From NCBI GenBank assembly GCA_031282065.1, contig JAITEL010000006.1:1-32273 (forward strand): a DNA stretch of 32,273 bases, written 5' to 3'. The notes under the pieces were generated by a model. It did not search any database, was not told the origin of the DNA, and saw only the letters and a program-made list of their open reading frames with translations. The position numbers and the translations under genes were made by a program. Positions 1 to 32,273 of the stretch are shown here, in pieces. Numbering within the stretch: the first letter of the stretch is position 1; each line of letters starts with the position of its first letter. Origin of the DNA: Treponema sp. (GTDB lineage: Bacteria; Spirochaetota; Spirochaetia; Treponematales; Breznakiellaceae).

Positions 1-59
1 CAGCCCTGTCATGTTTTGCTTCGTTCTTTGCAGTTGCGAAGTCGTCTGCACCCGACTTT

Positions 60-1000
60 TGTCCCGCCGCCTGTCATTGCGGCGGTGAGTCCGTCATCGC
101 GAGCGTAGCGAAGCAATCCAGTGCGTGGACAGCCCCTGTCTGGATTGCTTCGGACCGGGCGCGAGGGCTGACGGGGCCCCCGGGATCTTGCCCGGCGCCG
201 GTCCAAAGGGGGGGGGCTTTCATCATGGGGGGGGCGCAGCACGAAGCAATCCAGACAGGGCACTCCACGCACTGGATTGCTTCGCTTCGCTCGCAATGAC
301 GGAGACTCCGCCGCAATGACAGGCGGCGGGACAAAAGGCGACGGCTTTCGTCATCGCAAGGGCGCAGCCCGAAGCAATCCAGATAGGGCAGTCCACGCAG
401 TGGATTGCTTCGCTCCGCTCGCATTGACGGAGACTCCGCCGCAATGACAGGCGGCGGGACAAAAGGCGGGGACCGCCGTCATTGCGAGGGCGCAGCCCGA
501 AGCAATCCATGTCAGGGGCTGTCCACGCACTGGATTGCTTCGCTCCGCTGGCAATGACAGGCGGCGGGACAAAAGGCGGGGGGCTTTCGTCATTGCGAGG
601 GCGCAGCCCGAAGCAATCCATGTCAGGGGCTCTCCTCGCGCTGGATTGCTTCGCTTCGCTCGCAATGACGGAGACGCCGCCGCAATGACAGGCGGCGGGA
701 CCAAAGGCGGGGGCTTTCGTCAAAGCGAGGGCGCCGCCCGCAGCAATCCCTGTCAGGGGCTCTCCTCGCTCTGGATTGCTTCGCTACGCTCGCAATGACG
801 GAGAGCGCTCGCAATGACGGAGACTCCGCCGCAATGACAGGCGGGGGCTTTCGTCATCGCGGGGGCGCAGCCCGAAGCAATCCATGTCAGGGGCTGTCCC
901 CGCAGTGGATTGCTTCGCTCCGCTCGCAATGACGGAGAGCGCTCGCTTTGACGGAGACTCCGCCGCAATGACGGAGGGCGCTGGCAATGACAGGCGGCGG
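60..1000. repeat. Tandem array of ~130-bp inverted-repeat elements
   Basis: Seven copies of a motif containing GGATTGCTT start at about 142, 274, 402, 532, 643, 773 and 907, spaced 132, 128, 130, 111, 130 and 134 bp. Each copy has a left arm (GTCATTGCGAG ... GAAGCAATCCA) and an inverted right arm (TGGATTGCTTCG ... CTCGCAATGAC). Each element of about 80 bp could therefore fold into a long hairpin. The elements are joined by a linker containing AGGCGGCGGGACAAAAGG. The long readings here on both strands are repetitive, Arg/Ser/Pro-rich and have no domain, so I see no gene. The pattern resembles REP/MITE-like non-coding elements; no transposase is present in the window. Confidence 0.88.
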
Positions 1001-1207
1001 GGCGGGGACAGGCATCAAACACGGTTAACCGCAGATACTTTAAGGATTTACCACGAAGTCGAAGAAGTTAAAGAAGGAGAGAGGGACTGTCGCTTACGAC
1101 CTTATTCGACTTTGCGGTTAACAGGGGAAAGATACCTGTGGTTAAATGGGATACATGCCCGTTTCAATATATACGCGCCGTTAAAACCGGCGCAAAGGAG
1201 TGTTATT

Positions 1208-1972
1208 ATGGCAATAGATTTTACCGTAAAAGACGTTATCCACAAGGTTGTGGCCAAGTTCACGCGCGCTTTTTTGCCCGACGCGAAGAAGCCCTACAAC
1301 CTCCGGGCCGTGTTCCAGCCGGAGCTGGACATCCACGGCGTCGCAAGCAAAGCCGAGGTCTACAACATCGAGGCCGACCCGCGGGTCATAGAGGAGGGCT
1401 TCAACGCGGCCTGCGAACTCATCTGCTACCTCGCGGCCGACGGCTACAAGATCAAGACCCCCCTCTTCAACCTGAGCATCCGGCTTCCCGGCGAGTACGA
1501 GGGCGCGGAGACGGGCCTCCCCGATGGCATCCACCCCGAAGCCCGGCTCCAGGCCAGCGCCGCCCTGCGGAAATACATCCGGGAGCGGGTGCGGGTGGAG
1601 TTTGACGGCATAGACCAGCGCGACGGGCTTATCGCCGAGGCGGTTGACGAGCACACCGGCCAGCTTGACGAAGTGATGACCATCGGCAACCTCCTCACGA
1701 TCCGGGGCTACGGCCTCAAGATAGAGGCGGAGGCCAAGTACGCGGCGGAGGCGGGGCTTTTCTTTGACGATGGGGAGAACCCGCCGGTGAAGGCTGAAAT
1801 CCTCGCGGTGAACGAACCGCGCACCCTCAAGGCGATAGTCCCCGCGACCCTGTCCACCGGCAAGGACTACGCCCTCAAGGTGATTACGCAAAGCTCGGCG
1901 AAGGGCGGCGGCGCACTTCTCAAGAACCTGCGGGAAGTGCGCTCCGAGTTCACGCTGACCGCACAAAACTGA
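1208..1972 (+). CDS. HU-like DNA-binding protein with C-terminal DUF4469 Ig-like domain
   Basis: The product is 254 residues. Residues 1 to about 130 resemble the HU/IHF-like DNA-binding domain that accompanies DUF4469. Residues about 155-250 (beginning GNLLTIRGYGLKIEAEA) match my memory of the DUF4469 Ig-like fold. It is presumably a cytoplasmic, nucleoid-associated or repeat-associated protein, but no function is established. The ATG at 1208 is chosen because AAAGGAG lies at 1194-1200, whereas the longer reading frame upstream runs into repeat DNA. Codon use is strikingly C/G-ending compared with later genes, and the gene is flanked by repeats on both sides, which suggests acquisition or mobility. 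It stands alone, and a strong terminator follows at 2090-2122. Family assignment is fairly confident; the role is not. Confidence 0.82.
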   Translation: MAIDFTVKDVIHKVVAKFTRAFLPDAKKPYNLRAVFQPELDIHGVASKAEVYNIEADPRVIEEGFNAACELICYLAADGYKIKTPLFNLSIRLPGEYEGAETGLPDGIHPEARLQASAALRKYIRERVRVEFDGIDQRDGLIAEAVDEHTGQLDEVMTIGNLLTIRGYGLKIEAEAKYAAEAGLFFDDGENPPVKAEILAVNEPRTLKAIVPATLSTGKDYALKVITQSSAKGGGALLKNLREVRSEFTLTAQN

Positions 1973-2087
1973 CTTGGATCGGTCGACTGATCAGCCTTGG
2001 ATCGGTCGACTGATCAGGCTTGGATCGGTCGACCGATCAGGCTTGGATCGGGACGCCGATCAGCGTTGGATCGGGCGTGTGAAGCAG
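1973..2087. repeat. 23-bp tandem array 1 (GATCGG/CCGATC dyads)
   Basis: Four full 23-bp units occupy 1973-1995, 1996-2018, 2019-2041 and 2042-2064. A decayed fifth follows at 2065-2087. The third unit contains the perfect palindrome GATCGGTCGACCGATC. The fourth keeps the arms GATCGG and CCGATC around a changed centre (GACG). The first repeat base follows the TGA stop of the DNA-binding protein gene directly. See the findings for the shared 23-bp period. Confidence 0.92.
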
Positions 2088-2089
2088 AG

Positions 2090-2122
2090 ACGCCGGTTAG
2101 CTGAGGCTACCCGGCGTTTTTT
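2090..2122 (+). terminator. Rho-independent terminator of the DNA-binding protein gene
   Basis: ACGCCGG (2090-2096) pairs with CCGGCGT (2111-2117). An inner TAGC/GCTA helix surrounds a TGAG loop, and a run of T follows. The bottom stem is 7 bp and GC-rich. It sits just after the first 23-bp array and ends transcription from 1208-1972. Confidence 0.82.
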
Positions 2123-2123
2123 A

Positions 2124-2278
2124 TCTGTTCCAAGCGCCCGCGTCCGGTGAGTAATCCCCCCGCCCAGCGGCAAGCCACTGCCGCGCAAGCATCCTTGCGT
2201 TGGGGGCGGTCCTGCGCCTTGGGAGGCGGCGGCTTGGGGGGGCCTTTCGGACCCCCATAATCTATGCTAGGATACCCC
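2124..2278. other. Short intergenic region with two small hairpins
   Basis: GCGGCA/TGCCGC (2167-2172 and 2179-2184) and CGCAAG/CTTGCG (2184-2189 and 2194-2199) are perfect 6-bp inverted repeats. A possible minus-10 (TATGCT, 2263-2268) lies just before the next gene. I see no convincing minus-35 and no gene. Confidence 0.4.
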
Positions 2279-2680
2279 ATGATGGCTTCAGCATTTAAAC
2301 CCCTGGACTTTGCGGCCATAGGTCTAGCCCTGGGTATCAGCCTTTTGACCACCGTCTACCTTTATGCCCGACCGGAAGGGGAAACCCGGGTCCTCATTGC
2401 CGGGGAAGCGGAGCAGTGGATATTTCCCAAGGACGCCACAGAACTCCTTACCGTGAAAGGCCCCCTGGGAGATACCCTGGTGCAAGTGCAGGGCGGTAAA
2501 GCCCGGGTCCTGGCATCCCCCTGTACGAACCAGACCTGTGTGGCTGCCGGGGCCATCCAAAGCCACGGGCAATGGCTTGCCTGCCTGCCGAACAAGGTGC
2601 TGGTCTCCATAGAAAAAAGCGGCCCCCCGGGCAGCGCAGAAGAACCGGGCGGCGAGGGACTTGATGGGGCAGCCTGGTAA
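2279..2680 (+). CDS. NusG domain II-containing membrane-anchored protein
   Basis: The reading frame opens at ATG 2264, but I prefer ATG 2279 or 2282, where an AGGAT-like ribosome site lies a few bases upstream; 2264 has none. The product of about 133 residues has one N-terminal membrane segment (around FAAIGLALGISLLTTVYLYA). A domain follows with SPCTNQTCVAAGAIQ and GQWLACLPNKVLVSIE. The CX4C and the later Cys-Leu-Pro-Asn are typical of the NusG_II family, which is distinct from the transcription factor NusG. It probably faces the periplasm. It overlaps the next gene, so the two are translated together. In other bacteria these proteins sit beside Gx transporters and flavin or Rnf-type redox genes (from memory). 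The exact role is unknown. Confidence 0.8.
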   Translation: MMASAFKPLDFAAIGLALGISLLTTVYLYARPEGETRVLIAGEAEQWIFPKDATELLTVKGPLGDTLVQVQGGKARVLASPCTNQTCVAAGAIQSHGQWLACLPNKVLVSIEKSGPPGSAEEPGGEGLDGAAW

Positions 2681-3194
2681 GCGGGAGGAAGCCACCGCAG
2701 CGCTTTTGGGAGGGTTCTGTCTCTTCTTATCCACCCTGGAGTACCTGATTCCCAAACCCCTGCCCTTCATGCGGCTGGGCCTTGCCAATGTGCCCCTTAT
2801 GCTTGCCCTGGATATCCTGGACTTACCCTACCTGGCCCTGCTGGTACTCATCAAGGTTTTAGGCCAGGCAATCATCAGCGGAACCTTAGTCTCGTATATC
2901 GGCTTGTTCTCCCTGGCCGGTACCTGTTGCGCGGCAAGCGCCATGTACCTTTTGCGCCGGCTGCTTAGCCCTAAACACCTGAGCTTCATAGGCATCAGCG
3001 TCATAGGAGCCTTGTGCTCCAATGGGGCCCAGTTGATCCTGGCGGAGGTTTTCATCTTCGGCTCCACCGTCAAATTCCTGGTTCCCCCCTTTCTGATCTC
3101 CGGGATACTTACGGGTACGAGCCTGGGGCTCTTCTGTGAAACCTTCATCTCCCGTTCACGCTGGTATCACCAGCAACTGAGGCCCCCCTTATGA
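2664..3194 (+). CDS. Gx transporter family protein (heptaprenyl diphosphate synthase component I-like)
   Basis: The 176-residue protein is almost wholly hydrophobic, with five to six predicted membrane segments. The N-terminal LGLANVPLMLALDILDLPYL stretch and the later SNGAQLILAEVFIFGS are characteristic of the Hpre_diP_synt_I family. The old name heptaprenyl diphosphate synthase component I is misleading. Such proteins resemble ECF-transporter substrate-binding (S) subunits, so a role in taking up a small cofactor-like substrate is inferred. The start is ATG 2664; an in-frame TTG lies directly before it at 2661. GGCGAGGG at 2651-2658 serves as ribosome site inside the preceding gene. It overlaps the next gene by ATGA. 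Confidence 0.8.
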   Translation: MGQPGKREEATAALLGGFCLFLSTLEYLIPKPLPFMRLGLANVPLMLALDILDLPYLALLVLIKVLGQAIISGTLVSYIGLFSLAGTCCAASAMYLLRRLLSPKHLSFIGISVIGALCSNGAQLILAEVFIFGSTVKFLVPPFLISGILTGTSLGLFCETFISRSRWYHQQLRPPL

Positions 3195-3817
3195 AACGCG
3201 CCGGGGAAAAGGAGCTGCCCAGCGGGGATCGCTTCCTGGCAGGGCTCCTTATGATGGCCGCTTTTCTGGTGAACCCTTCGGCCCTCCTCAGGGGCGCCCA
3301 GGGGATGCTCTTTTGGTTTTACGCATATAAGAGCGGCAAGAAGAACAAGCTCTGGATCACCCTTTCGGTCATGGGGGCTATAGTCCTCTTTAACCTCTTA
3401 GTGCCCTATGGCAAGGTCCTGGCCCGTTTGGGGGCCTTCCCCATTACCCTGGGGGCCCTCCTGGGAGGGCTGCACAAGGCCCTTACCCTGGAGGGCCTCA
3501 TCCTGCTCTCCAAGGCTTCCATCCGGGCGGATCTCTGCCTGCCCGGCTTCTTTGGTTCCCTCTTGAGCGAGTCCTTCCGTATCTTTGAAAGGATCAGCCG
3601 GAGAAAGGCCCTTATTACCCGCAGGCATTTTATTGAGGGGATAGACCAGCTGCTCCTGGAATTAAGCGAAGAACAGGACCTGCGCAAGGCACAGCGGGAA
3701 GAAGGGGCCGGTGCAGGACCCCCCAGAACCCTGACCGGGATGCTCCGTTTAGCAGGGGCTATAGGGCTCATCTGGGGACTAAGCCTCCTGGGTTTGCGGT
3801 TCCGGGGGCTCCTCTAG
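3191..3817 (+). CDS. EcfT/CbiQ-like integral membrane protein
   Basis: The product is 208 residues with about five hydrophobic segments and a charged cytoplasmic loop near residues 135-175. The stretch FPITLGALLGGLHKALTLEG, followed by a segment ending in LLSESFRIFERI, recalls the core of ECF transporter T subunits (EcfT/CbiQ), where 'pitlEGL' precedes the coupling helices. Similarity is distant and seen only by eye. The ATG lies in a 4-base ATGA overlap with the upstream Gx transporter, a sign of translational coupling. No ATPase (EcfA) gene is nearby, so the pair would need a shared ATPase or work without one. An alternative is a lineage-specific membrane partner of the Gx transporter. No clear terminator is visible before the convergent peptidase gene 26 bp away. 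Confidence 0.55.
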   Translation: MKRAGEKELPSGDRFLAGLLMMAAFLVNPSALLRGAQGMLFWFYAYKSGKKNKLWITLSVMGAIVLFNLLVPYGKVLARLGAFPITLGALLGGLHKALTLEGLILLSKASIRADLCLPGFFGSLLSESFRIFERISRRKALITRRHFIEGIDQLLLELSEEQDLRKAQREEGAGAGPPRTLTGMLRLAGAIGLIWGLSLLGLRFRGLL

Positions 3818-3843
3818 GAGCGGCGGGCTGCTGTCTCCCCCTG

Positions 3844-4821
3844 CTAGCGCAGATCCGTGAGGGGCAGATCGCTGAGGAGCAGTATCTCAGGCCGGTATTC
3901 AAAATGCATGGTATCGTAAAAGAACCATTTCCCTCCCCAGATAAACCCATAGGCTTCAAAGGCCGCGATCACCGCCTCAGGGGGGTGCAGGCGCTTCTCG
4001 TAGGGCACCAACCACCATTCACTGGTGGTCCGGGCGGTCCACAGCCAATAGGTCGCCAAATTGCCCGATGGGGGTAAGAGGTCCAAAGCCGCGCCATAGG
4101 CATGAAAACTCCTGCTTTCGGATGCCGCGATATTCCGCCAGTTCCACCCGGAAATGGAAGCAATGCGGTTAACCCATTGCTGTACCTGGGGATTAGTCCG
4201 GGCTTCACGATAGATCCGCTCTTCCACCAGGGCCAGCTCTTCTAAGATGGCGTAATGGACCAGCACATTACGGCCCAGAAACCGTATGGTCTTTACCCGT
4301 TCATAGGCGCTCTCTTTGCTCCATGCCCTCCAGAGGGCGTCATAAAAATGCAGGGACCGTTTCGGCGGGTGCAGCCGCCTGCGGTCTGCCTGGCTTTTCA
4401 AGCGGGCGCTTTCTTCAGGCCCCGGAGCTGTCCAGGGGGCTAAGACCGCGGGGTACGGGTAAAAAGCTTGAGGGTCATATTCCGCAAAGCGCTCCCGCAG
4501 TTCTTCCGGCAGGAGCCGGGCCTGGGCATAATAGTACAAAACCCCGCGGATGGATACGGCCCAGTCCCCGTTTTGGTAGACCGCCGGGCCTATACGGTCA
4601 GGATAGGCCGCGGCGAGGGCCTTCATAACCTGTTCGCCCCGGCTCGGGGCTTGTGCCCCTGCGGCTTGGGCAGGGGCTTGCCGGGCTTCTGCGGGGGCTG
4701 CTTCGGCGCTTGCCGGGTCTTTGGTCTGAGGCAGCGGGGCCTGCTGTATGGTTCCCAGACCGAAACTCCCTGCGGTTATACCCAGGAGAAGCAAACACAA
4801 CAGATACATTCTCACGTACAT
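3844..4821 (-). CDS. Exported M15-family peptidase (D-alanyl-D-alanine carboxypeptidase/VanY-like)
   Basis: The product is 325 residues. It starts with a signal peptide (MYLLCLLLLGITAGSFGLG) lacking a lipobox Cys, followed by an Ala/Pro-rich linker to about residue 60. The zinc site is visible near the C-terminus: SFHAYGAALDLL gives the HxxxxxxD pattern of M15 enzymes, and YGFIWGGKWFFYDTMHFEY supplies the second His. M15 peptidases trim peptidoglycan stem peptides, so it probably acts in the periplasm on cell wall. The ATG at 4821 is preceded by AAGGATGG (minus strand), a better site than ATG 4809. A copy of the inverted-repeat element lies immediately upstream, where the promoter should be. 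Family assignment is good; substrate is unknown. Confidence 0.8.
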   Translation of the reverse strand: MYVRMYLLCLLLLGITAGSFGLGTIQQAPLPQTKDPASAEAAPAEARQAPAQAAGAQAPSRGEQVMKALAAAYPDRIGPAVYQNGDWAVSIRGVLYYYAQARLLPEELRERFAEYDPQAFYPYPAVLAPWTAPGPEESARLKSQADRRRLHPPKRSLHFYDALWRAWSKESAYERVKTIRFLGRNVLVHYAILEELALVEERIYREARTNPQVQQWVNRIASISGWNWRNIAASESRSFHAYGAALDLLPPSGNLATYWLWTARTTSEWWLVPYEKRLHPPEAVIAAFEAYGFIWGGKWFFYDTMHFEYRPEILLLSDLPLTDLR

Positions 4822-4842
4822 CCATCCTTCATCTTACGTACC

Positions 4843-4960
4843 AGCCGCCCCGTCATTGCCAGCGCCCTCCGTCATTGCCAGCGCAGCGAAGCAATCCAGT
4901 GTGAGGGCCCCCTCTCGGGATTGCTTTGTCGATGCGCTCCTCGCAATGACGACCCGCCAG
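4843..4960. repeat. Dispersed copy of the inverted-repeat element
   Basis: CGTCATTGCCAGCG and GAAGCAATCCAG form the left arm, and GGATTGCTTTG with CTCGCAATGACG the right arm. These are the same parts as in the array at 60-1000. A partial duplication of the left end (two CATTGCCAGCG stretches) is present. It lies between the divergent M15 peptidase and thrA genes. Confidence 0.85.
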
Positions 4961-5089
4961 CCCGCCCGGCATAGCAGGGCAGGGGCTTTTAGGCCGACTC
5001 TCTCACTATAGTATAGGAAGGGAGCTATGGGTATACCCTGAGCGAGTTCAAGCGCAGACCGCCGGACCTGCCTGAGGCCCTGCCGAGAC

Positions 5090-5140
5090 TTGATAAAGAG
5101 AGAAAAACAGCGTATTACTAAAGACCACATAGGGTATACT
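5090..5140 (+). promoter_or_regulatory. thrA: Candidate thrA promoter
   Basis: TTGATA (5090-5095) is followed after 17 bp by TATTAC (5113-5118). A second possible minus-10, TATACT (5135-5140), has no good minus-35. A similar TATAGT lies further upstream near 5010. The calls are tentative. Confidence 0.35.
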
Positions 5141-5174
5141 AGGAAGATCAAACAGAACGAATAAGGAGGCAACG

Positions 5175-7649
5175 ATGCAGGTGCTGAAATTTGGCGGTAC
5201 ATCCTTAGGGTCCGCAGAAGCGATCCGTCAGGTGGTGGATATTATTACGGATAAAGAACATGCCGGTAAGGTAGCGGTGGTGGTGGCCTCGGCCATGGCG
5301 GGGGTAACCGATGGGCTTATTGCCGCGGCCCGCTGCGCCCAAACCGGAGATACGGCGGCCTATGGTACCTTGGTAAAGAACATGCAGAACCGGCATGAGG
5401 CGGCAGCCGCGGCCTTTCTGAGCGGCCAGGAGCTGGATGCCGCGCTTTCGTCTTTAGGCAAGACCCTTGAAGGGCTTACCCGTACCCTGGACGGCATTGC
5501 CATGCTGGGGGAACTGTCTGCGCGGACTTTGGACGGGGTGATGAGCTTTGGGGAGCGGCTTTCCGCGGCCCTCCTTGCGCAGATCCTCGGCGCTTGCGGG
5601 GTCCCGGCAGCCTGCCTGGATACCCGGGGGCTTATTATCACCGATGACCGGCACGGCAAGGCCCAGGTTCTCTCCGCGGAAACCGAGGCCCGTATCAAGG
5701 CCTTCTTTCAAGACCCGGCGGAGCCCCTTCCCCTCCAGGTTGCCACCGGCTTTATCGGCGCTACAAAGGAGGGAGCCACCAGCACCCTGGGCCGGGGAGG
5801 CTCGGATTTGAGCGCTGCCCTGTTCGCTGCGGCCCTGGGGGTGGAAGAAGTGGAGATATGGACCGATGTGGACGGGATACTCAGCGCGGATCCCCGGCTG
5901 GTGGAAAGCGCCTTCACCATTGCCGGCCTCTCCTATGAGGAAGCCATGGAGCTTTCCCATTTCGGCGCCAAGGTGCTCTACCCTCCCACCATCCAGCCTG
6001 CCGTGAAGAAAGGCATCACCATTACGATACGCAATACCTTTAAGCCCCAGGGGAGCAGGACCAAGATCACCCAGGAAGGGGAGCGCAGGGCTTACCCTAT
6101 TCTCGGTATCAGTTCCATAAGCTCTGTGGTGCTTGCCCTGGTACAGGGTTCGGCTATGGTTGGGGTGGCGGGCTTTTCCTCCCGGCTTTTCAGCGCCCTG
6201 GCCCGAAAGGGGATCAACATCATACTCATCACCCAGAGTTCCAGCGAATACTCCATCTGCTTTGCCATAGTGCCTGAAGATGTTGAGGCGGCGAATGAGG
6301 CCTTGCAGGAAGAATTTGAGCGGGAGTTTGCCGGCGCGACGCTGGATAGGCCGGTATGGAAACGGGACCAGGCGATCATTGCGGTGGTGGGCTCCCAGAT
6401 GAAACGCACCGCAGGGATCGCAGGCAAGGTATTTCACGCCCTGGGGAGAAACGGGGTGAATCTGGTGGCCATAGCCCAGGGATCCTCCGAGCGTAACATC
6501 TCCGCGGTCATATCCCGCCATGATGAGGCCAAGGCGCTCAACGCCATTCATGATGCCTTTTTCCTGTCTGCCTTGAGGTCGGTCAACCTGTTCCTCCTGG
6601 GCACAGGACTTATCGGCACCACCCTCCTGGAGCAGCTTGCCAAGCAGCGGGAGGTGCTGGCAAAGGAACATCAGATCCGCATCAACCTGGTGGGGGCAGC
6701 CAATTCCCGCTTCATGGCCTTTGATCCGGCCGGCCTGGATCCTCAGCAGGTGAAAACCCTGCTGGCGGGGGGGCAGGGAACGAAGCCTTTCGACCTGGCC
6801 GGCTTTATCCGAAGCATGCAGGTCTTCAACCTTCCGAACAGTGCCTTCTGCGACTGTACTGCCAGCGACGAGGTGGCCGCCCAGTACGAGCAGATCCTCA
6901 ATGCCTCCATACCCATCGTTACCCCCAATAAGCGGGCCAATTCCGGCCCCTATGGGTATTACAGGAAACTTATCAGCCTTTCCAAAGATAGGGGCATCCC
7001 CTATTTGTATGAGGTTACGGTCTGTGCAGGGCTGCCGGTGATCTCCACCCTGAGGGACCTGTTCCTGTCCGGGGACAAGGTGCAGCGCATTGAAGCGGTC
7101 TTATCCGGGACCTTGAGCTTTATCTTCAACAACTACGATGGGACCAGGCCCTTTTCCGCCCTGGTAAGGGAGGCCAAGGCCAAGGGCTACACCGAGCCTG
7201 ATCCAAGAGAGGATCTGAACGCCAAGGATGCGGCCCGCAAGGCCCTGATTCTGGCACGGGAGTGCGGCATGGCCCTGGAAGCTGCGGATGTTGCTATTGA
7301 GCCCCTCCTGCCCGAGGCATGTTTTGCCGCAGAGGGGGTGGATGCCTTTTTCGAGGAACTGGAAAAGGCCGATGCAGGCTTTGAGCAGCGCCATGCGGAG
7401 GCTGCATCCCGGGGAGAGGCCCTGCGCTATGTGGCGGTCATAGAAAAGGGGACTGCCCGGCTGACCCTCCGTTCAGAACCTGCGGCCAGTCCATTCCGTT
7501 CCCTGGTGGATTCGGACAATATCGTGGTGATCACCTCGGATCGCTATTCCGCCCTGTCTATCGTGATAAAAGGCCCGGGAGCCGGGGCCCAGGTTACGGC
7601 AGGAGGGGTCTTTGCGGACATCCTGCGCATAGCCCGGACCCTGGTCTAG
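5175..7649 (+). CDS. thrA: Bifunctional aspartokinase / homoserine dehydrogenase
   Basis: The 824-residue product matches the usual length of ThrA (about 820). It catalyses the first and third steps from aspartate to homoserine, feeding threonine, methionine and, by the kinase step, lysine. Residues 1 to about 290 are the kinase: KFGGTS near residue 5, GRGGSD, and EIWTDVDGILSADPR. Two ACT-type regulatory regions follow (about 310-460; ITQSSSEYSIC and IAQGSSERNISAVI), normally the feedback site. Residues about 465-820 are the dehydrogenase, with GTGLIGTTLLEQL for NAD(P) binding and EVTVCAGLPVISTL plus GTLSFIFNNYD in the catalytic part. The ATG at 5175 has AAGGAGG at 5163-5169. No thrB or thrC is adjacent. 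The gene is monocistronic, with a hairpin terminator after it. Confidence 0.96.
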   Translation: MQVLKFGGTSLGSAEAIRQVVDIITDKEHAGKVAVVVASAMAGVTDGLIAAARCAQTGDTAAYGTLVKNMQNRHEAAAAAFLSGQELDAALSSLGKTLEGLTRTLDGIAMLGELSARTLDGVMSFGERLSAALLAQILGACGVPAACLDTRGLIITDDRHGKAQVLSAETEARIKAFFQDPAEPLPLQVATGFIGATKEGATSTLGRGGSDLSAALFAAALGVEEVEIWTDVDGILSADPRLVESAFTIAGLSYEEAMELSHFGAKVLYPPTIQPAVKKGITITIRNTFKPQGSRTKITQEGERRAYPILGISSISSVVLALVQGSAMVGVAGFSSRLFSALARKGINIILITQSSSEYSICFAIVPEDVEAANEALQEEFEREFAGATLDRPVWKRDQAIIAVVGSQMKRTAGIAGKVFHALGRNGVNLVAIAQGSSERNISAVISRHDEAKALNAIHDAFFLSALRSVNLFLLGTGLIGTTLLEQLAKQREVLAKEHQIRINLVGAANSRFMAFDPAGLDPQQVKTLLAGGQGTKPFDLAGFIRSMQVFNLPNSAFCDCTASDEVAAQYEQILNASIPIVTPNKRANSGPYGYYRKLISLSKDRGIPYLYEVTVCAGLPVISTLRDLFLSGDKVQRIEAVLSGTLSFIFNNYDGTRPFSALVREAKAKGYTEPDPREDLNAKDAARKALILARECGMALEAADVAIEPLLPEACFAAEGVDAFFEELEKADAGFEQRHAEAASRGEALRYVAVIEKGTARLTLRSEPAASPFRSLVDSDNIVVITSDRYSALSIVIKGPGAGAQVTAGGVFADILRIARTLV

Positions 7650-7683
7650 CTAGCGGCTGCCCGCGTTGAACCGGCTTTTCCCA

Positions 7684-7722
7684 GGCCCTCTCCAGAAGCC
7701 CTGGAGAGGGCCGCCCCTTTTC
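7684..7722 (+). terminator. Candidate terminator after thrA
   Basis: A perfect 12-bp stem GGCCCTCTCCAG (7684-7695) and CTGGAGAGGGCC (7701-7712) encloses a 5-base loop and is followed by CCCCTTTT. The T-run is short, but stem strength and position right after thrA support termination. Confidence 0.6.
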
Positions 7723-7785
7723 CAGGGCCCGCTACAGCGGATGGACTTCCCTGTGGGAGCGGCAAACCTTGCAAGCGCCTGATCC

Positions 7786-7946
7786 GCCCGGATCAAACAT
7801 CGTGATCCGGGCAGGTGGAACACATCCACTAGGGCGGGTGGAACACATCCACCAGGGCGGGTGGAGCACCTTCACCAGGGCGGGTGGAACACATCCACTA
7901 GGGCAGGTGGAGCACCTTCACCAGGGCGGTTAGGCCGCATCCACAA
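7786..7946. repeat. 23-bp tandem array 2 (GGTGGA/TCCACC dyads)
   Basis: Six units of 23 bp lie at 7809-7831, 7832-7854, 7855-7877, 7878-7900, 7901-7923 and 7924-7946. A seventh in-phase but divergent unit is at 7786-7808. The main unit has the dyad GGTGGA-ACACA-TCCACC; the divergent leftmost unit has GGATCA and TGATCC arms instead. The array lies between the thrA terminator and the promoter of the FmdE operon. Confidence 0.92.
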
Positions 7947-7966
7947 GGCGGGATAGGAAAGCTCAA

Positions 7967-7996
7967 TTGACAAAACACCTTTACCTATGCTACATT
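7967..7996 (+). promoter_or_regulatory. Promoter of the FmdE operon (operon A)
   Basis: TTGACA (7967-7972) is followed after 18 bp by TACATT (7991-7996). Transcription would start near 8003, at the foot of the first leader hairpin. The same TTGACA-plus-leader arrangement precedes operons B and C. Confidence 0.55.
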
Positions 7997-8002
7997 CCTC
8001 CT

Positions 8003-8147
8003 ATATTTCATGAAGGAATATATGACTGCCTTTGAACCTGCCATGGTTCCATGATGGGACACCTGCCGGAGATGAACTCCTGACAAGGTTTCTTAGGAAA
8101 CCTGGTTTCTGTAAAGGAACCGAATCTACTATTTTTATAGGAGGAGT
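8003..8147 (+). promoter_or_regulatory. Structured leader RNA A (riboswitch-like, Moco-type candidate)
   Basis: Hairpins read in order are as follows. ATATTTC/GGAATAT closes over ATGAA (8003-8021). GTTCC/GGGAC closes over ATGAT (8046-8060). GGAG/CTCC closes over ATGAA (8068-8080). GGTTTC/GAAACC closes over TTAG (8087-8102). ACTCCT (8076-8081) is complementary to the Shine-Dalgarno AGGAGT (8142-8147). Leaders B and C share these elements. The linked genes make a molybdenum- or tungsten-cofactor riboswitch a reasonable candidate, but I cannot confirm the aptamer consensus by eye. Confidence 0.6.
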
Positions 8148-8152
8148 GAATT

Positions 8153-8707
8153 ATGAACACGAATCTTAGTTTTTGGGACAAGGCTCGCTCTTTTCACGGT
8201 CATGCCTGTCCCGGCCTTGCCATCGGTGTAAAGGCTTGCGAGGCTGTTGTGGAAAAGATGGGGATAAGCCCCTCTTTTGATGAGGAACTGGTCTGTATCG
8301 TTGAAAACGATGCCTGCGGCGTTGACGCGATACAGGCTCTGGTCAGTTGTACCTTTGGGAAGGGAAACCTGATTTACAAGAATACGGGAAAAAACGCCTA
8401 CACGTTTTTTGACCGCCAGAAGGGAAAAGCCATGCGCTTTTACTTCAAAAAAAGGATGGCAGACATGGGTATGGAAAGAGACGCGTTTCAGCAGTATCTC
8501 CTCGACGCTCCGGTGGACGAATTGTTTGACTGCAAAGAAGTCGATGGGGAAGCGCCGTCCCATGCCCGGATATTCGCCTCGGTCGCCTGCGAGGAGTGCG
8601 GCGAGTCTGCGGCGGAAAACAAAATCCGCATCCAAAACGGCAAGAAAGTCTGTCTCGACTGCTTCACAAATTACAGCCGTATGATTATTCAGGGAGAAAT
8701 AGCATGA
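8153..8707 (+). CDS. FmdE family protein
   Basis: The 184-residue product carries the FmdE signature. HGHACPG lies at residues 15-21, and ENDACGVDAIQ follows around residues 51-61, then CTFGKGNL. Near the C-terminus ACEECGE and VCLDCF supply four Cys that probably bind zinc. FmdE proteins were named from the molybdenum/tungsten enzyme formylmethanofuran dehydrogenase, but methanofuran genes are absent here and most bacterial members have no proven reaction. Heading an ABC transporter operon suggests handling of a metal or metal cofactor in the cytoplasm. The start is ATG 8153 with a strong AGGAGGAGT site; it is first gene after leader A. The TGA overlaps the next ATG. Family is clear; role is inferred. 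Confidence 0.88.
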   Translation: MNTNLSFWDKARSFHGHACPGLAIGVKACEAVVEKMGISPSFDEELVCIVENDACGVDAIQALVSCTFGKGNLIYKNTGKNAYTFFDRQKGKAMRFYFKKRMADMGMERDAFQQYLLDAPVDELFDCKEVDGEAPSHARIFASVACEECGESAAENKIRIQNGKKVCLDCFTNYSRMIIQGEIA

Positions 8708-9852
8708 AGAGGTTATTCGGAAACAATTATGTTTTGCTTTTTAGTATTCTGGTTTTATCTCCATTGTGTATGTTGTGCCTTGCCGGTTGCAGCAAGAAGA
8801 ACGCTCAGACTGCCTCGTCTGTTTCGGAGAACGATGCCGGGACCAGGATTATCACGGATAAGTTTGGAAGAAAAATAGAAATCCCCCAAACCGTGAAAAC
8901 CATTATCTGTTTGGGCTCCGGTGCGCCGCGTATAGCCGCATATTTGGGAGTCATGGATATGCTGGTTGGCAGTGAGGAGCAGGATGTCAAAAACCTGACC
9001 GTTTTACGGGATTACAATCCCATCTATCATGACGCGTTTGAAAAACTGCCGGTCGCAGGGAGCGGGGGAGGCAGCGGCCAGAACAACGGCTATGCCGAAG
9101 AGATTATTTCGATCGGGCCGGATGTTATTCTTGCCGGTTTTGATAAAGAGCCGGCCGATGAATTGCAGTTCCAGACGGGTATCCCTGTTGTTGCCGTGGG
9201 CTATAGCAGCAACGGTCTTGCTAACGATACCTTTTATGCCTCCATGCGGGTATTTGCCGAGGTTGTCGGGGCACAAGAGCGGTGCGAACAGGTGTTATCT
9301 TTCATTGATAACTGCAAGAAAGATCTGGGCGAACGCACATCAGGCATCCCTGACCGTGAAAAACGGAAAGCCTACACCGGCGCCGTTACTTTCAGCGGAA
9401 GACATGGCTTTAGCGGAACCTATTCCAACTTCGGCCCGTTTACGGTCATTAACGCGTTCAATGTAGCGGACAAGCCCACGGAAGAAGGATATTATGAAGC
9501 CGATCTGGAAAAGATTATCGTTTGGGATCCCGACGTTATTTTTCTGGATCCGGGCAACATGAATCTGGTGAATGAGGAATACGCGGCAAATCCCAACTAT
9601 TTCAAATCTCTGCGCGCCGTGCGGGAGGGGCAGGTTTATACGATGCCGTCTTTTAATAACATGAGCATGAATATTTCATACGCTTTAATGGACGCTTACT
9701 ATGCCGGCATCGTTTTGTTCCCGGAACAATTTGCCGATGTGGATATCGCGAAAAAATCAGAGGAGATATTGACGCTCTTTCTCGGCACAAACACCTACGA
9801 CACGATGGCGGAAGGCGGCCTCTATTACGGAAAGATAATCATAGAAAAGTAA
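8704..9852 (+). CDS. BtuF/FecB-type substrate-binding lipoprotein (operon A)
   Basis: The product is 382 residues. An N-terminal signal peptide ends in the lipobox LCLAGC, so the protein is a lipid-anchored periplasmic binding protein. The body begins DKFGRKIEIPQTVKTIICLG and contains IISIGPDVILAG, typical of the periplasmic_binding_2 fold used for siderophores, haem, cobalamin and, in MolA-like members, molybdate. A flexible GSGGGSGQNNG insert lies near residue 120. The start at 8704 is set by a 4-base ATGA overlap with the FmdE stop; the longer reading frame upstream lies within fmdE-like coding sequence. It should deliver substrate to the permease and ATPase encoded next. Substrate identity is not visible in the sequence. 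Confidence 0.88.
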   Translation: MKRLFGNNYVLLFSILVLSPLCMLCLAGCSKKNAQTASSVSENDAGTRIITDKFGRKIEIPQTVKTIICLGSGAPRIAAYLGVMDMLVGSEEQDVKNLTVLRDYNPIYHDAFEKLPVAGSGGGSGQNNGYAEEIISIGPDVILAGFDKEPADELQFQTGIPVVAVGYSSNGLANDTFYASMRVFAEVVGAQERCEQVLSFIDNCKKDLGERTSGIPDREKRKAYTGAVTFSGRHGFSGTYSNFGPFTVINAFNVADKPTEEGYYEADLEKIIVWDPDVIFLDPGNMNLVNEEYAANPNYFKSLRAVREGQVYTMPSFNNMSMNISYALMDAYYAGIVLFPEQFADVDIAKKSEEILTLFLGTNTYDTMAEGGLYYGKIIIEK

Positions 9853-9868
9853 CAGGAAAGTAACCGAT

Positions 9869-10951
9869 ATGCGCCTTTCTGCCCGTTCCAGTGAAAAAGC
9901 GGCTGAATACAACCGCTATATCAGAAGCAAATGGATTGCTCTGATGGTACTGGCTCTTGTTTTGTTTGCGGTCTGCGTGCTGGCCGTTTCCGTAGGCTCT
10001 TCAGGACTTTCTCTATGGGAGATAGTGAAAGCCCTGTTCGGTCAGGGAACCGTAAAAAGCAGAACCATCATCTGGAATCTGCGTATGCCCCGCGTTGCTG
10101 CCGGAATTGGGGTCGGTATCGCGCTTGCCATGACCGGCTGCGTTATGCAGAATGTCCTCCGCAATCCGCTGGCCTCCGCCTCTACCCTGGGAGTCACTCA
10201 AGGGGCTTCTTTCGGTGCCGCCTTTGCCATTGTGCAACTGGGGGCCGGGGTACAGATAGGCAATGCCGGCGCCGCAGCCGCAATCGCCGTGACCAACCCC
10301 TATATGGTAACGGTCTGCGCGTTCTTGGGCGGCATAGCGACTACGGCGGTCGTCTTGGGTTTATCACGCATCGGCAATGTTACCCCTTATACGATGATAC
10401 TGGCCGGGGTTGCCCTCAGTTCGCTCTTTACCGGCGCGACGACGCTGATTCAGTATTTTGCCGATGATGTGTTGATATCTACCGTTGTCTACTGGACTTT
10501 CGGCAGCCTGGGCCGTGCGGGCTGGCGGGAAATCGCGCTGATTTTCTTGTTCAGCGGACTTGCGTTTTTGTATTTTATCTTCAACCGCTGGAATTATAAC
10601 GCGATGGAAAGCGGTACACCCACCGCAAAAAGCCTGGGCGTACCGGTCGATTCCCTGATTCTCATCAGCATGGTTGTTTGTTCGTTAATATCCGCCGTGT
10701 CGGTTGCTTTTGTGGGCTGCATCAATTTTATCGGCTTAATCGCGCCCCATATAGTCCGCCGGTTTGTTGGAAGCGATTATCGCTTCCTGCTCCCCTGTTC
10801 CGCTCTCATGGGGGCGGTGATTATGATTGCCGCAGATATAGTTTCCCGAATGCTGGTTGCGCCGACTGTTTTGCCGATAGGGGCGTTGACTTCTTTCCTT
10901 GGGGCGCCGCTCTTTTTATATATGATCATAAAAAAAGGAAACATCACATGA
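9869..10951 (+). CDS. FecCD/BtuC-type ABC transporter permease (operon A)
   Basis: The 360-residue protein has about ten membrane segments, the BtuC/FecCD norm. Family marks include RMPRVAAGIGVGIALAMTGC, then RNPLASASTLGVTQGASFGA in the second hydrophobic region. Near the C-terminus CINFIGLIAPHIVRR is followed by LPIGALTSFLGAPLF. It forms the membrane channel for the lipoprotein substrate encoded upstream. The start at ATG 9869 follows AGGAAAG by a normal distance, 16 bp after the previous gene. It ends in an ATGA overlap with the ATPase gene. A/T-ending codons are more common than in thrA or the ribosomal genes, as in the whole operon. Confidence 0.92.
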   Translation: MRLSARSSEKAAEYNRYIRSKWIALMVLALVLFAVCVLAVSVGSSGLSLWEIVKALFGQGTVKSRTIIWNLRMPRVAAGIGVGIALAMTGCVMQNVLRNPLASASTLGVTQGASFGAAFAIVQLGAGVQIGNAGAAAAIAVTNPYMVTVCAFLGGIATTAVVLGLSRIGNVTPYTMILAGVALSSLFTGATTLIQYFADDVLISTVVYWTFGSLGRAGWREIALIFLFSGLAFLYFIFNRWNYNAMESGTPTAKSLGVPVDSLILISMVVCSLISAVSVAFVGCINFIGLIAPHIVRRFVGSDYRFLLPCSALMGAVIMIAADIVSRMLVAPTVLPIGALTSFLGAPLFLYMIIKKGNIT

Positions 10952-11697
10952 TACAAATCAGAAATATTTCTTTTTCTTATGGCGGAAATGAGGTTTTGAG
11001 AAACATCAGTTTCGATGTTCAACCCGGGGAATGTGTTGGAATTCTGGGGAATAACGGGGCGGGAAAGAGTACGCTTATTACCTGTCTGAATAAAATCCTC
11101 ACACCAAAGACCGGAGAGATTTATATGAACAACCGGGATGTTCTGAAAATGGGACGGTTGGAAACAGCCCGCAGCATATCTTATGTGGCGCAAAAGAATG
11201 AGTTAAGCCACATGACCGTTTTCGACTGCGTATTGTTGGGCAGAAAGCCTTATATTAAGTGGTCGTTATCCACAGAGGACATTAATCTTTGTGATTCGAT
11301 GATCGAACAGGTAGGGCTTGCACACTTTAAACTACGCTATATACATGAACTTTCAGGCGGCGAACTGCAAAAAGTTATGCTGGCAAGGGCATTTGTCCAG
11401 CAGCCGCAATTATTGCTCCTGGATGAACCGACCAGTAATCTTGATCCAAAGAACCAATATGAAATGCTGTCGTTGGTCCGGCGGATGGTGCAGGAGCGGA
11501 ATATCACCACGCTTATTGTCATTCATGATTTGAATCTGGCATTGCGTTACTGTGATAAGTTTTTATTTATCAGGGAAGGCGTTGTCTACCGGTATGGCGA
11601 TGAGTCAATCATAACGGAAGAAACGATACATACTGTTTATGGCATTAAAGCTGTGGTCACCGAGGTCAACGGGAGAAAAATAATTATCATTGGCTGA
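10948..11697 (+). CDS. FecE/BtuD-type ABC transporter ATPase (operon A)
   Basis: The 249-residue protein has a complete set of ABC ATPase motifs. Walker A is GNNGAGKST (34-42), the Q-loop is VAQKN, the signature is LSGGE near 137, Walker B is LLLLDEPTSNLD, and the switch His lies in VIHDLN. It powers the permease encoded directly upstream. ATG 10948 overlaps the preceding stop by ATGA, which overrules the longer reading frame beginning inside the permease gene. The four genes 8153-11697 form one operon of type FmdE, binding protein, permease, ATPase. An ATPase fragment (11701-11798) follows directly, a relic of duplication or recombination. Confidence 0.93.
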   Translation: MIQIRNISFSYGGNEVLRNISFDVQPGECVGILGNNGAGKSTLITCLNKILTPKTGEIYMNNRDVLKMGRLETARSISYVAQKNELSHMTVFDCVLLGRKPYIKWSLSTEDINLCDSMIEQVGLAHFKLRYIHELSGGELQKVMLARAFVQQPQLLLLDEPTSNLDPKNQYEMLSLVRRMVQERNITTLIVIHDLNLALRYCDKFLFIREGVVYRYGDESIITEETIHTVYGIKAVVTEVNGRKIIIIG

Positions 11698-11700
11698 AAA

Positions 11701-11798
11701 AAATGATGTTTGCACAAAATCCCAAAGTGATACTTCTGGACGAACCGACCGGCAATCTTGATGTGAAAACCCATCGGCTTTTTACATCGGGCGGTTAG
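11701..11798 (+). pseudogene. Fragment of a second ABC ATPase (Walker B region)
   Basis: From ATG 11703 the frame reads 31 codons containing QNPKVILLDEPTGNLDVKTH and then a stop at 11796. That is the Walker B and D-loop of an ABC ATPase, with nothing of Walker A or the signature. The intact operon A ATPase has SNLD where this has GNLD, so the piece comes from a different paralogue. It lies 3 bases after the intact gene and before leader B. Confidence 0.75.
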
Positions 11799-11845
11799 GA
11801 AATCCTGATAGGCAAACGCCTATCTCTTATCTCGAAAATACCCTC

Positions 11846-11874
11846 TTGACAAAAAAACGAAGCCCGTTTATCAT
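11846..11874 (+). promoter_or_regulatory. Promoter of operon B (methyltransferase-ferredoxin)
   Basis: TTGACA (11846-11851), a 17-bp spacer and TATCAT (11869-11874) form a good sigma-70-type promoter. The predicted start near 11881 coincides with the first leader hairpin. Confidence 0.7.
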
Positions 11875-11880
11875 GATAAT

Positions 11881-12048
11881 CACGGCATGAAGCCGTCCGC
11901 CCTCAACCGAGCGCGTTACATTGAATCTGCGTTTTTACCTGTCGAACCGTCCCACGAAGGGATAACCGGGCTTGTTTCCTAAAGAAACGTCCTCGCCGGA
12001 GATGAACTCTCGTTTTTTATGTTTTAATGGTTATCCCAGAAAGGAGAG
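11881..12048 (+). promoter_or_regulatory. Structured leader RNA B (riboswitch-like, Moco-type candidate)
   Basis: Hairpins are as follows. ACGGC/GCCGT closes over ATGAA (11882-11896). TCCC/GGGA closes over ACGAA (11950-11962), with flanking CCG and CGG able to extend it. GTTTC/GAAAC closes over CTAAA (11974-11988). GGAG/CTCT closes over ATGAA (11998-12010), followed by TTTTTT (12013-12018), so this last hairpin could also act as a weak terminator. CTCTC (12007-12011) is complementary to GAGAG (12044-12048) in the ribosome-binding site. Confidence 0.6.
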
Positions 12049-12057
12049 GTGTATCTT

Positions 12058-12807
12058 ATGGAAAAATCGGTTATTCAGCACAGTATCGAAGCCTATTGGT
12101 CTGCTATGGCGCCCTATTTCAGTACCATGATTCAGCAGGATCTTAACCTGCATGGTAGCTCTGTATGGCTGCAAACCATCGTGAAGCATGCTCCGAAAAG
12201 GGCTGCTATGGATGTGTTAGATGTGGGAGCAGGGCCCGGATTTTTTTCGATTATCTTGAGCAAGGCCGGTAACCGGGTGATAGGTATTGATTGCAGCGGG
12301 GAAATGCTGAAAGAAGCCCGGGCGAACGCGGATGCCCGGATGGTAAACCCCCTGTTCCTGAAAATGGACAGCCACAGCATGGGATTTCCCGATAACTGTT
12401 TTGACCTTGTGGTCAGTAGGGATGTAACCTGGAATTTGTATGATCCGGAGGAAGCATATAAGGAATGGAAACGGGTGCTGCGTCCCGGCGGCAGGATACT
12501 CATCTTTGACGCCCATTACGGCAGATACTGCGTTGATGGAGTTCATCTGAAATACATGAATAAGCTGTTCCTCAGCGACAAACTGCGCCCTGCCTGGGAT
12601 ATATCCGCCCTTTCGCTTCTTGGTATGGATGTGTATACCGATACTGATGTGGACCGCGAGTTGTATACCTCACAGGATAAGCGGTTGCATGCCGCGGAGC
12701 CCCGGTTTATGGTAGCAGCAGAAAAAAGGCTTGAGGTGGTAAAAAGCACGCATACCTTTTGTACCGGTTCATGGAACATTACCCAAACGAAAATACGTTG
12801 GGATTAA
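12058..12807 (+). CDS. Class I SAM-dependent methyltransferase
   Basis: The product is 249 residues with the Methyltransf_11 (UbiE/BioC-like) fold. Motif I is VLDVGAGPGFFS around residues 53-64, the acidic residue after strand 2 is in IGIDCSGEML, and LRPGGRILIFD marks motif III. It transfers a methyl group from SAM to an unknown acceptor. GTG 12049 lies in frame, but ATG 12058 is chosen because AAGGAGAGG (12041-12049) then has normal spacing. Leader B controls it, and the ferredoxin gene follows after about 70 bp. Linkage to FmdE and metal transporters by a shared leader type suggests action on a cofactor, metallophore or corrinoid. That is inference; family membership alone does not give the substrate. 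Confidence 0.85.
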   Translation: MEKSVIQHSIEAYWSAMAPYFSTMIQQDLNLHGSSVWLQTIVKHAPKRAAMDVLDVGAGPGFFSIILSKAGNRVIGIDCSGEMLKEARANADARMVNPLFLKMDSHSMGFPDNCFDLVVSRDVTWNLYDPEEAYKEWKRVLRPGGRILIFDAHYGRYCVDGVHLKYMNKLFLSDKLRPAWDISALSLLGMDVYTDTDVDRELYTSQDKRLHAAEPRFMVAAEKRLEVVKSTHTFCTGSWNITQTKIRWD

Positions 12808-12877
12808 CCTAATCATGGAAAGGGGAGACGGGCATCCGGCATCCCCTTTCCTCAAATCACTTTTGAGAGGAGTAACG

Positions 12878-13282
12878 ATGAAAAGATTAGCGGTAAAAGA
12901 CGCTTCGGCTTGCATGACCTGTCTTACATGCGAGATGGCCTGCGCCCAGGCTTTTTATAAGACAGAGAACCCTATCGAACAAGACCTTTCGTGTATCCAC
13001 ATCGGTCAGAAAAACGGCAAGCCTAAGATTACCCTGTGTGTTCAGTGCGGAAAATGCGCCAAATCCTGTCCTGAAGATGCAATCAAGGCGAATCCATCAG
13101 GTGTTTTTCTGGTTAGCAAGAAACTATGCAAAAACTGCGGCAAGTGCGCGGAAGCCTGTCCCTTCAAAGTAATCGTCCAGTCGAAAAACGCCGCCGCGAT
13201 AAGCAAGTGTATCGCTTGCGGTATCTGCGCCAAAGTCTGCCCGCAGGACATCCTATACATAAAATCAGATGTGATGGCGTGA
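12878..13282 (+). CDS. Four-cluster [4Fe-4S] ferredoxin (HycB/CooF-like)
   Basis: The 134-residue protein has sixteen Cys in four CX2CX2CX3C-type motifs at residues 12-22, 54-64, 84-94 and 111-121, plus Cys39. Four [4Fe-4S] clusters are expected. This is the layout of electron-transfer subunits such as HycB, HydN and CooF, and of ferredoxin partners of molybdenum/tungsten oxidoreductases. It is cytoplasmic, with no signal peptide. ATG 12878 has GAGAGGAGT directly upstream; the alternative ATG 12815 has no ribosome site. It is the second gene of operon B. The catalytic partner is not in this window. An electron-carrier role is secure; which enzyme it serves is not. Confidence 0.9.
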   Translation: MKRLAVKDASACMTCLTCEMACAQAFYKTENPIEQDLSCIHIGQKNGKPKITLCVQCGKCAKSCPEDAIKANPSGVFLVSKKLCKNCGKCAEACPFKVIVQSKNAAAISKCIACGICAKVCPQDILYIKSDVMA

Positions 13283-13329
13283 AGACAAACAATGAGAACA
13301 CTTTGCTGACAGATGCCTTCGATCCCCGC

Positions 13330-13357
13330 TTGACAAAAACAAGCGTCCTTATATTAT
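13330..13357 (+). promoter_or_regulatory. Promoter of operon C
   Basis: TTGACA (13330-13335), a 16-bp spacer and TATTAT (13352-13357) form a good sigma-70-type promoter. An overlapping TATACT (13355-13360) is a less well spaced alternative. Confidence 0.7.
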
Positions 13358-13363
13358 ACTACC

Positions 13364-13543
13364 CTAGGGCCGGCAGGAAAACCTCATGTTTCCCTGCCGA
13401 CCCTGCTTGTGGTATCCCACGAAGGGATTACAAGAGCGTGAAGCCTTTTCTTTTTACCCGCCCTTGTTCCATGAAGGAACAAACGGAAATACGAAGCGGT
13501 ATTTCTGTTCGGAGATGAACTCCCGCCATTAACTATTGGAGTT
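13364..13543 (+). promoter_or_regulatory. Structured leader RNA C (riboswitch-like, Moco-type candidate)
   Basis: Hairpins are as follows. GGCAGGAAA pairs with TTTCCCTGCC (13372-13398). CTTGT..ATCCC/GGGAT..ACAAG closes over ACGAA (13406-13434). TTGTTCC/GGAACAA closes over ATGAA (13464-13482). GAAATAC/GTATTTC is at 13486-13505. GGAG/CTCC closes over ATGAA (13511-13523). AACTCC (13518-13523) is fully complementary to the ribosome site GGAGTT (13538-13543). This is the best-formed of the three leaders. Confidence 0.65.
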
Positions 13544-13551
13544 TTGATACC

Positions 13552-14619
13552 GTGCATTCGTTTATAAAACATCACTTTCAGCCTGCAAGAAGAAGCATGG
13601 GCATTGTCGTCCCCCTGCTGGCAGCGGCGGTGTTCCTGTCGCTTGTCCTTTGTGTGGGTCTCGGTCCGGTGAAGGTGCCGCCTCTTTCAACGGCAAAGAT
13701 CATCGTGAGCTCTATACCGGGCGTGGAAGGCCTGGTCGGCCATACCTGGACACGGCTTGAGGAAAACATCGTGCGGGGCTTACGGCTGCCCCGTGTTCTC
13801 CTGGGGCTTATCGTGGGAGCCTCCCTCGCGGTTACCGGCGTTACCATGCAGGCCCTGGTGAGGAATCAGCTTGCAGACCCCTTTATCCTGGGGGTGTCCT
13901 CGGGCGCAGCAGCGGCCGCTACCCTGGGCATGCTTTTCGGTGTTTTCTCATTCTTGGGAACCTACTCGCTTTCCATCAGTGCCTTCATCGGTTCGGCGAT
14001 TACCATTATTTTTGTCTACATCATAGCGAGGGTGCGGGGGCGGATAAACATCACCCAGCTTCTGCTCTCCGGCGTTGCGGTCTCCATGATCATGGACGGC
14101 GTTACCCGGATCATTACCCTTTCCGCGCCCAACGCGCTGGGCTTGCATAACGCGACGTTCTGGATGTCGGGGAGTCTTGCCGGGGCTCGCTGGGCCTATC
14201 TCACCCTTCCTTTTGCCGTCCTCATCGTCTGCATGACCGTTCTTATGGTTAATTACCGTACGCTGAACCTGCTCCTGCTGGGCGATGAAAGCGCCGGCAC
14301 CTTGGGTGTCAATGTCAGGAGGGCACAGAAAACGCTGGTGCTGGTAGCCTCGCTTATGGCGGGAACCACCATTGCGGTAAGCGGCACCATCGGCTTTGTC
14401 GGGCTTATGGTGCCTCACTTCAGCCGTCTCCTCATCGGCGCGGACCACAAACGGGTGCTGCCGGTGGCGGCGCTTTCCGGCGGCATCCTCGTTATCTGGG
14501 TTGATGTGGCGGCGCGGACGCTGCTTGCGCCTGAAGAACTGCCGGTAGGCATACTCACGGCGATTATCGGCGGGCCGCTTTTCATCTTTCTCCTGAAGCG
14601 CAAAACCGGGGGAATATAA
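13552..14619 (+). CDS. FecCD/BtuC-type ABC transporter permease (operon C)
   Basis: The 355-residue permease has about ten membrane segments. Diagnostic stretches are LRLPRVLLGLIVGASLAVTG, RNQLADPFILGVSSGAAAAA, GTIGFVGLMVPHFSRLLIGA and LPVGILTAIIGGPLF. It is a paralogue of the operon A permease but is clearly diverged and more GC-rich, so this is a second transporter and not a recent copy. The start is GTG 13552, downstream of GGAG at 13538-13541; no ATG in frame fits better. The ribosome site can be masked by the leader (AACTCC pairing). It is translationally linked to the ATPase gene through TAATG. Confidence 0.92.
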   Translation: MHSFIKHHFQPARRSMGIVVPLLAAAVFLSLVLCVGLGPVKVPPLSTAKIIVSSIPGVEGLVGHTWTRLEENIVRGLRLPRVLLGLIVGASLAVTGVTMQALVRNQLADPFILGVSSGAAAAATLGMLFGVFSFLGTYSLSISAFIGSAITIIFVYIIARVRGRINITQLLLSGVAVSMIMDGVTRIITLSAPNALGLHNATFWMSGSLAGARWAYLTLPFAVLIVCMTVLMVNYRTLNLLLLGDESAGTLGVNVRRAQKTLVLVASLMAGTTIAVSGTIGFVGLMVPHFSRLLIGADHKRVLPVAALSGGILVIWVDVAARTLLAPEELPVGILTAIIGGPLFIFLLKRKTGGI

Positions 14620-15443
14620 TGGCGGAAACACGGCTGGAAATAAACAACCTGCAATTTTCATACACCGACACCGTTACCATTGAAAACATAAGGCTTACTG
14701 TACAAAAAGGTGAATTTATCGGCATCATCGGTCCGAACGGCTGCGGAAAGTCAACGCTGCTCAAAAACATCTACCGGGCGCTTGTCCCTGACAGCGGTTC
14801 CATCACCCTCGACGGCAAGAATATGGTGAGGATGCCCTACCGGGAAACCGCGCTGAAACTTGCCGTCGTCGGCCAGGAAAACGAGGTGCCTTTTGATTTT
14901 CTGGTTGAGGAGATTGTCGCTATGGGGCGCAGCCCCCATAAAAAGCTCTTCGACCCGGACACCGCAGAGGACGCTCAGATTGTGCACCACGCCCTCGAAC
15001 ATTTAGGCATGGCGGATATGGCAAAACGAAACTACCGGAACCTTTCGGGCGGTGAAAAACAGCGGGTGCTGATAGCCCGGGTCATCGCCCAGGAATCGGA
15101 TTTTCTCATTCTCGATGAACCGACCAACCATCTTGACGTGAGCTATCAGATTCAGATCTTTGATTTTGTGAAGCGCCGCAGCGCCGAAGTAGGCGTGACG
15201 GTGCTTTCGGCCATTCACGATCTTAACATGGCCTCTCTCTACTGCGACCGCCTTTATGTACTGAAGGAAGGCCGGGTGGTACTTTCTGGAACGCCAGAAG
15301 AAGTACTGACCCCGGAGCGCATTTTTTCGATTTACGGCGTACGCTGCGAAACCGCGGTTCACCGGGTAACGGGCAAGCCGGTCATCACCTACATACCGGA
15401 AAAGATTTATTTTTCCCCCCGTGGTGAACGCGGGGAAAAATGA
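14619..15443 (+). CDS. FecE/BtuD-type ABC transporter ATPase (operon C)
   Basis: The product is 274 residues. Walker A is GPNGCGKST (38-46), the Q-loop VVGQENEVPFDF, the signature LSGGEKQRV, Walker B LILDEPTNHLD and the switch His AIHDLN. It is the energy-coupling subunit for the permease encoded just upstream. The ATG shares one base with the upstream stop. The C-terminal extension after about residue 245 (VTGKPVITYIPEKIYFSPRG) is also found in family members that import iron chelates, cobalamin or molybdate, so it does not decide the substrate. The binding lipoprotein gene starts 25 bp downstream. Confidence 0.93.
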   Translation: MAETRLEINNLQFSYTDTVTIENIRLTVQKGEFIGIIGPNGCGKSTLLKNIYRALVPDSGSITLDGKNMVRMPYRETALKLAVVGQENEVPFDFLVEEIVAMGRSPHKKLFDPDTAEDAQIVHHALEHLGMADMAKRNYRNLSGGEKQRVLIARVIAQESDFLILDEPTNHLDVSYQIQIFDFVKRRSAEVGVTVLSAIHDLNMASLYCDRLYVLKEGRVVLSGTPEEVLTPERIFSIYGVRCETAVHRVTGKPVITYIPEKIYFSPRGERGEK

Positions 15444-15468
15444 TTTTTATATATTCTTTGGAGGATTT

Positions 15469-16446
15469 ATGAGAAAGCACTTGGTGTTTTTAGCAATCGG
15501 TTTGGTTTTCGCACTCGCGTTGTCTTCGTGTTCGCGCAAAACCGAAGGGAACTCAGGCGGCGCATCGGAAGCGCGGGCAGCGGACGGCTTTACGCCGCTT
15601 AGCTTTAATAATTACGGCAGGACGCTTAGCGTAAGCAGGCGGCCTGAAAAGGTGCTTGCCCTGGGGCCGAACTGTGCAGAGACCCTTGTCGCGCTGGGGC
15701 TTACCGATTACATTGCGGGGACCAGCCTCAGGAACCACAGTCGCGGCCCCCTGCCTGAGTACGCGGAGGATTTCAAAAAAATCCCCGAACTGAACCACAG
15801 TTCCGCGACACGGGAGGCGGTTATTTCAAGCGGCGCGGATTTTATCTACGGTATTGACTGGGAATTCGGCGGCGACGGCCTTGACATTGACGAGCTTGCC
15901 GGTTACGGCATGACCGTGTATATGAACGCCGCACAAACCCTGGAGCAGACCTACGAGGAAATCAACGACATCGGGAAAATCTTCGGTGTTGAGGACCGCG
16001 CCGCGGCGTTTGTCGCCGACCAGAAGGCGCGTATCGCCTCAATAAAACAGAAGCTTGCGGGCAGGACGCCGGTCAGAGTCCTCGTCTACGACAGCGGGAA
16101 CGACGGGGTCTTTACGTGCAGCGGCGTGAATTTTGAGACCCTGCTCATTAATGAGTCCGGGGGCAAAAACGTATTCGACGACCTTAAGGAGAAAGCCTGG
16201 ATTACCGTAAGCTACGAGGAAGTGCTTAAACGCTCGCCGGAAGTTATCATTATTCATGATTATGATTCCCCTTCGGTAGAAGCAAAAATAGCTGAAATAA
16301 AGGCAAACGACACCCTTTCACAGCTTGACGCGGTAAAGAACAACCGCTTTGTCATTATCGAACTTGAAAGCGTCCTGCCGGGAGACCGGCTTGCCTACAC
16401 GGTGGAAAAACTAGCAAAGGGACTGCATCCGGGGATTGCCTTTTAA
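15469..16446 (+). CDS. BtuF/FecB-type substrate-binding lipoprotein (operon C)
   Basis: The 325-residue product has a signal peptide ending in the lipobox ALSSC, so it should be an anchored periplasmic protein. The fold shows RRPEKVLALGPNCAETLVAL and the ligand-lobe stretch VISSGADFIYGIDWEFGG, standard for the periplasmic_binding_2 family. ATG 15469 has GGAGG at 15460-15464; the frame upstream has no ribosome site. It completes operon C. Low similarity by eye to the operon A binding protein suggests the two transporters recognise different ligands, or the same ligand with different affinity, although their leaders are of the same kind. Confidence 0.9.
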   Translation: MRKHLVFLAIGLVFALALSSCSRKTEGNSGGASEARAADGFTPLSFNNYGRTLSVSRRPEKVLALGPNCAETLVALGLTDYIAGTSLRNHSRGPLPEYAEDFKKIPELNHSSATREAVISSGADFIYGIDWEFGGDGLDIDELAGYGMTVYMNAAQTLEQTYEEINDIGKIFGVEDRAAAFVADQKARIASIKQKLAGRTPVRVLVYDSGNDGVFTCSGVNFETLLINESGGKNVFDDLKEKAWITVSYEEVLKRSPEVIIIHDYDSPSVEAKIAEIKANDTLSQLDAVKNNRFVIIELESVLPGDRLAYTVEKLAKGLHPGIAF

Positions 16447-16841
16447 GATACAAGCCGAGATGGGCTTGTGCGTATGTACGCGGGGTATTGTCTTGGTAAA
16501 GGGGAGCGGAGCGTTTGTGTTTGTGTTTCCGGCCTACAAGATGAAACGCGCAATCGCTGTACTGGGGGCGGGAAACCTGCTGAAAGCCATTGGATGATGC
16601 GATGATGGAGGGGTGGTATAGAGTCGTAGGAAACCGACGGTACGAGCCCTCCTTTTCCTGCCTCTCTGTTAAAGATACTATGTTTTTTTGACATAGTCTG
16701 GGGAGAGCGCAGTCGCTGCATGACGTGCTTTATGCGGTGGCTAGAGCGGACCGGTTATACCCCTCAGGCGGGCAGGTCTATTATAAACTTACCTGATGCG
16801 GTACGATCGGAACAAACAGAACAGATGCGTGAGGAAAACCT
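16447..16841. other. 395-bp hairpin-rich intergenic region, no gene recognised
   Basis: Hairpins seen include ACAAGCC/GGCTTGT at about 16450-16469 and a nested structure at 16607-16652. In the latter, GGAGGG pairs with CCCTCC around inner TCGTA/TACGA, and TTTT follows, so it may terminate operon C. ACTATGT/ACATAGT surrounds TTTTTTG near 16680-16700. A candidate hisD promoter is TTATAC (16755-16760), 18 bp, TATTAT (16779-16784). CAGGT and ACCTG (16773-16777, 16791-16795) flank that minus-10 like an operator. A short frame at 16541-16597 is discussed in the findings. I do not recognise a known RNA. Confidence 0.5.
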
Positions 16842-18128
16842 ATGAACCGTATTACCAGTATAGACTTTGATGCCTATTGGCAGGGGATTGCCCTGCAGCA
16901 AGAAGATCCCTCCCTTATTGCTGCGGTACAGGAGATAATTACCGCAGTACGCAGGGAAGGAGACAAGGCAGTGCGGCGCTTTGCCCTTCAATTTGACAAA
17001 AGCGCCCCGGAAACCTTGGAGGTACCCTCTGGCCTGGTACAGGCCGCAGGGGAGCAGCTCAAACAGGCTGAACCGGAACTGGCCGCAGCCTTGGAAGTAG
17101 CCGCAGACCATATCCGTGGCTTCTCCTTGCAGCAGAAAGCCCAGATGGTCAATTTTGAATATACCCTAGCCCCTGGGCTGCTTACGGGTCAACGGGTAGT
17201 CCCCGTACAAAGAGCCGCGGTCTATGTACCGGCAGGCCGTTTTCCCTTGATCTCCACGGTACTCATGGGGCTCATCCCCGCCTCTGTTGCCGGAGTGGAA
17301 GAGCGCATCCTCAGCTCTCCTCCCTTGGAAGCAGGTCTCCCGGATACCCGCATCATGGCTGCGGCACATCTGGCCGGGGCAAGCCGGGTCTTTGCTATGG
17401 GAGGCGCCCAGGCCATCGCTGCCTTGGCCCTGGGTACTCAGACCGTCCCCAAAGTCGATGTCATCGTCGGCCCTGGCAACAAGTACGTGGCTGCCGCAAA
17501 ACGGCTTCTTTTCGGTGAGGTGGGTATTGATTTGGTGGCCGGCCCCACGGACGTGCTCATCATTGCAGAGGAAGCCCCGGATCTTATTGCCGCGGATATG
17601 CTGGCCCAGGCCGAACATGATCCTGATGCCCGCGCCCGGGCCCTCGTCCCCAGTCCCGTCCTGGCTGACCAGGTGCTGCAAAGACTGGAACTAAGGCTTT
17701 CTGGTTTACCCACTGCTTCCATTGCCCGCTCTTCCCTGGATACCGGAGGACTCATTATCATCTACCGGTCCAAAGCAGAAGCTATCCGCATTGCCAACAC
17801 CATAGCCCCGGAACACCTGGAGCTGCAGGTGGCAGATCCTGAAGGCTGGGTTCCTCACCTGAAGCATTACGGTTCTCTGTTCATTGGGAAATATGCTGCA
17901 GAAGCCCTGGGGGATTACTCCGCAGGGATCAACCATACCTTGCCTACCTCTGGGAGCGCTCGTTTTACCGGGGGGCTCTCGGTGCGGCACTTCCTCAAAA
18001 CCCTTACCACCCTTCGCTGTACTCCCGGTACAGGTTACGACCAAGCCTGCCAGGCAGCGGAACGGATCGCCCGATCTGAGGGGCTTCTGGCCCATGCGGA
18101 AAGCCTCTTAAGCCGGATACATCCATAG
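16842..18128 (+). CDS. hisD: Histidinol dehydrogenase
   Basis: The 428-residue product has the usual HisD length. It oxidises L-histidinol to L-histidine in two NAD-dependent steps, with zinc, in the cytoplasm. Clear marks are PVQRAAVYVPAGRFPLISTV, FAMGGAQAIAALALGT, VGPGNKYVAAAKR, AEHDPDARA, then APEHLEL (with the catalytic His region) and HTLPTSGSARFTGGLSV. ATG 16842 follows a GAGGA site. No other his gene is nearby, so the pathway must be encoded elsewhere or this copy stands alone. It converges on cdsA. No classical terminator is visible after it; a 23-bp array lies in the gap. Confidence 0.96.
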   Translation: MNRITSIDFDAYWQGIALQQEDPSLIAAVQEIITAVRREGDKAVRRFALQFDKSAPETLEVPSGLVQAAGEQLKQAEPELAAALEVAADHIRGFSLQQKAQMVNFEYTLAPGLLTGQRVVPVQRAAVYVPAGRFPLISTVLMGLIPASVAGVEERILSSPPLEAGLPDTRIMAAAHLAGASRVFAMGGAQAIAALALGTQTVPKVDVIVGPGNKYVAAAKRLLFGEVGIDLVAGPTDVLIIAEEAPDLIAADMLAQAEHDPDARARALVPSPVLADQVLQRLELRLSGLPTASIARSSLDTGGLIIIYRSKAEAIRIANTIAPEHLELQVADPEGWVPHLKHYGSLFIGKYAAEALGDYSAGINHTLPTSGSARFTGGLSVRHFLKTLTTLRCTPGTGYDQACQAAERIARSEGLLAHAESLLSRIHP

Positions 18129-18341
18129 CCCGCTTTAAGGAGACCTGGGTCTCACGGCCACGCTGGCTCCGGTATCCAGGCTGAGCCATTTGAATTGAGC
18201 AGCGATCTTTTTGATGAGGAATGTGCTTGATGATGACATCACAGTCAATGAGAGCGCTAGGGTTAGCAGGATAAACGACTAGAACCTCACCCTGGTGTGG
18301 AGAAAAGGGCTTGAGTATTATCCCTTTGCTCCTCAAACCAG
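18129..18341. other. Intergenic stretch with no clear gene
   Basis: The minus strand reads an open stretch here (HQGEVLVVYPANPSALIDCD in part) that has a protein-like feel but no start with a ribosome site and no family I recognise. It runs on into hisD antisense, so it is either chance or a decayed gene. Nothing else is seen. Confidence 0.3.
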
Positions 18342-18433
18342 CCGGGTGGAACACCTTGATCCACCCGGATCAAACACCTTGATCGCTCCGGATCAAACAC
18401 CTTGATCGCCCCGGATCAAACACCTTGATCCAG
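18342..18433. repeat. 23-bp tandem array 3 (GATCAA/TTGATC dyads)
   Basis: Four units of exactly 23 bp start at 18342, 18365, 18388 and 18411. Units 2-4 contain the dyad GATCAA-ACACC-TTGATC. Unit 1 is a hybrid: its left arm is GGGTGGA, as in array 2, and it pairs with TCCACCC spanning the boundary with unit 2. The array ends 13 bp from the cdsA stop. Confidence 0.92.
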
Positions 18434-18446
18434 AGGGCAGAATACT

Positions 18447-19301
18447 TTACGCAAAGAGGAACCAATAGGACACATAATACACCGGAGCGGCGAGGCTGAT
18501 GGAATCAATACTATCCAGGATCCCCCCACGGCCCGGCATGAGGGTTCCAGAATCTTTCATGTTTACGCTTCTTTTCAATGCCGATTCCCCCAAGTCTCCA
18601 AGGCAAGCGGCCACTCCGGATATAAGCCCCAGCAGCATACCTGCGCTTACCGTGGGTAAACGCGCTGAACGAAAGGCTTCAGGTATAAAAAAAAACGCTC
18701 CCCCTCCAACGATGATAGAAGCGACGAGCCCTCCGATAAAACCCGCCACACTTTTATGGGGGCTTGCAGGGATGAACCCCTGGTTTCCCTTACCCCAGAG
18801 CATACCCACAGCCCAAGCCACAGAATCATTGGCAATCACCATAAGCAGGAACAGGAGGATCACCTTGTCCGCATAGGCCCAGCGGCTCATCTTGATGATC
18901 CAGGCCAGGAACACCCCAGGATAGATCAGGATCGCACACGCTGCGGTAAACCGGTCTGCCACACCCTTAAGCTTATCCTCCCCGGCAAAAATCCGGGAGA
19001 CCAGGACCCAGGAAGCTCCCAGGATAAAGGTCCCCGGCACGATCTGGGCTGGGAAATCAAAGCTGGCCGTCAATGTTGCAGATAAGGGATGCACCGATCC
19101 CAGGATGACGGCTTCTCTCGGTTCAATGGGGGCATGCTTCTTTTTGAGGAGCCCTGCAAATTCAGCGGCTCCCAGGGCGCTTACGATTATCACCAGCAGA
19201 TTAAGCGCCAGATGCTGCTTGTAGGGGAGTAATACCACAATCCCTATCACCAGGGGCAGCCCAATCACGAACAATAAAATCCGCTGGATCACCGTTTTCA
19301 T
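18447..19301 (-). CDS. cdsA: Phosphatidate cytidylyltransferase
   Basis: The 284-residue membrane protein makes CDP-diacylglycerol from phosphatidate and CTP, the branch point for phospholipid head groups. About eight hydrophobic segments are visible. The family signature lies near the C-terminus: SVNMKDSGTLMPGRGGILDS, followed by IDS. The Asp pair there binds the metal. The start at 19301 is chosen because it overlaps the uppS stop by ATGA and gives the usual MKTVIQRILLFVIGLP beginning; the longer frame upstream is the antisense-free extension inside uppS. It ends the rpsB-tsf-frr-uppS-cdsA operon. In other treponemes dxr would follow (from memory); here the operon ends with hisD converging. 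Confidence 0.95.
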   Translation of the reverse strand: MKTVIQRILLFVIGLPLVIGIVVLLPYKQHLALNLLVIIVSALGAAEFAGLLKKKHAPIEPREAVILGSVHPLSATLTASFDFPAQIVPGTFILGASWVLVSRIFAGEDKLKGVADRFTAACAILIYPGVFLAWIIKMSRWAYADKVILLFLLMVIANDSVAWAVGMLWGKGNQGFIPASPHKSVAGFIGGLVASIIVGGGAFFFIPEAFRSARLPTVSAGMLLGLISGVAACLGDLGESALKRSVNMKDSGTLMPGRGGILDSIDSISLAAPVYYVSYWFLFA

Positions 19302-20038
19302 GGCTTTCTCCCGCCAAAGCGCCGTTCCCGCTCTTGATACGCAGCCAGGGCACTGCGCAAATCCCCTTCCGTCCAATCAGGCCACAGAAGCTCTGAGAAA
19401 TAGTATTCCGCATAAGCCCCCTCCCACAGCAGAAAATTGCTGGTCCGGTATTCTCCGCCCGTCCGTATGATGAGGTCAGGATCCGGAATGTCCGGGTTAT
19501 CCAAGAAGCGGCGAATAGCTTCTTCGGTAACGGTTGCGGGTAAGGGCTTTTCTCCGGGTTCTTTTTCACAAGAAGCAAGCCAACGCCGCACTGCCCGGAC
19601 TATGGCGTCCCTGCCGCCGTAATTCAGTGCGAGAATGACCTGTAATCCTTCAAAAGAACGGGTGTCTTCACCGGCTTCCTCCAGTTCCCGGGCAATATCC
19701 GGGGGTAAACCCTGGATATCTCCGGTATGACGGATCCGAATCCGGTTCTCCCGGTAAAAATCCAGTTCTGCCTTGAGGTGCTGCTTCACCAGGCCCATAA
19801 TGAACCCCACTTCCTCGGCAGTGCGTTTCCAGTTCTCCGTGGAAAAGACATAGAGGGTGAGGAAGGGAATATGCAGATCGCTGGCAGCCTTGACGATCTT
19901 TTTTGCACTTTTAAGGCCTTCCAGATGTCCTTGGGTGCGCAGGAGGTTTTTCCTTTGCGCCCAACGGCCATTCCCATCCATGATGATACCAATATGGCGG
20001 GGGAGACGGGAACCGGCAAGAACTACTGATGAGGCCAT
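19298..20038 (-). CDS. uppS: Isoprenyl transferase (undecaprenyl diphosphate synthase)
   Basis: The 246-residue protein makes the long cis-polyprenyl diphosphate that carries cell-wall precursors. Visible motifs are HIGIIMDGNGRWAQR (substrate P-loop with Asp), FLTLYVFSTENWKR, then NYGGRDAIV and PDPDLIIRTGGEYRTSNFLLW with the conserved Arg and Ser. Length and motifs are typical and complete. It lies 7 bp after the frr stop and overlaps cdsA by 4 bases, so frr, uppS and cdsA are translated from one message. The ATG at 20038 gives a short but normal N-terminus before the first motif. Confidence 0.95.
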   Translation of the reverse strand: MASSVVLAGSRLPRHIGIIMDGNGRWAQRKNLLRTQGHLEGLKSAKKIVKAASDLHIPFLTLYVFSTENWKRTAEEVGFIMGLVKQHLKAELDFYRENRIRIRHTGDIQGLPPDIARELEEAGEDTRSFEGLQVILALNYGGRDAIVRAVRRWLASCEKEPGEKPLPATVTEEAIRRFLDNPDIPDPDLIIRTGGEYRTSNFLLWEGAYAEYYFSELLWPDWTEGDLRSALAAYQERERRFGGRKP

Positions 20039-20045
20039 GATTTCT

Positions 20046-20600
20046 TTAGACTTCCATTATTTCTTTGTTTTTCTCTTCCAATATCTGATTAACCTTACTA
20101 ATATAGGAATCCGTGAGCTTCTGCAATTCCAGGCTGTTCTTGCTCTCCTGGTCTTCGGTGATGCTTCCCTCTTTGAGGAGCTTCTTCAGTTCCTCGTTGC
20201 CGTCCCGGCGGATGTTCCGTACCGCCACCCGGCTCTGTTCCGCCTGGTTCTTGGCGACTTTGACCAGTTCCTTTCGCCGTTCTTCGGTGAGCGGCGGAAT
20301 GGCGATGCGTATCACCTTACCGTCATTGCTGGGATTAAGGGAGAGTTCCGATGAACGGATGGCCTTTTCAATCTCCCCTATAAGGCTCTTATCAAAGGGC
20401 TGAATCACCACCAGCCGGGCTTCGGGAATGGAAATATTCGCCACCTGGTTCAGAGGAGACTTATCGCCGTAATAGTCAACCCGGATCTTATCAAACAAAG
20501 ACGCCGAGGCCCGCCCGGTTCTGAGGGCAGCAAAGCCCTCTTTAAGGGTTGCCACACTCTTTTTCATCCGCTCTTCGGATGCGGTAATAACACTGTGCAT
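20046..20600 (-). CDS. frr: Ribosome recycling factor
   Basis: The 184-residue product is the normal RRF size and splits post-termination ribosomes together with EF-G. Characteristic segments are MKKSVATLKEGFAALRTGRA near the N-terminus, then PEARLVVIQPFDKS and IRIAIPPLTEERRKELVK, and the C-terminal long helix. ATG 20600 has GAGGAG a few bases upstream on the minus strand; the longer frame starting at 20642 has no such site. It directly follows tsf (52 bp). The pyrH gene that separates tsf and frr in many bacteria is absent, as in treponemes (from memory). Confidence 0.96.
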   Translation of the reverse strand: MHSVITASEERMKKSVATLKEGFAALRTGRASASLFDKIRVDYYGDKSPLNQVANISIPEARLVVIQPFDKSLIGEIEKAIRSSELSLNPSNDGKVIRIAIPPLTEERRKELVKVAKNQAEQSRVAVRNIRRDGNEELKKLLKEGSITEDQESKNSLELQKLTDSYISKVNQILEEKNKEIMEV

Positions 20601-20652
20601 AGTCTGCTCCTCGATCCCCCGCTTAGGGGGATCTGCTTGCAAATAGGCGCGC

Positions 20653-21501
20653 TTAGGCGCCCACTTTGAAATACAGGTACTCGACTATCTGTAAGTCCGC
20701 TCCGGCCTGTTTCCCGCAGTCGGCCAGGGCCTTTGCAACGCTTATCTTCTCTTCTTTCACATAACCTTGTTCCATAAGGCATATATCCGACAGATACTTG
20801 GTAAGTTTCCCCTGGAGGATCTGATCGAGTACTGCCTGGGGTTTACCGGCAAGCTTCTCATCCCCTTCCAACTGTTTACGGAAAATCGCCTTTTGCTCTT
20901 GGAGGAACTCGCTTTGAATCTTGGTTCTATCCAGGGCCGCAGGGTTAAAAGCCGCTACATGGAGGGCAATGCTGAAGGCAAAATCCTTGACCGCGTCCTG
21001 CAGGAATACCTGGGGTTTATCGGCCTGGAGTTTTACCACCACCCCGATACTGCCATCCCCGTGAATATACTGGGTGAGGTATTGGTTAGCCTCGGCGCGG
21101 ACCACCTGAAGCCGCCGGAGGCTCAGGTTTTCCCGGATCTTGGTGGCCAAATCAGTTACTAGGCCCCGCAATTCCTCATTCGCTTCGGTATAGCCCCGGT
21201 CCAGGATCCGGTCGGCTAAAAGGCCCCCCAGAGCAATGAACTCAGGGTTCCGGGCCACGAAATCGGTTTCGCTGGCTAATTCGACCAGGACCGCGGTCTG
21301 GTCCCGGATTTTAACAAAGACCTTGCCTTCATTGGTCGCCCGGTCCATCCGTTTTTCCACGGCGGCCAGGCCCTTTTCTTTTAAGCGTTTTTCCGCCTGG
21401 TCCATATCCCCTCCGCTCTCGACCAAGGCGTTCTTGCATTCCATCATACCCGCGCCGGTTTTCTCCCGCAGCCGCTTAACATCCCCTGCACTGATTCCCA
21501 T
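20653..21501 (-). CDS. tsf: Translation elongation factor Ts
   Basis: The 282-residue protein recycles EF-Tu by GDP/GTP exchange. The N-terminal domain begins ISAGDVKRLREKTGAGMMEC and continues KNALVESGGDMDQAEKRLKE, the standard EF-Ts signature. VLVELASETDFVARNPEF is the EF-Tu contact region, and SIALHVAAFNPA is in the core. A perfect AGGAGG site lies upstream of ATG 21501. It follows rpsB by 26 bp in the same operon. Nothing unusual is seen apart from the missing pyrH downstream. Confidence 0.97.
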   Translation of the reverse strand: MGISAGDVKRLREKTGAGMMECKNALVESGGDMDQAEKRLKEKGLAAVEKRMDRATNEGKVFVKIRDQTAVLVELASETDFVARNPEFIALGGLLADRILDRGYTEANEELRGLVTDLATKIRENLSLRRLQVVRAEANQYLTQYIHGDGSIGVVVKLQADKPQVFLQDAVKDFAFSIALHVAAFNPAALDRTKIQSEFLQEQKAIFRKQLEGDEKLAGKPQAVLDQILQGKLTKYLSDICLMEQGYVKEEKISVAKALADCGKQAGADLQIVEYLYFKVGA

Positions 21502-21527
21502 GACATCCTCCTGAAACGTCGTTTCCC

Positions 21528-22406
21528 TTATTCCCCTGCATAGACCTTATCCGCATGCACCGGCAGTTCGGCTTTCTCATCCCCTTTGGTTTCCGCAGCT
21601 TCATCGCCTGCGCAGTAGGCCGGGATATCGATTTCCCGGTCCTCTTCCTTGATGGACACATCCGTGAGGATGGCTTCAATGCCCTCGTCATCATCCCCCA
21701 GGGTTTCGATGATCTTGAGCCCCACCTCGTTGTCCGCTTCCACCACCGCGTTGGCGATGATCTGGGTAAACAAGGTGATAGCCCGGATAGCGTCGTCGTT
21801 GCCCGGGATGGGGTAATTAATACCCTCAGGATTGCAGTTGGTATCCACCACAGCGATGATGGGTATACCCTGGCGTTGGGCTTCGGCTACGGCAATGGCT
21901 TCTTTGCGGGTATCAATGACGAAGAGTATCCCCGGCAGTTCCTTCATCTCCTTGATGCCCCCTAAGTTTTTTTGCAGCTTGGACCGCTCTTTTGCCAGGT
22001 TGGCGATCTCCTTCTTGGTGAGATTCTCAAAGGTCCCGTCTACTTCCATCTTTTCCAATTTTTTGAGCCGAAGCAGGGATTTCTTTATGGTAACAAAGTT
22101 GGTGAGCATCCCTCCAAGCCAGCGGTTATTGACATAATACATACCGCAGCGTTCCGCTTCTTTTTGAATAGCTTGTTGGGCCTGTTTTTTGGTGCCTACA
22201 AACATGACCGTCTTACCGCCGGCTACGGTTTTGCGGACCACATCATAGGCATCTTTGATGGCCTGAATGGTCTTTTGCAGATCAATAATGTGAATGCCGT
22301 TCCGTTCTGCGAAGATGTACTTCTTCATCCGCGGATCCCAGCGTTTTACCTGATGGCCGAAATGTACTCCCGACTCAAGCAGGCTTTTCATGGTAACTAC
22401 CGCCAC
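21528..22406 (-). CDS. rpsB: 30S ribosomal protein S2
   Basis: The 292-residue product carries S2 landmarks: [35 protein letters not shown], and [10 protein letters not shown] near the end of the conserved part. A C-terminal acidic extension of about 50 residues (after roughly residue 240) goes beyond the short bacterial form. The start is GTG 22406, because [11 protein letters not shown] aligns with the MxVxxMK start of other S2 proteins and AGGGGGA lies in front of it. ATG 22391 has no ribosome site. It is the first gene of the rpsB-tsf-frr-uppS-cdsA operon. Confidence 0.97.
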
Positions 22407-22549
22407 AATGTCCCCCTATGCGCCCCCTCAGATGAATCTGCCCTGCAGGACCCTGCTGAGGAGTGCCTTCCCTGTATCTCACCGCCCAAAGGCGGCGGAA
22501 AATGGGGAGAAAAGTCTCAGGCTTTTCTCCTGTCGCTTATGATGAACGG
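22407..22549 (-). promoter_or_regulatory. rpsB upstream region with two hairpins
   Basis: GGAGAAAAG (22506-22514) and CTTTTCTCC (22522-22530) form a perfect 9-bp stem; CCGCC and GGCGG form another near 22492-22505. Read on the minus strand they lie after maf and before rpsB. There is no long T-run, so they may be a weak maf terminator or part of an rpsB leader. No clear promoter was identified. Confidence 0.4.
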
Positions 22550-23146
22550 CTAGGAATTCCCGTAAGGGTAGCCGTTCTCCTTTAACATGACATAAAACTC
22601 ATGAATTGGCAAGCCCACGATGGAACTATAGGAACCATGTATCTTGGATATGTAACAACCGGCCAAGCCCTGGATTTTGTAGGCTCCTGCGACCCCTTGC
22701 CACTCGCCGGTGTTAAGATACCATTCTATCTCCTGTTCCGAGAGGCGGGCAAAAAACACGGCGCTTACCACGGATCGGCAATCAATGGGATTGGCCTGGC
22801 TCCTGCTGTTAAACAGGGCAACCGCGGTTATCACCTCATGGGAACGGCCCTGCATTTTGGAAAGCATCCGGTGGGCATCCTCCCTATCCTTGGGTTTTCC
22901 AAAGATCTCCCCATCCACCGCGATAATCGTATCTGCCCCGCAAATCCAGGGGGGGGTCCTCCCTGCCAGGAGATCGAGTATTTTATTAATCTTCCGGATC
23001 GCCATAGTCTCGGCAATGGTCCGGGGATCCGCAATCCCTTCATAATCTTCATCTATCAGAGCAGGCATAATACTGAAAGGTAAATTGAGCAGGCGGAAAT
23101 ACTCCTGCCTTCGTAATGAACCGGACGCTAAGATGATAGGTTCCAT
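22550..23146 (-). CDS. maf: Maf family nucleotide pyrophosphatase
   Basis: The 198-residue protein belongs to the Maf/Ham1-like pyrophosphatases that hydrolyse non-canonical or modified nucleoside triphosphates in the cytoplasm. Motifs are ILASGSLRRQEYFRL near the N-terminus, ICGADTIIAVDGEIFGKPKD with the catalytic Asp, GRSHEVITAVAL, and the C-terminal YKIQGLAGCYISKIHGSYSS followed by IVGLP. Length is normal. ATG 23146 has only a weak AGGCG site, but a 13-codon open frame with a strong ribosome site ends 3 bases upstream in the same frame, so translation may be coupled. It is separated from rpsB by a hairpin-rich gap. Confidence 0.92.
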   Translation of the reverse strand: MEPIILASGSLRRQEYFRLLNLPFSIMPALIDEDYEGIADPRTIAETMAIRKINKILDLLAGRTPPWICGADTIIAVDGEIFGKPKDREDAHRMLSKMQGRSHEVITAVALFNSRSQANPIDCRSVVSAVFFARLSEQEIEWYLNTGEWQGVAGAYKIQGLAGCYISKIHGSYSSIVGLPIHEFYVMLKENGYPYGNS

Positions 23147-23149
23147 AGC

Positions 23150-23191
23150 TTATCGCCTTTCGTTGACATTTTTTCTCCTTAAAATAGCCAT
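23150..23191 (-). CDS. Possible 13-residue leader peptide upstream of maf
   Basis: ATG 23191 opens the frame MAILRRKNVNERR and stops with TAA at 23152-23150, with only GCT before the maf ATG. AAAGGAG lies at 23202-23196 (minus strand). The frame is that of maf. A second start with AAGGAG (ATG near 23172) opens an overlapping out-of-frame short frame. This may be a coupling leader; chance is possible. Confidence 0.3.
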   Translation of the reverse strand: MAILRRKNVNERR

Positions 23192-23294
23192 GATACTCCT
23201 TTATGGTAAAGGGTGTTTTTCTTGACATTAATCAAGTTTTACAAGAAGTTCAAGAAGCGCTGCACCCTACGGCAGGATAGAGCATACCCCAGGG

Positions 23295-23432
23295 CAAGGC
23301 CCTTGTCCTAGGTAAGACAAGACCCTTGTCCTAGCTAAGCCAAGACCCTTGTCCTAGTTAAGACAAGACCCTTGTCCTAGTTAAGCCAAGGCCCTTGTCC
23401 TAGGTAAGGCAAGACCCTTGTCCTCCCTAAGC
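23295..23432. repeat. 23-bp tandem array 4 (GACAAG/CTTGTC dyads)
   Basis: Six units of exactly 23 bp start at 23295, 23318, 23341, 23364, 23387 and 23410. The core dyad is GACAAG-ACC-CTTGTC, followed by CTAG and TAAG. The last unit ends at 23432 and the stop codon of the MgtC-family gene begins at 23433, so the array abuts the gene end exactly. Confidence 0.94.
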
Positions 23433-24113
23433 TTAGTACTTCTCCTTCAGCTCAACCCGTTCCACCTGGGGAATGCTTTTAAGGGCCGTCACCAGCCTGG
23501 CCACATCCGTGGTATCGGGAATGCCCACAAACAGGTGGAGCCTTACCTTTTCTTTCCCTTTGCTTTGAGCCACATCCATAGACAAGACCCGGACCATAAA
23601 AGAGCGCAAAACCTGCAAACAGGCGTTAAGTTCGGGGATTTCCGGCTTATCCGTGTTCAGGTTTATTTCCAGCAGTTTATTCCGCTCTTTAGGGAAGAGC
23701 CTGCCTTCAATAGGATTGAGGAGTATCAGGGTAATCAAGGTGATAATCAGGGTAAGCCCTGCGGCAAGGAACATCCCCGCGCCAATGGCCAGGCCCACCG
23801 CGGCGATAAGCCATAGGGAGGCGGCCGTGGTAAGGCCCTTGATGTTGTTTCCCAGCCGGATTATGGCCCCCGCCCCGAGGAAGCCGATACCCGATACCAC
23901 CTGGGCAGCGATCCTGCCGGGATCTCCGTTCTTGAGATAGAGGAATTCCTGGGGAAGCCAAACGGAAAGCAGCATCAGCAAGGTGGCTCCGGTGGCTATG
24001 AGAATGTGAGTGCGCAAGCCTGCGACCTGGTGCTGGCTGGCCCGCTCAAGCCCAATGATGGCCCCTGCGACAAAACCCAAGCCCAGGCGTATGGCCATAT
24101 CCAGTTCAGTCAT
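23433..24113 (-). CDS. MgtC/SapB family membrane protein
   Basis: The 226-residue product has four to five membrane segments in its first 140 residues, with the MgtC hallmarks LGLGFVAGAIIGLERASQHQ, GLRTHILIATGATL and VVSGIGFLGAGAIIR, then GLTTAASLWLIAAVGLAIG. A soluble C-terminal domain of about 75 residues follows (KVRLHLFVGI...VERVELKEKY). MgtC proteins affect magnesium or acid stress and ATP-synthase activity in some pathogens; in most bacteria the function is open. GAGGGA lies before ATG 24113. Its stop codon borders the fourth 23-bp array. Confidence 0.9.
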   Translation of the reverse strand: MTELDMAIRLGLGFVAGAIIGLERASQHQVAGLRTHILIATGATLLMLLSVWLPQEFLYLKNGDPGRIAAQVVSGIGFLGAGAIIRLGNNIKGLTTAASLWLIAAVGLAIGAGMFLAAGLTLIITLITLILLNPIEGRLFPKERNKLLEINLNTDKPEIPELNACLQVLRSFMVRVLSMDVAQSKGKEKVRLHLFVGIPDTTDVARLVTALKSIPQVERVELKEKY

Positions 24114-24320
24114 ACGTTCCCTCTGCCCTCCTCAAAACCCCATACGGTCCTGTACATACACCCGGTTTATGCCTGATCTGCCATACCGTATCGGGATCCA
24201 GAATAAACCATACCCTCCCATTAGCAAAGACCCCCCCGCCTGGGGTACAATAGAGGTAAGAAGACAACGTGCATCCTGAGTGCCCATAAGAAGGGGTGAG
24301 GGCGGAAGAGAAAAGGAACC
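24114..24320. promoter_or_regulatory. Divergent promoter region
   Basis: The gap separates divergent genes. Plus-strand TACAAT near 24246, preceded by TTAGCA about 19 bp upstream, is a possible promoter for 24321-25181. I see no clear minus-strand promoter and no gene. Confidence 0.3.
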
Positions 24321-25181
24321 ATGATTAGGGAGCTCGTTTTAAACCTGCGGCGAGTCAAAGTTTATGCCCTGGTGGGGGAAAGCGGTACGGGCAAAAGTTT
24401 TCGGGCAAAACTGGTGGCCCAGAAGTACCGTGTTGATTTTATCATTGATGACGGGCTGCTCATCCGGGATAACCGCATACTGGCAGGTCAGTCGGCAAAA
24501 AAAGAGAAGACCTTCCTTTCCGCGGTAAAAGTCGCCCTTTTTGATAACAAAACCCAGCGAGACGAGGTTGCCCGCAAGCTCCAGGGGGAACGGTTCAAGA
24601 AAATCCTGATATTGGGGACTTCCGTAAAGATGGTGAATAAAATCGCTGCCCGGCTCCAACTCCCGCCGCCGAGTAAAATCATAAAGATTGAGGATATCGC
24701 CTCCCAAAGGGATATTGAAACCGCCATGAGAACCAGGCGTATCGAAGGAAAACATGTGATTCCCGTACCTTCAATCGAGGTTAAACGCAACTACCCCGCT
24801 ATTTTTTATAATGCCATCCGGATCTTCAAACGGAAGGCGGTACCCCCAGGAATAGGTTCCACCCTCAGGGTTCATGAAAAGTCAGTGGTCCGTCCGGAAT
24901 ACTCAAAGCGGAATCGGGTGCTCATTTCAGAAACCGCACTGAGTTATATGGTTATCAACTGTGTAGATGAGTATAACCAAAACATACGCATTAAAAAGAT
25001 CATGATAAAAGACACTGCTATGGGCTACCGCCTGGTCATAACCATTGATGTGGCCTATGGTATCCAGTTAGGGGGAGATATACATGAACTGCAGCACTAT
25101 ATTATAGAGAGCATCGAACGGTATACGGGTATTCTCATTGAAGAAGTGAATATTATCATAGACAAAATTATCCAAACATGA
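24321..25181 (+). CDS. P-loop protein with C-terminal Asp23/Gls24-like domain
   Basis: The 286-residue protein is cytoplasmic, with no signal or membrane segment. A Walker A motif GESGTGKS lies at residues 19-26. FIIDDGLLI follows as a possible Walker B-like element, and ILILGTSVKMVNKIAARL is near 95-112. Residues about 200-286 (ISETALSYMVINCVDEYNQN through IEEVNIIIDKI) look like the Asp23/Gls24 (DUF322) fold. AAAAGGA precedes ATG 24321. I know no function for this combination. The N-terminal nucleotide site suggests an ATP- or nucleotide-dependent switch, and the Asp23-like part a protein interaction or envelope-stress role. Both are inference. Confidence 0.65.
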   Translation: MIRELVLNLRRVKVYALVGESGTGKSFRAKLVAQKYRVDFIIDDGLLIRDNRILAGQSAKKEKTFLSAVKVALFDNKTQRDEVARKLQGERFKKILILGTSVKMVNKIAARLQLPPPSKIIKIEDIASQRDIETAMRTRRIEGKHVIPVPSIEVKRNYPAIFYNAIRIFKRKAVPPGIGSTLRVHEKSVVRPEYSKRNRVLISETALSYMVINCVDEYNQNIRIKKIMIKDTAMGYRLVITIDVAYGIQLGGDIHELQHYIIESIERYTGILIEEVNIIIDKIIQT

Positions 25182-25320
25182 TTTTATAGAAGTCTGATAG
25201 CCACCTGTTCGATACTAAAAAGAAGGTGAACCTCGCTCAAAACTCCCCCCGTGTTTTGAGCAAGGCTCATATACAACATGCAAAGGCGATATGCATGTGG
25301 CATAGGTAAGAGGAGTTCCC
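25182..25320. other. Intergenic region with a 9-bp inverted repeat
   Basis: GCTCAAAAC (25235-25243) and GTTTTGAGC (25253-25261) form a perfect hairpin without a T-run on the plus strand. It may regulate the next gene or stabilise the message end. No gene is visible. Confidence 0.45.
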
Positions 25321-26550
25321 ATGAAGCGTTATGGTTTTATATTTTGTGCGGTCTTGTTTAGCGCTCTATCCCCGCAGCTTATAGCCGTACCGGCAATGGT
25401 ATCGGTAAGCGGTAAATATTACCTGGTTCAAAGTGACAGCGGAGCTGCGGATGCAGCCCTCCTTTCCCAGGAATTGGAAACCCGGTTTAAGCTGTACAAC
25501 AGCATTTTCCATTTTAAGGAGGACGCTATACGGGTCCCCCTCAAAGTCCGGGCCTATACCTCCAAGGAAGACTATGATGCCTATATCCTAGAGCACTTAG
25601 AAAAAACCAGCCCCGGGGCAGTGTATATGCACTACAATCAGCCTGAACGGCGGGAGTTGGTCATACACCGGGGCAGTGCAGAAGAGGCCCGGATGTTCCC
25701 CCATCAGGCCTTTATTCAATACCTGCGGGCCTTTATCCCCCATCCTCCTTCCTGGATCCGGGAGGGATTCGCCATCTATTTTAGCACCCTCAAGTTTGAG
25801 AGTGCTGCTCCTGTAGTACAGACCGAAACTTCCTCCGAGGCTGCTCCTTCTGATGGGGAAAGCCCAAAATCTCCGGGGGGATTGATCTACGAAGAGAATT
25901 TGGCCTGGCTTGAAACCGTAAAAAACCTGGGAGATAAGGCGCCTAGCCTGGAATCGGTATTCTTGGCAGATGTGCAAGGTTTTCCCGACCATTTACAAGG
26001 CCTATCCTGGGCTTTGGTTTCCTTTTTCAAAGACAGCAAACAAGCCCATTACGAGCGAATCCTCTACGAATGTTTCATGCTCCTCTCCAGTTCAGCAAGC
26101 TCGCCGGCTAATGCGGAAGTGGTTTTCCAACACATCCTCAGTTGGACCACCCTAGAAGCTTTGGAGCAGGATTATAAGGCATACCTGCATACCCGCAAGA
26201 CCTTTGTGGAACTCATTATCGAAGGACTGCAAGCATATAAGGATAAGGACTTGGAAACTGCGGAAGCGGTTTTCCGGCAGGCCTTACAGCAACGGTACAC
26301 CCATTACGCCCCTCATTATTACCTGGGCCTGGTAGCCTATGACCAAAAAAAGTACGATATTGCTGAAACCTATTACCGTTCCGCCTTGCAATACGGTGCC
26401 GATCCCGCGCTGGTTTCCTATGCCCAGGGAGTCAACGCCGCTTCTGCGGGCCGTAATAGTGAAGCCATAGCCTTCCTGGAACAGGCAGGGACCATCGCCC
26501 CCGCACAATACAAGGAACAGACGGATATGCTCATTAAGCGGCTGCGCTAA
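25321..26550 (+). CDS. Exported TPR protein with degenerate peptidase MA-like domain
   Basis: The 409-residue protein has an N-terminal signal peptide (MKRYGFIFCAVLFSALSPQL) and probably acts in the periplasm. The middle resembles peptidase MA-like proteins: HQAFIQYL at 128-135, then PSWIREGFAIYF at 144-154. Active gluzincins have HExxH at the first site and a Glu in 'xxEGxAxYF'. Here the second motif survives, but HExxH is replaced by HQAFI, so catalysis is doubtful. A Ser/Pro/Glu-rich insert lies near 165-190. About residues 300-400 form two to three TPR repeats (EGLQAYKDKDLETAEAVFRQ; YDQKKYDIAETYYRSALQYG). A GAGGAG site lies upstream of ATG 25321. A binding or scaffolding role is inferred. 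Confidence 0.72.
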   Translation: MKRYGFIFCAVLFSALSPQLIAVPAMVSVSGKYYLVQSDSGAADAALLSQELETRFKLYNSIFHFKEDAIRVPLKVRAYTSKEDYDAYILEHLEKTSPGAVYMHYNQPERRELVIHRGSAEEARMFPHQAFIQYLRAFIPHPPSWIREGFAIYFSTLKFESAAPVVQTETSSEAAPSDGESPKSPGGLIYEENLAWLETVKNLGDKAPSLESVFLADVQGFPDHLQGLSWALVSFFKDSKQAHYERILYECFMLLSSSASSPANAEVVFQHILSWTTLEALEQDYKAYLHTRKTFVELIIEGLQAYKDKDLETAEAVFRQALQQRYTHYAPHYYLGLVAYDQKKYDIAETYYRSALQYGADPALVSYAQGVNAASAGRNSEAIAFLEQAGTIAPAQYKEQTDMLIKRLR

Positions 26551-26595
26551 AGGCCCCAAAGCGTACCGCACCAGGGCAGAGCGAGATTGAGTAAG

Positions 26596-27765
26596 CTACT
26601 CGGCAGGACTTTCGCTTTGCCATGCATGCCAGCGCGGGCACTGGGGAGAAGGCTCTCCCGGAGAAAGGGGGGCATCCCCTGGATTGAGAACTCCGGGAAA
26701 GGAGCGCCTTCCCCACTCAGACAGGCGCGGTTTCTTAATGATAATGCCGTGAGCCTTGAATATCCGCCGGATAGCCTGATCCAATTCTACTCGCGGGGGA
26801 TTTATGGGTAGGATAAAACGTCGTGCAGCCATGAAGATGTTCTTATAGTGATCCGGGATCTCCGCATCCCATTGGGTAATCCCTTCAAGATAGGCTTCTA
26901 GCAACGCAGCGAGCGCTTCACCGGGAGCCCCCTTAAACCCCTCATAGCTTATACGTTTCAGGCTGTCCAAATAGCGGCTACGAAAAGCAGCCTCTTCCTT
27001 CATCAAATGGCTTGCATGGGGTTGCAGGAATTCATATACCCCAAAGCTTATGAGCTTTTCGACAATCTGTACTGCAGAGGAAGAATGGATGATCTTAAAC
27101 AACTCCTCCGTGAGCCGGGAGGGAGAGATTCCCGCCAGTAAAGGGGCTTGCTGCTTGATCTTCCATTTCAGGGGCAGGGGCAGGGTGAAACCCGTAGCGG
27201 CAGCGTATTTGAGGGCCCGGATCATCCGCACCGGATCATCGTTGAATATGGTAGCCAGGGGAATAATAGGGCGGATCCGTTTCTTTCGTATATCTGGTAT
27301 ACCCCCCACATAATCCACCACCAACTCTTTCAGGGGATCATAGAACAGGGCGTTCAAGGTAAAATCCCTGCGGAGCACATCCTCTTCAATGGTCCCAAAG
27401 GTGTTACTGGTGAGCCCGTCCTTGAGGGAACGAAAGGTGGAAACCTCGAAAACCTGGGTCCCAAAACGCACATGTACCAGCCTGAAACGCTGGCCAATGA
27501 TCCGGGCTTGATGAAAGAGTTTCTTTATCCGGGTAGGGCTGGCAGCACTGACAATATCAAAATCTTTAGGGCTTTTACCGAGGATCAAATCCCGAACCGC
27601 CCCACCTACGATATAGGTCTCATAGCCCCTGGATTGTAAGGATTCAATAATATACACCGCTTTGGGATCCACCGCGGAAACCCTAATACCGTGTTCATCC
27701 TGGGTATACACTATCGCTTTTTTAACGGGCCTTCCGTCTTGTTCAGTAGAATAACGGATGCGCAA
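26596..27765 (-). CDS. pcnB: PcnB-type poly(A) polymerase / tRNA nucleotidyltransferase family
   Basis: The 389-residue product belongs to the class II nucleotidyltransferases. YIVGGAVRDLILGKSPKDFD carries the GGAVRD and DxD catalytic motif, RRDFTLNALFYDP the third region, and FNDDPVRMIRALKYAAATGF the head of the helical domain. RIIGQRFRLVHVRFG points to PcnB poly(A) polymerases rather than CCA-adding enzymes. The C-terminus is rich in Pro, Arg and Ser. The start is TTG 27765 with GAGAGGCGG upstream; no ATG fits. It adds 3' poly(A) tails that speed RNA decay, if PcnB is right. It converges on the TPR gene. Confidence 0.85.
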   Translation of the reverse strand: MRIRYSTEQDGRPVKKAIVYTQDEHGIRVSAVDPKAVYIIESLQSRGYETYIVGGAVRDLILGKSPKDFDIVSAASPTRIKKLFHQARIIGQRFRLVHVRFGTQVFEVSTFRSLKDGLTSNTFGTIEEDVLRRDFTLNALFYDPLKELVVDYVGGIPDIRKKRIRPIIPLATIFNDDPVRMIRALKYAAATGFTLPLPLKWKIKQQAPLLAGISPSRLTEELFKIIHSSSAVQIVEKLISFGVYEFLQPHASHLMKEEAAFRSRYLDSLKRISYEGFKGAPGEALAALLEAYLEGITQWDAEIPDHYKNIFMAARRFILPINPPRVELDQAIRRIFKAHGIIIKKPRLSEWGRRSFPGVLNPGDAPLSPGEPSPQCPRWHAWQSESPAE

Positions 27766-27840
27766 GGAAGCCGCCTCTCAATAGAAAAATAAACGTTCTG
27801 TTTCAACGAAACTACACGGGTAACGCCCCTATGTTTTGCA

Positions 27841-27870
27841 GCGGTTTCACCATGCCTCCTGTGAAACCGC
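27841..27870. other. Perfect 10-bp inverted repeat between pcnB and the hydrolase gene
   Basis: GCGGTTTCAC (27841-27850) and GTGAAACCGC (27861-27870) enclose 10 bases. Read on the minus strand it lies 18 bp after the hydrolase stop, a place for a terminator, but no T-run follows. It may be a terminator of a weaker kind or a processing hairpin. Confidence 0.55.
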
Positions 27871-27887
27871 CTCTTGTACTACCAACC

Positions 27888-28943
27888 TTAGGCCGGCTCA
27901 AGACCATGACCGGAACGCGACTCCTCAAGGGGCACGGGGGAATCGCAATGCCGGATAATCCAGCTCAAGAGATTGTCGGTAACCTCTTCCCGGTTGGTTT
28001 CATGCAAGGTTTCATGCCGGGCATCAGGATACAAGACAAATTCCAGATCCTCTATCCCCAAAGACCGGTAGGCATTTACTAAGGCGGTGGGGCTCTTTCC
28101 CATCTCCCCCACCGGGTCTGCACTGCCGCAGAACACATAGATGGGTATGTCCCGGCGGATACGCTCAAGGGCCTCGGGTTTGTGAATTTGGTTAAGCAGT
28201 ATACTCAGATCCCGATAGAAGCCCACAGAACAGAGCAGACCGCTTAGGGGATCCGCTACATAGGCATCCACCATGGCTTCATCCCGGGAGAGCCAATCAA
28301 AGGCGGTCCGGTTCGGTTTAAAGGGCTTATTAAAGGGCCCATCCGCCGCCATGCGGGCCAGGACCGAAATCTTACGGGGCCCTCCTTTAAGCAGGGTAAG
28401 TAAAGCCATAAAGGGAGCGCTCATCCTGATTCGTAAGCCGTCCGGCCCTCGAGTTCCTGAGAGTATACAGCCGGCAAGCCCGTATGCATGGGTTTCAAGG
28501 TACTGCTGGACCAGAAAAGAACCCCAGGAATGTCCTAACAGGAACAAGGGCACCTGGGGATAGATCTGCTTGATCCGTTGGTTGATGCAGTCAATATCCC
28601 CTATAAGCTTGGGAATACCCTCTGTATCTGCACAATGCCCCAAAAGCCCGCCCTTACCCGGAGGGTTTATCGAAAGATCGGCGGTTTTACCGTGGCCCCG
28701 CTGGTCCGCAGCCCAAACCTCAATACCTTCCTCGCTCAGCCGCTTTGCAAGTCTTTCGTAACGAAGGGAATGTTCCCCCATACCGTGGACGATATGTAAC
28801 ACGCCCCGAGGCAGAGGATTACGCTGGAGGAACCTATAGGGAATCCAATGTCTCACAAAAAGCTTCGCACCATCATAGGCACTGAGCCATGTATCGGGGG
28901 TACTGAGGGTATCGAGCTTTTCCGATAGATTCACTCCATCCAT
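27888..28943 (-). CDS. Alpha/beta hydrolase, monoacylglycerol lipase-like
   Basis: The 351-residue product has the serine aminopeptidase S33/Hydrolase_4 layout. HIVHGMGEHSLRY supplies the oxyanion loop and WAADQRGHGKT follows. LGHSWGSFLVQQYLE contains the nucleophile Ser. FCGSADPVGE has the catalytic Asp and YPDARHETLHE the His. This resembles monoglyceride lipases and lysophospholipases that cleave acylglycerols; the substrate is not certain. No signal peptide is seen, so it is cytoplasmic. ATG 28943 is preferred to TTG 28979 because AGGGAG lies upstream, though somewhat far away. It diverges from the RNA methyltransferase gene. Confidence 0.82.
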   Translation of the reverse strand: MDGVNLSEKLDTLSTPDTWLSAYDGAKLFVRHWIPYRFLQRNPLPRGVLHIVHGMGEHSLRYERLAKRLSEEGIEVWAADQRGHGKTADLSINPPGKGGLLGHCADTEGIPKLIGDIDCINQRIKQIYPQVPLFLLGHSWGSFLVQQYLETHAYGLAGCILSGTRGPDGLRIRMSAPFMALLTLLKGGPRKISVLARMAADGPFNKPFKPNRTAFDWLSRDEAMVDAYVADPLSGLLCSVGFYRDLSILLNQIHKPEALERIRRDIPIYVFCGSADPVGEMGKSPTALVNAYRSLGIEDLEFVLYPDARHETLHETNREEVTDNLLSWIIRHCDSPVPLEESRSGHGLEPA

Positions 28944-28983
28944 AGGTCTATTGTACTCCCTATAGGATTGTTGTGGCAATCAT

Positions 28984-28991
28984 GGTATAGT
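28984..28991 (+). promoter_or_regulatory. Extended minus-10 promoter very close to a start codon
   Basis: TATAGT at 28986-28991 is preceded by TG at 28983-28984, an extended minus-10. Transcription would begin near 28998, at or next to ATG 28999. No ribosome site is present, so the message may be leaderless. Confidence 0.45.
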
Positions 28992-28998
28992 ATGAATA

Positions 28999-30168
28999 AT
29001 GGGAATTGGGACACTTTTTACCGCACCGGTGGAGGGTATCAGTACCCGTGGAGCCGGGGTCCTTCATGTCCAGGGGTACTGTATTTTCATGGATTACACC
29101 GTTCCCGGGGATCGCATCATCGGACAGATTAGTGAGGAACACAAAGACTGGGCAAAAGGGGAACTGCTGGAAATACTTGAACCTTCCCCCCAACGAAGGA
29201 CGCCGGTCTGCGACGTTTTTGGAACATGCGGGGCTTGTTCCCTCCAGCATCTTAGCTATGAAACCCAGATCAGCGAGAAAGCACGGATAGTGCAGGACGC
29301 CTTGAGCAGAATCGGTGGATTAACAAGCCCTTTGCCGTTAACCTGTGTTGCTTCACAGCCTTGGGCATACCGAAACCGGGTGCAATTCCATAGTATACGC
29401 CCCTTTCATCCAGGAGCCCTGGGGTTTAAAAGCCGCGACCATACACGCATCATCCCCCTTAGGGATTGTCCTGTGGCAGACCCAGGCATCCGGCAAGCCC
29501 TCAGGGAACGGGCGCTTCTGCCGCCCCCTGGGCAGGACCGGTTCACCGTGTATTCCCGGCTCAACACGTTTTTGAGTGAAGGAGCCCTGCGCCGCGGACG
29601 GGTTTCCCTCCTGGACCGGGAACTCCTCATAGATGCAGGGGTGTTTTTTCAAAGTAACGGGAACATGCTGGAACTCCTTATCAAAGACCTCAAGGAGCAT
29701 GCCCTGGAAGCAGACAGGTCCTTGCCTATGGCCGACCTGTACTGCGGGGTGGGAACCTTTGGGGCCTTTTTACAGGATCTGTTTCCCCGCATGGATCTGG
29801 TGGAGCAAAACCCCGGCGCCCTGGCTCTTGCTCGGGAAAATGTCCGGGGCAAGGGGATAGGCTATGCGGCCCTCGGTACTGATCAGTGGGTAAAGACCCG
29901 TTCCCCTAAGGGGCCTTACGGCTTTATGGTGGTAGATCCCCCTCGACAGGGGCTGTCCCCGGGACTGCGGCAGTGGCTGGTCCAGCGGGGGCCGCGGCTG
30001 CTCGCCTATGTATCCTGTGATCCTGCTACCCTGGCAAGGGATAGCAAGGCATTAGTCCAAGGGGGCTATGAGCTTAAAGCGCTCAAGCTCTATGATTTTT
30101 ATCCCCAAACCGCGCACATCGAGAGCCTGGGGTTCTTTACCAAAGACAGGGCCGTCCATGATACTTAA
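28999..30168 (+). CDS. TrmA/RumA family RNA (uracil-5-)-methyltransferase
   Basis: The 389-residue protein methylates C5 of uridine in rRNA or tRNA with SAM. Residues 1-60 resemble a TRAM domain (GIGTLFTAPVEGISTRGAGV). CDVFGTCGAC (71, 77, 80) and a Cys near 157 (LRDCPVAD) can hold a [4Fe-4S] cluster, as in RlmD. FFQSNGNMLE, DLYCGVGTFGAF, VVDPPRQG, YVSCDPATLARD with the catalytic Cys, and FYPQTAHIESL complete the catalytic domain. The 23S U1939 enzyme RlmD is likeliest; RlmC/RlmCD and TrmA are alternatives. The ATG has no ribosome site (see promoter). The next gene overlaps its end. Confidence 0.88.
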   Translation: MGIGTLFTAPVEGISTRGAGVLHVQGYCIFMDYTVPGDRIIGQISEEHKDWAKGELLEILEPSPQRRTPVCDVFGTCGACSLQHLSYETQISEKARIVQDALSRIGGLTSPLPLTCVASQPWAYRNRVQFHSIRPFHPGALGFKSRDHTRIIPLRDCPVADPGIRQALRERALLPPPGQDRFTVYSRLNTFLSEGALRRGRVSLLDRELLIDAGVFFQSNGNMLELLIKDLKEHALEADRSLPMADLYCGVGTFGAFLQDLFPRMDLVEQNPGALALARENVRGKGIGYAALGTDQWVKTRSPKGPYGFMVVDPPRQGLSPGLRQWLVQRGPRLLAYVSCDPATLARDSKALVQGGYELKALKLYDFYPQTAHIESLGFFTKDRAVHDT

Positions 30169-31888
30169 ATGCCGCTCATCCTGGGTATGGGGCTGGGTCT
30201 TGGGTATCTTGAGCGTCTTCCCCCTCAGGGCGCAGAGCCCGGGAGCGCCCCTGTGGAAGCAGGCTCTGGGAGGAAGCGTTATCGGGCTTCCCTCGGTACA
30301 GGATGGTTCGGTAGTGGTGGTCTGCGATGGGGGGAACCTCAGAGCCTACAGCGGGAACGGGAGATTCCTGTGGAACTACTATGCCCGCGGGCGATTAGGG
30401 CCCTTTGTAAGCCGCTCCCGGGAGGGAACGAGCTATATCAGCAGGACCAACGGCGTGCTCATCGCGGTGAGCCGTACAGGCCGGGAACTATGGCGGGCTG
30501 ACCTAGGCGCTCCCTTGGTAGGGCCGGTCTTGCAAGGCTGGGATGGACGGATCTTTGCGGCCAGTGAAAAACAAGTCTCCTGTTATAGTGCCGGCGGAAC
30601 CTTGTTGTGGTATACCCGATTGGATGAGGCCATAGCCATAGCTCCTGTGGCAGACCGGCAGGGGGGGCTGCTCCTGGCACTGGCCAATGGAGCGGTCCTC
30701 CGGATCGATGGTTTTGGCAACACCCGCTCCCAGGTCCTGCCCCAGGTACCTGCGGTGCTTGTCCCGCTGGCAGGAGCGCCCTATAGGGGCAATGCCGGGA
30801 AAGGGGCTTCCGGGATCACCCTTCCCATGCTCGTCCTCTACCCTAATGGTGAGATACAGGGCTATGGAGGAGACTACCCGGATTTTCCCCTGCTGCCTGA
30901 GCTGCCGCTGGCCGCGGCATACCGGGATGGGCAGGTGGCCATTACCTTGAGGCAGGGGCAGGTACTGCTCCTTTCCCTTACCGAGGGAAGGATACTCTGG
31001 AGCAGAGAAAATACCGCTGGCACTCAGGAAATCCTGGAAAAACCAGGGGCGCTCCCGGAGGCCCGTATGATCTACAATGAGCGGGGGATCTATATGCTCT
31101 CCCAAAATCGGGCCGCGGGCTTCAGCCCCCAAGGACTGCGGCGCTGGTTTGTACGCATCAGAGGGTCTGCATCCCTTCCTAATATAAGCGATGAGGGACT
31201 GCTCTATTCAGGAGGAAACGATTGGGTGCTCTATGCCTATCAGGTGGAGGAAGCGATCCGGGGCACTGAAGAGGACCGGTACGAGGACCGCTCCCCAGGG
31301 ACCTATGGACTTGGGGAGTCCATTCCTGGGTATGCCTTAGCCGCTATTCCCTTGAGTGAGGCCGGTGTACGGAACACCCTTGAGATGATTCGCCTTGCCC
31401 TCCAGGAAGGAAGGGTGGGGAAGGGAGAACCGGAGTTCACCGCCTATCTCATGGAAGTTGCAGGCAGCGTCCGGGCGAACCTCAAGACTTCCCTCCTCCA
31501 CCCGCCGGTAGACGTGCGTCAGCGCTTACAGGCGGTGAGGCTCCTTGCCCGGCTTGGCTCTGCGGAGAGCATACCCTTTCTGGCGGCCCAGTTTTCCCGT
31601 GAGCCTGAGCCGCTGGTCCAGGCACAGATTGCACAGGCTATAGGGCGCATAGGGATGGATCCCCAGGGCCTTGCGCTCAAGGCCTTGAGCCAAAGGGTAT
31701 TTCCCCCGGCGCAGTTGAGGGATGAGCAGACCCTGCTTGCGGTCGCCCAGGCAGTGGGCGCGCTCTGCCGTTTCTCCGGTCCTCCGCTCAGCCAAGCGGG
31801 TATCCCCCTTCTGGTCGCGCTGGCAGGCCATGAGAGCTCCCTTCTGGTGCGGAAACAAGCCCTCCAGGAGCTTCTTTCCCTCCAGTAG
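30158..31888 (+). CDS. Exported PQQ-like beta-propeller and HEAT-repeat protein
   Basis: The 576-residue protein begins with a signal peptide (ATG 30158: MILKCRSSWVWGWVLGILSV) cleaved about at ALA-like RAQS. Residues about 30-400 form several PQQ/quinoprotein-like blades, seen as WKQALGGSVIGLPSVQDGSV, GRELWRADLGAPLVGPV and TGGTLLWYTRL-type segments. Residues about 470-576 hold HEAT-like helical repeats (RQRLQAVRLLARLGSAESIP; RIGMDPQGL). It is likely periplasmic. No catalytic residues were recognised. It overlaps the RNA methyltransferase gene by 11 bp in another frame and shares its message. A later ATG-free start inside the frame seems unlikely. Function is unknown; binding or assembly of envelope proteins, as in BamB, is one guess. 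Confidence 0.78.
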   Translation: MILKCRSSWVWGWVLGILSVFPLRAQSPGAPLWKQALGGSVIGLPSVQDGSVVVVCDGGNLRAYSGNGRFLWNYYARGRLGPFVSRSREGTSYISRTNGVLIAVSRTGRELWRADLGAPLVGPVLQGWDGRIFAASEKQVSCYSAGGTLLWYTRLDEAIAIAPVADRQGGLLLALANGAVLRIDGFGNTRSQVLPQVPAVLVPLAGAPYRGNAGKGASGITLPMLVLYPNGEIQGYGGDYPDFPLLPELPLAAAYRDGQVAITLRQGQVLLLSLTEGRILWSRENTAGTQEILEKPGALPEARMIYNERGIYMLSQNRAAGFSPQGLRRWFVRIRGSASLPNISDEGLLYSGGNDWVLYAYQVEEAIRGTEEDRYEDRSPGTYGLGESIPGYALAAIPLSEAGVRNTLEMIRLALQEGRVGKGEPEFTAYLMEVAGSVRANLKTSLLHPPVDVRQRLQAVRLLARLGSAESIPFLAAQFSREPEPLVQAQIAQAIGRIGMDPQGLALKALSQRVFPPAQLRDEQTLLAVAQAVGALCRFSGPPLSQAGIPLLVALAGHESSLLVRKQALQELLSLQ

Positions 31889-31952
31889 GCTTGCGCGTAT
31901 AAGGCCCCTTGATGGTGCTATGCTTCATAAGCGCACCCGGCCGGGCTTAGGG

Positions 31953-31990
31953 AAGACCCTGCGCCCTGGTGCGGGTCTTTTCCTGTTTCC
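31953..31990 (+). terminator. Rho-independent terminator after the beta-propeller gene
   Basis: AAGACCC (31953-31959) pairs with GGGTCTT (31973-31979) and is followed by TTTCCTGTTT. It closes the operon 28999-31888. Confidence 0.62.
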
Positions 31991-32060
31991 TCATGGTGTA
32001 ACCATGAGATAGCTCAGGGCAGGGGAGTTTACGTTTTTCATTCCTTATAAATAAGGAATG
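31991..32060. other. Two perfect inverted repeats downstream of the terminator
   Basis: TCATGGT/ACCATGA (31991-32007) has a 3-base loop. CATTCCTTAT/ATAAGGAATG (32039-32060) has a 2-base loop and is nearly a 22-bp palindrome. Neither has a clear T-run on either strand. They may be protein-binding sites or hairpins of an unrecognised RNA. The rest of 31889-32091 shows no gene. Confidence 0.6.
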
Positions 32061-32091
32061 AGCTTTCCCGAGGCGGCAAGGCTCTCTATCC

Positions 32092-32273
32092 GTAAAGCGT
32101 CCGTTTTCCCACTCGTAAAGCGCCCGTTTTCCCACTCGTAAAGCGCCCGTTTTCCCACCCGTAAAGCGCCCGTTTTCCCACCCGTAAAGCGCCCGTTTTC
32201 CCACCCCTAAAGCGCCCGGTTTCCCACCCGAAAAACGGCCGGTTTACCCCCCCGAAATCGCCCGGTTTAGCGC
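32092..32273. repeat. 23-bp tandem array 5 (GTAAAGCG units), cut by the window end
   Basis: Units start at 32092, 32115, 32138, 32161, 32184, 32207 and 32230, exactly 23 bp apart, then at about 32254 in decayed form. The core is GTAAAGCGCCCGTTTTCCCA. Unlike arrays 1-4, no clean 6-bp dyad is visible. Units decay towards the right edge and the array may continue outside the window. Confidence 0.9.

Follow-up and report, generated by a model that had tools for sequence, protein, structure and literature searches.

The members of the Asp23/Gls24 family (Asp23, YqhY and YloU) are usually small proteins that stand alone, as the earlier note on this DNA correctly stated. In Staphylococcus aureus, Asp23 assembles into filaments, with AmaP serving as the tether to the membrane; the molecular function of Asp23 has been termed unclear (PMC6954212). 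As for YqhY, the family member from Bacillus subtilis, its loss is reported to be suppressed by mutations of acetyl-CoA carboxylase (ACCase), and a role in regulating this enzyme has been proposed for it (PMC5437119). With regard to P-loop proteins of spirochaetes, a published list includes TPASS_0423 of Treponema pallidum under "P-loop containing nucleoside triphosphate hydrolases" (PMC4403809).

The protein described here by computational means joins a P-loop domain with an Asp23-like domain in a single chain. The fusion is real, the motif GESGTGKS being found at residues 19–26 and the Asp23-like domain at the C-terminus of the open reading frame, just where the earlier note had placed them. 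That note knew of no described role, and the searches of open-access literature likewise showed neither a description of the fusion nor a role for it. The combination of domains is already present in annotated databases, where a relative from Clostridia is filed in the Asp23 family.

The fusion gene and the two domains of its product

The gene covers positions 24321–25181 on the forward strand of the window, i.e. of the whole stretch of 32,273 nucleotides that was analysed; its extent, corresponding to 286 amino acid residues, is based on the open reading frame with an ATG start as well as on the relatives. Just 5' of the ATG, the sequence AAAAGGA (24311–24317, forward strand) was recognised by eye as a possible ribosome-binding site; no promoter-like match was found upstream of the gene on that strand, on which the domains and motifs given below are located, too. 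Residues 12–165 (24354–24815) make up the P-loop domain, including a conserved extension at its C-terminal end, as judged from the alignment and from a model that is good up to approximately residues 135–141. It is followed by a variable basic linker of low pLDDT (residues 166–200; 24816–24920), with a pI above 8 in 45/45 members, and by the Asp23-like domain (residues 195–286; 24903–25178), which was delimited by Pfam, profile-profile comparison and structure and has a modelled core at residues 204–284. The pI of the whole protein ranges from 8.8 to 10.1 in the same 45 members; it agrees with a link to RNA only weakly, since 42% of the 628 called neighbouring open reading frames also exceed a pI of 9. 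No strongly hydrophobic stretch was found, the top 19-residue Kyte-Doolittle mean being 1.0.

Conserved residues were counted in 45 members—the window protein, the Clostridia member L166 and 43 spirochaete proteins, with near-duplicates and the two pieces from the genome G238 omitted; the other alignments consisted of the window protein plus either 68 or 47 of the 80 loci. The Walker A motif (24375–24398), in the form GxxxxGK[ST], is conserved throughout, with G19, G22, G24, K25 and S26 present in 45/45 members; it suggests that the protein may bind a nucleotide and may be controlled by it. No Walker B motif was identified in the P-loop domain, the invariant DDG at residues 43–45 (24447–24455; 45/45 each) being the candidate for the acidic residues involved in metal binding or catalysis. 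The segment AGxSAK (residues 55–60; 24483–24500) is almost as strict, with A55 in 43, G56 in 45, S58 in 44 and both A59 and K60 in 45 of the 45 members. The pair TS (residues 100–101; 24618–24623; 45/45 each) ends a strand predicted by the models at residues 94–99, and a further cluster at residues 139–153 (24735–24779) comprises R139, H145 and P148, all in 45/45 members, and E153 in 44/45.

The AlphaFold2 model of the whole protein (mean pLDDT 72.5, pTM 0.45) consists of two ordered parts, approximately residues 11–135 and 204–284, separated by a low-confidence stretch that includes residues 142–200 with the linker; the C-terminal part adopts the order helix-strand-strand-helix-strand. Modelled by itself, the P-loop domain reached a pTM of 0.73. 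Its best Foldseek match was the gluconate kinase, a weak one (E 1.7e-3, TM 0.43), there being none at E <= 0.001, and the structure comparison by VIA gave Z values of up to 6.5 with many ties, among them the polynucleotide kinases Clp1 and Grc3, a putative kinase and adenylate kinases. In the profile comparison with seven P-loop families, adenylate kinase came first (E 6e-7 over 31 columns), with E-values of 1e-5 for the Cmk-like family, 2e-5 for HPr kinase (HPrK) and 2.4e-5 for ABC proteins, the underlying control alignments being uneven (HPrK 41, Adk 28, NtrC 8, ABC 7, MiaA 7, Cmk-like 6 and Ffh 4). These comparisons weakly suggest that the fold is nearest to the small-molecule and nucleotide kinases, i.e. 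gluconate, adenylate and related ones. Two other classes were considered and rejected. The ABC ATPase model (PF00005) scored 24.0 bits against a cut-off of 25 and the LSGGQ signature is absent from the sequence; the AAA+ model (PF00004) gave 20.9 bits for the window protein against a cut-off of 21.2, and 19.6, 17 and 15.2 bits for three spirochaete relatives (the proteins at L131, L133 and L135). The PDB sequence matches are dominated by ABC chains and confined to the P-loop region, and both names arise from a generic P-loop similarity scoring below the cut-offs.

Concerning the C-terminal domain, the Pfam model PF03780, which the earlier note had named for checking residues 195–286, matches the window protein at residues 225–283 with E = 0.01 and 16.7 bits, below the gathering score of 28, and a search of the own genome with the model gave nothing at E <= 0.001. 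It should be seen, however, against the family as a whole: 32 of the 45 members scanned match at E <= 0.01, and three of the four scanned singly pass the curated cut-off, namely L131 (41.3 bits), L133 (37.3) and the Clostridia member L166 (29.8), the fourth, the Borrelia-like L135, having no match at E <= 1. When the family profile was compared with that of 11 Asp23 proteins of the stand-alone type, taken from Spirochaetota, Bacillota and Fusobacteriota, residues 195–286 aligned over nearly the entire length of Asp23 (probability 96.1, E 3.2e-9); the Pfam match starts late because stand-alone Asp23 has about 18 extra residues past the first helix. The Asp23 match on which the earlier note depended is therefore present by profile, although the window protein itself stays under the Pfam threshold. 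From the window sequence alone the domain would be called Asp23-like only with a "perhaps", whereas the sequences of the family as a whole indicate that it is.

The AmaP model (NF033218) also aligns with this domain through its positions ~82–166: 15 fusion proteins match at E <= 0.001, some of them better than with Asp23, and the domain appears to be as close a relative of the C-terminal part of AmaP as of Asp23. The C-terminal domains of MamM and CzcD superpose on the modelled one (Z 10.2, rmsd 2.1, 80 aligned residues). An assignment to the CDF metal-transporter domains was rejected, only the fold being common (~10% identity) and the sequence profiles favouring Asp23.

The two halves are not conserved to the same degree. 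Against four close relatives, the dN/dS ratio is 0.05–0.08 for the P-loop part vs. 0.09–0.14 for the C-terminal part, values from which the gene is judged to be under purifying selection. The mean column identity is 0.68 vs. 0.51, and the median identity to the window protein among 43 members is 59% vs. 39%, for the P-loop and Asp23 parts, respectively. A T. pallidum-like genome (L138) has kept the P-loop half (aligned to window residues 13–176) and lost the Asp23 half, the next gene beginning 45 bases downstream. From the functions and order of the neighbouring genes, together with the gene numbering, this copy is presumably TPASS_0423. It is located at L138:8095-8886, just upstream of genes resembling a V-type ATPase operon. 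Since the P-loop half is the better conserved one and survives alone in that genome, the Asp23-like part looks accessory, and the fusion would be read as a P-loop enzyme or switch equipped with an Asp23-like module; the emphasis of the earlier note on a nucleotide-controlled Asp23 was not sustained.

Distribution of fused and stand-alone forms

The fusion was found in 81 of the 247 sampled genomes of Spirochaetota—in 69/69 from the same GTDB class vs. 12/178 from the rest of the phylum—and one homologue from Clostridia was found among plasmid records. The architecture, for which the earlier note had proposed a survey in spirochaetes and clostridia, is not rare in its own lineage, and its Clostridia form is already annotated as Asp23/Gls24. 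Within the class, 67 of the 69 genomes have a single match, one (G238) has the gene split over two contigs and one, the Borrelia-like G233, has two tandem copies (L143:4177-10185), each accompanied by a pseudouridine synthase and preceded by a transporter-like gene; the tandem pair may be a duplication or an assembly artefact. The own genome contains one copy, its remaining matches being restricted to the P-loop with E >= 9e-4.

The scan of contigs kept 80 of 114 relatives, 79 of them titled as spirochaetes. The remaining one (L080, genome G247) is a contig titled Candidatus Gastranaerophilales that carries a Treponema-like copy; it is probably a contaminant, since no other convincing match was found in 146 genomes of that phylum (Cyanobacteriota), in which just two genomes matched, i.e. 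G247 itself and G324, the latter weakly and in the P-loop only. Viral contigs gave no useful match with either the spirochaete alignment or the Clostridia protein as the query. In the protein WP_158648977.1 from Monoglobus pectinilyticus (Clostridia), the homology extends over the full length (92% of the query covered, 37.6% identity; profile E 5.5e-64), and the database name of this protein is already "Asp23/Gls24 family envelope stress response protein". It was the sole match among 72,556 plasmid records, some of which are misfiled chromosomes; NZ_CP154629.1, NZ_CP084075.1 and NZ_CP030101.1, filed as plasmids in PLSDB, have 2.1–2.9 Mb and resemble whole chromosomes.

Fused and stand-alone forms were compared in 149 genomes of Spirochaetota, where 27 of the PF03780 matches (E <= 0.01) belong to the fusion and 11 to small proteins, the fusion being absent from all 11 genomes with the small Asp23. 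In each of these 11 genomes an AmaP-like gene, above the curated cut-off in three of them, adjoins the small Asp23, and in 10 of them the other neighbour is the best accC match. The row accC–small Asp23–AmaP-like gene, as in the Gram-positive arrangement, was seen in other families of Spirochaetota at L151, L160 and L165, as well as in the genomes G014, G026, G037, G045, G066, G089, G094, G104, G124 and G147. By computed searches, AmaP is absent from the own genome, and no full-length AmaP was found in the sampled fusion genomes, in which the model detects just the C-terminus of the fusion except for weak partial matches in G019 and G074 (E <= 0.001); these mean little, since the model also matches in Escherichia coli at the same threshold. 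No accC match at E <= 1e-90—a threshold chosen in this analysis, some of the genomes being incomplete—was obtained in 51 of the 81 genomes with the fusion, the Borrelia-like and T. pallidum-like genomes among them.

Gene neighbourhood and possible roles

Neighbourhoods were counted with hidden Markov models in 38 genomes picked for diversity from the 81. The commonest upstream partner of the fusion is an RluA-family pseudouridine synthase (typed as PF00849, rluA subfamily), immediately preceding the fusion gene in the same orientation in 15/38 genomes from eight families, often with overlapping ends, and in 25/70 further loci with enough upstream sequence. Homologues of the TPR protein encoded downstream in the window follow directly in the same orientation in 10/38 genomes. 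By our reading of the sequences, two genes on the opposite strand recur in 14/38 genomes each, a CCA-adding-type gene downstream and an RnfC-like gene upstream. The window retains the TPR and CCA neighbours. The former (25321–26550, forward strand; 409 residues, identified by TPR matches) looks exported, having a signal-like start, and contains HQAFIQY ... WIREGFA, which, as read from the sequence, recalls a degenerate zinc-peptidase motif. Outside the class, again as read from sequence, the fusion at L130 is accompanied by ispE- and L25-like genes and that at L131 by a ribosomal rimM-trmD-like cluster.

Based on these neighbourhoods and on the domains, we tentatively prefer, as a possibility short of even, the reading that the protein is a kinase-like P-loop enzyme or switch, assembled or docked by its Asp23/AmaP-like domain and acting in RNA modification, ribosome maturation or translation. 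The product would be a soluble two-domain protein, the N-terminal kinase-like domain of which may bind ATP and, in view of the many invariant polar residues, would probably either transfer a phosphate or act as a switch by hydrolysing ATP. Of alpha-beta-beta-alpha-beta order, the C-terminal domain may be a module for self-assembly or partner binding that places or regulates the NTPase. The arena named appears the likeliest one because the RluA-family synthase is the commonest operon partner and the protein is basic. Several facts count against the link to RNA: the synthase does not adjoin the fusion in the window, where a divergent MgtC-like gene takes its place upstream, or in 23/38 sampled genomes, and in Monoglobus pectinilyticus the gene is found next to Rex and a DNA glycosylase. 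In the own genome, the best match to the synthase is on another contig (G000:C152:2282-3568), in two pieces within a frame of 439 residues, suggesting an insertion in the enzyme.

A rather unlikely alternative, in line with the nucleotide-controlled Asp23 of the earlier note, is that of an envelope or stress factor like the S. aureus Asp23. The Asp23 domain would then act as a polymer or on the membrane, its assembly being controlled by the binding of ATP. The homology of the C-terminal domain, seen by Pfam in the relatives and by profile-profile comparison, speaks for it, as do the Asp23 filaments placed at the membrane via AmaP (PMC6954212); moreover, the fusion could stand in for the pair of anchor and polymer, as no sampled genome contains both the fusion and a stand-alone Asp23 (27 and 11 of 149 genomes). 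Nevertheless, the Asp23 half is the less conserved one, the T. pallidum-like copy manages without it, no full-length AmaP was found in the sampled fusion genomes and a strongly hydrophobic stretch is lacking. A metabolic kinase phosphorylating a small molecule or nucleotide, in which the Asp23-like domain would only mediate oligomerisation, is a similarly doubtful possibility. Here the invariant residues look enzyme-like, and gluconate and adenylate kinases are the best matches by fold, the latter leading in the profile comparison, too; these matches are, however, weak and largely confined to the P-loop region, and the neighbours indicate no single pathway.

A more specific enzymatic role, that of an HPrK-like protein kinase, must be considered very unlikely. 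A local match does run from the Walker A motif through the DD pair and a hairpin to SAK (50 columns, 30% identity), its E-value being 2e-5 against 41 HPrK sequences, 2e-4 with seven and 6.6e-5 in another comparison, but the control families scored equally or better, PF07475 matched only 2/45 members at E <= 0.01 and the own genome has a separate genuine HPrK gene. The relationship was dropped once adenylate kinase scored better with the deeper HPrK set and the controls; the lack of HPrK among the 50 matches listed per structure comparison (Foldseek, VIA) proves nothing. Least credible of all is a regulator of ACCase, as proposed for the B. subtilis YqhY (PMC5437119). The stand-alone Asp23 is found beside accC in other Spirochaetota, but accC was not seen adjoining the fusion in the neighbourhoods read; since 51 of the 81 fusion genomes are without a recognisable accC, a YqhY-type role is not the general role of the fusion and was rejected for this lineage.

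The presence in every sampled genome of the class (69/69), down to genomes of ~1 Mb, together with the invariant nucleotide site makes the protein a good candidate for a spirochaete core factor; if not involved in anything essential, it would be just another conserved hypothetical protein. The occurrence within one phylum of both fused and stand-alone Asp23, AmaP and accC being present in some genomes and missing in others, makes it possible to separate the role of the Asp23 domain from those of its partners.

Relation to the known systems

The top Foldseek match to the whole model is the GTPase Era (GTPase plus KH domain; E 8.0e-6), in which a P-loop domain is likewise followed by a small alpha/beta domain; at a TM-score of 0.21, rmsd of 22.8 and 13% identity, this is a mere resemblance. 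An extended proposal, quite unlikely as it stands, would see in the fusion a class-wide core spirochaete ATPase partnering the RluA-type synthase in ribosome or tRNA maturation, i.e. an ATP-using analogue of Era with the Asp23/AmaP-type domain replacing KH; if true, it would suggest a nucleic-acid-related origin or capacity of the Asp23 fold.

TPASS_0423, if it is the copy seen in L138, shares the P-loop half, the Asp23-like half being missing. The membrane anchor AmaP (NF033218) has a transmembrane N-terminal part, which the fusion lacks. From the Asp23/Gls24 proteins the fusion differs in its size, its N-terminal P-loop domain and its position, since in the neighbourhoods read it is not beside accC, nusB or DAK2. 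Monoglobus pectinilyticus has both forms on the same replicon, the stand-alone Asp23 being placed beside a DAK2 gene. To Asp23, YqhY and YloU the C-terminal domain of the fusion appears homologous along the whole length, except for the insertion of ~18 residues.
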